Positions 1 through 64,000 of a DNA stretch of 64,000 bases are shown here, in pieces (the first letter of the stretch is position 1; the number at the start of each line of letters is the position of its first letter). Made by a program: the position numbers and the translations under genes. This DNA comes from Oscheius dolichura (lineage: Eukaryota > Nematoda > Chromadorea > Rhabditida > Rhabditidae). The notes under the pieces were generated by a model. It saw nothing but the letters and a program-made list of their open reading frames with translations. It was not told the DNA's origin and did no database searches. Where the stretch lies: contig OW051495.1 of the NCBI GenBank assembly GCA_932521035.1, positions 3,224,001 through 3,288,000 on the forward strand, in the 5' to 3' direction.

Positions 1-856
1 AGTTTATTAGAGTATAAATTGACGTGTTTACCCCCGTGCTCCAGCGAAGCAGTCCTCCATCCATTTCATTGTCACTCAAAAAAACGGAGAGAACTGCTAA
101 AAAGTAAAAATAATTCTCGTAATATAACCAGTCTGTGGTCGGGTGGCCATTATCTCGCCATTACTGGAGGGGCAAACGAAAAAAGACAAATAGTAAACAG
201 GAATGCGGGGGAGGAGGCCAACATTTTTTCATCCATCGCGTTCAGTTTATTACCGTTTCCATTAAAAAATCCCAAGTGTATTCGTCTAACAACTGCTCCC
301 CTCCCGAATAAACCAGCATCATCGATCGACTGCCCGTATTGATTTTACGGGGAGAACACCCCCATCCCCACACCTCCCGGGAGACAGATTAAACGGGCTT
401 CCTTCCTAGTTTCCGCCTGGACTCCCTCCTCCCCGGTACTTCCTACCTCCTCCATCTGGCACTGTTTTGCCCCTTCTCGTCTGTTATCTCCTTGTTTCTC
501 CTCGGCCATCCTCCCCCACGATTGCCTCCTTCTATACATAGTAGAGATCGAGAGAAGCCTCTCGTCTTCTAGTCCTTTTCAATCCCCATCCCCCTTCCAA
601 AAAACAGAGCAACATAGTTGTTTCTTTGATGACGTCAGTGCCGCCCGTGTCCGTCACCCTCGCGGTTCAGCATCGCGAGTCAACACGGCTCTCTCCCTCC
701 TCTCTTTTTCCGAGAGAGAGACTAGTCTCTCACACATCAGACTTCCCTTTTTCCTTTTTTTTATTTCCGTTTCTTCTAATTTATAGAAAATAGAAGGAAG
801 TTACAGATTGTCCTGTCAATTTGGCTCATTTCACTTATCACAGACTGCCTTTAAAA
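1..856. other. Upstream region of ari-2
   Basis: No convincing gene is seen here. An open frame at 19-342 (+) has no recognisable domain and no splice-site context. The last part is pyrimidine-rich and ends in a 3' splice-site-like tatcacag at about 840, ten bases before the Ariadne-2 start, so it probably holds the promoter and the outron or 5' UTR of that gene. A full CRE-type palindrome lies at 630-637. Confidence 0.5.
630..637. promoter_or_regulatory. CRE-like palindrome TGACGTCA
   Basis: This is a perfect 8-bp TGACGTCA, the consensus site for CREB/ATF bZIP factors, about 220 bp upstream of the Ariadne-2 start codon. That is a usual distance for a proximal promoter element. One site of 8 bp can arise by chance, so function is inferred from position only. 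Confidence 0.35.
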
Positions 857-3271
857 ATGGACGATGAGGATATGTACGCAGACGACGACTACGACGGTAA
901 GTACCTCTTTTATTCTATTCGTTTTGATCTATATTTTATAAAAATGATATTTCAGAAGATTATTACGACGAGGACAGTATGGACGCCGTTATAGAGGACA
1001 GCCAGCCGACGCCGAACATCGACTGCGAGGAGGCCGAGTTCGAATGTCTCGGGACACACGAGGTGGGCCTTGTCCTCCTTTCTTTTTATTGTCAATATCA
1101 GGTGGAACGAGTACTGAACGAGTCGGTGGCCTTCCTGTCCGAGAAGGCTCGTATAACGCCGTCCCTGTCGAGAATGCTCCTCCATGCCCATGAGTGGGAC
1201 GCGAACAAGGTGAGCCAACTTGTTTTCTTCTCCCCAAAACCAATTCATCTCCCCTAGAGGTAAACAAAAAACAACGTGCCCTATTTCAGGTATCGAACCT
1301 CTTGTCTCATGACCAGGAAGCCGTACTCCGATCCTGCAATATCAAGGCGAGCACCATGGCCTCGGCCCAGGAGGAACAGTACTGCGCCGTCTGCGCGGAC
1401 GAGGTCCAGGAGCAGATGGTCTCCCTCGACTGTAAACATTCCTTCTGTGTCCCCTGCTGGAGGAGTCACATCGAGGCCAGGTTGGAAGACAGTTTATGAA
1501 TAAAAGAGAGAGATGGCTCAGGTTGTCGGAAGGGGTCGCCTCCCGTCTGTCCTGCATGGATCCGGATTGTAATCTCATTTGCCCCTTTGAATTCGTCGTC
1601 CGGATATTGGACAAACCCCAGATGAGGGCCAAGTGAGTCGCCTTCTTTCGAGGGCATCCTCATTTCAGATACGAGAGATTCGTCTACCGGGACTATGTCA
1701 CCTCCCATCCAGAGTTGAAATTCTGCGTCGGGAAGGACTGCGCCGTGAGTCTATCCTCCCTGTCCCCTCAATCAGTCCTCCCGTTTCAGGCAGTGATCCG
1801 ATCTAAGGAGAAAAAGGCCAAGAAAGCCGTCTGTACCAAGTGTAAAACGACATTCTGGTTAGTCTTTTCCCAGAAGGGTCCAAGAAGTGTGCTCTTTGAA
1901 CTTCTCGGAATTGTGTCCTAATCGTGTCATTAGAGAGCGGCCGGGCCAATTGGACCCATCCATATGAAATGCACATTTTTCATGGAAATAGGACCCGTCC
2001 GGCCGGGCAGGGGGATGAGTCTACACTCTCAACTTTTGCAAATGGGGACGAAGAAAATCTAATCGCGGTCTCGGTCATTTCCCTCATTAGAGATGGGTCT
2101 TCGCATGTCGTCTCGCGAGTTCCGCCTGGTTACGTGGGAACATCTCTCCGGGATTTGGGAGTCTGCCGCGCGATTAGCGACCAAATCCACCCCGGGCAAT
2201 CCTAATTCATTTTACCAAGCAGAAGTCTGTAGTTCCTGCTGCCGAGACTCTACGAGGCAGGGGACTGAAAATAGAGAGGGAAGAGACGAAAATAAAGAAT
2301 CATTTTCAGTGTGATGTGTGGAGTGGACTACCACGCTCCGACGTCGTGTGAGACGATCCGGCAGTGGCTGATCAAGTGTGCCGACGATAGCGAGACGGCC
2401 AACTACATCAGGTAAGTGCCCCCCTCTCTTCCCAAACGAGGAGATCCCCTTCAGTGCTCACACGAAAGACTGCCCCCGCTGCCATACTTGTATCGAGAAG
2501 AACGGCGGCTGTAACCACATGCAGTGCACCAAGTGCAAGCACCACTTCTGTTGGATGTGTTTCGGCGACTGGAAGAACCACGGCAGCGAGTATTACGAGT
2601 GCAGCCGGTACAAGGAGAACCCCTCGGTGGCGGCCGAGGCGAACCATGTCAAGGCCAGAAGGGCCCTCGAGAAATATCTCCACTATTACGAGCGGTTCGA
2701 GAACCACAACAAGTCGCTGAAGATGGAGGAACAGTTGAGGGAGAAGATCAGGAAGAAGATCGACGCCCGGGTAGGCATCCTCCTTGTTTAGTGGACGAGT
2801 CTTTTTTCTAGGTGAATGACCACGACGGGACGTGGATCGACTGGCAGTACCTGCTGGGGGCGGTGTCCCTCCTGGCCAAGTGTCGCTACACCCTACAGTA
2901 CACCTATCCCTTCGCCTATTACCTCGACAGCGGGGCACGAAAGCAGCTGGTTCGTTTCCGGGTTCAACTTGTCCTTTTTCCGAGAACTGGCTCGCGTGGG
3001 GCCCTCGCTTTTTGAGAGGGGGGGGGGGGAAGTAATCAACGGCGCGCGTGTTTTCATGATTGTTTGGAGCAGGGAGGAAAAGGGGTCGAATATTCTATTA
3101 GGAAGAGTGATGTTTCAGTTTGAATACCAACAGGCACAACTGGAGAAGGAAGTCGAGGAACTGGCCTGGGCCGTCGAGCGGGCTGACATCACCGCCAGAG
3201 GCACCCTCGAAGGCCACATGCACCGAGCCGAGCACAAGCGACAGACACTCCTCCATGACTTTTTCTTCTAA
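857..3271 (+). CDS. ari-2: Ariadne-2 RBR E3 ubiquitin ligase
   Basis: This is a RING-between-RING ubiquitin ligase of the ARIH2 type, which accepts ubiquitin on a RING2 cysteine and works with neddylated cullin-RING ligases (family knowledge). The protein starts with an acidic stretch ([13 protein letters not shown]). RING1 follows ([11 protein letters not shown]...C-H-C-C, about 1383-1460), then the IBR, then RING2 with [16 protein letters not shown] near 2475-2530, whose GGCNHM carries the catalytic Cys. The Ariadne helical domain closes it, with the ARIH2-like runs [22 protein letters not shown] and FEYQQAQLE. The stretch [13 protein letters not shown] before RING2 separates ARIH2 from ARIH1. 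About nine introns are visible. Most are near 40 bases, but one (1858-2309) is 452 bases and another (about 2949-3118) carries a 12-G run. The first exon is 857-896. The start follows a 3' splice-site-like tatcacag. Confidence 0.93.
3018..3029 (+). repeat. G12 homopolymer in an ari-2 intron
   Basis: An uninterrupted run of 12 G lies on the + strand inside the last intron of the Ariadne-2 gene. It is one of three long G tracts in the window (others at 19750-19767 and 49694-49716). Such tracts can form G-quadruplexes and are unstable in worms lacking the FANCJ helicase DOG-1 (family knowledge). Confidence 0.9.
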
Positions 3272-4314
3272 TCCTCCTCCCTCATCCTCTCGTCCCCTGT
3301 ACAGTATCCTCTCTCCTTTCCCCAGGTACGGGTCCTCCCTCACGGTATTCATTGTCAATTGTATAGCTGTCTCCCCTAGAGTTTTATGGTGCCTTCCTCC
3401 TCCCTTCAACCTCAGCCTCGTCCTCCTCCCTCACCCCGCTCATCTCTTCCTAGCCCCATTGCTGTGATTAGATTATCTTGTCATTGATCTTTTACCGGTT
3501 GATATGAAAGATTGAATGAACAGTACAAATTGAAGTAGAGAGAAGGGGACGGAAAGAGGGAAGCGAAGGAGGACAGCCATATCAGCAGCGGATGTTCAAC
3601 CAACCGCCGGCTGTGTTATCAACACAGACATGGAGTCATTCGAGTCATTAAATCTTCTTATTCTTCTCGCTATGGATTTTTCCGGGGAATACATGCTTTT
3701 CTACCTGATTCAGTCGTCTCCTTCATCTTTTAATTTCCAAAATCTCCAGTGGTCATGTGCATCCTCCGCTACCTTGCCCCCGTCTTCGGGAAGCTGTCCT
3801 TGGTCTGCCCTCTTGCCCGGAAGCTTTTCCATGGGTCAAATAAACATCAGAGCAGCTGGAACATACGAAGGGCATTGCCCTGTACCCGGCACCTGGGGTT
3901 GTTATTCCGGATGTCCTTAGAAGCTGAAGGCCAGCAGGAGGATGAGACGGATCCTCCTGTAAAGTAGAATTTGAGGAATGTGCATTTTATTCTAAGATTT
4001 AGTAATTGTTTTGCAAGCTGTGCAGGTCTACGGTAGCCTTATCTCTCTGGATATGGCCACACCCCATCTTCTCTTCCCCCTCCTTCAAAACCAACCCAAT
4101 CCCAGCATCTCATCTCCGATTTCAGTAGTTTGTTCCAGTTTGCAATAGGCTGCCCCTATAATGGGACCTCGTGGCATAACGAGACATAAAAGGGAAATAA
4201 AAATGATAAAAGTCTCTTGGTGATGGGTGGACTGGGGGCACCGCGGGAGGAGCTCTCCTCCCCGTTTACGAATCTCTGCTCCTGTCTCCTATACTGTCCT
4301 TTTCAGGGGACCGA
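3272..4314. other. Gap between ari-2 and the next gene
   Basis: This stretch holds the ari-2 3' UTR and the promoter of the membrane protein gene that follows. One small open frame (3755-3967) is listed separately. At 4301-4306 a ttttcag lies eight bases before the next start codon and probably serves as a trans-splice site. Nothing else was recognised. Confidence 0.4.
3755..3967 (+). CDS. Possible small ORF, 70 aa
   Basis: An ATG at 3755 follows a splice-acceptor-like tctccag by five bases, the pattern seen at real starts in this window. The frame reads MCILRYLAPVFGKLSLVCPL at its N-terminus and ends in an acidic tail (EDETDPPVK). The N-terminal third is hydrophobic with basic residues. No family is recognised and no poly(A) signal is obvious just after the stop. 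It could equally be part of an untranslated region. Confidence 0.25.
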   Translation: MCILRYLAPVFGKLSLVCPLARKLFHGSNKHQSSWNIRRALPCTRHLGLLFRMSLEAEGQQEDETDPPVK

Positions 4315-6951
4315 ATGGGGGCCGTCTTCCGCGACGTGGGATGGCTTCTCAAGGTCCATCATCTGTGTACAGCCCTCCTCTACCTCATCTTCCTCCTCTG
4401 TATATTCATGAATCTCTACGTCTTGCTCAGCCGGGAGGACACCCTCTTCTACCTTCGCGTATACCATTCTGTAGACCATTCTCCCCACCTCCTTTCAATC
4501 TCCTCCTTAAGATAATAGCATTGTTGATGACTTGTTGTGGTGTAATCCAGGTAGAATTCCTCATCCGGACGAGAAATCTCCCCAAATTGGATGAGCCTCA
4601 CGCCATCCCTGATCCAGCATTGATAGGTAAGAGATTGTCTCGCCTCCCCTGAACAAGTTCCCCCAGGAGCCGTGGCCCTGACCATCGGCATCTGCCTGGG
4701 CTACCTCTACTTTATCGTGTTCAACTACGCCTTCGAGGATTGCGACAAACTGGTCGACGCCATCTACAAGTCAGTGGGTTCATCCGAAGATAAGGGGACG
4801 CGTTGACGTTCGGGCCAGTTAGGTACAAGTCGACAAGCGAACCAATTTACAACCGCCGGCTCCAAAAAAGACGTTGGGTTTACAACCAGAGGGGTGCAAA
4901 TATTCACGAGATAAAAGAATGAAGCAGAACATTGGTTCGACCAGGGAGAAGAGAGAGAGAGAGCCTTTTCAGTGGGGAGCTATGGCTGGAGACAATCTAC
5001 GACGTTATCATGGCTGCTTTTTCTTTCCTCAGCCTTATTTATGTCCTTCAACGTCGCTATTACGGAGCCATCAATTCTAATCTAGATAAGGTGGCCTCTT
5101 CTCGGAAATAAAGAGACTCCTGGTCTTTTCAGGTGGGCCGCCTCTTCATCAACATCACCTTCTGTGTGGTATGGATGAAGGTCGTCATCTATAAGGGATA
5201 CCTCAGCTACCAGGTGAGACACCCCTCTCTTGAAAAGGTCAGTTCTCCAGGAATTGTGCCAACGGAAAGAGCTCGACGGGTACTGGTGTCCCGTGGTCAA
5301 GAGACACTACGAATGCAACCCGGGAAATGATCTCCACGGTACGCAGAAGATGTGGTCAGTCTTCTCCTGGACTCTTCTTATGTTCAAGCCTAGGTATTAC
5401 ATAAATAAGGGAGTCCTCTCCGCTTCCATCATCTCCTGTGCCTCGGAATTCTTCCCTGTCCTTCTGGTCACCCACTGGCTGGCCAATGGAGGAGCGGAGG
5501 AGAAGGCGGAGGATATCGAGAGGAGACAGCAACTGCGGCAGGGAGTTCGTGGCCTTCTTCGGGAGTTTATGAAGAACGTCTCCCGTGTCTACACCGGAAG
5601 CATAGCCCTGAATCAGAAGCCTCTCCGAGTTCCGTAAGACTTTCTCAGGTCACAATCCGTATCTCCTCACAGACTCTACGTGAAGTATTTCTTCTGGGCA
5701 ATCGTCCCCTTGGCTGCAGTGGCCAACTCAATCAAATGGATCGTCTTCTTCTACTTTGCCATTGGTATCCTTTGTATAAATTCCAACAAGAAAGTTTAGA
5801 CTTCGACGACTTGGTAGCTGAACATTGGATGGGGCTAGACATAACGGCCCTTATAGCCAACAGCTTACAGCTGTTATTCTTCGGAGCGGTGAGAATTATC
5901 CGAAAATGTTTCTATAAGGAATTGCCTAGGTGTACCTCTTTGCCCATCACTATCTGCCGGACGACCGGCTGGATGCCCACCACAAGGCCCACGCCCGAGG
6001 AGACATCACCATCCTCTTTGGTTGTGCTGTCGTCCTTTTGATTAAATTGGTAAGAGACTCCCTGAATAGACGTGAAATGTGATCAAGGTGCTTCAATGTG
6101 TAGAGTTGGCTTTCCAACAGAAGGACGGCTTCATTACGGTCACCGACCAGGCGACGAACACTGTCAGCTTCTGCCTCGTCCAGGTGATCTTTCCTAATTT
6201 TATGAATGTCTCCCCCAGGCCTGCCAATGGCTCCAATACTTTGCGGTTCGTCGGATCTTGGCCATGAGTGACCGTGATTGCCGAGCCACGAAGACATTCA
6301 TGCCGTTTATTGGACTGGGTGGTCTTCTGATAGCTTGGGTTCATTTTGGAATCACCTTCTTTGACACCTCTCTCATAAAATATCAACTGACCGATGAGCA
6401 GTACAGGTAGGACTGGTTTTAGATCTCAAAGATTAGAATAGGTTTTCCGAGACGACCCTGGTCTGTATGATCTTCACCCAGACAATGTTCCCCGCTGATT
6501 ATCTGTTCGCCTTTACCGTCAGTGGCTGCTACTTGGAACTTCTTCAACGGTAGGACCCTTCTCTCTTTTACTAATGGCTCCTGAAGGTATCTGAATATGG
6601 GCTTCTTCCAATTGGGAGTGCCCCGGCTGGACACCGGGAACGGACACGGCCACGGACATGGACATGGAGGACAAAATGGTCATGCTGGCGGGCACCCCGA
6701 GGTAATACTGTTAGAATGACATTTTCAATTGGAGAAATAGATACCGGAGGAGAGGTTCGACAACGGTCCGAACATAGCCACCATGATGCATGCCGCCAAT
6801 ATACTGTACAGGAAGAGGATGGAATCCTCCGATAGAGTACGTCTCCTCCAGAATTTCTCTCATCTCCTTTTAGTCGTCCTCCATCACCTCCTCCTCGGCA
6901 CCTGCCTCCTCTACCTCCCATTTGGTCCCCTCAAATTATAAACAAGACTAG
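4315..6951 (+). CDS. Multi-pass membrane protein, possibly otopetrin-like
   Basis: This is a polytopic membrane protein with about 11-12 predicted spans. Examples are LCTALLYLIFLLCIFMNLYV near the N-terminus, LTIGICLGYLYFIVF, LFINITFCVVWMKVVIYKGY, ASEFFPVLLVTHWLA, LQLLFFGAVYLFAHHYL and MPFIGLGGLLIAWVHFGITF. The last span (MFPADYLFAFTVSGCYLELL) sits where otopetrin proton channels have their final FRFHS-type helix. The span number and length also suit that family, which is expanded in nematodes. This assignment is weak and rests on topology rather than a diagnostic motif. The cytosolic tail has a His/Gly run (GHGHGHGHGG) and a Ser-rich end. At least ten short introns are visible, the last being 6838-6873. 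The start follows ttttcag (trans-splice-like). The stop lies 72 bp from the convergent astacin stop. Confidence 0.75.
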
Positions 6952-7022
6952 GGTGTGAATAGTGTTTATGGATATTGTTTGTACATTAAATGAAGAGATA
7001 TTAAAATATAAAATGTGAAAGA

Positions 7023-8828
7023 CTAGTCGACCATGCGGTATTGGAAGGAGAAGCGGAGTTGGTTATAGTAGCTCAGGCCACGGATACTAATCTGATTCGA
7101 GGTGGAAGAGAAGACCGTCGTCGGACAGCAGAGCCTAAATATTTTGTCTCCCCCTCTCAATTTTCTGACTTACAGCATCCCTCCGAGCATGAAATTTCCC
7201 AGATTAATGTCGAACGCTTGCCAGTGGCACTGATCCTGGCACATGGCGGTTTGAGTGACTTGGAACTGGAGCTTCTTCCCTTGTGGAGCCTGAAATACCT
7301 TGTTTTTGTAATTAAAATTTATGGGAAGACCTGTACGAGCCAGTAGCAATCATTAGGAGTCGTTAGAGGATTGTAGTCGCTAGGATCCCCGGCTGTCCCG
7401 TTGAAAGTCGTCCACGATGAAGAGGTTGCCTGTATTCTCCCCTATTCCTGTCCTTATAGTCCCGAACCTGGATGACCTGCCCGTTGCAGTTCTTCGCATT
7501 CCCTTGCGACAATCCGGTACAAGTAGGCCCAGTGAACATGTGTGGGCAGAGACATTCGTTACACTTCCTCGAGTTGACAATACCGCTGTTTTGACAGTTT
7601 GGCTTTGTGGTACACCGCTCTGAATAGACAAGTTGACTAGACTACCGTAACCGACGCGAGCAGTTGTAGAGAGCGTTGACGGAGATGACATCCGAAAAGG
7701 CCGGCTCTTCTCGCTGTCCCATGGTATTGATATAGTTTCTATCTCGGGGAATGATCGTCAGCTCGGATGTGTTCGAAGCAAAGGCATCTGAGGGGCCATT
7801 AAACTCGAGGAGATCTCTTACACGCGTCGTACTGCATCACACTTCCAAAATCATAGGGAACTCCCAGATTATTCGAGGTCTGCTGGGTCATCTTGACGAA
7901 ATTGTACTGTAGGGCTGGGTCGATGTTGTTCATGTTGATCGAGACGTAGTCATCCCTGTCGTAGCGGGACTGCTCGTGGTAGAATCCCAAGGCGTGGGCA
8001 GTCTCGTGGGTGACTGTCCCCAACTGAAATCTTCCACTGGTTCAATTACCCCGGAACGTACGCTTTCGCACCCGTTGCCAATGGAGATCTGCTGTGATGT
8101 CCAGCCGGGTTGTTTTCCCACGTAGGACCAACATCCCGATCCGATGTAGTAGTTCAACATATTCGGCCCGTTACTGTTCTGTAATTCTTTCTTCGTCATC
8201 CTCATCTGTCTCTCTTCACCTGAAAATTGAGGCAGGTGTTCGTCTGCCAGTATTGAACGGCGGCGTTGACTAGGGGCAGCTTCGTCTGATCATTTTCTAA
8301 AGTTCCCGTATATTTTCAAAGCCCCTAACTCACGTATAGACTGATCAATGGTGTAATAAATGGGTGTGCTAGGATCCCAGTAGTAGTTAGGATCAGTAGT
8401 GGCTGCTCTCTTTGCCTTCGACCCCTGCCCCTCGGCTATCTTGGTCGCCTGTTCCACCGTCAGCATCATATCCCCCTCGTACATCCATTCGCTGATATTC
8501 TTGTTCACCTCCGGGATATGAATGGTCTTCCGATTGTAGGGAGGGAATTCTATCGTCTCCGTTGAGCTCTATAACCTTCTCATTAGCGCCAAAACAGGAG
8601 GCTGCCTCACCTGGACTGGTTCCCGTTTCAGTTTTGTCTTTTCAATTGGTAGGGCGGGTTTCATTCGGCTGAGGATGTTCTTGACCTTTTCGCGTGTCTC
8701 CAAGTTGTCCTCCGAGTCCGGCTTCAACTTCAAGTCACCAGGGCGACCCTATAATCTCTGTGGGCAATAAGTAACATCCTTACCATGACGCCGAGCAGGA
8801 AGAGGGAAAGGATGGCAGAGACGAGCAT
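7023..8828 (-). CDS. Astacin zinc metalloprotease (NAS type)
   Basis: This is a secreted zinc endopeptidase of the astacin family, used in nematodes for cuticle moulting, hatching or matrix processing. The start at 8828 gives a signal peptide (MLVSAILSLFLLGVM). A propeptide follows and ends at a basic KAKR site near 8410. The catalytic domain has the complete zinc motif HETAHALGFYHEQSR (about 7965-8010, HExxHxxGxxHxxxR) and the Met-turn SVMQYD with the tyrosine ligand (about 7835). An EGF-like Cys-rich stretch (CTTKPNCQNSG ... CNECLCPHMFTGPTC) comes next, and the C-terminus looks like a CUB domain ending FSFQYRMVD. This signal-pro-astacin-EGF-CUB order is typical of C. elegans nas genes. All catalytic residues are present. 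About nine short introns are seen. Confidence 0.92.
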
Positions 8829-9162
8829 GTCGGCAGTGGCCTGGTTGATACCTCATCTCCTCTCGGCTATAAGTACCGTCCCGGATCAAATTATTTTGCC
8901 TCCAGGCATGCAATATGGAGTCCACTGCCTATTGTCCACGCGCCACAAACAAAAAATAACTACAGATTGGAGCAGATTTATTGGCACAACAAGCATATTC
9001 TTCTGTGTTCATATGTCTATTTATTATTAGCAATCAGTATTATTTAAACGTGTGGAATGTGGAAAGGAGAAAGTTTCTTAGGAGAAAGAACGAAATCGAG
9101 GAAACCCGCGCGAGGCCGAGTAGGGCGCTAGCCTCTGGGCGCTGTGATATGAGGTGGGTGGC
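8829..9162. other. Intergenic region
   Basis: This 334-bp stretch lies between the astacin start and the stop of the PAN-ZP gene, both on the minus strand. It should hold the astacin promoter and the 3' UTR of the upstream gene. No gene or clear element was seen. Confidence 0.4.
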
Positions 9163-12100
9163 TTAGGCTTTGGAGGTGAGCTTGTCCTGGGGCTGGTTGA
9201 TGGCGTGGCAGCCCCAGACGACGATCAGGGCGGAGAGGATTAAACAGATCATCGACAGGGAGACGACCGAGGAGACGAACCACGTCTCCGACAGGCAGAC
9301 CATCTCATCGGCCAGGCTGAAACCATAGCTTTAGACTAATTGAAAAACTTACGCGGCGATTGTTCTGTTCATGCTCTCCTGTTCCTCGTCTTCCTCGCCC
9401 TTGGCCAAGACGCGGATGATGGCAGAGAGTGTCTCCTCGGATTCGCCTTGGAGGGCATCGGCCGACCTCTTCTTACGTCCGTGGGACATGAACAGCTCGT
9501 TGGAACCAGAGTCAAGGCAGTTGGACTAAAAAGGATGGGTAAGAGGCGAACGAAAAGGTTGAACTAACCACGGGGCAGCCATTGGGTCCGGCACAGAACA
9601 TAATGGTGCACATGATCTGGACATCGTAAGAGCCGTCGAGGCGGAAGGCGCGGAGATCACTCTTCAGCCTGTTCTTGTCGAAGTCCTGCTCGACGGGGCC
9701 GACAAGGGCCGGATAACGAGGACAGCCGTTCTCGATGAGGGTGAAGGGGACACTGTCTCCGAATCCTCCAACACGGGTGGCGACGCATTCGGTGACCATC
9801 ATGTTGTGGGGGCCAGCTTGTTCGGAAGAGATGACCAGGAGGAGAGGATCCCCGATAGAGGCCTTGTGAAGAGGCTCCTCCAGCTGGTTAAGGATGGTGA
9901 GCTCAGCAGTGACGGGAGGAGGTGTAGCCACGTCGAGGACTGTAGTGTTCTGGGAGCTGTAACAGGTTGTTTACTAAAGTGAGAAGGTGACTTACTTGGC
10001 TTCGTAGATGGTGGTGACGACGACGGTTCCCTCTTTAACCATCTTATCCATAGATACGTCGCAAGAGACACGATAGAATCGATCCCATTCGGTGGTGACC
10101 TGGTGGGGGAGGACACCGTCCAGGGAGACGACAACCAGGGCTTCCATCTTTCCGTCACGGATGACGGTACCGCAATCGGCAGATACGGTCGGGGGAGGGA
10201 AGGTGATGGAAATCTGCTTGGCATTCTCGACAACCTAAAATAGTTATTGTTAATTGAATAGAGGAGCGAGTCACCTGGGAACAGGTCGAGAATCTCTCGG
10301 CGGCGTAGATGGCTCCAGTGTAGGGCTCTTTGGTGTTGACGATGAATCGGATTCCCTCGTTGGTGCAGAGAGCCATTCCTCCAAACTGGGATTCTAAACA
10401 GCTCTTTCTGAAGGATTTTCAGAGTATGCTAACCGCAGTTGAATTCGTAGTAGTCCATGGCGGGGTTGGCCTTTACATTGGCATCGGCGCGACCGACGGC
10501 GTAGATGAAGCACTTGGAGCTCTGCCTGAAAATCTTCTGCTATGGAGGATGTGGTATTCTGTACCTGTCATAGTTGATAGACTTGCAGTTGAGATTCTGG
10601 AAGCAGAGGGAGATGCAGTCTGAGACAGTGACACCCTGAGCCGAGGCGACGATCTCTCCTTCGATGGAGGAACCGATGAAACGTTCAAAGGCGGCCTGTT
10701 GTCTGCAGGTGGAGGAGGACAGATCAGCTGAAATGTAAAAGTGTGTACTTGTTGGGTGCCCTCTACTAATCCGAGAAAGTCAAATAGTTGCGTGTCTGGT
10801 ATCGCTCATCGGGGCGCCTTCGAGAGGTGAAGGACGTTCTTATCTAATCGACCCACTTTTTGACAAACGGGTGCGCCTACGGGGTGATCCAAGTTATCCG
10901 CGAGACAAAAAAGGAATTTAGCCGTTGCTAATCAATGACTGGACTTTCACTTAAGAACAGGAGGAGGAGATCGGAACTTACCGGCAACGCAGATGGGCTC
11001 GTAGTAGTCCTTTCCGACCACTTGGCCTTGCTGGTCGGCCCGGGAGAAAGTGTCCTCGTCGGAAACGATACAGTTCTTCTGTTGGGGGTTGAATTCCACA
11101 GATCTTAAATGATAGCCATGGCGGGGAGGGGAGGGGGACCGACCGGCAGAAGGTATTGAGGGAGTCGAGGCACTTCTGGAGACAGTAGCTCTCCTGGGCC
11201 TCTACAGATTGGGTGTGGTCGTAGAAGCGGATCTCGAAGTTGGTCGTCTTCACGAAGACCAAGTTTCCTCCGGAGGGACCACATCGATTCTGGCCTATTC
11301 AGGGTTATTAACAAGAAGAGGAGAGGTTACTCACGAGAGAGGCAGTTGTTGTCATAGTAGTCGACAGTCTGGTCAGCCATTCGGAGATGAGTCGGCTTCG
11401 ATCTTCTGTCTTCCGTCGACAGTTCACAAAGGAAAGACTCATAGTTGTAGTTGACGGAGCGGCAGACGAAGTCCTTCTCCTTCAGGCAGGCGGACAGGCA
11501 TTCCTCCCTCTTGGCAGCCTAAAAGAGGAGGAGTGGCAACTGAGGGGGACGGGCTACCTGGAAGCTCTTGCGGACGAATCCCTCCAAGACGGTCTTTCTC
11601 ATCCTCTCGAAGGAGAACGACCTGTAGGTGCAGGCCTCGTGGGCAGAGACTCCCGGCAGACAGGTCTTCTCATAGTAGAAGTTGTTGGCAGAGGGATTGG
11701 CTGTCAGCTCTCCGGTTCCTAGAAGATAGTGGTTCGAATTGAAGGAGAGGCTTCTACTCACCTGCTGGGGAGGCAGCATCGTCGAAGAAGTAGCAGGTCT
11801 CCCTTCCGTCGAAGTTGAAGGAGGCACAGACTCGCTGAGCTCCGGTCGTGGGTTCGATGTTATTCCTACAGTACTGGGAGCAGGTGAGATCATGTCCTGA
11901 AAATATCCCGCTCTTTGCCCGTGAGTCATCATCCCGTTTGTCCTCTCTGATATCCGCCCGAAGGCGAAAGAATTCCTCAAAATCTAGGTCATTTAGCTAC
12001 GCTTGTCTTTTTCTCCGATTCGTCGTGGGAATCAGTGGTTCGGATGTGATTTCATTATGATGACGAATATCGCGGATGAGATAACACACCTGCTGTGGAG

Positions 12101-12231
12101 ACGACCACCGGGGTTCCGTCGAGACGGGCGCGGGCTATCCTCACGAAGGCTGTCGTCTCCTGGTTTGAGCACTCGAATACGGCTTGGCCGACGGCCACCA
12201 AGAGCAGCGACAGAAGTATCCGCCGCACCAT
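9163..12231 (-). CDS. PAN-ZP transmembrane cuticle/apical matrix protein (NOAH/NompA-like)
   Basis: This apical extracellular matrix protein starts with a signal peptide (MVRRILLSLLLVAVGQA). Four PAN/apple modules follow, each with a C...C...C pattern ending in a 'YYE..C' or 'YYEFNC' turn. Examples are FNFDGRETCYFFDD near 11800, YNYESFLCELS near 11420, CIVSDEDTF near 11065 and CFIYAVG near 10500. A ZP domain starts near 10380 (CTNEGIRFIVNTKEPY) and contains AIYAAERFSTC, CSQ..VENAKQISITFPPP and MCTIMFCAGPNGCP. A furin-type site (GRKKR, about 9480) precedes a C-terminal span (SVVSLSMICLILSALIVVWG) and a short tail. Domain order matches NompA in flies and NOAH-1/NOAH-2 in C. elegans, which attach cuticle to epidermis or cilia. 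About twelve short introns are seen. The only doubt is which NOAH paralogue this is. Confidence 0.88.
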
Positions 12232-13438
12232 CAGGCTCTGTGCTGGAAAGGGATTCGTAAGGTAGTCGAGGGAAGGTACAGAAGGGAGAGAGCATAGAAG
12301 ATGATAAGAGACAGCAATCTCTCCTGGGAATGGAGTATAGAGAGACGAGAGGGTGAAGTAAGATCTGGATGGAGGGAAGGGAAAGGATCCTCAATCGATC
12401 CTCGAGGGATCAGAACTTCCGGAAGGGGATCCGCGAAAGAGGATTAGGCGGCCATAAGAGGCAGTGAAAGGTGACGGGTAAACGTACAGTAGAGGATAAC
12501 ATGTTTTATGGGTGGGGTACAAAGTGAAAAGGGAGGAAGAGCTGGAGAAACTGGAAAATGGTTTAGAGGATGTAGGCCATTAGCCAGGTTTGAAGGAATA
12601 GTCAAATTGGAGTAGACAGTGGCAGCTACAGTAACCCGTCCTCCCTCTCCAGTACAGAGACGGTAGTAATTAGAGTATTACAGTAAGAAGTGTGAGTTTC
12701 AATAGTGCGAGGGGCGATAATGGCCGCCGCCGGCCGCTAGCAGCAGCCGCCAGGAGAGAGGGAGGGACCGTACACTTGTAAATAAGGCGCCCGACGACTG
12801 TGCGCTGGTTTTTGGCTGGCCGTTCCCTTGACCCGGATTCGATCGAGGCGATGTCCTTAACACAAGCGATCGCCCCGGTGAAGACAGTGATGAGCCCATT
12901 TACCTAGTAGCCTGCTTTCTCTTATTGTAGGGGCCGGGGAGACGGATAGCGGAAGCGGCCTGTGCCGAGTGGGGCGTGAGGAAGAGGAGGAGGAGGAGGA
13001 CAGGGAAGACTTATCCCTAGAATACAGTTCAAGCTCGGCATAACGGTGAGATCGCTTATCTCTGGAGATCGTATCCTAATTAATGCCGGCACTTCAAGCA
13101 TAAGCCCGCTCACCTTCCTTCACATGAATACTCAAGTAACGATCCTCGCGTCCCCCGTTACTGAAACACCGTCTGAGGTAAGTGAAAGTCGCGCGTGGGG
13201 CTATCAGTCGCGCTCCAGTTCCGTAGCCGTCGCCCTTTGCTCCGAATTCCAAAGAAACGGCCGGGTATGTTTGCGAAGGGGACATCCTGACACTACCAAG
13301 TTTCACTGGGGAGAGATGTCGAAAAACGTCGCAAAGGTTATCAGAGGTCTCCATCGTCTCCGCTCTCTTTGGCAGATATCGGCGGATAGCCTCGGACGGT
13401 GGAGATGACACCACACGGAAGGGGAAGGATACTTTATT
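12232..13438. other. Intergenic region upstream of the PAN-ZP gene
   Basis: This 1.2-kb stretch separates the PAN-ZP start from the amine oxidase stop. Open frames on both strands (for example 13046-13408 +, 13094-13414 -) overlap each other and show no domain or splice context, so I take them as chance. It probably holds the PAN-ZP promoter and outron. A GC-rich patch (GGCCGCCGCCGGCCGC) lies at 12721-12736. Confidence 0.4.
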
Positions 13439-15309
13439 CTATTGTTTCCTCTTCCTAATTGTCGCCAGTATCCGATGGGCTTCTCTCATCCCCGTCTCGT
13501 AGGCACCCACTGTCGTCTGGTACAGACTGCTGTGGGTATGCTCACCAGCGAAGAGGACAACTGGCCTGGAAGTCTCCGTTATTTCAAAAATAACGGTCTC
13601 CCTACTGTCCATTACTGTTATAGAGGGGAGAAGCGAGAACTTGGAACGAGTCTTCCGAATTCCTGTACGACTCCGGGGTGATGTAAGAATACGCCCCGGC
13701 ATAGAGAGGATCCGCATTCCAGTTGTACCTAAAGAAGTCTCTCCCAGTTGGGGAGATCAACCTACGTGTAGACCTGCGCCGGCTCGGGAATGCTTTCATC
13801 AGAAAAAGCTGTCCTCAGATGGCTGGTGACAGCAGTTCCCAACTGCTTTGGAGTCATTCCACTACTCTCGGATGGGCCTTCCCCGGACAACCACAAACGC
13901 AGGGTCTATAATAAATTCATAAGCCGTCAGAAGCGAGGCTACGTTGTTCCTGTAGGGGAGGACATCAAATACTTTCATCTCATTGCCCAGGATGTTGTTC
14001 TGGCTGGTGTAGGGGGTGATCAGGGTCTTTGCCGTCTCATTCCACCACGGAGCGGCATACTCCAGTAAGACCTTTTGGAGAGAACCGAACCCTAGAGACA
14101 GGTCTCATGTGCCGTTCACTTCCCTTCTTACCACTGTCTTTGATAGCCTGTAATTTATCTCCGGGTAATGACGGAGTGAACAGCTTCGTACTTTTCTTGA
14201 GTACTCCCAAAGGAAGAGTCACAATGACGTAGTCAAATTGGAATGGGGTGGAGTTGGCCGCCGTCACTGTCACATTGCTCCCTGAAAGTACAGTACTCCT
14301 TCTTGTTTACTGTAACAGTACCGGACCAGTCAATCGAGGTGACTCTCGTATTCAGACGGACATTCCTATTATTGATTCGGCTCGTCAGTTGATCCAGAAT
14401 AGCCTGAACCTTGCTCTGCCCAGTATATTCCCCAAAACGAACCTTGAATCCCTGTCCCCCTAGCATCCACTCCTCCTCATCGTCTTCATCATTAGTATCA
14501 TAACCAAATGTATCATAATTGGCCAATGCTAGCTACAATTAACAGGGTTACGGTAAGCAGTTCCTTACAGTATCCAACGGAGCAGACCATTCTCCCTGGA
14601 TGATATTCTTGTATACGGAGGAGAGGGCGTCAAATGTCTGTCGATTGTTGGTGTTATTCTGTAATCAGTCTCTTTTTGGCCGTCCTGACTCCTACCTTCA
14701 TAAATGTGGTGTACTGCTGGTCATAATAGTCCTCAACGCTGGCCTCGGGTGTCTTGTTCCCTGCCTCTTCGTACTCCTCGTCCATATCCGCAATAAAATT
14801 GACAAATTTCTGGACGGCCGTGCTGAAATCCCGGAGAATTGGTGGTTATACTCGTCGGACCTACTAGTTGAGTTTATTCCTGCCCATTCCGTAGGAGGCT
14901 CTCTCGAAAAAGCCCTCATAATCGTCATTTCCGTCTATTATTCCTAAAAGGCTCTGTTTTCTAGGCAGTGTGCCTTACCCAGGCTGGCTGCGATTTTGTA
15001 GAGGTCGTTATTCTTCCCGTTGATGAATTCCGCTCCCATTTGAAGCCACTGGCCATCGGCTGAAAAGGGGAATCCTTGTCTACGGAGCAACGTACCAGTT
15101 TGGATGGGATAGACCCGTCCTCCTAGTCTGTTCGTCGCCTCGAGGATAACATAGGAAATGCTAGCCTTCTGCAGTTCAGCAGCAGCCGAGAGGCCCGCGA
15201 AGCCTCCTCCAATAATTCCAACGTCGGCAGAGATGGTAGTGGCCTATAACAAGGGGATAGAAGAAGAGGAACAGGGGCAGACCATATATAGGAGAGTGAG
15301 AAGAGCCAT
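13439..15309 (-). CDS. FAD-dependent amine oxidase (polyamine oxidase-like)
   Basis: This is a flavin amine oxidase that oxidises amines or polyamines with release of hydrogen peroxide (family role; substrate not deducible). The start at 15309 gives a short hydrophobic leader (MALLTLLYM), then a 39-base intron. The Rossmann FAD motif ADVGIIGGGFAGLSAA follows (about 15190-15240), and the second FAD motif LEATNRLGGRVYPIQT follows near 15140. Next come GQWLQMGAEFINGKNN, and further on YNWNADPLYAGAYSYI. The C-terminal flavin segment is PVVLFAGEHTHSSLYQTTVG (about 13515-13575), where the FAGEHT motif is family-typical. About ten short introns are present. The 3' UTR is tiny: the stop TAG is directly followed by AATAAA, which is also the only obvious poly(A) signal. 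The leader may be a signal peptide, so the product could be secreted. Confidence 0.9.
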
Positions 15310-16987
15310 CGACTGGCACATGTTCTGAGCCGAGGAACGAGGTGGTAATCTCCTTTAGAGGGGTTCCGGGGAGGCTGGATGGCAAATAGAAGCAAATAGA
15401 GTTGGGCAAATACCTCATTCTCAGACGTGGTAGAGCAAGGGTTAGACTAAAAAGTGGCCGGAAGGATGAAAGAAGAGCAGAGGTCGAGGAGGACAAGTTC
15501 GAAGAACAACGTGAGCAGGTAAACTTTGAAGGGAATGACTAACAGCTGTTGTCCACTTTCTGGCCCAGGAGGCTAGAGAATCCTTTGTCGCGAGGAGACT
15601 ACGTGGAAGGCGAGGGAGTTCGTGACTCCCGGCGGTCTCCCTGACATTCCCATCTGTTTGTGGCCGTTCACGTGTCTCTCTTCCACCCGGGGGTAGCCCT
15701 CTTATGAAAGCTTCTCTCTCACCGCTGTTCTTATTCGTAACTCTTGCGAAACCAGCCATTACCAGCTGGTTGGAGGACAGCCCGCGCGCATACCATCCCT
15801 GCCCAGCTGCGTCCCCGTCGGACCACGCGTCCTCCTCCCTTTGTCCTCGCCGAATGTGCTCGGTGGTTACTGTTTCTCCCACGCTATAACTTCTTCCTCC
15901 CGTGTTAATCCATATATAACTACTTGTCCTCTTCTATTTGTCCCCATTGTCAACTCTCAAAGTTCAAAGGGACCGAAAAGAGGCCGTCCTCCTACTCCTC
16001 TCGGAGACAAAGGGAGGCCGTTTACAAGCAAGAGGGTCAGATGGGGGTGTGACTCATCCAGCTGCGCACAAACACGACGAGGACCAGTTGTTTGCCTTGG
16101 CCATATTCACAGCTGGGCCGACGTGGATTCTGCTATCGCATTTCCGCCGGTTCCTCTCCCCCTATCTTTGGAGGCGACTGTCAGCTGATTCCCCCTTTGG
16201 AACTTTCCTTGCTTTTTCTCGAAAAGCACACCGAAACCCTTCACACTATGGCTAATTAGCCAGGCGGCGTCAGTCGTGTGGGGGAGGATGGCGAAAGCCC
16301 GGTCAGCCAGCCAAAACAAGGCGTGTTGTGTCTGCTTCCTATGGCAGATATTGTCACCCGGCCCCGTCATAGACAGATGTTTTCAATTTCTCATTCTTCC
16401 GACCATTCCGCGTCCAAAAAGGGCTTTCCCCCTTGTTCTCCATGATCAATACTGGCCCTATATGACCCGCAGTGCATCTGTCCTTTTCTTCGCCTCACAC
16501 ACCGTACATAATTGGGGCCGATTCCCGCGCAATTCACACACGTGACAGGCACGGCAACCCCCACGCGGTGGATGCTGCAGCCGTCTTTCTTATACACATT
16601 TTTCCATTGTTGGAGTATCTGCCAGCCGTCTTCATATTCAATTAGACGGGGTCAATTTACGTCATCCACCACGCGACACCAGAACCAAGCTCGACCATCA
16701 ACATCCCCCGCGCTGGCATTGTTTATTCGGGCTCATCCAAACTATTTGTGTTGAGGACACAGCTGACTCACAATGCTCCTTATCCAGTATTGTCTCCGGT
16801 GAGAAAAGTAGCCGTTGGTTCCTTTCCTTTCTCCGGCTGCAACTATTCGATCTCCTCCTCCCCTATTGCGTAGGGGAAGTCCACTTCCTTCCGAGACTGC
16901 TTCCATTGTCGGTCCTCTCTATTTCCAGTCACAAACATCATTTTTTCTCCTTTTTTATCTTCTCTTCCTTCTAATAATCCTCTTTAG
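15310..16987. other. Intergenic region between divergent genes
   Basis: This 1.7-kb stretch lies between the amine oxidase start (-) and a small orphan gene (+), so it should hold two promoters. A 146-codon open frame at 15442-15882 (-) has no recognisable domain. A TTACGTCA half-CRE is at 16655-16662. The end (TTCTAATAATCCTCTTTAG) is a good trans-splice site right against the next ATG. Nothing else was recognised. Confidence 0.4.
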
Positions 16988-17437
16988 ATGTTCATAAACC
17001 TGCTGCTCGTCAGCAGGGAATGCCTCTCGGGGCAGCAGCCTCTGGAGCGGGCCGTCTACCTGCCGACGACTAAAAATTCACTCAGTGAGTCTCTTTCTCT
17101 TCCCTTTTCGAGCTGTCCTCTCTATTTTAGAAACAGACAAAAAGGATCTCTTATTCTACGGGCCGAGTGAAGTTCTCCCCTCCCCGAAAGAAATCAAAGT
17201 ACCGGTTGATCTTGTCGTCTGCAGTGACTCAGAGAGTGTTGACTCGGCCTTCAGCAGTACTCGTCCGAAGCGAAAGTGAGTCATCCCCGTACAGTTTTGA
17301 AATAGACGGGGGATTATTTCAGGACGAAGTGTGCCAGCCGAAATCCCGGTCTGTCGAGGGAGGACGTCTGGCTGACCGTGTACGCGGACAGTCTCGGCTA
17401 CGACCCCTATGACTGTGACTGTGAGCTGTATGATTGA
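16988..17437 (+). CDS. Small orphan protein, about 118 aa
   Basis: The ATG at 16988 directly follows ctctttag, a strong trans-splice acceptor, which supports this start. Three exons joined over two short introns (about 17091-17130 and 17278-17322) give an unbroken frame. The N-terminus reads MFINLLLVSRECLSGQQPLE. The middle is Ser-rich with a basic RPKRK motif. The C-terminus is acidic and Tyr/Cys-rich (YADSLGYDPYDCDCELYD). The first residues are hydrophobic but too short for a clear signal peptide. I do not recognise the family. RPKRK could be a nuclear localisation or processing site. Confidence 0.6.
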
Positions 17438-19129
17438 GATCTCCCCGACCAATTCCAGTCATTCCTATCTGTACAAATTACGAACCGATTCAAAGTCACT
17501 TTCAATGGCATTTCAAAAAACAAACAAAGACTCATCAACACGTGCGGGACGCGTGCAATAATAAATACATTGTACCATTTCGAAACGAGTGTTACTATTT
17601 TGGTGAGGCGGGAGGAGGAAGCATCTCGAACTGTACACCACGAGACTATCTTTTGGAGAGGAGGAGAAGAGACAGAGCCTATCTGACTGATCTCTGGATA
17701 AGACCCTACCCGAATCGCTGCATACCACCTAGTTTGAGTCTTGTCACCGATTCGGAAGAATTTGGCTTGAAAAAGTGGGCGGTAAAGAATAAAAAGAACC
17801 ACCGCAGGAGGAGTTGTGGCCCTATTGTTGTGAGGGGATAACGATATTTCTGGAAAATGACGAGTCTAAAAGTACAGGAGTCAGGGAACCCCGTCGTCAC
17901 AGTCAACAAGATCCTGCGCAGATAGAAAACAGTCTATTGCACATTGATTCGCCTCCCTCCCCCGGCTGAACCATCCTCCTCCATTTAAACTTTATTATTT
18001 AGTACGCTGTATGTGTATTTCTTCTGTTTGGCGGTCGAGTGAAACACATCGGACCCTTTGAGTAGTATTCGGACGTGAGTCTGTAGAGTGTAGTGTCAGA
18101 GTACTTTGCTTACGGTAAATCTTGCCCTGTTCCAGGTATGATCCCTGTAATTGGGTATTTGTATGCCATTACCTCACGTAAACTACATATATTTATTATG
18201 ATATTGAGTTGGTCTCTTCTCAGCCTTCAGAGATATTACCTTTCCTTCTTTTAGGAGATGGCGTGTAGACTCCAACGTTCGTCCACCTGTAATACGGACT
18301 CTTGTCCTCATAATATCAACCCTACCCCGTATATGTTGATACTTCCGTGCATCCTCGCCCCATGATGTCACCGAAAGAAGCTACACTGCGGGGATTGGTG
18401 ACAATACCTATAGAATCTGTAAATATAGAGAGAGGAAAATCCAAAAACAAAATAGAGTTTTCCCACCTGTTGAGGTTTCAATTTCCCGGCATTCAGTCTC
18501 CTAGACTCTCCTGCAGCGGGAGGACCGTTGTTCCCCCATCACCTTTCTTGTGGTCCATATCGTATTCGACATTAAATAGAAGAGATATATATGATCCTCT
18601 AAAAGAAATGACATTTCCTTTCAAAGATCTAAAAGAAAAGAAAGAAACCCCCGTAGAACCGAAAGTAAATGAGCCCGCCCGGAGGCATCCAGTGGGCCCT
18701 CGCTTGTTCGCGGTGGGACCTCTCTCACTAAACCTTCAGTTAAGGGGCCCCTGTGATAACGGTAACATGGGGAAGATCTGGATATGCCGTTCAGTCTAAA
18801 CCCCTAGATGTCGGGTGGCCCGTCTCATGAAAGGCTGAGATGGCGGCACTCATAGTTTGCTCTTGGTGAGTCACTTACTCACCCGAACTTTTGTTTTATG
18901 AGTCAACTTTACTCTTTCCAGACAGTATGAATTTCCCCTCTCCCATGACTCCCGGTCAATATTGGGCCAGCTGGCCGATCCAGAGACACCGTCTATTTGT
19001 CGGAGAATTATTATCATTCACTACTTTAGGGTCACCTCTAGCCATTTTCTGTCCATCCTCTTCCAGTCCCTCCTCTTTATTGCTCTGTTCCCCTTCCCAG
19101 TACAGTTAAAGAGCTCTTCAGATCATAGA
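17438..19129. other. Mostly unassigned stretch with open frames
   Basis: This 1.7-kb stretch precedes the pepsin-inhibitor-like gene. Three open frames stand out: 17434-17841 (+, 135 codons, including FRNECYYFGE), 18183-18371 (-, 62 codons) and 18347-18799 (+, 150 codons, Lys/Glu-rich middle). None has a domain I know, and the first is open on both strands. One or more may be exons of unrecognised or decaying genes. From about 18880 the sequence belongs to the duplicated unit of the next gene, because the text around 18880-18960 is repeated near 19812-19890. Confidence 0.35.
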
Positions 19130-19660
19130 ATGTTCACTCTCCTTGTCATCGTCTTATTGTCCGTCATTGGACTACCCGGAGGTAAGAGATCTCCAAGGTG
19201 GCAACGAGTCTGTCTCTTTCAGCCGACATGGTAGTAATGCAAGGCGGCAATCATATGTTCACCAATGGCAGATGTGTCTACAATGTAAGTTATTCACTAA
19301 TACCATCTAAATTCTGTTTAGAATGGAGTAATCTACGAGAACGGTCAGAGGCGCGACGCCACCCCCTCGGAGAACGCTCAGGTACAGCAATGGCAGGCCG
19401 GGATGGCTCAATGGGGAGACGACTTCAGCCGATACGTAAGGAAAGGACTGTTTACAAATGGAGACGAATTTCAGATGAACGAGAAGATGAGCCACCTCTT
19501 CCAGCCGAACTACAACGCCGGTCCTCAGCCACAGACACCTCCGGTAGGCTGGATAGTTCGCAGGTGGAGACGGAATTTTCAGGCGCCGTGTCTCTGCAGC
19601 CCGCAGAATTGTGACACGAGAAACAACAACAATAACAGCAATGTCCAAATCCAACAGTAG
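19130..19660 (+). CDS. Secreted pepsin-inhibitor-3-like protein
   Basis: This is a small secreted protein of about 124 residues with a signal peptide (MFTLLVIVLLSVIGLPG). A pepsin-inhibitor-3-like repeat unit follows: GRCVYNNGVIYENGQRRDAT followed by PSENAQVQQWQ, which matches the family pattern Cys-Val...Tyr-x-Asn-Gly-x-x-Arg-Asp...Glu. Ascaris PI-3, the type member, blocks aspartic proteases. Inhibition by this protein is not shown. After the unit come a Gln/Trp-rich helix, a PQPQTPP linker, a Cys-rich APCLCSPQNC segment and an Asn-rich tail. Five exons are separated by four introns of 37-41 bases. The family is nematode-restricted and so supports the taxonomic call. A decayed tandem copy follows. 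Confidence 0.78.
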
Positions 19661-19749
19661 ACGTTGTCCGGTACTTCACGTGTAATATTGTAATCAGTAA
19701 AACGGAATAAAACGTTATACACTCGATGAGTCCAGTATTCAGGCTGGAA

Positions 19750-19767
19750 GGGGGGGGGGGGGGGGGG
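19750..19767 (+). repeat. G18 homopolymer
   Basis: A run of 18 G lies just after the pepsin-inhibitor-like gene, at the junction between the gene and its decayed tandem copy. It is a candidate G-quadruplex and a plausible breakage point for the duplication. Confidence 0.9.
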
Positions 19768-19811
19768 CAGTGTTGTTTCTCTTGCCTCGCTTGTCCTTCT
19801 CCTGGTGACCC

Positions 19812-20398
19812 GTGAACGTTTGTTTATGAGGACAGCTCTTTACAGCGGTGGCTCCATCCCAACAGTATGATCCCTCTCCTCATGACTTTCCGGTCAGCAT
19901 TTCTCTCCCATTCGTTCCCAGTTACCCTCTTTTATTGTTCTTTTTTCTTTTTGTGGCTGTCCGAGTGTTTATTTTTAGAGCATAAAATACGTTTATTCTT
20001 TGTCTTAGCCTTCTTGTTCCTGGTTGAACCGGTTACGGGTTTGCCTCTTTCGGCTACCGCGACAATAACCCAAAACGGCTGAGTGCTTCACACCGGTGTC
20101 GGCTATGTCTACATCGTCAGTTAGCCGACTCTATCTCGTTTAATAGTTTTCAGAATGGAGTAATCTATGAGAACGGCCACAAACGTAACGCTACAGCGGC
20201 AGAAATCGCCCAGGTAAAGCAAAACGATATGTCGTCTGAGGTAGGCTGGATGGCCGCGAGAGGAGACAGAATTTTCAGGAGGAGAAGAAAGAGGAGCACC
20301 GGAGAATTGCCATATAAAGATAACCATAATAACATCGCCCAATGCCAACGTAGAAATTGCCAGTTAGTCTTTGTAAACTAGTTGCAAAAAGGAATAAA
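19812..20398 (+). pseudogene. Decayed tandem copy of the pepsin-inhibitor-like gene
   Basis: The upstream part (19812-19890) resembles 18880-18960, the promoter side of the intact gene, including a 'TTGTTTATGAG' block and a 'CTCATGACTTTCCGGTCA' block. Exon 3 is recognisable at about 20154-20214 and reads NGVIYENGHKRNATAAEIAQ, against NGVIYENGQRRDATPSENAQ in the parent. Most of the Trp/Gln helix and the exon encoding the C-rich tail are lost. Intron 4 is still nearly intact (GTAGGCTGGAT...GAATTTTCAG at about 20241-20278). No signal-peptide exon in frame was found. It ends in AATAAA near 20391. It may be transcribed but is unlikely to make the family fold. Confidence 0.72.
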
Positions 20399-20637
20399 AT
20401 ATTTAATAGAAGATGAGTAAAGAAGGCGGCGGGAGGACGGCGCCGGCTATTGTTCCTCTGCTTGGTCTTCTTTCGACTTTTCGACCGTCAGCTTATCCCA
20501 GATAATTCTCGACCTGTGTGGCACCTGATTGTCCCTCGTCTTGTCATTTATCTGGCGATTGTTCATCCGGAGCGGTTATTTCTCTTCCAGAAGTAGCCTT
20601 CATCCACTTTTCACTCAAATTCTGTCTTGTTCAGAAA

Positions 20638-21096
20638 ATGCAGTTTGATTTCGGTGCACCTCCGCCGCAGAATAGCTCCCCTGGTGGAGGAGGAGGAGGA
20701 GGAGGACTAGTGCTCCAGCAAGATCCTCGATACAAGACGGGCATCCCGTTGAGGGACGACGACGTCAACCTGGACTCGCCGACGGGATCGAATCAAACCG
20801 GAACCGGATGTCCAACCGAGCCGCCTTCGGCTGTAAAGAAAGGCGAGACGGAGAGGAAGAAGGAGAAAAAAGTGGAGAGCAAGAAGCCGGTGGCCAAGCA
20901 ACCGAAGAAGGCTGAGAAAAAGAAGGAGGAGGAGAAGGAGGAGCCGAAGGCCGACCCGAAGGTGGCCGCCTCGAGGAAGCGCTACCGCCTGCTGCTGTAC
21001 ATCTCGCTGGCCGTCTACGTCGTCTGCATGGCCGTCTTCCTCTTCGTCGGCTCGCATCGCTGGTTCGGGCTGACGGCCGTCTCCGCCTTCGCCTAG
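20638..21096 (+). CDS. Lys/Glu-rich tail-anchored protein, 152 aa
   Basis: This is a single-exon frame with its start right after ttgttcagaaa (trans-splice-like). The N-terminus has an octa-Gly run following PPPQNSSP. The middle, from about residue 68 to 110, is a long run of Lys and Glu with PKK/EKKK repeats, likely a highly charged helix. The last 35 residues hold one membrane span (LLLYISLAVYVVCMAVFLFV) and a short end (WFGLTAVSAFA). This layout is that of a tail-anchored or type II membrane protein. No family is recognised. Codon use is strongly GC-ending, like its neighbours. Confidence 0.7.
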   Translation: MQFDFGAPPPQNSSPGGGGGGGGLVLQQDPRYKTGIPLRDDDVNLDSPTGSNQTGTGCPTEPPSAVKKGETERKKEKKVESKKPVAKQPKKAEKKKEEEKEEPKADPKVAASRKRYRLLLYISLAVYVVCMAVFLFVGSHRWFGLTAVSAFA

Positions 21097-21687
21097 AGAG
21101 AGAATTCATAAAGAAGAAATAACGACAGATGGCATCACTTCAAATGAATTCATTGAAAAAAGAGCGAAGACATCATTTGTTGGCGCATGTGTCAACCGTG
21201 GCGACAATTCTCGTTGTTGAACATTGATCACGTAGATACATCTATTATCAAATCAACTTTGTTCCACACGCGACGACAACAAACGGGATCCTCTCCCTCT
21301 CTCGTCCGACTCCGCCTCCTCTACCGTTTGGCAGCATCTCTCTCCTAAACTCTAAAAAAGTCCTCCCTTCTGTGACTGTTTTCGCTCGTCTTCCCCTCCT
21401 TCACTGTCTGTTTAATATCCCTCGCGGGGATTAAAATGCCCCGAAAGCGCCCATCTACCCTGGGAACGGTGTCCCTCCCCGCTGGCTGTCGGTCTCCCTT
21501 TATAGCCGCCTTCATCCTCCCCGGTCCACTTCTTGATTCCATACCAGAAACATTTCCAAACACAAAACAATACTATAAAAGTGTTTGGGGTCTATGTCGC
21601 GAGGTTACACAATCTGCTGGTTTGAATGCCTCTCTCGAAGGGGACAGTCCAGACATCTCAGAAAACGACCAATTGCAGTTTCAGACG
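21097..21687. other. Intergenic region upstream of the exchanger
   Basis: This stretch lies between the tail-anchored protein gene and the Na+/H+ exchanger. It is pyrimidine-rich toward its 3' end and finishes in GCAGTTTCAG three bases before the exchanger start, a clear trans-splice site. No gene is seen. Confidence 0.45.
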
Positions 21688-24313
21688 ATGACGTCCCACA
21701 GGAGCAGTCTCCATCTTCTGCTCTTCTTAATAGTCATTTGTCATGTAGAGGCCATCAATACCACGGCCGAGCAGTTGGCCACTACCTTCCAGGTAGGCTA
21801 GGCCTTGTACAGGCTCAAGTAGTTGTTTCAGTTGATGCACTTCAATTGGGACTCGGTCAAGACTCCCTGCACAATTGCTATCTGGCTTCTCGTGGCTGCT
21901 CTCGCCAAAATATGTAAGCTTCCCTCCTTTTCTATTAGAACTCTCCTCCAGTTTTCAATAATCTCAAGCCGCTGACCTCTGTCCTCCCGGATTCGTCACT
22001 TTTAATATCTGTAGGCCTCGTAAGTCTCCCCTACTTCCAGGAAGGATCAAAGGGTTCAGATCCTCGGCTGTATCATCCGCCAGACGGGGTCAACCATCGA
22101 CTTCTCCATGGACTATCACGTCTTCTTCCTCTACCTCCTCCCGCCGATTATTTTCGATGCTGGTAGGATTGGATGGACAAGTATTATCTCCTCTTTTTAG
22201 GCTACTTCATGCCCAACCGGGCACTCTTCGAGAATATCGGCTCCGTTCTCCTCTTCTCTGTGGTAGGCACCCTCTGGAATACCTTCGCCATTGGTAACTG
22301 TCCTCCCCCTTCCCTTAGAATATCCCTTCAGGAGCGTCTCTCCTCCTCCTCCAGCAGTACCACGCCTTTTCGATGCCATTCACCACCTTCGAGATTTTCG
22401 TCTTCTCTGCCCTGATTTCGGCCGTCGACCCGGTACGTTAGTCAGCCAGCGGGAAGTGCGGCGTTCCTTGTTCTGGCCATCCTCTGCTAATTCGCATTGT
22501 GGTGTCACTGTCTAATTTGTCGGCGACCTTGCCCAGGAAAGGGAAAGAAAACAGAAAAGGCGAAGACATTTATAGCCTTCCAGGTAGCCGTGATTGCCGT
22601 CTTCGAGGAGATCCACGTGAATGAGTTTCTGTTTGTCAATGTCTTCGGGGAGGCTCTCTTCAACGACGGGGTCACTGTGGTCAGTCACCTCTCCTCCCTC
22701 TCTCCCAATTTCCTCTTCTAGGTACTGTACCAGATGTTCAAGAGCTTCGCCACCGTCGGTTCAGAGAATCTCGGCCCCCTCGAGTACACCCTCAGTGGGC
22801 TCTCCTTCTTCATCGTCGCCATCGGAGGAATGCTTGTCGGGATCGTCTTCGCCTTCATAACCGCCCTGGCTACCAAGTACACCTATCCTCCCGAGGTCCG
22901 TATCCTGGCCCCGGTCTTTGTCTTCGTCCTCCCTTACATGGCCTACCTGACCGCGGAGATGATCTCCCTCTCGCCCATTATTGCGTACGTGACTCCCCAG
23001 TTCCCCAGCTGACTGAACCCGTTTAGAATTGCCGTCTGCGGTATGGTTATGAAGCAATACGTCAAGGGGAACATCACCATAGCCGCTGCCAATTCGGTTA
23101 AATATTTTATCAAAATGATGGGACAGTCCATGGAGACTGTCATCTTCATGTTCCTCGGTCTGTCGACCATTAGCTCCGAGCATTACTGGGACACGTGGTT
23201 CGTCGTCTCCACCCTCATATTCTGTCTTCTCTGGAGAACTGTAGGTTCGTCGACCTACCGTACCACTCACAGATAGTCTACTTTCAGGGGTGATTATCCA
23301 ATGCTCCATTTTGAATCTCTTCCGCCATAAGAAGTTCTCCAAAGTTGACCAGTTCATTCTATCTTATGGCGGCCTCCGCGGAGCCATTGCCTTCGGTCTC
23401 GCGGTATCCATCCCAGCCGGCATTGAGGCAAAGCCCATGTTCGTTACGACAACTATTTGTACAATCTTCTTTACCGTATTCCTCCAGGTTTCTTCTGGTT
23501 CTTTTTTAAACACGCTAAGTTTAGGGAATCACCATTCGCCCGCTGGTAAAGTTTTTGGACGTAGAACTCGAAGAAATCAGAGAGCCGACCATGACGGAGA
23601 GTGTCTACGGCAAAGTGAGGCCACACTCCATCCTCTAATTAAATAATGCTTCAGTATTTGATCTATATGATGTCGGGTTTGGAGGAGATCGCCGGCCTTC
23701 GAGGACACTACTCTCTTAGGGACAGGCCAGTCTCCTCCATCGACTCGTCTCACTTCTCCTCCTTTTTAGATTTGACCGTTTCAACGGTAAATTCCTCCGA
23801 CCGGTCCTGATGAGACACGAGACCAAATGTGACTTTGATGCGTCCACAATCGTCCGGGCATACAACAAAATAACCCTGGAGGACGCGATGAAAGTCTCCC
23901 AGAGTCAGACGTAGGGTACACTCTCCCCTGCTCAAAAAGACTCCCGTTCAGGTCATTCAGCTCCCAGGAACAAAATACCGGAACAAGACAACGAGTGGGC
24001 TCGTCCGCTTCCAAAGTCGTTAAAGTAGGTTGTCCCCTTCCCGAATACGTTTTCTTAGTTCCAGGAGCCGGCCAGCCCAGTGACTGCGGGTCCCAGCAAA
24101 GACGATATGTACGCGATGTTTAGCGAGATGTTGGACAGGAAACTGAAGGAGATGAAGCTGGTCAACGAGAAGGGCAGAGAAGACCAGGACATCCCGGACG
24201 ACTACATGAAGCAAATGGAGGTGGAGAATGTGGACGACAACACGCACAACAGCCGGGACAGGATGAGAAAAAAGAGTTCAGGACTCGTAAGGCCGGTGTC
24301 TTTCGCTGTGTGA
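21688..24313 (+). CDS. Na+/H+ exchanger (NHE/NHX family, SLC9A)
   Basis: This membrane antiporter exchanges Na+ for H+ to set cell or organelle pH. A signal-like first segment ([15 protein letters not shown]) precedes about 11-12 spans. Family motifs are present: [18 protein letters not shown] (about 22125-22215), the [20 protein letters not shown] pair, the [15 protein letters not shown] motif with the Asn-Asp ion site, the [10 protein letters not shown] segment, and [13 protein letters not shown] near 23362-23402. The cytosolic tail has [15 protein letters not shown] and a mixed-charge regulatory region ([15 protein letters not shown]). About fourteen short introns are seen, plus one of about 150 bases (22435-22583) splitting SAVDP/VAVIA. 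All core motifs are intact, so it should be functional. The sFRP gene converges on it with 145 bp between the two stops. Confidence 0.93.
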
Positions 24314-24458
24314 GATGAATACGGGAAGTGCTCAATCATGACAATGCAATCTACTTTGTACAGTGTGAAACGGTTCATTTGGACAAGTAATAAAGCTCAT
24401 AAAGTGGAGACTAGAAGAATCAGATCAATGGAAAGGGCGCTGTACTCCGCGGGGCGAC

Positions 24459-26377
24459 TCAGAACAGACTGTACCGGCCGGTGTTGTGTTTCCTCATCGA
24501 GTAGTAGTGCGGTCTCCGGGAGGCGCTCTCTCGAATCTCTCGGCCAAGACTCTTACAATTCAACCTCTGGAACTGGTGGATGGCTCGTTTGAAGGCCTGG
24601 AAGGTCTGTTTCTACTGGGAGGACGAGGGAATAGTTTACCTTGTCCTTGGACCAGGGGAGGACTAAACTGGCAGTCAGCTGGCCGTCGTTGCCTTTGCTG
24701 GCCATCACCAGGAAGCGCTCGTCCGTCCCTCCGGAGACACCGCAGGGGCAGTCGGAGAGATTATTCGACAGGCGGATCTCTAGGAAGGCATCATGGGCCA
24801 TTTGGGGAAACTAACGGGTCTCGGGAACATTCCTCCGGCGGTCGGCCTTCTTCAGACTCCGTCCTCCCCTCACCGTAACATGTGTCCCTGTGATGCTGCT
24901 GATTTTCCCCTTGATCACTGAAGATTGCCTTTCTTTCAAACATTAAAAACATCTTTCCCACCTAGATGGCTACGGCAGAAATTGTCGACGAGATTCTCGT
25001 AGGTGGCCACTTGGCTGCAGGCTGGACAGCTGATGTCGCGCGCTTAAAGGAAACATGAGACGCTTCAGAAAGGGGGCCGACTTCTGGGGGGAGAGGCACG
25101 AGTTGTCACAATAACACATCGATTCGATTTGGGTAGGAGAGGCTATCATCCTCCTCCTCTTCCCTTTAGGGAGGCCAGCTTCCTCCTTCTGCCACCCTCG
25201 TGGCCGCCTTTACTATACGAGAAGGATGACCAGAAATGGAATGCCCGCTATCCTCAGTTATGAGCATAAGGGAAAGGGAATAACTGGTCCCCCAGGTGGC
25301 ACATTGGTTGTGAGGACAGCTGATGGATCGAGGTGCAAAGTGTTGGATAGGCTGATCGCCGTTTTGTGACACTTGAAAGAGGCCGACAAAAGACTTGACG
25401 AGTCCCTGCGAAAACCGTTTTGCCGCAGTTTTTAGAGTAATGCACAAACCACACGAGAGAGCCCCCCTTCGAAATTTGGTTTTGGTTTTGGTTTCGTCCG
25501 GGAGAAAAAGAGTTTACTTCTCGAGGACACGCGGGATTAGCCCGGTGAAAGGGGAGCCCCAGACACCGCATAAACAACGGGCCAGATGAGTCGGGAACGG
25601 CCGGCCAGACCCGGATCCCCTTTGACTTTTTTAAACGGATTATGAAATATTCTCAAGAGAAGAGGCGTTTTTCTGGGAGAGGAGTCATCAAAGTAAACGG
25701 GATTTGGAAGAGACAAACATTGAATAACCGCCCTTTTCCGGAACTCACCCTGCTTCTCGTGATTCACCGGCCGGAGACACATATCGTTATCTTCGGGATA
25801 CTTGTCGCAGGAGAGCATGTCCGGCCAGGGGAAGCCGTAGACAGACATCCGCCCCTCACATCCCTGCTTCACCGCCTCGCACAGCGACCGACAGGGGAGG
25901 ATCTCCTTGTCCATCGTCGGGAGACAAATGGGCGCGAACAGGGAGCATAAAAACAGCTGGAGATCACTTTGTTTTATAGATGAAAAGATCGGGAGATACC
26001 TGTGTATCCGGGTGGCAATTCAACTGGAGCAGGGACTTCCAATCGCTGGAGGCGTGGACCACCTCGGCTAGTGTTTCGTGTTCCAACAGATTCGGCAGTC
26101 GCATCTGATCATACTGTAAATATTCCCTTCAGTACTCAATTCCCTGCTGGATCACCTGAATTCCGTAGCAGATAGACAAATTCGAGGGGATCGGCACACA
26201 GCGGGGCCCGGTTGGGCGCTCTGAACTCAACATGGCCCATGAGTCGGAGAGGTAGGCGCTACCCTGAAATGGCCTGTGTCTCGGGGAACAAAGGAATGGA
26301 CCCGCCTGTGGTAGGGACAGTGACAAATCAATTAATAATGGGAATAATACGGCGGCGAGGGAGGCCGAGGGTGCCAT
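24459..26377 (-). CDS. Secreted Frizzled-related protein (CRD + NTR)
   Basis: This is a secreted Wnt modulator. The start at 26377 gives a signal peptide (MAPSASLAAVLFPLLIDLSL). The Frizzled cysteine-rich domain runs from GPRCVPIPSNLSICYGIQ through YDQMRLPNLLEHETLAEV and FLCSLFAPICLP to PCRSLCEAVKQGCE and DMLSCDKYP, so the usual ten-Cys pattern is present. A netrin-like (NTR) module follows, with CPACSQVATYENLVDNFC near 24975-25030, CPCGVSGGTDERFLVMA and VLPWSKD. The C-terminus is basic. CRD plus NTR without membrane spans defines sFRPs rather than Frizzled. Two introns are unusual. One of about 700 bases (about 25048-25747) separates CRD from NTR. Another (26305 down to 26264, 42 bases) needs a GC donor, because the only GT donor there puts a stop in frame. 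Confidence 0.9.
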
Positions 26378-26679
26378 ATCGCGAGTGACCGAGACAAGCC
26401 GCCCCGCCCAGCCTCTGCTCCGAACTACGGTAGAGGAACGCATAGTTTAGGCTGGGAGGAACACTTATCGACACCTGGGCAAGGACAAACGGAACACTTT
26501 CGAGGCTCATTTTTTATTGGGAGAGGAGCGCAAGGCTTCTGGAGGCTCGTCTTGAAGCCAATAGAATTGGTCTGCTACTTGGGCTACTATTCCTTGTCCA
26601 TTGCCCCCAACGACTAAAAACCTGTCACCTTCCCATAACTACAGGTGCTAATCGCCTAAAACAAAGGAAACACTAATTG
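26378..26679. other. Short intergenic region
   Basis: This stretch lies between the sFRP start and the left arm of the inverted repeat. It probably carries the sFRP promoter. No gene or clear motif is seen. Confidence 0.4.
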
Positions 26680-27952
26680 CCGTTGACAAATTGCTGTTCT
26701 CACATGGGAGAAAGGGCCGGTAGTTCTAGTGGAAGTGTCATCCATCACTGATAAACTGTCTGATTGTCTCTGAACTTTCAACGTTCACCGTTTCACCGCC
26801 TGGGTGCTAGTCAATTAGAAAGCGAACAAGATATTTCGGATAGTTTATTGGAAACTAGGTTTCCCTGGGAAATGCTCGGCAAGACAAGGGACAAGGAATG
26901 TACACGTGGTGGAATCAAAAGAGAAGCAGCTACTTGCCCCTCTGCTCGTCGAGGTGCTTGACGACTCCGTCCCAGAGGCGGATTCTCGCCTGGAGAGCCT
27001 TCTCGGCGGCCACGGTGGCCTCTTCCCAGCGGTCGTCGTCGTTGCCGCCACAGAGCTCAGCCATCATCATCAGGGACATCGGCCCGTGGTCCTCGCCGTC
27101 GACTTCGATGTGTCTCTCGAGGTAGACGATGAACGTGTCCAGGGCGCCCTCCATGCCCTGGTTCATGTCGCGGAGGAGGCCGGTGAACATGAGGGGGATG
27201 AGGTCTTCACGGCCGAAGGCGAAGGCCGCGGCCACGATGTGCAGCTTTCCGGTTCGGATAAACTCGAAGGTGGTGCGGACGAAGCCGGCGGCCGGGGCAG
27301 GGGCATCTTTGAGAGCCTCGGCCAGGGCGGTGTCGGAGATGTCGCCTTTCTTGGCGATAGCGGCCAGCACCTTCTGGACTCGCTCGGTGGTGGAGCCGGC
27401 GGCCTCCATGGACTCAAGGTAGAGCTCGAGGTGAGAGATGTGCTGCTCTCCGACGAAGTCGCTCTCCTCCCCGAGGACGATCTCGTTGATGAGTCTTCGG
27501 GAGATGCGGGGACCCTGGGCACTCCATGGCACACTGACACAGGTCAGTTCGCGTTGGAGGTACTGGAAGATGGCAGGTTCGGGGGATCTGGGAAAGAGGA
27601 CAAACCTTGAGGAGACTCATAAAATCCCAGACGGCGTAGACGTGGTTCTCCATGAAGCGGCGAAGGTCGGCGATGTTCTGGACGGCCTTGTAGAGGGGGT
27701 GGACGGCCAGCTGCTTCTGGAGGGGCTCGAGGCGTTTCTGGAGGCGGTTGACGGCCTCGTGAGGGAAGTTCTCGGGGAAGGCGTGGGCGACCATTATTCT
27801 TATGGTTGTGGATGGGAGAGTCAGTTGGCTGGATGTCTTCCTCTCCCGGCTCATCCCTTTTATGGGGAACTGTCTGCCCGCCCCGGAAGGCCAGAAATAA
27901 CCCGCGCCGTCGTCTTCGCTCTATCAACTGCCCCTTGATAGTTGAATGACCA
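26680..27952 (-). repeat. Left arm of long inverted repeat (1,273 bp)
   Basis: This arm is the reverse complement of 29597-30869. Paired positions sum to 57549 at both ends and at every open frame compared, so there is no net insertion or deletion. All nine pairs of open frames across the arms have identical translations, and the segments I compared base by base are identical. It carries one whole DUF3050 gene with about 158 bp upstream and 250 bp downstream. Confidence 0.93.
26930..27794 (-). CDS. DUF3050 protein (heme-oxygenase-like fold), left copy
   Basis: Two exons are joined over one 43-base intron and encode about 273 residues. Motifs of the DUF3050 family are clear: [20 protein letters not shown] in exon 1, then [40 protein letters not shown] and [20 protein letters not shown]. 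The family is placed near heme-oxygenase-like helical proteins and is known mainly from bacteria; its reaction is not established. The His in [10 protein letters not shown] and the Glu/His residues in GEESD...HISHLELY are conserved and could bind metal. Codon use is strongly C/G-ending (CTC, ATC, GCC). The gene has a typical short worm intron and a poly(A) signal, so it is a resident gene and not contamination. It is transcribed away from its twin. Confidence 0.85.
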
Positions 27953-29596
27953 ACCAGCGCAGTGTCGTCGTTGGGTGATGGGAAGTGATCATGTCGATTG
28001 TTTGTAACTAATCCACTGCTTGTTTTCGGATCATACGCTTGATCTTCTGAGGGGTCTATTTCCTGTTTCTGATAGCAATCAACCAGATCTTCCTTATTTT
28101 TAGCTTCTTCGGTTAGTTTCCAAGCCATCCTAACTTGTGTCTTTTGTCTTTGATTGATGTTGCATTTGTTTCTCTCCCTGAAAAACAAGGACCTCAGAAC
28201 TTCAGATATCTTGTATGTGGACTCCGCTTTGAAGGTTTCCATTTATCCGACAAACAGTTATGGTGCTCTCGATCGTTCGCTACAATTTAGCACACGATTT
28301 TGAGAAATACAGCAAAAGCTGCTTCACTCAATGTTCGCCTCTATCAATTAGAATTACTGTAGTAACGTTTTTTCCTCCCTCGAAAGGGAGGCCTCCAAAA
28401 TATGATGACCAGCACTGGTTTCCCAGGCGGTCAGAAGCGTTTCTTTACCTCAAGGGTTGATGCTATAAGCATAACTTAGATTGCGCGCGCTGTCAAGGCA
28501 TAGCTAACAGCTGCCGAGAGTTTACGGGTGCGGCGGTGCACGCTTCTACTCAAATTTACTCAGATTTACTTGAATCTTTTTACGATTGGGGAATATCAAA
28601 CATTTTCATGAAACTATTGGGTATCATGTTGGATCTTTTCTCTTTCTATAAGTTGCCAACTGCTTGTATTCTTCCCATTCCTCCGTTTGTCCGGCCACGA
28701 GAAGCAGCAAAGTACCTAGTTCGATCCAGATACAGAAAGTCTGCTCGGTTACACTTTGAACGTGCTGAACGAGAAGGGAAAATATTCGTCGTGATTGTAC
28801 AGTAGTCGAAAATAGGCACGGGATGTCGGGGTCTATCTATTGTCCAAAGTTACACCGTACATGACGTAGACTCGGCCGATGGTCGACAGTTCTGGCGGAG
28901 TTCAGAGACAACTTCCGATGGGTGATGGATGACGACTATTTGGGGTCGACGGGGACAACCGGGGAATGTTCTGACAGCCTGACGACACTTCTACTCTCTG
29001 GAACCATAATAAAAATCAATTCTGTCCGAAAAAGAAGGTTACGGTGGCTGAGTCGGGTCTTTTGGGTAGTGTACGGGTTTCGGTACGGTGAAAACGACAA
29101 AGGCACTTGTACAAGTTGGGTGGCAGAATGTAAAGAACAGAAAGAACAGAGGGATCAAAAATGGCTCAAAGAATAAAAGAGAGAGATCAGTCAGACTGGG
29201 AATATCTTTCTAGACACGGTGCCTCGTGGAATTCCGGCTATGTGTGGATATGGTTTGCTCTCTTTTGACTGGAGAGTCCATGATAAATGAAACACGACGA
29301 AAACATGGGATTATTGGAAGATGGAGTCATGTAAAAATCATACAAACATGAGAAAAACCAGCAGATTATTAAAATTGGAAGAAAATCTGGTGTACAAGGA
29401 GACCCTTTGTTTATAGAAATAATTACTCACGATCGTCTTGAATAGATCAGCCCCTATATTTTAACAATAGATAGCATACATGGAAAGTTTGAGCAATACA
29501 TCGGAAGAGTGCTCAAGCACGCCATCGCTCCCCTGTCAACGGTTTTCATTGTTCAGAAAATCGCTATTCGTGTCGCTGACGACAGCGTGACCGAGA
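27953..29596. other. Spacer of the inverted repeat
   Basis: This 1,644-bp spacer lies between the two divergent DUF3050 genes and should hold their outer promoter sequence. It is more AT-rich than the arms. A minus-strand frame runs from 28242 into the left arm and begins METFKAESTYKISEVLRSLF. Its composition is protein-like but it lacks a known domain. Another frame at 28536-28805 (+) is also unrecognised. A small perfect hairpin (CCTCCCTCGAAAGGGAGG) lies at about 28375-28392. Confidence 0.5.
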
Positions 29597-30869
29597 TGGT
29601 CATTCAACTATCAAGGGGCAGTTGATAGAGCGAAGACGACGGCGCGGGTTATTTCTGGCCTTCCGGGGCGGGCAGACAGTTCCCCATAAAAGGGATGAGC
29701 CGGGAGAGGAAGACATCCAGCCAACTGACTCTCCCATCCACAACCATAAGAATAATGGTCGCCCACGCCTTCCCCGAGAACTTCCCTCACGAGGCCGTCA
29801 ACCGCCTCCAGAAACGCCTCGAGCCCCTCCAGAAGCAGCTGGCCGTCCACCCCCTCTACAAGGCCGTCCAGAACATCGCCGACCTTCGCCGCTTCATGGA
29901 GAACCACGTCTACGCCGTCTGGGATTTTATGAGTCTCCTCAAGGTTTGTCCTCTTTCCCAGATCCCCCGAACCTGCCATCTTCCAGTACCTCCAACGCGA
30001 ACTGACCTGTGTCAGTGTGCCATGGAGTGCCCAGGGTCCCCGCATCTCCCGAAGACTCATCAACGAGATCGTCCTCGGGGAGGAGAGCGACTTCGTCGGA
30101 GAGCAGCACATCTCTCACCTCGAGCTCTACCTTGAGTCCATGGAGGCCGCCGGCTCCACCACCGAGCGAGTCCAGAAGGTGCTGGCCGCTATCGCCAAGA
30201 AAGGCGACATCTCCGACACCGCCCTGGCCGAGGCTCTCAAAGATGCCCCTGCCCCGGCCGCCGGCTTCGTCCGCACCACCTTCGAGTTTATCCGAACCGG
30301 AAAGCTGCACATCGTGGCCGCGGCCTTCGCCTTCGGCCGTGAAGACCTCATCCCCCTCATGTTCACCGGCCTCCTCCGCGACATGAACCAGGGCATGGAG
30401 GGCGCCCTGGACACGTTCATCGTCTACCTCGAGAGACACATCGAAGTCGACGGCGAGGACCACGGGCCGATGTCCCTGATGATGATGGCTGAGCTCTGTG
30501 GCGGCAACGACGACGACCGCTGGGAAGAGGCCACCGTGGCCGCCGAGAAGGCTCTCCAGGCGAGAATCCGCCTCTGGGACGGAGTCGTCAAGCACCTCGA
30601 CGAGCAGAGGGGCAAGTAGCTGCTTCTCTTTTGATTCCACCACGTGTACATTCCTTGTCCCTTGTCTTGCCGAGCATTTCCCAGGGAAACCTAGTTTCCA
30701 ATAAACTATCCGAAATATCTTGTTCGCTTTCTAATTGACTAGCACCCAGGCGGTGAAACGGTGAACGTTGAAAGTTCAGAGACAATCAGACAGTTTATCA
30801 GTGATGGATGACACTTCCACTAGAACTACCGGCCCTTTCTCCCATGTGAGAACAGCAATTTGTCAACGG
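29597..30869 (+). repeat. Right arm of long inverted repeat (1,273 bp)
   Basis: This arm is the reverse complement of 26680-27952. Identity stops abruptly on both sides: at 29597 the shared text begins with TGGTCATTCAAC and at 30869 it ends with GTCAACGG. Flanking bases then differ from the left arm's flanks. It includes the DUF3050 gene and its AATAAA signal near 30702. Confidence 0.93.
29755..30619 (+). CDS. DUF3050 protein (heme-oxygenase-like fold), right copy
   Basis: The protein is identical to the left copy. The start ([20 protein letters not shown]) is chosen because the frame upstream of it is preceded by basal promoter-like sequence and this Met fits family length. Exon 1 ends at VWDFMSLLK, a 43-base intron follows (29944-29986), and exon 2 runs to the stop at 30617-30619. 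The C-terminus is [13 protein letters not shown]. An open antisense frame of 234 codons exists in both copies but is a by-product of the GC-rich codon pattern. Total identity between copies points to very recent duplication or ongoing gene conversion. Confidence 0.85.
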
Positions 30870-31292
30870 TACGAGTTCGAAGTTCACCAAATAAGAAGTA
30901 GTATAAAATATGTATTATCTTGTCGTCTAACAAGGTGTCTCCTCGTCCTCTCCATGAGTCGCATTGGAAGTCCTCGTTGTTCTCTTCCCTCCCTTTCCAC
31001 AGAGGATTGGGGTATCAGAGAAAAATGTCTTGAAAGTCGTCATAATTGCTGAAAGATGTGGGAAAGATGAAAGACCCTATGGGTTCTCTTACCTGATTGT
31101 AGTTCATCGTGTTTTTGTAAATTAGCCGTTGTCAAGGCAGACGAAGTTTCTTCATCCTCCTTGGTGGCAGAACCTGACTAATTGATTACGATGGTCTCCT
31201 TCTGAAACTACCCTTCGATACGGTCCTTTGTAGTGGTGTCGGAGGTTTCAACGTCTTTATATTAGCGTAGATAATATCCTTTTCCTAAAACT
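30870..31292. other. Intergenic region
   Basis: This stretch lies between the right repeat arm and the stop of a minus-strand gene. It is fairly AT-rich and has no recognised element or gene. Confidence 0.4.
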
Positions 31293-32028
31293 CTATTCTC
31301 TGCAGCTGGTCCCGCCTACCGTCGTCTTCCCCCTGCCCACCATGTCGGCCAGTTTGGAGATGGGAACATTCGGCGGCTCGGGAAGATTCTCCATGAAACC
31401 ATTGGTTAAATAGTCACTGTAATGGATGAAGAATAAAGAAGACCGTTGGAAACTTACTCCAAATTCTGAAGAGAGCTCTGGATAGTGGCCTTCTTCGAGT
31501 TTTCGGAGGATATTGAGGCAAACGACGAGCCCGTGTCCTCCACCGGCCTGAAATTTCAATTTTAACCGTTCTGATCCTCATCCTACGTGGTTTTCAAGGA
31601 AGCAAGCCTTTTGGTAATGATCGGAGGGGAGTCAAAATGGTCCATTGGCTGAAAATGACCCTTTCTTTCTGTATTTTTGGAATACTCACGTGAATAATAT
31701 GGAGCAATCCACGGCGGCGGGGTCTTTCGAACTTCAGCATCTGAACCGTTCCGAAAATTATTCTTTCTCCTTTCTTCGAACTTCACAGATTTCTTGAAGT
31801 GTCCACGGGCAATTTCTGTACGCGGCGTAGACCAAAAAGGTCGTGGAGCAGAGGAGGACGAGGATGAAGAGGAGGAGAAGGAGACGCTGTAGCCACCAGG
31901 AACAGTCTCCCTTTCGAAGGGCCGAAAAGTCTAAAGTCTCGTGTGTTTGAACAGGAAAATAACAGATTAATCCAACCGTAAGAGGGCGGAAGCGAGGTGG
32001 ACAACAGGATCTTCGTCGACGACGGCAT
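31293..32028 (-). CDS. Small single-span membrane / Ser-rich protein, splicing uncertain
   Basis: The likely start at 32028 follows tttcag by 29 bases. The first exons read MPSSTKILLSTSLPPSYDFS, then a membrane span CSWWLQRLLLLLFILVLLCS with flanking charged residues. Downstream exons on the same strand, joined over introns of about 40 bases, give a different in-frame run: HPMDHFDSPPIITKRLASLK, then TGSSFASISSENSKKATIQS, and FMENLPEPPNVPISKLADMV, ending GGTSCRE. The joint between the membrane exon and these is unclear. One donor (about 31806) leads to a short luminal-like end, VRKTPPPWIAPYYS. A weaker one keeps the long tail in frame. It may therefore be one gene with alternative ends, or two genes. 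No family is recognised. Confidence 0.5.
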
Positions 32029-33191
32029 CCACTCGGCCCGACCTTCACTACACGACTGAAATTCTCCCTTTCTCTTCCATAAAAGATCTCCTTTTTATTG
32101 AAATTTGAAGCAGCGGCTTTTGCAGCCTCTCTAGCTGGTTTTTGAATCCAGTTCCCCTCTGCAGTCAGAAAGCCATACTCAAAGTCTCAGAGTAAAGACA
32201 TCTTTTCTATAGCGACGGGGGGAGATCCATTCCGAAACCTTATCCCTAGTCTAGAGGCGCGAAATCGGAGCGAATTCCATTAGGCTATGGTCAGTCGCTT
32301 CTTTTTATCCGGAAATTGACCAGTCCAGGAGATAATTGGCCCGGGGAGAGGCTACGGCTCCTGAGAGGAGGAGTACAGCTCGAACAGGACGAGCGGCTAG
32401 CAGGGAGGGGGGTATCCTCTTGTGAGAACATCAGAACACGGCTAATCCCCTTCTTGTTTTTATTTATTAGCTGTTTTTGTTTTGTGATGCCGATTACGCA
32501 AGAAGGCGTGGGGATCAGCTGCTCTGTATCTTGATCCCGTCACAGCCAGGAGATGCCCCAGCGGGCCGGCATTCTACCATCCTCCCTGTCTGTGTAGCCC
32601 GTCGGTCCCGAGCGGAACTCGTCTGTGTACTGTGTGTGAAGAAGAGGTCTCCCAGATAAACTTTAAAAGACACCCCAGCCAAATAAAGCCCTGCCGCCGA
32701 ATATCCAATGACAAGAGAGATGTGCCCGGCAGAAAACATCCTCGAGGATACGTCAAACCCATATTTTGCCGTGTGAGAATCACCGTCATTTGACGGAGTT
32801 TCGGCAGAAGAGAGATAGAGAGAATTGACTCTGTCTCTCCTTCTTGCAGCCGAGGTGAGGGGTCCCATTACAGCTGGTGAGCTGGTGGGTGGCTACACTC
32901 GTCTTCCGTGATTCCAAACACCGTCGTCGCCCATTCCCACGCTTCCTTCCCCCGGGGGCCACGCCCAATCTCTTCTCTGGTTAAATTGTACCATTTCTTC
33001 ACAGCTCAAGGCAGTTCTCCCTCTGTTATCCACCTCTTTCCAATGGAGTTCACTAATTCACCAACTTTGACACCGCGTCATTTCCTTTCCAAGAAGTGGC
33101 CCGGGTGAGGGTGGCCAGCCCCCTGGCCTTTTTCTGTCCTCCTCTCTCCCTACAGTATCCTCCTCCTTCACGGTCGTCCATTTCCAGGGTC
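32029..33191. other. Intergenic region between divergent genes
   Basis: This 1.16-kb stretch lies between the small membrane gene (-) and the neuropeptide-like gene (+). A 117-codon frame at 32515-32868 (-) and short frames on + lack domains. A tttccag at 33182-33187 lies four bases before the next start and is the likely trans-splice site. Nothing else was recognised. Confidence 0.4.
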
Positions 33192-33954
33192 ATGCAACTC
33201 TTTTCCATGTTGTTGGTCATGTTTCTGGTCGTCGTCTCCACAGCCGAGCCAATCTTCCGGTTCTTCACAGACGACGACGGTGCCCTTCTGCCCAAACGGG
33301 CCAATCTCCGCGGATTCAGAGGTACGTCGTCCACCCTCCCCCTGCTCTAGACCAACTTCGGGCAGCCTTGTTGTTTAGCCGGGGAACACCTCCGCAATGG
33401 TCTCTCTCCCGGGATAAACAACAGTCTTTCCCCTTATTTTCTGGCAAAGTTCCGATCCGTTCATTTCCAGACACCAACTTTGGAATGTACCCGGTGAAAC
33501 GGGCCCGCGAACTCTTCGGCAAGAGGAGCGCCCCGGCGGAGAAGAGACGCCCGACTGAACTCTTGGGTAAGTGGGGGAGATCCGGAAGGACGCGGGAGGA
33601 TGCGGGAATACTATCCAGTAATAGTAATGCTAAAAGAGGAATCGATGCAGCCTAAAAGAGTCACTGGAGGTGTCCATGACGCACTTCAAACTATTGTGTT
33701 TCACTGACATTACGAAAGGAGAAAAACCAATAAGGAATCGCCACCCTCGAAGACGACCACTTTTCAGGGAAACGGTCTGCCCCGGCGGACGAGGACAGCG
33801 TCGACTACCCTTCTCCTGACGATTACACGGTAAGTATCCTTCCTCTTTCCCTTTGGAGCAGAAACATTTCCAGTATGACGAGGAGGAGGTGCTGCGTGCT
33901 CTGAACGGACTGAAGAGAGAACGTCGTGCCCGAGTACGGGAACTGCTCGGCTAG
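33192..33954 (+). CDS. Neuropeptide-like precursor (ELF/ELL-amide type)
   Basis: This is a secretory precursor of about 137 residues. A signal peptide (MQLFSMLLVMFLVVVSTA) is followed by dibasic-delimited segments: IFRFFTDDDGALLP-KR, ANLRGFRDTNFGMYPV-KR, ARELFG-KR, SAPAE-KR, RPTELLG-KR, a longer acidic spacer ending NGL-KR, and a C-terminal ERRARVRELLG. Cleavage at KR and amidation at Gly would give ARELF-amide, RPTELL-amide and, from the last segment, an RVRELL-amide end. The four exons are 33192-33321, 33471 to about 33564, 33768-33829 and 33874-33954. A cleavage site is split across the exon 2/exon 3 join (ELLG/KRSAPA). I do not match it to a named nlp or flp gene. Confidence 0.75.
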
Positions 33955-34261
33955 AGAGACTGTCTGCCCGCGCCCGGAATAGGAGATCCCCCAATAGCCA
34001 ATGTTGTCTACGAGTGTTTTTGTCAGCCTCTAATAAATACACGTCTGTTACCTGTCCCTCCTTTGATAAATTATTTGTCCCCCTTCAAAATGGACGAGAC
34101 TTACCACGGAACATTCCACCCCGCAGAGGACAAGGGAACATTGGAGCTGGGGAGAAGAGAACGGGAAGGGGGCAGATGCCAACTTGGCTCGGAAGCGGCG
34201 CCTCGAGCCGAAATTTACCTCCTCCACGGTGGAAATGAACTCCTCATTCGGACATCCCCTC
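33955..34261. other. 3' UTRs of convergent genes
   Basis: An AATAAA at about 34032 marks the end of the neuropeptide-like transcript. The rest should be the 3' UTR of the minus-strand orphan. No gene is seen. Confidence 0.45.
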
Positions 34262-34830
34262 TTAATTCTGTTTTTTTAATAGGAATAGACACTCACATCG
34301 TCTATCAGTTGATATTGTAGGGATGGATGTTCGACAGAGAAGAGAAAACAGTCGACGGCTATCAATTTCGATGATAGGATCAGTTTCTGCTGCTCCTGCA
34401 CCGTAATCTCGATAATTTCATCGTCGTAAATTTTCAGTGAAGCCGAAATGGGATCGAGTCTATAAATCAGCAGTTTTATTCGAAGCGGGAATTGAGAACT
34501 AACATCTCATCGACCGTTGTTTCAGGGCAACGTACAATAAACGCGTCGTTGTGGTTTGAACGCAATTTTCTCGGAGAAAGAGAAACTCTCATCCTCTCCT
34601 GTGAACCCTGAAAAGTCTATTTCTTTTTTTTTCTCTTGGGCCTATTACCATGCAATATCTGTCGATAATTGTCTGGTTCTTATAAGTGCTTGAACACTCT
34701 GATTTATCTAATGTAATAATTTCCATTCGGCCGTCCGACGGTTTCAACCAAATATGCGAACTGGTGCATGTTTCCTTCACTGAAATTGAATAAATATTCT
34801 CTAAATTCTATTTTTAAATTAACCACTCAT
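34262..34830 (-). CDS. Orphan intracellular protein, about 150 aa
   Basis: The start at 34830 directly follows ttctag, a likely trans-splice acceptor. Four exons over short introns give a continuous frame: MSVKETCTSSHIWLKPSDGR, CSSTYKNQTIIDRYCMGSQE, SNHNDAFIVRCPETTVDEIL, SLKIYDDEIIEITVQEQQKL and LFSVEHPSLQYQLIDD. It has no signal peptide and no membrane span. Composition suggests a beta-rich globular domain. I do not recognise the family. The 3' end is uncertain: reading on or splicing gives stops a few codons apart (34262 if spliced). It is AT-rich compared with its GC-rich neighbours. Confidence 0.6.
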
Positions 34831-34994
34831 CTAGAAATGAATGCCACAATGTTTAGGGAAATATAATAGTGAGTGCCCCTAGTTACTCGTTCAATTTTCA
34901 TTCTCAGATAAGATTCCCATCCTCCCAGATAGATTTGTCTATGCCGAAACGGTCTGACCAACAGTAGCCCGCCCCTAGGCACACGGCTGAGATC

Positions 34995-37479
34995 ATGTCT
35001 TCCGCTCTGCTGGTCGCCGTCTCAGCACTAAGCATGTCAGTCTTTTGTTCCCCATCGAAAATTACTTGAATTGTATGCATTCCTCCCGATTTTTATACCA
35101 TAATTAATCTGACCTCGTTTATTCCAATAATGCAATTTGTCAAAATGCCCCAGAAAGGGTATATCGGTACGATTCTTCCTTTTTGTTTGCCCACTTCCTT
35201 CCCCCGGTCAGTCCCTCTCCAAGGCCATCGTCGCCACATTTAGAAACCAAGTAGCGAAACGGGAAAAATGGCCATTTTTGTGGAACATGGGATCAAGGCG
35301 AACTGTTGCAGAGTATCGGCCCAAGCGGCACCAGACGTCTTCAGCTGTTTCGTGCTCTTTGCCAACCACTACCTCGAGAAGAGCGGAACTACCGTAACCA
35401 GGAACGTGTCCTCCGTGGCTGTCTGCCTCGAACAGTGTCTCTCAGTAAGTTAGCCCCGGGGCGACCGATGACGCCGACCATTGAGAGGTCGAAAACCCGT
35501 TGTCCACCAGGGAAGATATGCCTATTAATTATGCCATCAAAAGTCTACTTTCTCCTGGGATTTTCATTTCTTTCTTGTTCCTGTTCCAGGCCCAAAAATC
35601 CGGAACATTACAATGTCGAAGTGTGATGTGGAAGAAGACGACGAGCGACTGTATCCTCTCGCGGTGGAGCATCGCCCAGAGGGTGGGTTCGGGGAGGAGG
35701 AACTCCCTTGTTAGAAAAAAAACAGTCCGATCCGGCTTTTTCTTCCGAGATTAGTAAGCCAGATAAGACGGCCGGCAGATGTGTATCGGGTCGATGAGCG
35801 GACCCAGTGAAAACAGCTCATAATTGGGGAATTTCAGCCGAAACACGTGCGCATCTCCCAGAGGCTGAATGTCGACCTCTACGAGAACAACTGCTATGGG
35901 GACGAGCATACGGTAGGTGGAGGACGGGAGAAGAGGGAGAGGAGATCCCATTCTAGACGACCATCTACACGACGAGCGAGCAGACGATGACCAGGACGAC
36001 GACGATCCCCAGAAGCGAGGAAGACACCCTGGCCACCTCGCTCACAACGGCTGTCCCCTTCACTAAGATGACCAAGATGGAGTTGACCACCGACTTCCGG
36101 CGCTTCCGGGCCCATCACTCTCGGTTAGTCTGTCTAACTTTGAAAGGACGGAGAGCCAGGTCCCTGCGGACAAATCCACTTCCCCAGCAGGCGTTCCACC
36201 GCGTGGATGGAGAATCGGACGCTCCCCAGTCGACGGAGAAGATCCCCGTAGGACCGGAGAAGGACACCGAAGCCAGGGGAGAACTCAACTTCCAAATGAA
36301 GCCGAAGAACTTCTCCAATACAGACGAGGTCAGTTGGATGAATATAAGTGGGCAACCTCTCCAGGTGACCGTCTCCTCACAGCTGGACGACCTCAGTACT
36401 ATTGAAACCGTCGGGGGCATGCCAATCCGTAAGGGGAAGATCATCCCCCATGCTGTTCCCCCGCCGGAGATCACGACCACAGAGCCTCCCCGTATTTCCC
36501 ACTCTCTAGTGCCCATAGCCCAGCCTCTACCGACAGTTCCCACTACTCTTCCTCCTCCGGCGGGGCCGACAGTCCCCTTTGGTAGGTTATCTGTTGTTTT
36601 TCTTCGACTAGAGGAGTTCAGTGATCCCATCTCGCCCGTCGCCCTGCTTCGTCCGTGTTCGCGGTTACGTATTACCGGACTTTGAAGAGAAAACAATGTG
36701 AGTTCGACCGAAAACATGTCCAAAATAGGTATACAGACAAGCGACGGTGAGACAATGCCTGTTGGCGTGCCTGAGGAGCGCCTCCTTCTTCTGTGCCAGT
36801 GTCAACTACCACGAGGCGCAGCGGATCTGCGTTCTCAGCGGGGGAAATGTCAAATTGAACAAGTTGAAACCGCTTAACCACTTGAAAACAAAAAGTTTAG
36901 TGTGACCCTTTCCCAGCAGATCGGCTTCGACTACTTCGAGAACAAATGCCACCTGGGAGACAGGGACGAGCAGCTGGATGGAGGTAAGCGCAGGCCGCCG
37001 ACCAGGAGGCCGACCTTTTCCAGTAGTGACAACTCTCCCCACGAGGGAAATAACTGCCCCGACATGTTTCCAACAGAGAAAGGACGTCGTTCTGGCCAGT
37101 TTAGATGCCATGGTCGTCAGGCATTTGAGTAACTTGGGTAAGGCCCGCGTCCTCCCTCCTCGAATTCAAGTTCTCCAGGAGAGTGCATCTCGTCCTGTAC
37201 CGCCTCGGCCATCCCTTGTACCGGGTTGAATTGGATCCCCTCTACTAGTGGCTGTATGCTGTTCCATGGAGAAATTGACGTGTAGGCCGCTCTTCCTTTT
37301 TCCCTTATAAAGCCATCACAGGTCCCAAATAGCCGACGCGCAGGGTTCTTACTTCTATTTTAACAACTGCTCAGGTACAATTTTAAAGTAGGAAAACTCA
37401 ATTTTTAGGGAAAATTTTGGTATCAAATAGGAAGGCCACGAAAGGGAAGAATGTGGACTATTACGACCAGGAGGGATGA
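34995..37479 (+). CDS. Secreted protein with three PAN/apple domains
   Basis: A candidate signal peptide starts at 34995 (MSSALLVAVSALS). How it joins the next exon is uncertain. PAN domain 1 runs from CFVLFANHYLEKSG through CLEQCLS and CRSVMWKKTTSDCILS to DLYENNCYG (about 35340-35905). A long Thr/Pro/Ser-rich linker follows (TTTEPPRISHSLVP, PTLPPPAGPTVPF), probably glycosylated. PAN domain 2 has CLLACLRSASFFCASVNYHE, RICVLSGGN and FDYFENKCHLGD (about 36730-36960). PAN domain 3 has CISSCTASAIPCTGLNWIP, GCMLFHGEID and SYFYFNNCS (about 37180-37370). PAN modules bind proteins or sugars in extracellular matrices. No ZP or membrane span is seen, unlike the PAN-ZP gene at 9-12 kb. The end reads VDYYDQEG. 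Confidence 0.75.
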
Positions 37480-37934
37480 CGGGAATGGGCCCGTGTATTC
37501 AAGGGGAAGACTGATCTCATTTGGTCGTTGTTTCAATAAATTATTACTATACTTACCGTATAATTGGGTAGAGAGGTGGACGAGGAAGAGGAGGATGGTG
37601 GGGCATCTCCAGGAGATTAGTGAACTAACATAACGAGAACTCATAATAACGAGATCAGAGACGGGGAAGGGCTGACCTCCTCCCGGTTCAAAGGGGAGAC
37701 GAATTACCTATCGCCGTCCTCGAGTCATAATTACCGGTATGAGGACACTGCCCTCGGCACAACAAAGGCCTACTGTCCTTATTCGGACTACCCTCTACCC
37801 TTTCCTCCCTCTCTCTTTTTGATTCTTCGCACCGGTTTTTCTATTCTCTATCTCGACCCCGTGTCAAGTTTTCCGTGAATGGGGGCAGCTGATAAAGAGC
37901 GCCCCGGGGATCCCGGAAAGCCCAGCCGAACGCC
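37480..37934. other. Intergenic region
   Basis: The PAN gene's AATAAA is near 37536. The remainder should be the promoter of the next secreted protein. It is pyrimidine-rich around 37800-37860. No gene is seen. Confidence 0.4.
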
Positions 37935-38683
37935 ATGTTTTACTCGTCTCTTCTCTTTATTTCTCTCCTCTTCTCTCTATCCTTTGCCAAACTCGAAGTC
38001 TTTGGTATGTTTCTGTCTTATTGAAGTAGACGAGCCATATTCCAGACAGCAGGTCGTATGTCTGCCGGAAAGGCCCGGCCGGCGTGGTCGACTGTCGAAT
38101 TTCCTTCGACGGAAACGAGGAATGGGATGCCATCAACGACAACGGCTGCTACCAGGTACTCCTCCCTCTTTACCCCTAAATTCCTTCTCCAGGAGGCTGA
38201 ACCCCAATCGCAGTCCATCATAGAGTGGTGTCCTCTCCAGTGTCCCGACTCTCCAAAGGCCTATATCACGGAAAATGTCAACAGCGAGGTGAGATCCCAT
38301 TTGCTCTGTTATCAGTCAATTTCCAGGTGACTGGATGTGACTCGGAGTCTTTTGGTGTCTTCCGCCGGAAGAATGATTGGTTCCTGTGGAGAGCAGAGCC
38401 CTGCGACCAGCAGGAGGCCGTCTTTCGCGTCGTCTGTACTCGGCATGCCCCTCTCTTTGATCCCATCCACCCTCATTTTAGCCCTGAAGCAGGGAAGAAG
38501 CTGCCGGAAGTACCGATGGAGAAGATGATCAAACCAGAGGAAGAAATGCCTGCCCCAGTCGTTGTTCAGCTGGAAAACACCGCTCAGACGGAAACTACCA
38601 ACAAGGTGGACGAGCACCTGCCCGAGGCGGTGGACACCATTCTGAGAGCTATGTTCCCCTCGTACCGGAAGGCCAGGCAATAG
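37935..38683 (+). CDS. Secreted Cys-rich protein of unknown function
   Basis: The start gives a clear signal peptide (MFYSSLLFISLLFSLSFA). After a 41-base intron comes a compact Cys-rich domain: SYVCRKGPAGVVDCRISFDG, NDNGCYQ, IIEWCPLQCPDSPK, VTGCDSESFGVFRRKNDWFL, WRAEPCDQQEAVFRVVC. That is eight to nine cysteines spaced as in a disulfide-bonded ectodomain found in nematode secreted proteins. The C-terminal third is acidic and Pro/Glu-rich without cysteines (KPEEEMPAPVVVQLENT), ending in a basic SYRKARQ. Four exons are read. I cannot name the family with certainty. It may be a nematode-specific domain of unknown function. Confidence 0.75.
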
Positions 38684-38806
38684 AAAAACGGGAAAAACAC
38701 GTAATAATAAGAAATGGAACAAAGAATTTATCACAGACTCCCTCGAGATGAGGTCTACCCGTCAAAAGTGAACACTGTAACCGGTTATGACTAGAGATTT
38801 CTTCGA

Positions 38807-40272
38807 CTATTCGGCCTTCTTCTTGTTTTTGAGCAGCTCCGGGGAGAGGGGCAGCATCGACGTGGCCAGGAGACCCAGGGATGTGCCGACGACGCCGACG
38901 GCCGGCAGGGCAGACCAACCGTACTGGTCGAGGAGGATGCCTCCCACAGCGGGGCCGACTGTCCGGACGAGGGAGTTGACACTGGTCGCTACTCCGAGGA
39001 CAAGCCCCTGAAATTATCTTGAAGGGAATTGGAAAAGGGAGGCACCTGCTCGTGTTCCTCGACTAAACTGGTCAGGAGGCTGTCACCGACGGTGGCGACG
39101 AGGGACATCCCCAGAGAAATAAATGGCATTATGAAGAAGATGAACCACAGCCTCGACCAGAAGAAGAACAACATGTAGCCGCCGATCTAGAGCAGGGTAA
39201 AGTATAGCCAGTACAGACTTACAAAGGAGGTCATCCCGATGTTTAGCAGCTTCTGCTCGTCGTACCGACTTCTCAGCCAGATGACGCCGAAGCCGTTGCT
39301 GAGGAGGATGTAGATGCCGGTGACCAATTGGACCATATGGGAAGTATCGCTGGTCATGGCGAAGACATTCACCATGTGTAACTGGAGGGGACTGGATGGC
39401 AGGGAGGAGGAGGACGACTCACGTGCATGGCAGAGAAGACGATGAGGGCCGGGATGATTGGGGCATTCTTCTTGAAAAGCACGTTGAGCACTCCCGGGCG
39501 GCGGAGGATGGCCAACGCGTTCTTGAAGTTTAGGGCACTCGTCGTCGGCTGGCTTTCCTCGGTGGTGGGTGGCTAGAATGCATACATGAATGGGAGGATG
39601 AGGAGACAACTGACAGTTTCGTAGTCCCTCCTGTCGATGCCCAACTCCAGGACCAGGCAGGGGACGAGGGACAGAGCGGCGGAGACGAGGAAGGGAGAAC
39701 TCTCGGATATCAGTTTGGTGGAGATCATACAGAGGATCGGGGTGAACATGAAGCCGAGTCCGAAGGTGAGACCCATCCTCCCGAAGGCTTTAGTCCTCTG
39801 CTCCCCTGGCTCTGTCAGGGAGGAGAGCAGGGTCTGGTGGCCTTGTTGGCCGTGCATAAAGAGGACCGTCACCCGACTGAACAGAATGGAGTAGAAATCC
39901 TAATTTTGGTTATTCTCTCGAAGGTGGGGGAATTCAAAACCTGGGCAAAGTAGAGCCAAACGCCGGAAACCAGGACAGAACCATAGCAGAGGTAGAGACT
40001 CGGCCGAATTCCGCATTTCTGGTTGATATAACCGAAAATTGGCCCTCCTATCACTTGTATAACTCCAAATATTGTTTGTAATAGCCCTACAAGAATATTT
40101 TCAACGGAATACTAGAAGACATACCATTTTGTGAATCAGTAATACCGAGGGATTTGATGATGTGAGGTAAAGTAACAAATTGCATAAAGAAGCTGATATT
40201 GTAGAGCATACTCAAAAGATAGGTGACGAGAATCGGCCGAGGAAGGCTTGACCACCCGCTTGGGGACGACAT
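38807..40272 (-). CDS. MFS transporter, SLC22A18-like
   Basis: This major-facilitator transporter has about 12 spans. The start (MSSPSGWSSLPRPILVTYLL) lies three bases after a tttctag trans-splice-like site. Early spans include YNISFFMQFVTLPHII and GVIQVIGGPIFGYINQKCGI, where the G-x-x-x-D/N-x-x-x-R/K-type loop is the MFS motif A position. Later come GLTFGLGFMFTPILCMIS, SFLVSAALSLVPCLV and the C-terminal GVATSVNSLVRTVGPAVGGI, LLDQYGWSALPAVGVV. The overall pattern resembles the SLC22A18 (ORCTL2) group of organic-ion or drug transporters, but the substrate cannot be deduced. The tail is ELLKNKKKAE. Seven or so introns near 40 bases are present. Confidence 0.82.
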
Positions 40273-41168
40273 TTTCCTAGAAATGACTCGTAGCTCTTGT
40301 ATAAGCCACGTTTTATAAGGTTATCACTAAATAAATTCAAGGAAAATTGATGCAAAAATATAGAGATAAGAGGGTGGAGAAGTTTTTCATACAGATGTTG
40401 GCTTATGCCATCTACATTAGAGACAAGAAGGCTTTGATATTAGCAAATCTGTTGAAAAAGCAAAGGGAGAATGAGAGTTCGTGGTTCTTTTATAGTTGCC
40501 GATGTGATTTGCGCACACTCTGAACTGTGCACAGTGCAGATCACAAAATTGTGAAAGAGTTCTAAAGCAGCGCTGAGACGTAGAGCGCCCGTTACTATCT
40601 GTGCGGTTTTCGATAAAACATCAGACTGTCTCTACTCTGTGTGTACCTAACGGACGTATTGATTCCCATAGCTAGGGTTCGTGGAAAGTATACTTGTTTG
40701 GAGGTAAAAATATGTTGGATGGTGATGAAGGCATGATCAATATCTCGTCAGATATGCAAATATTTCATAGCCACAAAGTAGCTCCTTCATTCATGGTTTC
40801 TTCATTTGCGAAGATCTATGAAAATGCTTAGTACAGTAGATGAAGGAAGCAACTTCTGAAAATATCCTCGCAACTCCTTTTCAGTACTCGTCACTTTTGG
40901 AGAGAGACATTCGGGGTCAGGGGAAATATTGGCACGGAACGCGTGACGCGCTGACGCGTCCTCAGTTTTTCGTTTGAATGGCCATTTCGGTTATATATAT
41001 GCTCCGTCTTTTTCTTCGCCTACTTTCTTTTCATTTTACTTATATTCATTTGTGCTAGTGTTGCATTTATGTAATATGCATTATAAGCAAAATAAAACGC
41101 CTAGAACTCTTTCCAGAAATTCCTAAACGCATCAAATATTACTAAATTTCTTTATTTAGCTCCAGGCG
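40273..41168. other. Intergenic region between divergent MFS and BAF53 genes
   Basis: This 0.9-kb stretch lies between two divergent starts and marks a change from GC-rich to AT-rich sequence. It holds a short hairpin at 40503-40545 and a TATA-like TTATATATAT at 40991-41000, about 170 bp before the BAF53 start. GACGCG repeats occur just upstream of that (about 40944-40960). The end TTTATTTAGCTCCAG is the likely trans-splice site for BAF53. Confidence 0.45.
40503..40545. other. Short imperfect hairpin
   Basis: TGTGATTTGC (40503-40512) pairs with GCAGATCACA (40536-40545) with one G-U wobble. Inside it GCACA (40513-40517) pairs with TGTGC (40526-40530). The loop is 8 bases, with a 5-base bulge (ACAGT) on one side. 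This could be a structured RNA or a paired protein-binding site in a divergent promoter. It is too short for a usual pre-miRNA. Confidence 0.35.
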
Positions 41169-43038
41169 ATGAGTGGAGGGATATATGGTGGAGATGAAGT
41201 TAGTGGGTTGGTTTTTGACGCAGGATCTCATACCTTTCGAATTGGATTTGCAGGAGAAGAATACCCAAAGGTTAGCAACGTTTCATTTGATAAAATCATT
41301 ACCAGACTCTAAAATGATTTTCAATATCTGTTTATAACATTTTTATTTTATTATTTTAGGGCGATATTCCTAGTTATGTAGCTGTACAAGAAGTGCAAGC
41401 AGATGCCGACGTAGAAATGCAAGAAAATACAGAGCCACAGGCCGATAATGGTCACATCAGCAAAAAGAAAAATTATTTCATAGGTTAAGTGTTTCTTATA
41501 CATTTTATTTAAGAATTCCTATTTAGGCACCACAAAAATAATTTTTCCCCGAGCAAATACTACAATTGAGTCGTTCATGAAAGACGCACAAAGTAAGTTT
41601 TGCCTATTATTCTATTATTTTAACTTTTAACAATTTGTAGTCGAAGACTGGGATATGTTTGAGCAAATACTGGACTATTCGTACAATAATATCCTTCATA
41701 GCGAAGCGCAATATCATCCAGCCTTATTCACAGAGAGCGCTGTAAGTAATTGTTTTTCTATATGTTTATTACTGTTTTTTTTCATTTCAATTTGTTTTTT
41801 TGATAATTTGAGAATTTCAGTGGAATGAGAAAGGCAAGAGGGAGAAGCTAACTGAGCTAATGTTTGAAAAATACAACGTCCCTGCTTATTTTTTAGCTAA
41901 AAATGCCGTATTAACTGCGTATGTTTTTTTTTATTATACAATATTTTTCTTTGTTATGGTTTTAGCTTTGCTAACGGGCGCACGAGTGGTCTTGTCGTCG
42001 ATTCAGGAGCTACTCAAACGTCAGCTGTTCCAGTTTACGACGGATATTGTATAACAAATGGTAATTTTATCACTTATTTATTTAAATGCCAAGTTTATAG
42101 CCGTTGTTAGGGCGAATATTGGAGGCGATGCCATTTGCCAGCAGTTAGAGCATATGCTAGCCGAAGAAAAGATCGAAGTCGTTCCCACGTACAAAATTGC
42201 TAGCAAAGTTTGCCTGCTCAACTCCTGTTTTTCAGTTATTTTTAGGAGTCTGTTGACCAAGGCGAACCACCACGTTGGGTCGCAAAAAATAATTTAACAC
42301 CGACCACTGAAAGCTATGAGAAATACATGAAAAAACAGGTTATTCTCTTATTTTTAACCTCACATTTTCCTCTTTTAGATATTCGAAGATATGGCAGCTA
42401 GCATTTTGCAACTTTGTGACACCCAAATTGATTTAGAATATGCAGATAAATTACCTTCTTCTCCATACTCCTTTCCTCATGGTTTTTCCAAGGTTGGTTG
42501 TCGTATTTTTCTTTATGGCTTTGTTTTTTTAGGAATTCCTTGCCGAGAGGATAAAAGTGCCAGAAGGACTTTTTGATTTACATTATTTGAAAGGAACTGA
42601 AACACAAGGGCTTATGAATGTGTCACAAATAGCAGCTACTGCAGCAGGCATGTGCGATATCGACACTAGACCTGTAAGTACTTTTATACCTTGCATTATC
42701 ACTGTATTTATAGCATATGTATTCTAATCTAATGGTAACTGGTGGAAATTCTCTCATTCTTGGTTTTACTGAACGGCTAAATCACGATCTGGCCCATAAA
42801 TGTCCACCCACTGTAAAACTACGCGTCCAAGCAGCTGTAACACCGTCAGAACGGAAATTTGGAGCTTGGATCGGAGGAAGCATACTTGGGTCCTTGGTAA
42901 GTCTTACTTTTATCCTCAATTCGCATCCTTTTGCTTTGTTTTTAAATAATAATTCAGGGTTCATTCCAACAAATGTGGGTCTCACGGGCCGAATATGAAG
43001 AAAATGGGCGTTCAGTTGTTGAAAAAAAGTGCCCTTAA
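41169..43038 (+). CDS. Actin-related protein BAF53 (ACTL6, SWI/SNF subunit)
   Basis: This nuclear actin-related protein is a subunit of SWI/SNF (BAF) and related chromatin-remodelling complexes; the C. elegans counterpart is SWSN-6. The N-terminus reads [20 protein letters not shown], then [20 protein letters not shown], which is the BAF53 form of the actin phosphate-loop region. Further motifs are [20 protein letters not shown]-like ([13 protein letters not shown] then [20 protein letters not shown]), [36 protein letters not shown] and [20 protein letters not shown], ending in EKKCP. About eleven introns are seen, somewhat longer and more AT-rich than in neighbouring genes. Codons favour A/T in third position. 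The full length of about 430 residues matches the family. Confidence 0.95.
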
Positions 43039-43240
43039 ACATTGAGTATTTTTTTATTATTAATCCAATCTGCATACTTTTATTTATTGCTAGATTTCAA
43101 TTGTCCATCAAGATCTCTGTTTAACGATTGTTTTCTCGAAAATAAACTTGTAAATATGCACATTTCTTGTTTTTGGATAGCGGCCATGAGCTTATTCTTG
43201 TGGGAATGGAATTTGGTAATTTTGATTCGGTGTTTTTAGC

Positions 43241-43762
43241 ATGTTTCAGTGGCTAAGAATAGCGCGATGCGGTACCAAAGATGAGATATTAGTGATCTCT
43301 TCCGAAGAACATAAACATCCTCTAAAGGAGCAGAATCTATGGATGCAACAACTTACACAATTCAAACTACCGGATGGTTTCTAGATATGTTTTTATAAAG
43401 CTTAGTTTCTTTCCGGTCCTCGTTTCCCTGATGGTTCGATCAATTGGCAGTGTCCGTGTATGGCCGGGGGCGCTCTCGTTGCTCACAGGTGTCTCTTCTT
43501 TCTCTTTTTCATCCAATATTCCAGGTGTGGACACTATTTCCGTCAGTTCTATATTTGCGTGTCCGAGCATAATTACGAGGACGCAACCATTAATTGCCCA
43601 GATCAATTTTTTAACTGGTCAGGCTGCTTGCAAAATTTATCAGGTTTGTTGTGTCATGGCGTTTTCTTATTTATGGTTTTAGATGAACGTAAAGAACAAA
43701 TGAGAAATGCGCTGGCTGCAGACAATCAAAAAACAGAAGCAGAACAGAAAAGAGCAAGTTAA
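43241..43762 (+). CDS. MIA40/CHCHD4 mitochondrial import oxidoreductase
   Basis: This intermembrane-space protein imports and oxidises small Cys-rich proteins. The redox site CPCM is followed by twin CX9C motifs: C-GHYFRQFYI-C and C-PDQFFNWSG-C, each with exactly nine residues between cysteines. FPDGSINWQCPC (about 43422-43460) matches the region before CPC in animal CHCHD4. The N-terminal exon (TKDEILVISSEEHKHPLKEQ) matches the family start. The tail is Lys/Glu/Gln-rich. The ATG follows tttttagc, a trans-splice-like site. One junction is unclear: the exon ending near 43377 and the exon that must start near 43411 do not join in frame with the splice sites I see. The BAF53 stop is only 202 bp upstream on the same strand, an operon-like spacing. 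Confidence 0.85.
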
Positions 43763-43859
43763 ACATATTGAGATTTTACCAGATTATTATATTTACAACC
43801 CAGATTTAAATGAAGATATCATCAGGACGTATACTTTTATATTATGTACATAAGGCGAG

Positions 43860-44141
43860 CTATGCTTGACCATTGATATGGTTCTCAAATGAAGTATTGG
43901 GACCATCGCGAGGAGTAGCAGGTGGCGTTGCTACTTCTTCATAGACTTGTTCAAATTCTTCCAAGGCAGCATCCAAAGACATGCGCATTTCGCTACGGAA
44001 AGCCTCCCTTTCTGTGTCGGATAGCCCCTACAAAACCCAAAAATTTTTCTCTATTTTTAAAAAAAAACTTACATTTCTGTCTCTATCTATTTGTTCCAAA
44101 AAATCATTTGTACTGGGGGAAAGTGACGGCATTCCAGACAT
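43860..44141 (-). CDS. Small orphan protein, about 77 aa
   Basis: The start at 44141 directly follows tttgcag, a good trans-splice site. Two exons over one intron of about 45 bases encode MSGMPSLSPSTNDFLEQIDR, then GLSDTEREAFRSEMRMSLDA and ALEEFEQVYEEVATPP, ending NHINGQA. It is acidic and mostly helical, with no membrane span. It belongs to the same AT-rich block as BAF53 and MIA40 and converges on MIA40. The family is not recognised. Confidence 0.6.
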
Positions 44142-45457
44142 CTGCAAATTTATAATAACCAGCCAATAGGGAGAGGAAATGATAGGGAAATGGAGGATAG
44201 CTCGCGGCGCTGTTTGGATCAAATAAAAGATGAATCAGTACTGAATAAAAGGAAAGACGTGTTGCGAACGATCCGACTGAAACACGAACGAATGCCGTCG
44301 AAGGAAAGGGGAGCGCATTGTTGACGGAGAAGGAAAGGGAGTGCAGTGCCGACCTAATACAGGCGCAACCGAAGGCAAATAAGGAAACTACAGGAACTGC
44401 CTAGAACGGACACAAACGAAAAAGGAACGGAACACATCTATCAACGGCTGAGAGAGAGAGAGAAAATGGAAAGGTTAGATTGATATCAACGGCTGAGAGA
44501 AAGAGCCACATTACGAATTCATGGGCCATTTTATGGGCACTCTCTCAGATGGACTGGGTCTTACTCACCAAAGGGGGAAGAGACTGCTCACCGAGCACAT
44601 CGGAAATGCTAGTAGGGCGTATTTCCGGGGAGGAGGAGAGTTTGTGAGCGCGGCAATTGAATTATAGTGGACGGCCAACTCAAGAAATGGGATATTAGCC
44701 GAGTGGAGATCATGGGAAACGGCACGGCTCATCCTTAAATTAGCGAGGGGACGGATATTAGGAGGGTAGAGATCCGGGCACCTCGTAGAATATCGGCAGG
44801 ACAAGAAAGTACCTGCCGAGGCTGTACGGGGGCAGGGGCCCAAAAGCACCCATACGGCCAGAGATCCGGAGTCCCCCAGTCTATGACCATCGTCAGTGTG
44901 CTTTTGTCCAAATGGTACCTTGTCCACTACTAATTCCCCCATTCAAGGTGTAGCCGTCCCCCGCTCCTCGGCTGAAATGGTCAATTATGAGCCTGTGGAT
45001 TGGTCTGGCCCTGACTAATACCCCCTCAGCTCATTTATTACCCGTCGTCTCCCAGATACCCACGGATCTGCTGTTTCAGGTCCAGAATGTCTCGAAGAGA
45101 ATAACATTTCCTCATCTGGTATGAATAACAATTCTCAGCGTGTCTCCTGTTTTTTTCTCTCCTAATTATTTCCCACGTGTTCCCTTCCTCCAGAGAGGGT
45201 GATAATTATTCGGAGCCGAGGTTCTCACATTGGTGTATGTTCCCCCTCGGCTTCTTGGTCATCCTTGAGATCACTTTGTTCCCCCCGAAATTAGACCCCT
45301 TCCTGGCCTCGTCCTCTCCTCCTCTTCGTCGTCCTCCTCTTCCTCTTCAGTCAACAACAAACACTTGCCAACTCGTCTTCCCGTAATCCCAAAATTTGAC
45401 TCCCCCACATTCCACTTCACAAACTCGTTTTCCCCCTTACACTTTTTGTTCCAGGTC
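44142..45457. other. Intergenic region between divergent genes
   Basis: This 1.3-kb stretch contains a short direct repeat (TATCAACGGCTGAGAGA near 44437 and again near 44482), a GA-rich run (about 44448-44463) and purine-rich GGAAAGGGAG repeats near 44310-44345. A 125-codon frame at 44565-44942 (-) shows no domain. The end TTTGTTCCAGGTC is the likely trans-splice site for the GPCR gene. Confidence 0.4.
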
Positions 45458-46755
45458 ATGTCAGAATTCGCCGTGGATAGTGTTGGAACTGCCTTTATGT
45501 GTCTCCTCTACATCGGAGTTGGTAGGGGGAGATGCCTCGGGATAAAATGGGAGGACAAAGTTCAGGATCAGTCTCGGTGCTGTGTAACCTAATCAACCTG
45601 GTCGTCTTCCTCTCGACCAAAGAATTCCGACAGAAGTATCTTCTCTTTATTGTCCTTGATTTAGGAGAACTGGTTAATGGTAGCTCCTTCTTGAACAGAC
45701 TGAGTTAATTGCTGTCTTCAGCCATCTCGTACATCGCCACTGGCCTTGGCCGTCTTCTCGAACTCTACAATGGCAATCTCCAAACCGCCCACTCCGTAGG
45801 AAACTGCTTCTTCCAGGTTAGATTATCCTTTGTCTAATAATCGAACTCCCTCTTTAGCATCCGTGGCCAGTTCTGCTGATCTTGGGTACACAACTGCCGG
45901 CCATCACCGTCGTCCTGATCTCCCTTGAGCGAATTGGCGCCATCCTCGCTCCCATCGTCTTCAAATCCCTCTTCCTCACCAATACAAAGTGGGCATTCGT
46001 CGCTGCCATTCCCTTATTCGCTTCGGTTTGTTCCACCCTCTAAATACAAGAGATAGGTTGTAGATCTCCCTGGGAGCTGCCGCCTACTCGGCCATCACCG
46101 ACAGTGGCGAGAGTGTCTCCACCGGCCACTGCGGTATCATAACAAGCACGGCCCTTTGGTTAGTCTCCGTCTCCTCTCCACAATAAAAGGGCTGTTTAGG
46201 TATTCCACTTACCATTTTTCCTTTGTTGCCATCGCCTACCTCGTCTCGTTTTCGAGTTCCCTCCTCCTCTGGTACAGGTTCCGGGTAGGTCACCCGCGGG
46301 GAGGAAGACAACAACCTCTCCTTTAGAACAGGACCAGTGGTTCCCGAAAGCTGTTTGTCAATCTGGTAATTATCGGTGTCTCCGCTCTGCTGGTCTCCTT
46401 CCCCTCTGCCGTAAATATCCTGATGCGGTTCAATCTGCTCTCAATTAATGATCTCTTCTATTCCATACTCTACGCCCTCCCGGGGTAGGCTGTCTCCTCC
46501 TCCAAGTAAAGAAAGGGGAATAATTCAGATTCCTGTCTATCTCCAATACATTAGTCAGCTTTTCCCTTCGTCCTGACGTCCGGAGGCAATTCCAGGTGGT
46601 CTGCTTCAAAAAGTGAGATCTTGTCCTTGTTCTCCTCTATCCTCCCTTTCAGAGAGATCCACCATTTCCATGACAGTACCTCAACACCGCCTATAACGGT
46701 AGCCAACACCCGGACCACTGAATCTGCCCGACACACGTTCCTCCACCACGCGTAG
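45458..46755 (+). CDS. Seven-transmembrane receptor (nematode serpentine, SRSX-like)
   Basis: This GPCR has about 320 residues. Spans include AFMCLLYIGVGSVSVLCNLI (TM1, with the N of the N-V/L pair), KYLLFIVLDLGELVNAISYI (TM2), QLPAITVVLISLERIGAILA (TM3 followed by an ERxxAI in the place of the DRY motif), AFVAAIPLFASISLGAAAYS (TM4), FSFVAIAYLVSFSSSLLLWY (TM5), LFVNLVIIGVSALLVSFPSA (TM6) and SILYALPGFLSISNTLVSFS (TM7). The tail is FKKEIHHFHDS and ends in FLHHA. The layout fits nematode SRSX or related chemoreceptors, but a peptide GPCR is possible. The start follows gttccag. Its stop lies 53 bp from the convergent acyltransferase stop. Confidence 0.8.
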
Positions 46756-46808
46756 AAGTCAATATTTATATATGACAGAATATATATGTACAGTACTCGT
46801 AAGACATT

Positions 46809-49541
46809 TTAAAGCTTCTCAACAACACCCTCGACTACCCAGTTGTCCACGTCTTTCGTCTTCTCGATTGGCTTGACTGCTGGCCGCCGCGAGCCGATCA
46901 ACCCGTCGATTGCCAACTTCTCGAGTTTAAGGAAGGGCAGCTCGCAGATACAACTCCAGACGAAGGCGAACACATAGGCCAGCACAGTGATCGGGATGGT
47001 ATACGTTTGGAACTGAAGATATCTATTAGAAAATGGGGTGGGGAGGGTACCTGGGCGAGGAGATTCGTAAAGTGGAGTGGTCGGTCGAATAGATTGAAAT
47101 AGTACATGATGAGGAAGAAGTGGACGAGGTAGGCGGTGTAGCTGAGACGGCCGAGGGGCTGCCAGAGGGGATGGTCCATGAACGAGGCTATTGGCCCTCC
47201 GTATCCGTAGTAGTTGGCCACGACAACCCAGCAGACGAACATTCCCCATCCGATTCGACTGAACGAATAGTAGAAGGCACTTGTGAATTTGCTGAAAGTA
47301 ATTTCCTCTTCCGTGGGAAAGGGCAAAGTACCTCCAGTTGGTCTCAAAGGCCAGGTACTTGTAGGGGCCGTAGACACAAGCCAACCCGACGGCCAAAAAG
47401 AAGATCCACCCAATTAGGGCGAAGATCTGAACCGTTTTATTGTTTCTCAGAAAAGAATGAATCTTACAAAGTGCACTTTTGGAGCCTTAGCCTTGGGGAA
47501 TCGGGCGAGGAGGTAGCCGACGTAGATGCCGACCAGGTAGGGGGTGATGCGGATCCACGGCATGGAGTACAACTTTTCGAAGAAGATCATACCGCTAAAA
47601 AGCGAAGGATTATTGCATAATACTGAATGTTAGCTTACTTTGCCCCTACTCTGACGATGCTTGCCCCCAGATTGTAGTGGAAGACTTCATAAAAGGTGAT
47701 GCCGACACTGCCCGCGATGGCTCCGAGGAGGACGACCAGTCCGACCCAATGGGAGATGAACAGAGCCACCAAAAAGAGCGGAGCAACGAGATACATCTGG
47801 GTGTCGGCTGCCAGATACCAGGTGATGCCGTAACACTGGAAGACAAGCGTTAGAGGAGGAAGACGGGGCAACTAACTCCATCGTTCGGGTCGAAATTGTT
47901 GATGTAGATGAGATTGCGCCACCAATATTTTGTACAGATGTCTACTGTTGCCTGGTTCCCCAGAGAATTTTGGCCGATCATCAAAGGAACAAAGGCGATG
48001 TAGAAGCAGATGAAGAGCATGTAGGGAGGAGTCAGTCTAGAGGGGGACATTGAGGGACGAGGAGAACGAAACCTACCGGAGGTAGCGGTGGACATAGAAC
48101 AACACCCAGGTGACGGGATTCTTGACGAGTTTACGGTTCTTGGCCATTTGCTGAACTTGATAAATATTAGAAGGGGAGGCGGATACCTTGAAAAAGAGAT
48201 AAGACACCAGCAATCCGGATAGGGTGAAGAAGGTGTCAACCGAGAGGACTGCGTCTCCGATTGTGTCGGCCATTATCGGTTTGGTTATATTGAGGATGGG
48301 GAGCACGACATCTAGAAACAATATTCGAGGTGTCTTCTGTATTATAATACCATTGGCGAGGAAGCACATGGCGGTGTGTCCCTCGACGACCCATAACATG
48401 GAGAAGAAGCGGATACAATCGAGAGACTTGAGGTGGCCTTCCCTGGCCGGGGCGGTGTCCAGGATCGAGTGGCCGTTGGTGTAGAAAGAGAAGGAGAGCA
48501 GAATTTTTAGACCTTTAAAAACTCATCTTCTTCCTTTCCAGACCCTCCTTACCGTATGTTTCCGCCTTGGAGGATGGCCGGCCGAGGTATGTTTCCCTGA
48601 CGAAGTCCACAGCCGACGCGAGGATACAAATTCCGACGAGGACAGACATAAAGCTGCTAAACCATTTGTTTCTTGTAAAAATAGAAAACGAACATGAATA
48701 TCCAGAAGAAGACATTGGTGTGTCCTTTCTCCGGCACACATTGGGCCGAGCAGTGCTTCAGCGGCCCCTGATTCATGGTCTCCATAATCAGGACAATATC
48801 CTGGAAAAGCCTTGTGTACCGTACTATAATTTCCCGTTATCGGTGTCTCTTATCTCCCAAAAGAGACACGATGATATCATTTTTGAATCTTTTTGGACTA
48901 TGATGTTACAAAAAAGCTCACCTGAGGGGAACAGGACGACGGCATACAGACGGCCGTCTTGATGGTGAACAGATTATCACACGTCGCATTCTGAAGGATA
49001 CTCTTCAGTTATAAATAAAAGGAGCATACCTCTCCAAGACCAGAATAGACATAGCAGTAGTGTGTCTTGTAGATGTAGTGCTTACTGACTTCTTTGCACT
49101 CGTATTCGGACCCGTACTGGGTAAAGTCCAAGTCGAGGACGCCCGCCGGGATGCGACCGAACGCGTCCAATTCTAAACATTCCGTTTTATCTATCTCTTT
49201 TGAGAAACCATACGTTTCAAGGCGTAGATATTCTTCTTCAAATCATCTTTGGTCGCATTCGTGCACAGTGGAGATTTCTCGACGAAGCAGAGGTCGAATT
49301 CCACTGCGAAGGCCTCGAGCCCGGCAATCCATTGCTGGACATCGGTCTGGCATTGTTCCGAGACTCCGGTCAAATTTGTTTTTCGCCCGTTGTTGTCAGA
49401 AACTGGCAGCCATCTCTGAAGAATTGACTGTGAAACGAGGAATGGGATCGGTCTCACCTCTCTGGCTAGGAGTTTCTCCAAATCAGTAGTGGCCGTGGCC
49501 AGAGTCCCAAGGCATAATAAAAGAAGGGAATAGTTAAGCAT
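46809..49541 (-). CDS. NRF-6-type acyltransferase-3 membrane protein
   Basis: This belongs to the nose-resistant-to-fluoxetine family, in which a secreted-side Cys-rich NRF domain is fused to an acyltransferase-3 membrane domain. In C. elegans these proteins affect lipid and drug uptake in intestine and hypodermis. The signal peptide is MLNYSLLLLCLGTLATATTD. The NRF domain includes EQCQTDVQQWIAGLEAFAVE, FDLCFVEKSPLCTN, LDAFGRIPAGVLDLDFTQYG, EYECKEVSKHYIYKTHYCYV and NATC...AVCMPSSC. The acyltransferase part has EGHTAMCFLANG, SVDTFFTLSGLLVSYLFFKV (the DxFFxLSG signature), CYGITWYLAADTQMYLVAPL, RLSYTAYLVHFFLIMYYFNL and about ten spans. It ends VVEGVVEKL. About twelve short introns are seen. No key motif is missing. 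Confidence 0.88.
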
Positions 49542-50086
49542 AGCCCAGCTGATTAACTATCTCTTCCCCTCGGGGCTTAAATATACCGAGGGGTTCCCCG
49601 TAGATAAGAGATCACGGCGATTAGCCGATACATCACTTCCGATTGGCGTCAGGTCCGGGTCCGGGGGCTGGGGGAACGGTGGGGGAGGCGTTCGGGGGGG
49701 GGGGGGGGGGGGGGGGAGGTAATTCTTACAGTACCCCATGGTCTAGGTTCCCTTTTATCTAACCCAGGCACTGGGCCTTCTTCCCTTGGCCGACTGCTAG
49801 TCCAAGCCCAATATTCCCGCCTATATTCCTCCGTATACAGTATGCCGACCTTACTACAAAACCGAACTTCGAGAATTTTCCTCAAAACGTAGTCTGCCTG
49901 TTCCCTCCATGCATCACAAACCCAGATGTCCCGGTCTGCGATAAGAGCACAATTTGTCGTTTGGAGAAGCCGATTCTCTGATTCACCTCCGCTTATTTTT
50001 AGAATAGTTGTCATAATGACGTCTCTCCCAGCCTACAAACCATGATTCAGTACAGAGGCCGAGTTCAAAAAAAGGGCCTTGTTTAA
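49542..50086. other. Intergenic region with a possible small ORF
   Basis: This stretch holds the NRF promoter side and the 3' end of the tectonic-like gene. A frame on the minus strand from 50014 begins MTTILKISGGESENRLLQTT and runs about 90 codons (including DIWVCDAWREQADYVLRKIL) before it enters the C-rich strand of the G tract. It has no clear splice-acceptor context and no known domain, so coding is uncertain. The G23 tract lies at 49694-49716. Confidence 0.35.
49694..49716 (+). repeat. G23 homopolymer
   Basis: This uninterrupted run of 23 G, with further G-rich text on both sides (GGGGGAGGCG before, AGGT after), is the longest homopolymer seen in the window. It lies about 150 bp upstream of the NRF-type gene start. 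It should form G-quadruplex structures and is expected to vary in length between individuals and sequencing reads. Confidence 0.9.
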
Positions 50087-51609
50087 TTATAATGACAAGC
50101 GAAAAATGAGCAACCAGATGAGTAAAAGTATCGATTTAGCCGAGGAAGGACTCCGGACGAAGGGGTAGAAGGCTTCGGCCGGGAGGCGGAGATCGATGTA
50201 GGGAAGACCGGAGAAGTATGGGGTCGGGTCCGAACTGGCATCGATGAACTGGGCTGTAACCCTGATCAGCAGGTTGAATCCACCTCGAATATCCACCTAG
50301 AACGGGGAGGTTTCTATGAAGACGAGAAGAGGCCTACCCCAGCATAATCCTGCACAACGTGCATCCCGACGGGGAATTCTTGAAACTCTGTAGTCCTTCC
50401 AAATTTGGCATAGAATATATCCAGGTTGAAAGTGATCGGGAGGACACAGTCGGAGAAGCTCGGCTGAACAAGGATCATCCTCTCATAACATGGGTATAGT
50501 CACCTGGTCACTGTCGACCCGGACTACGGGGACCAGCTCCGATTCAGGGGTGGCCACGATATGGGTCGGCAGATAACGAGCGATATAAGCTCTCAACTTG
50601 GCCGTGGCGTCTTCACACGACGTGACCCGGAACATACATCCGGTCGACATGAACTGCTTGAACTTGATCTGGGTGGTGGTGTTCCCATCACAGGGGCCGA
50701 GCGAGGGGAACTGGAGTGGCCCTGTCAGGCCGCCTGAACCTTCCTCTTCTATAGACAGAAGAGAATGCTCACCTTGGACAGCATGCACTCTATCGTCTGG
50801 CACCTCTTCCAGCTGGAGGCCGTCCTGCCGATCCACGAAGACAATCACGTATTTCTGGCTGAAGAGTCCTGCCGGTGGGGAGGAATATTTCAACTGGAGA
50901 CTGCCGGCCGCCAGGAAGGAGCCATTCATAAAGAGGCGCAGCTCTGCCTAAACAGCCTCGTCGGCCTCTGGGAAGGGGGCACCTCACCTCCTGGACCAGA
51001 TTCTGGCAGACTCCGCTCCTCCAGGCGGTCGTCAGTATCTCCGTGCCATTTATCAGCTCCAAAGGAAGAGCATATGTCTCATTTCCTTGGATCTACTTGC
51101 TTTTATCAAATGACAGGATAACAACTCACAGATACGAGGTTCTGGAAGAGATTCTCCGGTGAGAAGGCGGCACAGTTGTTCTGATCCACGACGAGAGTAC
51201 ACTCCGAGGAGAGATTCCTCCCGATTTCTATAAAATACTCTTCTTTATTATATTCTACAAAAATAGATACCAATAACTTGATAGGAAGTGCATAGTTCGC
51301 CCCAAAGTGCCGCCGGAAGCTGGACCGGGTAAATATATTCGGCTTGGAAGCGGTAGAGTATGGGATTCTTCTCCTCCGATGCTTTTTCTTGTAACAATTT
51401 AGCGATTTGATCGTCATTTAGAGTCGGCTGACTGTAATCCTTGTCTAAAAATAGATATGTCTGTGAATAGTAAAGTGGTTACCCCAGTAGCGAGCTAGAC
51501 AAAACGGCCCGGAGGAAGGAAGGAAAGCATTTATTCGATGGAGAAATACGTCATTGTAGCAGACATCAGCAAAGGAAGACGAGAAGAGGACCAGGAGCCA
51601 TGGCCACAT
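50087..51609 (-). CDS. Tectonic-like ciliary transition-zone protein
   Basis: The signal peptide is MWPWLLVLFSSSFADVCYND. The ectodomain follows: PFCLARYWDKDYSQPTLNDD, LYRFQAEYIYPVQLPA, ECTLVVDQNNCAAFSPENLF, SGVCQNLVQE, LKYSSPPAGLFSQKYVIVF, STGCMFRVTSCEDATAKLRA, CVLPITFNLDIFYAKFGRTT and YFSGLPYIDLRLPAEAFYPF. A C-terminal hydrophobic segment (SILLLIWLLIFRLSL) may be a membrane span or GPI-like end. The pattern of beta segments, the FYAKFG/YFSGLP blocks and the terminal hydrophobic end resemble tectonic proteins (TCTN; nematode TCTN-1), which act in the transition zone of sensory cilia. The match is by recall of pattern and is moderate. Confidence 0.65.
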
Positions 51610-52901
51610 GGAAATGGTCCGGGTGTTGCCATGGAGACGCGGTCTGGGATCACCCGGCGGGGCATCTGCAGGCGGCAGAGGGAAAACACCTGCTTCAAGA
51701 ACGAGGTATAGGTTCATTATGATCTTTATTCACATGGGATTTTTTATCATTATGCTACAAAATCGACATCTCTTGGAAGAGCCGCTGAGAGAGCCCCAGA
51801 AGGCTCTATTCCCCAAACGAGCCGGTCTCCTCTGTTCTTTTGTTAGTTTTGTCTGTTTCCTATTCCATACGCATTTCCTTATTCCCTTTTCTTTTCCTGG
51901 CCCCCTTTTATCGAAGTAATTTTAGCTGAACGTTGTCCTCCTCTTGTATCGTCGCGCGCGGCACTGGCATTCCAGGAATTCCCATAATTCTCTTTGCTAT
52001 CAAAATTATTCGGGTGATGCTGTTCCATGACAAATAAATCTAGCCGTTTCCAGTACAGTTTTTGGTGCTCTTTCAATTGAAACCAGTCTCTCGGCCAATC
52101 CTCCATTCTCCTGTCCTCTTATTCCGTCTCCACCCTTTGTCGCCCTGCTAATCCATCGTACCTACGTAATCACCTTCCTCATCACGGGACAGACCGAGTA
52201 CATCTGGATATGTACACCTCCCTCTCTCCTCCGGTTAATCTGCCCCCAGGTTATTGACTTTCTCCTCTTTTATCCGACATACTAGCATTATCTGCCTCGA
52301 TACCCCGCCAGTCCTCCCCGAGCTGCTCATCTCCTCGTACATTTCAATGGGAATGTAACTCCATCATCTGCTCACTTTATATCATATAGCTATAGTGTTT
52401 GTTTAGATTAGAAAAAGAGCAACTAATGAATAATTACTTTGTTATTCTGGTCGAGTTGCGTCCTCAACGTAAATGTGCTCTAATTCCAATAAAATTTACT
52501 GTACCGAATTGGACCGAATGGCACATTCGAGACTCGAGATACACTGGTCATTCAAACACAAACAAACACCACATTTTGCTATCTGTTTTATCATCTTTTT
52601 ATAAAAAGTTCCAAACTATAAACTGTAGTTGGCGTCCTCCTCGCGTCGCTGGCCATCCTCCTCCCCCGTCTGCTGATTTCTGGCGGTGATTCTAGAAAGA
52701 TCGCCTCCCTTTCGTTATTATCGATCAATTTCGGGCCACTCTCCAGCACAATTTGGGTCGTGTCCATATTTTATTTTTGAGACTGCCCCATCGCCGACCC
52801 TCCCATTGACAATTGGCGCCTTCCCTTATCACCTGACCTTATCGACCCCTCTCCTCAATTTCTCTCCTCTCCTCTCATTTTCACATCTCCTGCCCATTTA
52901 G
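51610..52901. other. Intergenic region between divergent genes
   Basis: This 1.3-kb stretch lies between the tectonic-like gene (-) and the BAG6-like gene (+). Short open frames on both strands have no recognised domain. It ends in CTGCCCATTTAG directly before the next ATG, a clear trans-splice site. Nothing else was recognised. Confidence 0.4.
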
Positions 52902-55900
52902 ATGCCGGAGGAGAGCTCTGAGCAGTCTTCGGGTAGTGAACCAAATCAGACAAAATGGAACTACAAGGCACGAATCGCCCTGAACACGGAACAGCGCGAG
53001 GTCACCTACGACTTCGAGTTTGTCCAGCCAAATGAGCCGACGGTGAACGAGCTAAGGCAGGCCGTCATGGAGAGGGCCAACCTCCCGGAGGACAAGTGCC
53101 ACTTCCTCCTTATGGTATGCCTTTCTCTCTCCTCCATTTCCATTTTCTTTCTTTCTTTAGAGCAAAGCCATCCAGCCAAGTGACGACTCCCTCTCCCGAG
53201 TTGGCCTTCAAAATGGGATGTGTGTCCAGGTTGTCTCCACCCGAATCGGACGGTTGGTACCTTTTTTCTACGCTTGGAATTCCTTTATTGCAGTCCTCCG
53301 GGTCCACAGGGTCCGTCCTTCATGAGGCCTCAAATGCCCATCCGGCCGGTCACTACAACCAACCGGAACAATGAAGTCACTGCCCATTTGCGTATCCTCC
53401 GTCTTCCGCCTTTCGACAACCGTCAAAGGACAGAAGTACGCAAAGCTGGGACTTCTCCGTCTAATCTGTATTTAGGAGATGATCCTGGCCGCGCTGAGGC
53501 AGATGAACATTCCGGAAGGTGAGATACGGCAGATCCGATTCGAGTTCGAGAACAATGACATCATCGTCCGGCTGCCGTCGCACTCGTAAGACTATTTGTT
53601 TTATTTTTTGGAGGATGAAGTTTAGAAACCCTGTGATAGCCAGTCCAGCCCTGGAAAGACAGCACTACATCAACACGAGTTTGGCCGATCTCCGCAGATT
53701 CCGTGAACTCATCGTGAGTCTCCTGCTCTTCCTGGGTTAACCACCTTTTCAGAGGACGACGGGGCTAATCGACATGGTGAATACGGTGCTGGACAGGGAG
53801 GATATCAGCCACACCCAAGAGGATCTCGTAAATATCGCAGAACAATTCGAACAACCCTTGGAGAACCGTCACTTCACAATTGACCGGTCGGAGATCGGGG
53901 ACACGGCCAGTCGAAGACTGGAGAGGATCGAGGGAGACGGGACGGATCCCTACTATGTCAGGCACAACATGGCCACGGACCTGGCCGCCACCTCGAGGGC
54001 CCTCCTGGATGAGATGGCAGCTTTTGTGCCCGTATTTGATCTCTACGCCCGGGTCGTCACTACCGACAGGCAATTCCAGGTGGACAAACGCCTTTCCAAT
54101 ACAAATTGTTCTGTTTCAGGGATCAGTTGTCGAGGATCCAAATACTGCCGCTTTATACATCTTCATGGAACACGTTCAACGGGCCTGGCATCGTCTGTCC
54201 CACTCGTTTCACTATTTCTCGGACATGAATGTCGACCTGGCCGAGCAGACACCTCGCCGGGTATCTCCACAGCTAGCTGAACGGCTTCGGCTCAACCCGA
54301 CCTCGAGAGTAAGAGTCATTCTTTGTTATTCACTGTCTCCGTCAGGGAGTTCTCCGTATCACCCTCGTCGACCCGGTCAATCCTCCTCCTCCCGTGGCTT
54401 CTCTCCCGTTGACTAATCTGCTTACCAATCCCAGCGCCACTTACGACAGTCAGCGTCTACCCAGAGATCAGCAGCTCGTCTATCCCCTCTCTCCAAATGG
54501 TTTGTTTACTAATAGAGCACCTTTACATCCAGCTTTAGCTCTGGTGGCCCAGCCCATCTACGTTGTCCAACCAGAGATCACGGGCCAGATCGTGGTGAGG
54601 ACATCTCCCGAGGCGCCGAGGAGGCCTCCCCAACAGAACCGATCTCCCCCGAGGAATGAGCCTAGGATAAATCCTGGGGAAATGTTCAGAAGGACACAAG
54701 AAGAATATCTCCGCCAGTATGCCCGGTCTCTTCCCATCGAGAGGGCGGCTCACTATGTTCAGGAAGGAGTCGAGATGTATCAGTAGGTCACCCCACGATG
54801 GTAATTCAAGGTTACTGTAGGAATAATGAGTTGGGAATTCGAAGACGAAGTGAGGCGCTGCCCAATGAGGTTCACGCTGAACACTTGAGCATTATTCGCC
54901 AGGCGGCTGAAGCCATCGCCACAGGTGCGTCCTCCTCTTTTCGCCTGGGAAGATATCCTTCAGGAAATGGCAGTTACGATGCGGACAGAGCATTCCGAGC
55001 TTTTCTGACTCTCGCCAACTCCACCCTTGTCTTCCAGGACATTCTCGAAGGCGTGGCATACCGAAGGGTGCGTTCCTCTCTTTCTTATAAACTATTATGT
55101 CCATTTAGAGAGCCGCCAACCACAACTTTGCCAGTGGAAACATGGTAAGATTGGATCGAGGGCAACATTTAAATATTCTTCAGAGACCAGACGCACCTTT
55201 GCCGGAGGACGAGACGGGGCCGAGCAACGACCACCACCGCGATGGGCCGCCTCTCCCAGAGGGAACCATCGTCCACGCCATCGACAACGAGACAGGGATG
55301 AGGATTGTCACCTTTCCCGACTGTCCCCACCACAGTGGTCATGGCTCGAGCTCTATTCCCACGGAGGTTGGTCGCCGTTCGGAGTCACAGGAATCGGAAG
55401 GCTCCTTCAACTGGGATGAATTCGAGCCGATCTCGGCCGAGTTGGAGATCCACCTCTCCGGAGACGAGCCTCCTCCCCCATCGTCGTCGTCCTCCTTCCA
55501 CCCCCACTCGCATTCTCACTCTCATCTGCCACACTCTCATTCTCATTCTCACTCTCATTCCCATTCCCATTCCCATCATCCGGGCAGGACCCACAGTCAG
55601 AGGAGAACCAGATGGAGGCCGTTGCAGAACATGGGACGGAACATGAGCGACGCGGCTCGCCGTCTCTTCGGGCAGGGTCTACCGAACATGAACCAGCAGA
55701 ATAGGGAGAGGGCGAATGGAAGGGATAATACACCGCCGACGAGTAATGCCAGTGTGACACACGATAACCCCATGCCGAACATCGCCATGTCGGGAGGAGC
55801 TCCCACCCCACCGGGACAGCCGGGACGGGTGCCTATTGTACCCATGTTAGCGGTAGGATTGCCCGAATTTACAGTGGAATACGCTTTTTAGACTCTGAAC

Positions 55901-57447
55901 AACGCCATGGAGGACATCTCCGCCCGGATGGACAGAACCAACGCCACCCTCATGGAAGCCCATCAGCGGGCAGCCCGGGCCAACGCCGCGGCCATGCAGC
56001 TCCGAATGGGCCGTCCGCCCGGCATGCCTCGTAATTCTATCCCATTTCTTTTATCTTTATCTGTTTCCAGCTCCGGGAATCCCTTGGGAAAATATCCAAG
56101 ATGCGATTGGTAACCACTTGATCAATCCGACGAATGCCCACTTCGGAGAGCCGGTAATTAGTCGCCCCCTCCTCCCAGAACAATAGTTTAGACCCTGACC
56201 TTCATCGACCCCTTCATGCCTTGTAGAAGTCGTCACATGGGCAACTACCGCAACATGGCTCGGGGTGAAAATGGCTACTATCCTCAGATCGTGCGGGTAG
56301 GTTCTCCTCCCCTCGCCGCTATTCAACAAACCCTTACAGGAACAGACGCCTCTCCGGAGGATCCGTTCCCATCCGAGGGAATATTCCGAGCTGTACAGTG
56401 TCACCCCGGGGGAGTTCTTCTTCGCCAGCGATCATATTGACGAGGAGTTCCGGAGTCTCATCCAGCTGGCCGCCCGGTCGGTCTTTGCCATAATGGCCGA
56501 GAACGACTCGCACACCTTCTCGGCCAGTTCCGAACAACTGCACCACAACCAGAGGAATCTACAGCAGTTCGCCACCGTCAGTTTTTTTATATTTTATTCA
56601 AAAAATGGGATAAATTACAGAATCTACACAGTCAAATGGCTCAGCCACCAAGACTTCCCGGCTTCGCCGCGGCACCGCCACTCCATCCTCCCCCTCCTCC
56701 TCCTTCTTTTCTGCCTCCGACCCCCCACGACTATCCACAAGCCCCTGTCGGCCAACCGGCTCCTCCTCCACCTGTCCCGGGAATGCTACCAGCCACGGTG
56801 GACCAGGCCCGTCTAATCCACAACATCCTTACTCCTTTCGTGAGTCTCCTCCCATTTTCTCACGTAGTGACCAATTTCAGCTGGGTAATCGCCCCTTCAC
56901 GGGTACTATTCAAGGTGCCAATATGTCATTTACTATGGGTCCGTTTACGGAGGAGCAGTTGGCCGAGATCAACTCTACCCTCCCCGAGAATAATCCCCAA
57001 CCAGATGCTAGTCAACCTTCTACAAGTAATGGAGTTACACGAGAAGCTACAGACCACTCCTCCGGGCCTAGAAATAAAAAGAAGAAGACGGAAGCGGTTA
57101 GTACGGGTAAGAAGGCGTTGCCATATCCATTTCAGAAGCGTCAAGTTGAAATGTCTACTCAAACCATCGGAACCACTCGGTTCCCTTATGTGAGCATTTG
57201 CCCCCAATAAAAAATATTCCAAGTTTAGAGTTTTATGGATGTTATTGATAGGGATATGTCTACTTCACCTCCAGATAATGAAGTGCTCAGCGAGGGTTAT
57301 CAATTAGGACTGCCGCCTCATATGCGACAAGTTTGTCGAATTTCCATTCAAGCAAATGATATCATATTGTAGACAGCTTCAAAAAAGAATGCGGCATGCA
57401 CACAAACAACAGAGGCTTCAACTTCTACACAAATTCCGCTTGATTAG
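52902..57447 (+). CDS. BAG6/Scythe-like ubiquitin-domain protein
   Basis: This large Pro-rich protein is probably a chaperone for hydrophobic or tail-anchored clients, as BAG6 is. The N-terminus holds a ubiquitin-like domain: WNYKARIALNTEQREVTYDF, ELRQAVMERANLPEDKCHFL and LSRVGLQNGMCVQVV. A conserved block follows with ALERQHYINTSLADLRRFRE, RRLERIEGDG, LYIFMEHVQRAWHRLSHSFH and YFSDMNVDLAEQTPRRVSPQ, matching the BAG6 DUF3538-like region. Then come Pro/Arg-rich runs (RRPPQQNRSPPRNEPR), a His/Ser repeat (HSHSHSHSHSHSHSHH, about 55535-55578), FRSLIQLAARSVFAIMAEND and a C-terminal region with a basic NKKKKTEAV patch. A BAG domain at the end was not recognised. At least fifteen introns are read. 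The last exon, after about 57200, turns AT-rich. Confidence 0.72.
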
Positions 57448-57773
57448 TAGTTCACTGTAAAACTGTCATTATGAGTCACTGTGCCAAGCACACAAAAATG
57501 TTTTAGGTTATAAATTAGTGTACCGGTTCTGTATCCGTTTTTCATCTTTCTGGTATATTTTCATATGGAATAAAATGTATTTATCGTTTTTTCTCGAAGT
57601 TTTTGTGAAGCGCATGGTTGAGGTTCCAAAATGAGTTTGGAAGTCATTATTTGATTCGAACACTGAGTGCAGCGTGCACTCCGTAAACATCTCACTGTCA
57701 TTTTTACCTTTCATTTATTCCAGCTGTACTCCTCTTCTTTTCTTCTCTTCCGATTTATCAGTAGTAATCAAAA
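57448..57773. other. Intergenic region
   Basis: This AT-rich 326-bp stretch lies between the BAG6-like stop and the TIPRL start, both on +. AATAAA-like text occurs near 57568. The spacing would allow a nematode operon, but the ATG of TIPRL is not tight against a canonical acceptor (the nearest are CAG-ending sequences 10-50 bases upstream). Confidence 0.35.
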
Positions 57774-58941
57774 ATGAGTAGTACTCCAACCACAAATAAG
57801 TTCAATATGCAAGGCCAAGATGTTCTCTCGCAAGCACGACGAAGTGCGAGAACTCAGGTATTCAGTTGATATTGCAACAGTTTTTTTCTATTTTCAGGAG
57901 GAATTTATAAAAGGAGGATTTCATTTTGTCGCCGTAAAAGATCACATTTTGCCATCCTTGTGCACTCACCCAAAAGATCAAGGCGATGAAACATGTTCGG
58001 TTAGGAGTTTGACGTACCAAATGGAAATGTTTCTTTCAGCGCTGTAATTTTGCATCGTTATCTTTACCAGAGCTGCCTGAAATGGTTTTTCCACATAATA
58101 AATTTTCGGTTACTTTTCTTAATTTTCCTGGTTGGTTTTTTAAATATTTTTTGTGTGTAAACTTTGACATTTTAGGAGCCTACATTGAATTCAATGCGTT
58201 TGATGCACTTCAGAAAGTGATTTCAGATAGACTCCCCGATGTTCAGGTTCTCCATTCGTTTATTTTCTTTACTAGAGTAACGATTAGGTTGCACCATCAG
58301 CCGTTTGGCAAGCTACGCGAGCAGGAATGGGCAACAGTCATGGCCATCCTTTTGATTGGACATACACTACTGATTATCGTGGAACTCTAGTTGGTTGCTC
58401 TGTAAGTGCTTTATGTTGGATTTAATTTCTATTTCCTTCAGGCTGAACCAACTACTGAAACTATAGATATGGAAAAACTCAAGCAGCAGGATGAAATTGG
58501 TTTTTATGCTCAAATTACATTGTACGAAGATGAATTGGCGGATCATGGTTGCGCCGAGGTAGGCCGCTTTCAGTATTTAGCATTTTTTTAGCTGACAGCT
58601 CGAGTGCGAGTCATGCCAAACTTTTTCTTTGCTCTAATGCGCTTTCATTTGCGTATTGATCATGTTTTGATAAGGTATTTCAACCATTATACAATGACAA
58701 AGACAATTTCAGAATTTGTGATACTCGTTTAGTTGGTAACAACGGTACTGGGTATATATTACGCGAATGGAGTCAACGTGAAGCTAAAGTACAAGATCTA
58801 AAGCATTTGGTTAGTTCTGTCTTTCTCCAATAACCATTCCTTTTTTTTCAGAGCCCAGATATTCTTATAGACAATAATCGTGTATGGAACTATTTACCGG
58901 TGATTCATTCAGAAACGGAACGTATCAGACCTAACATATAA
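57774..58941 (+). CDS. TIPRL/TIP41 regulator of PP2A-type phosphatases
   Basis: This cytosolic protein binds PP2A, PP4 and PP6 catalytic subunits and links to TOR signalling. The start reads MSSTPTTNKFNMQGQDVLSQ. Core TIP41 motifs follow: MFLSALELPEMVFPHNKFSV, GAYIEFNAFDALQKVISDRL, VQVAPS...WATVMAWPF-type text (the shared frame has WTYTTDYRGTLVGCS near 58360), MEKLKQQDEIGFYAQITLYE, DELADHGCAELTARVRVMPN, FFFALMRFHLRIDHVLIRIC, and the C-terminal DILIDNNRVWNYLPVIHSET. Length of about 270 residues suits the family. About eight introns of 40-60 bases, AT-rich, are present. All conserved blocks are in frame, so it should be functional. Confidence 0.92.
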
Positions 58942-59060
58942 TCGTTTTTTTCTTCTGCTTTGCAGCAATTTATCTTTTTCAAGTAAATGTGAATAATTTC
59001 TTTTATTATTTCACTGAGCTGAAACATACCCGTAAAAGTGAAGGGAAAGACAAACAGAGA

Positions 59061-60249
59061 TCAATAGAATCGGATAATATTTTCTATAGGCTTTCTATGC
59101 AAATCAGGGAATGCTACTTCCTCTCCTGGAGTATAACCTACTGGTAAAAGAAACAAAATCTCTTCAGAATCAGGTCGTCTTAAAAGTTTAGAAATGGTAG
59201 ACGAAGAATTTCCTGGCCAAGTAACAACGGTAGCCAGGCCAACGTGTTGCGCAGCTGCTAGAAGCAATCCCACTGATATTGTTGTGCTCATTGAATTCAA
59301 ATGTTGCATTCTCTCCTCTTTTGGACTGTGTAACTGGATCAGCTTTATAAGGTTTTGTATGGAAAACTCACAGAATTACATACGATGATAAGGGCTGGAG
59401 CTTCTGAAATATAGGCTCTATCCCAAGCTCCTTGGGCGAGACCCAGCTCATTATCTTCGTCTATCCCATTTCTAAAATATTTGTTCTATTCTTTCCACGG
59501 CAAACCTACAATCGTTTATAATTATCACAGTAATAGCTCTCCATTATTCCTCGAATTTGGAGGCGTAGATCTTCTCGTAATACGACCAGATATGTCCACG
59601 GCTGGCTGTGACAAGCCGATGGGGCAGTTCCTATTCAAATAAAAAAACTTAACAACTGGTGATACCTGCTGTCTTTATGAGATTTGTAAGAACTTTTATA
59701 GGGACACTTCTATCGCTGAAGACACGCTGACTCCGCCGACCTTTCATCCTTTCGTAAAAATATTGCGAAGAACGGAGAGCTTCCTCGTCACTGGGCGAAT
59801 AACAGCGATGGACCACCTGAAAACAATACCTGGGATTCGAGAAAAGCAACATTAATTGAAGGATATACCTGTCCGACGTGGGTGAAATGCTCATGTAGAT
59901 CAATAAAATACTCATCCTCCCCGGTGGACTTGTCGTATCTCTCCTGGAAGGGGGCAGACTACAATGACAAGGGGATCGTACCTTTCCGACTTGTTCGTTC
60001 CTTTTCCGCAGCCGGCTGAGTTTATTATCGCGGGTCAGGAGTTGATGACACTGATAACTGACAAAAACGACTGGAGGAGGATAATTTCGAGTCATCTTGG
60101 GGTAACTTACTGACTAGAATAACTATCAAGAAGTTCAGAAAGACCTCGGACTGCGAGCCGTAGAGCTCATTCCATTTGAGGATGGCCAGCCGGAGGATGG
60201 GCACGTCGAGGAAGCGGGTCTTGTTGCTGCCGACGGAGTCCGGCTCCAT
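59061..60249 (-). CDS. Iodotyrosine deiodinase-like nitroreductase (SUP-18-like)
   Basis: This is a membrane-anchored FMN enzyme of the nitroreductase fold. Vertebrate IYD removes iodide from iodotyrosines; C. elegans SUP-18 activates the SUP-9 two-pore potassium channel. A hydrophobic N-terminal segment (VFLNFLIVILVS) anchors the protein. FMN-binding residues are in KGRRSQRVFSDRSVPIKVLT (about 59690-59750). The next block is LIKTAGTAPSACHSQPWTYL. Then come LAQGAWDRAYISEAPALIIV, SMSTTISVGLLLAAAQHVGL and LPVGYTPGEEVAFPDLHRKP, the typical C-terminal dehalogenase-group end. In the active-site lid the Trp-x-Lys of IYD is Trp-x-Arg here (WDRAY). The start at 60249 (MEPDSVGSNKTRFLDVPILR) is the first in-frame ATG; an upstream exon is possible. 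About seven short introns are present. Confidence 0.88.
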
Positions 60250-60573
60250 GGCTCCAGAGGGGACGCGACGGACTCCAGAGTCTGGAATGTGTAGGCCGTG
60301 GGGAGGGACATCGGAGACGGGAGACGAGGACCAGCTGGACACCTGCTACTGATCAGGGGAGGAGGACACAGGGGGAGACCAAAAAGTGATGGCCGAGATC
60401 AATAAGGAGGACGACGGAAACAATAGAAAAATAACGAGGAGAGATCCGTCGGCACATTAATCGGGACGAGTGTAACAGGGGGACACGCACTCTCATCGAA
60501 CACATGCCCGCCCTCCGCGTGTGCACCTGCTGCTCGCCCTTCTCCCGTAGAAATGAAATGTTTATTCTATGTA
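60250..60573. other. Intergenic region
   Basis: This stretch lies between the deiodinase start and the stop of the receptor-like pseudophosphatase, both on the minus strand. It holds the latter's poly(A) signal (AATAAA on minus, about 60560-60565). No gene is seen. Confidence 0.4.
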
Positions 60574-62647
60574 TTACTTGCTTTGTAACTGTGCAGTTAT
60601 GCGGTAGACCTTCTGGCCGACGGTCGCCATGTTCTCGTCCACCTCCAGCTCCAGGATCGCTCCGTACTTGGCCACCTTCGTCGTCTCCTCGCCCTTCTCG
60701 CCCAGTACCTTCCCCGGCGCACTCCACAGATTGATCAGGCGGCCGTTCTCGTTCCACATTATGCCGTTGTCCACGTGGTGCCGGGATCGGATGATGTAGT
60801 TTAGCTGAAAAGGGTAGATTTAGAGGAGGAGACGACTCCCAACCGACCTTCACATCCTTGCACAGCTTGTCCACTGCCTGGAAGCCAAAGTGGCCAATCT
60901 CCGTATCTGCATCCTCGCGATACATCTTTATCCGCGTGGTGGGCTCGTTGAAGATAAGCTGTCGCGCGAGGGTCGGCATTTCCTCCAGGTCGAAGGGCCG
61001 CTTGACCTCGGCGAAACTCTCGTAGTCCGTCAGCAGATGGCTGATGCCGCTGTGGACTGCCAAAATTCTACAGTGGATACGGCAGGCGATGGGCAGATGG
61101 GCACAGAGACGAGTCGCCGCCCTGAAGAAGCTCATTCACGAGATAAGAAAAGGGGGACGGACGATTGTATGGCGGCATCGTTGGTCTCCCCGTAGCGGGC
61201 TCCAAAGCTGATTTTCATCGACTCTGGCACCCCGCGGAGCAGGAAGACGTGGTTGGGGAAGGCCACCTTCATCACGGAGATCAGAGCCAGCGTGTCGAGG
61301 CTGCCCGGCTCGTCCGGGTCGATGACGCCCCCAAGGAAGAGCAGCTTCTTCGTCGGCGGTACTCCTACAAGCTGTAGCCATCGCCAGAGATCTCTAAATA
61401 ATAAGAGGCAGTCCTTTAAATAGAGAGAAAACAGACGTGTAATGGCCGCGAAGATCGCCGATGACGACGACGGGCAGGCTGATCTCGACGAGGACTTCGT
61501 CCGCTTGGAAGCACTCCTTGGCCTGGTCGAACAGCTCCACCAAGTCGATCGGCTTCCAGTCGTAGGCATACGGGCCGTGCTCGAGGACCGTCTGCATGGT
61601 GGCTCTCTCCGGTTGCAGGGTGTCGTCGTACCGTACCCAGGTCTTGCGATTCGCCCGAACCAGTTCGTGTCCGTGGCCGGTCGCCCCGTGGTCGATGACT
61701 TTGACCACCTGGTTCGGCGGGAAGTGCACCCGCCGCCTGGGGATCACCACTGATTCGTAGTCCTTGATGGCCATGAACCACGCCACGAGCTCGTTGAAGG
61801 CCAGCTGGCCCGAGACGAGTCGCTCCGTCGTCTGAATTGGCCTGTCCTCCTCCCTGTCCACCCTCTGCCGTACCTTATCAATGGCCAGCATCGGCTTGAA
61901 TTCCATGAGGACGACGGCCTTCTCGATCCGTTTGTGGAAGGCGTGGATGACCCACTCGTCCCTCTTGGCCACCTTGTAGAGGTGGAAGAACGGCCAAATG
62001 ACGAGCACCACGAGCACGAGGCAGCTGATCGTGAACAGGGCCAGATCGTAGTGCTGCATTTCCTGGTGCTCTGACTGCTTGAAGTGGACGGCCTCGATCG
62101 GCTGGTAGGCGCCGGGATGGTTGCAGTGGTCCCCGTCACAACAGTAGAGATGGGTCTTCTTGAAGGTACGCTTGTTGAAATATCTGAAGGGGAAGATAAA
62201 GAAAAGGGGAAGAGACTGACATCCTGAGGTTGGGATAGGGCTTGTCCATGTTGGAGCAGACGTGGTAATACTTCGGCGGGTAGGTGTCTATGTCCTGGCA
62301 GTGGTAGCTCGTCTCGTTCGACCACTCGTTCCTCTTTGTATCCTGGTTGTAGTCGAGGGAGAAGGTCACTTTCAAGACACACGCATGCTGGCAATAATCC
62401 ATCTGGATGGTGTCATTTACAGAGATGTAGCAGTATCTGTATTTCGTTTCCCATTGTTCCACCAAGTTCTAAATGTGCGCATGGTTTGGGGGTAAAAGAA
62501 ATGGCGAACCAGAAGAATGCCAATTCCGTAATAGGCAGTCAACGGGAAGAAATGTGTTTTATTGTCGAACGCGCCTCCTTTTTCCCATTCTAGAGCACAG
62601 CTTGTGCCAATAATAATAGGAATCAGGAGAAAAGACGGCCTGACCAT
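60574..62647 (-). CDS. Receptor-like membrane pseudophosphatase (three-finger ectodomain + PP1 fold)
   Basis: This protein of about 620 residues has a signal peptide (MVRPSFLLIPIIIGTSCALE). A Cys-rich ectodomain with about eight cysteines follows and ends in YCCDGDHCNHPG, the CCxxxxCN mark of three-finger (Ly6/activin-receptor) domains. One membrane span follows (LALFTISCLVLVVLVIWPFF). The cytosolic part matches PP1 throughout: VVVIGDLRGHYRDLWRWLQL, KKLLFLGGVIDPDEPGSLDT, FPNHVFLLRGVPESMKIS, CRILAVHSGISHLL and LNYIIRSRHHVDNGIMWNEN, then LWSAPGKVLGE. Against PP1, metal ligands H66 (Arg), D92 (Gly), N124 (Val) and H248 (Arg) are replaced. The proton donor H125 (Pro), R96 (Pro) and Y272 (Lys) are also lost. 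D64 and H173 remain. The fold is kept, catalysis is almost surely lost. The five or so introns are about 40 bases. Confidence 0.85.
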
Positions 62648-63080
62648 TTCCTAACTGGGAATGGAATGGATATGATGTACAATAACAATTTCATGGTTAT
62701 TTCAGTTTTGACCGTCCTTGTCAGACCATTTTTTTGGCTAGCCAAAAAAATTATATAGGAAAAGCAGGCCGAAGGGAAATGATAATCGAGAATGAGAAGA
62801 TCCTAACTCTTTCGATTGAAATTGCGGGCAGCGCGTTCTTTGGCGAATTCTGCTCATTTTGAGACGACCTCACATTCTGATCTGCTCTCTCATCTGGTAG
62901 AAATCAGTTTTGAGGCTATAGTTCATCTGTACAGAGTACAGCTGTACTCCATCTGATTCAGCCTGAAATGACACATCTGAAACTTTTTCGGAAGAAACGC
63001 ATGTTTTCGCTTGCACGCAGATGTGGTCCTTTCCTTCAATTCTTGAGAATTTCTCTTCATTTTTTCTCTTCAATTTTCAG
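62648..63080. other. Intergenic region between divergent genes
   Basis: This stretch separates the pseudophosphatase start (-) and the DDX54 start (+) and shows a jump to AT-rich sequence. A short inverted pair TTTTTTTGGCTAGCCAAAAAAA surrounds GGCTAGCC at about 62728-62749. It ends in CAATTTTCAG directly before the next ATG, a textbook trans-splice site. Confidence 0.45.
62728..62749. repeat. Perfect 20-bp palindrome
   Basis: TTTTTTGGCTAGCCAAAAAA reads the same on both strands and lies in the divergent promoter region between the pseudophosphatase and DDX54 genes. It may be a dimeric transcription-factor site or may form a cruciform; chance is less likely because of the GC centre, though the A/T arms are homopolymeric. 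Confidence 0.6.
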
Positions 63081-64000
63081 ATGGCTTCAGATGATGAAGA
63101 AGTTAATTTTTCACAATTGACAACAAATAGAAACCGTAAATTTAAGAAGTCAGGAGGATGGCAGGCATTAGGTAAAGCAGTTTCAAGATGAATACCTTTT
63201 TTGTTCAGGTTTGGATCACACTGTTTTCAAAGGAATTGAAAAGAAGGGGTTTAATCAGCCTACTCCTATTCAGGTAAGTAAATCGTCTTCTTTTTAAATT
63301 TCAGGAGAGAAAAACCAAAGATTTTTTAGCGTAAAACAATACCCTGCATCCTTGATGGCAAAGATGTTGTAGCAATGTCTCGTACTGGAAGTGGAAAAAC
63401 GGCTGCTTTTGTTATTCCACTTCTTCAAAAATTAAAACAACGTGATACTAAAGGAATTCGAGGCCTTCTTATATCCCCGACCCGTGAATTAGCTTTACAA
63501 ACATTCAAAGTTGTTAAAGAGGTAAGCTTTTTTTAATTTTTTTACTCTGGTTTTCAGCTTGGAAGATTTACTGGTCTTCGTTGTGCCGTAATTGTTGGAG
63601 GAGATGCTATTGAGGAGCAGTTCACTACTATTCATGAAAATCCTGATATGTGAGCTCGCTGTTTTCATTTTTTATGTTAACAATTTAGTCTCATTGCAAC
63701 ACCAGGAAGATTGCTCCACGTTGTTGTTGAAATGGACATTCGGTTGCACAATATTAAGTACGTCGTTTTTGATGAGGCTGACCGACTTTTCGAAATGGGA
63801 TTCCAGGATCAGCTAACCGTATTGACGTATCTTTATAAAATATAACAGTTTATTTTTAGGAAACTCTTAAACGAATACCCGAAAGCCGTCAAACATTGCT
63901 CTTTTCTGCAACTTTGCCTAAAATGCTAGTAGATTTTGCGAAAGCTGGTTTGTCTGACCCTGTTCTAGGTATGCGCCTAATTTATTTTCTTATTTTTAAA
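63081..64000 (+). CDS. DEAD-box RNA helicase DDX54/Dbp10 (5' part)
   Basis: This ATP-dependent RNA helicase of ribosome biogenesis runs off the window's right edge. The start reads [20 protein letters not shown] and directly follows ttttcag. DEAD-box motifs appear in order: the Q motif ([11 protein letters not shown]), motif I ([13 protein letters not shown]), Ia (PTRELALQ), GG (VGGD), Ib (TPGR), II ([13 protein letters not shown]) and III (LLFSATLPK). The [20 protein letters not shown] lead-in is characteristic of the DDX54/Dbp10 group. Five or six AT-rich introns of 40-50 bases interrupt the frame. Codons favour A/T at third positions, unlike the GC-rich gene next door. Helicase domain 2 and the C-terminus lie outside the window. 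Confidence 0.93.

Follow-up and report, generated by a model that had tools for sequence, protein, structure and literature searches.

The window analyzed here, the whole 64,000-nt stretch of DNA, is dense in genes with introns of ~40 bp. Along it lie a ZP-domain (cuticlin-like) exon (9515–9970, minus strand), a sodium/proton exchanger exon (23245–23643, plus strand), a Frizzled exon (25540–26019, minus strand), and an acyltransferase-3 (nrf-6-like) exon (48076–48522, minus strand). Such genes, their density, and the short introns are in keeping with a nematode. An inverted repeat (26680–27952 / 29597–30869) has 1273-nt arms that are 100% identical and separated by 1644 nt; it either arose very recently by inverted duplication or was introduced during assembly. 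The gene of interest, which encodes a putative receptor, runs on the minus strand from 62647 to 60574 and is built from six exons that join into an open frame of 622 aa. A DEAD-box helicase gene lies upstream on the plus strand, and ~320 bp downstream, sharing the strand of the receptor gene, is a nitroreductase-family gene (60250–59650, minus strand; PF00881 2.6e-10 for the joined piece), which we take to be iodotyrosine-deiodinase/SUP-18-like. The two minus-strand genes possibly form an operon. The features of the receptor gene are as follows.

62510–62647, minus strand: exon 1, with the start codon and the hydrophobic leader MVRPSFLLIPIIIGTSCA, then another 28 residues (open frame and hydropathy; boundary or start uncertain)
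62221–62468, minus strand: exon 2, with ectodomain cysteines 1–5 and two N-glycosylation sequons (GC3 0.78)
61437–62183, minus strand: exon 3, with CCDGDHCN, the membrane span, the juxtamembrane region, and the start of the PP1 fold (GDLRG) (297-aa stop-free frame; GC3 0.86)
62120–62143, minus strand: CCDGDHCN, the putative C-terminal three-finger signature (translation, ectodomain profile, and shuffles)
61979–62044, minus strand: predicted membrane span, aa 176–197, LALFTISCLVLVVLVIWPFFHL (Kyte-Doolittle mean up to 2.67)
61721–61735, minus strand: RRVHF, candidate PP1-docking (RVxF) motif, aa 279–283, followed by a hydrophobic VV
61163–61393, minus strand: exon 4, with FLGGVIDPDE (PP1 FLGDYVDRG) and FLLRGVPE (PP1 FLLRGNHE) (PP1 alignment)
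60848–61121, minus strand: exon 5, with LPIA and AVHSGIS (PP1 CCHGGLS) (PP1 alignment)
60574–60804, minus strand: exon 6, with IIRSRHH (PP1 ICRAHQ) and WSAPGKV (PP1 FSAPNYC), stop included (PP1 alignment)

The five introns measure 41, 37, 43, 41, and 43 bp, and all are bounded by GT-AG. Exon 3 reads through 747 bases without a stop and contains the CCDGDHCN finger, the span, the juxtamembrane region, and GDLRGHYT. Because everything from the last finger through the first PP1 motif shares this exon, the fusion of the extracellular head to the PP1-like part is independent of splice choice. The homology to PP1 stays in frame through all three downstream splice junctions; at junction 3, the joined GDLRGHYT/DLWRW aligns gap-free to PP1-beta GDIHGQYTDLLRL. 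At the gene's position-wise composition, 622 stop-free codons would arise by chance with a probability of ~1e-8. In exons 2–6, GC content reaches 0.75–0.86 at the third codon position versus 0.31–0.40 at the second, a bias that is a strong coding signature. These data bear out the earlier proposal that a signal peptide, a Cys-rich ectodomain, a span, and a PP1 fold belong to a single gene, with one open 622-aa frame and the fusion inside exon 3. Exon 1 lacks the third-position bias (0.46/0.41/0.46 by codon position), which leaves its boundary or its start in doubt; an alternative start with a second possible leader, MKLLLYIISIPFP, lies just upstream of the exon 1 leader and could reach the same exon 2 through a phase-compatible junction.

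The intron donors, all within 60805–62509, read GTCAGT, GTCTGT, GTCCGT, GTCGGT, and GTTCGC. Four of the five conform to GTCNGT, with C at +3, and the first intron has GTTCGC; these donors are unusual and unlike the GTAAG of the neighboring helicase gene. A survey of donor sites across the whole window was too noisy to judge how frequent GTCNGT is in this species. No paralogue of the ectodomain half or the PP1 half exists elsewhere in the 64,000 nt, and no relative was found in the prokaryotic and viral contigs searched, as expected for an animal gene.

Hydropathy analysis revealed an N-terminal hydrophobic leader and one clear membrane span, and all three N-glycosylation sequons belong to the ectodomain side, including one within the doubtful exon 1. 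A type I membrane topology is supported for the predicted protein. In LU domains, which span 60–90 residues, the last of the ten cysteines is immediately followed by an invariant Asn, and the 2–3 disulphide is often missing, leaving eight cysteines (PMC6600238). The ectodomain contains eight cysteines, at positions 59, 72, 76, 103, 117, 143, 144, and 149, followed by Asn150, in agreement with the LU rule of eight to ten cysteines in stereotyped order and an Asn right after the last. From first Cys to last Asn, it measures 92 residues (59–150), just past the LU range, and its loops are long. The terminal CC-x4-CN is rare by composition, with CCx4CN appearing in 0.15% of shuffles of the ectodomain. 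On a receptor LU profile made from ten human LU domains, the ectodomain scores 14.7 bits, and 2000 plain shuffles peak at 11.6. With the cysteines held fixed, 4 of 2000 shuffles match this score; the similarity to LU domains therefore consists mostly of the cysteine pattern.

In profile searches of the ectodomain, only the last finger scores. Pfam returned no significant match, Activin_recp reaching E = 2.3 and 9.7 bits versus a cut-off of 20.9. The ectodomain alone yielded only chance-level matches in the PDB, among them a TGF-beta type I receptor whose match (E = 5.6) covers the CCxxxxCN end, and no significant family was found for the ectodomain or the juxtamembrane region in Pfam and NCBIfam. 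Judging from the number and order of its cysteines and its C-N ending, this region is quite probably an LU/three-finger domain. The three-finger ectodomain proposed in the earlier note is plausible, with an eight-Cys, LU-like pattern and a C-N end but no significant profile match (Activin_recp at E = 2.3).

In the cytosolic part, the similarity to PP1 greatly exceeds chance. A phmmer search of the PDB ranked PP1 best at 3.3e-24 over aa 348–577, ahead of the next solved structures, plant BSU1 (4e-16), PP2A (3e-12), and calcineurin (7e-12), which identifies a PP1-type PPP domain. PF00149 matches at 2.4e-9, above the Pfam gathering score; there is no Pfam kinase match to suggest a cytosolic Ser/Thr kinase domain, PF00149 being found there. 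The domain is ~31% identical to PP1 over 291 aligned positions and keeps, in PP1 numbering, E44, E54, F119, and I169. The active site is heavily altered. Two metal ligands, D64 and H173, are kept, and four of the six are lost (H66R, D92G, N124V, H248R); among the other catalytic residues, D95 is kept, with R96P, H125P, R221D, and Y272K replaced. The residue mapping to PP1 agrees exactly with the previously reported replacement of four metal ligands, the catalytic His, Arg96, and Tyr272, to which it adds the loss of Arg221. In PP1, D92 bridges both metals, so both metal sites are destroyed and PP1-type catalysis by the domain is very unlikely. With the fold retained, the catalytic residues gone, and the frame intact, the domain is best described as a predicted PPP-class pseudophosphatase. 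In its RVxF groove, F119 and I169 are kept, L55I and V264I are mild, and L243Y, F257W, and R261G are further changes; the C-terminal strand (PP1 L289/C291/F293) does not align.

The segment that links the span to the PP1 fold contains PRRRVHFPPNQVV (aa 277–289), which fits a stringent PP1-docking pattern and did not figure in the earlier account of the gene. The setting of RRVHF, with basic residues ahead and a hydrophobic pair behind, resembles that in PP1 regulators. Plasmodium PP1 partners carry motifs of the form [KR][KR][KNST]V[SHTRQN][FW], from which RRRVHF differs solely at the third place (PMC4794898). The stringent RVxF pattern occurs once in the cytosolic part; 6.0% of shuffles contain one, or 3.8% when the hydrophobic pair is included. 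As a candidate PP1-docking motif, RRVHF is suggestive, and it could also have arisen by chance (~6%).

We tentatively favor, as a possible interpretation, a single-pass receptor or co-receptor whose RVHF recruits active PP1 and whose dead PP1-derived fold serves as a binding module. The LU/three-finger ectodomain would bind an extracellular partner, for which TGF-beta-type ligands are the most obvious class, by analogy only. RRVHF, placed between the span and the dead domain, would recruit the active PP1 catalytic subunit, and the dead fold may itself bind phosphoproteins or PP1 partners. Ligand binding would then set live PP1 beside its target in the membrane, for instance a type I receptor kinase, turning that target off. 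PP1 delivered by SARA, Endofin, or Smad7-GADD34 is known to switch off TGF-beta type I receptors (PMC4000109), which makes a three-finger co-receptor that delivers PP1 on one chain a reasonable idea. The PP1-recruiting receptor draws support from the open frame, the single-exon fusion, the coding signature, the active-site map, and the span, and further from the LU-profile score, the eight Cys plus Asn (PMC6600238), the RVxF motif, and the precedent for PP1 delivery (PMC4000109). Speaking against it are an ectodomain similarity that lies mostly in cysteines, the Activin_recp match at E = 2.3, an RVxF motif that chance could produce, the GTCNGT donors, and the doubtful exon 1. A further claim, which we regard as rather unlikely, is that the pseudophosphatase of PPP fold and the RVxF motif are both under the control of a three-finger ectodomain, so that ligand directly gates live-PP1 recruitment at the membrane; this would constitute a new animal receptor class.

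The earlier note had seen in the protein a ligand-binding receptor that signals by docking PP1 regulators or substrates. On this view the protein would be a decoy that holds these partners on the PP1 surface it has kept, and live PP1 would not be recruited. The structural basis of that interpretation stands: a single gene, a predicted type I topology, a PP1-type fold with a destroyed active site, and the Cys pattern. Pseudophosphatases in general have scaffold and decoy roles. The preservation of the PP1 fold (31% identity over 291 positions, with E44, E54, F119, and I169) is consistent with such a function, as are the dead PPPs of kinetoplastids, which have lost catalytic residues and are supposed to act non-catalytically (PMC2175518). 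However, with L243, F257, and R261 changed and the C-terminal strand unaligned, the RVxF groove survives only in part, and the case for its binding ordinary PP1 regulators is correspondingly weaker. Since the protein carries an RVxF motif of its own, regulator docking is no more likely than recruitment of live PP1, and we hold the decoy to be fairly unlikely. The partial degeneracy of the groove also argues against an intramolecular latch, in which RRVHF would rest in the protein's own dead PP1 domain until freed by ligand binding; motif and fold do share one chain, with ~60 residues between them, and we consider such a latch improbable.

Two further explanations assign the PP1 part no signaling role. 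BAMBI is a known pseudoreceptor. It is among the LU-domain genes (PMC6600238), and the destroyed catalytic site would suit a comparable ligand sink, in which only the ectodomain and its anchor matter and the dead PP1 would be an idle remnant or would serve for stability. Yet the frame of the PP1 part is long and open, its codon signature is strong, and its fold motifs are intact, none of which is typical of a tail in decay, and a sink of this type seems unlikely. A gene-model artefact or pseudogene, namely a decaying PP1 copy next to an unrelated secreted protein, would be in line with the odd GTCNGT donors and the uncertain exon 1, but it has little probability given the fusion within one exon, the chance expectation for the stop-free frame, the GC3 of exons 2–6, and the in-frame PP1 homology over three splice junctions.

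Receptors that signal via Ser/Thr kinases are textbook; receptors with a Ser/Thr-phosphatase fold are not. A full-text literature search of partial coverage found no nematode pseudophosphatase of PP1 type that is a receptor or spans the membrane, no PPP-fold receptor, and no description of the arrangement seen here. Orthologues of the gene, unnamed, may already be in databases. If real and conserved, a PP1-recruiting receptor would offer a testable, direct route by which an extracellular ligand could bring PP1 to the membrane or keep it away.

The closest relatives of the dead domain in fold and sequence are the PP1 catalytic subunits (E = 3e-24). PP1 and its nematode paralogues GSP-1 to GSP-4 are soluble and active, with GDxHG, GDxVDRG, and GNHE intact. 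The kinetoplastid PPP pseudophosphatases (kPPP and the second PP2B group) share a PPP fold with substituted catalytic residues, but they belong to a different lineage, and no receptor ectodomain is described for them in PMC2175518. Among tyrosine phosphatases (PTPs), receptor-type pseudophosphatases are known: PTPRN/IA-2, PTPRN2, and PTPRU are built as receptors and carry a phosphatase domain that is catalytically dead (PMC7320164, PMC11802530). Theirs is a cysteine-based PTP fold, whereas the fold here is that of the metal-dependent PPP (PP1) enzymes, and a real and conserved gene would add PPP-class members to the receptor pseudophosphatases, which are known from tyrosine phosphatases. BAMBI likewise joins an LU-type ectodomain and a span and has no working enzyme inside. 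It has only a short tail, whereas the cytosolic part seen here is 420 aa long and contains a PP1 fold. The overall plan resembles that of the type I and type II TGF-beta/activin receptor kinases, which have a leader, a single LU/three-finger-type ectodomain ending in CCx4CN, one span, and a large cytosolic signaling fold. These receptors differ in having ten or more cysteines, compared with eight and long finger loops here, and in carrying a kinase inside where this protein carries a dead PP1 fold; if ligand does gate the recruitment of live PP1, it would be their phosphatase-recruiting mirror image.
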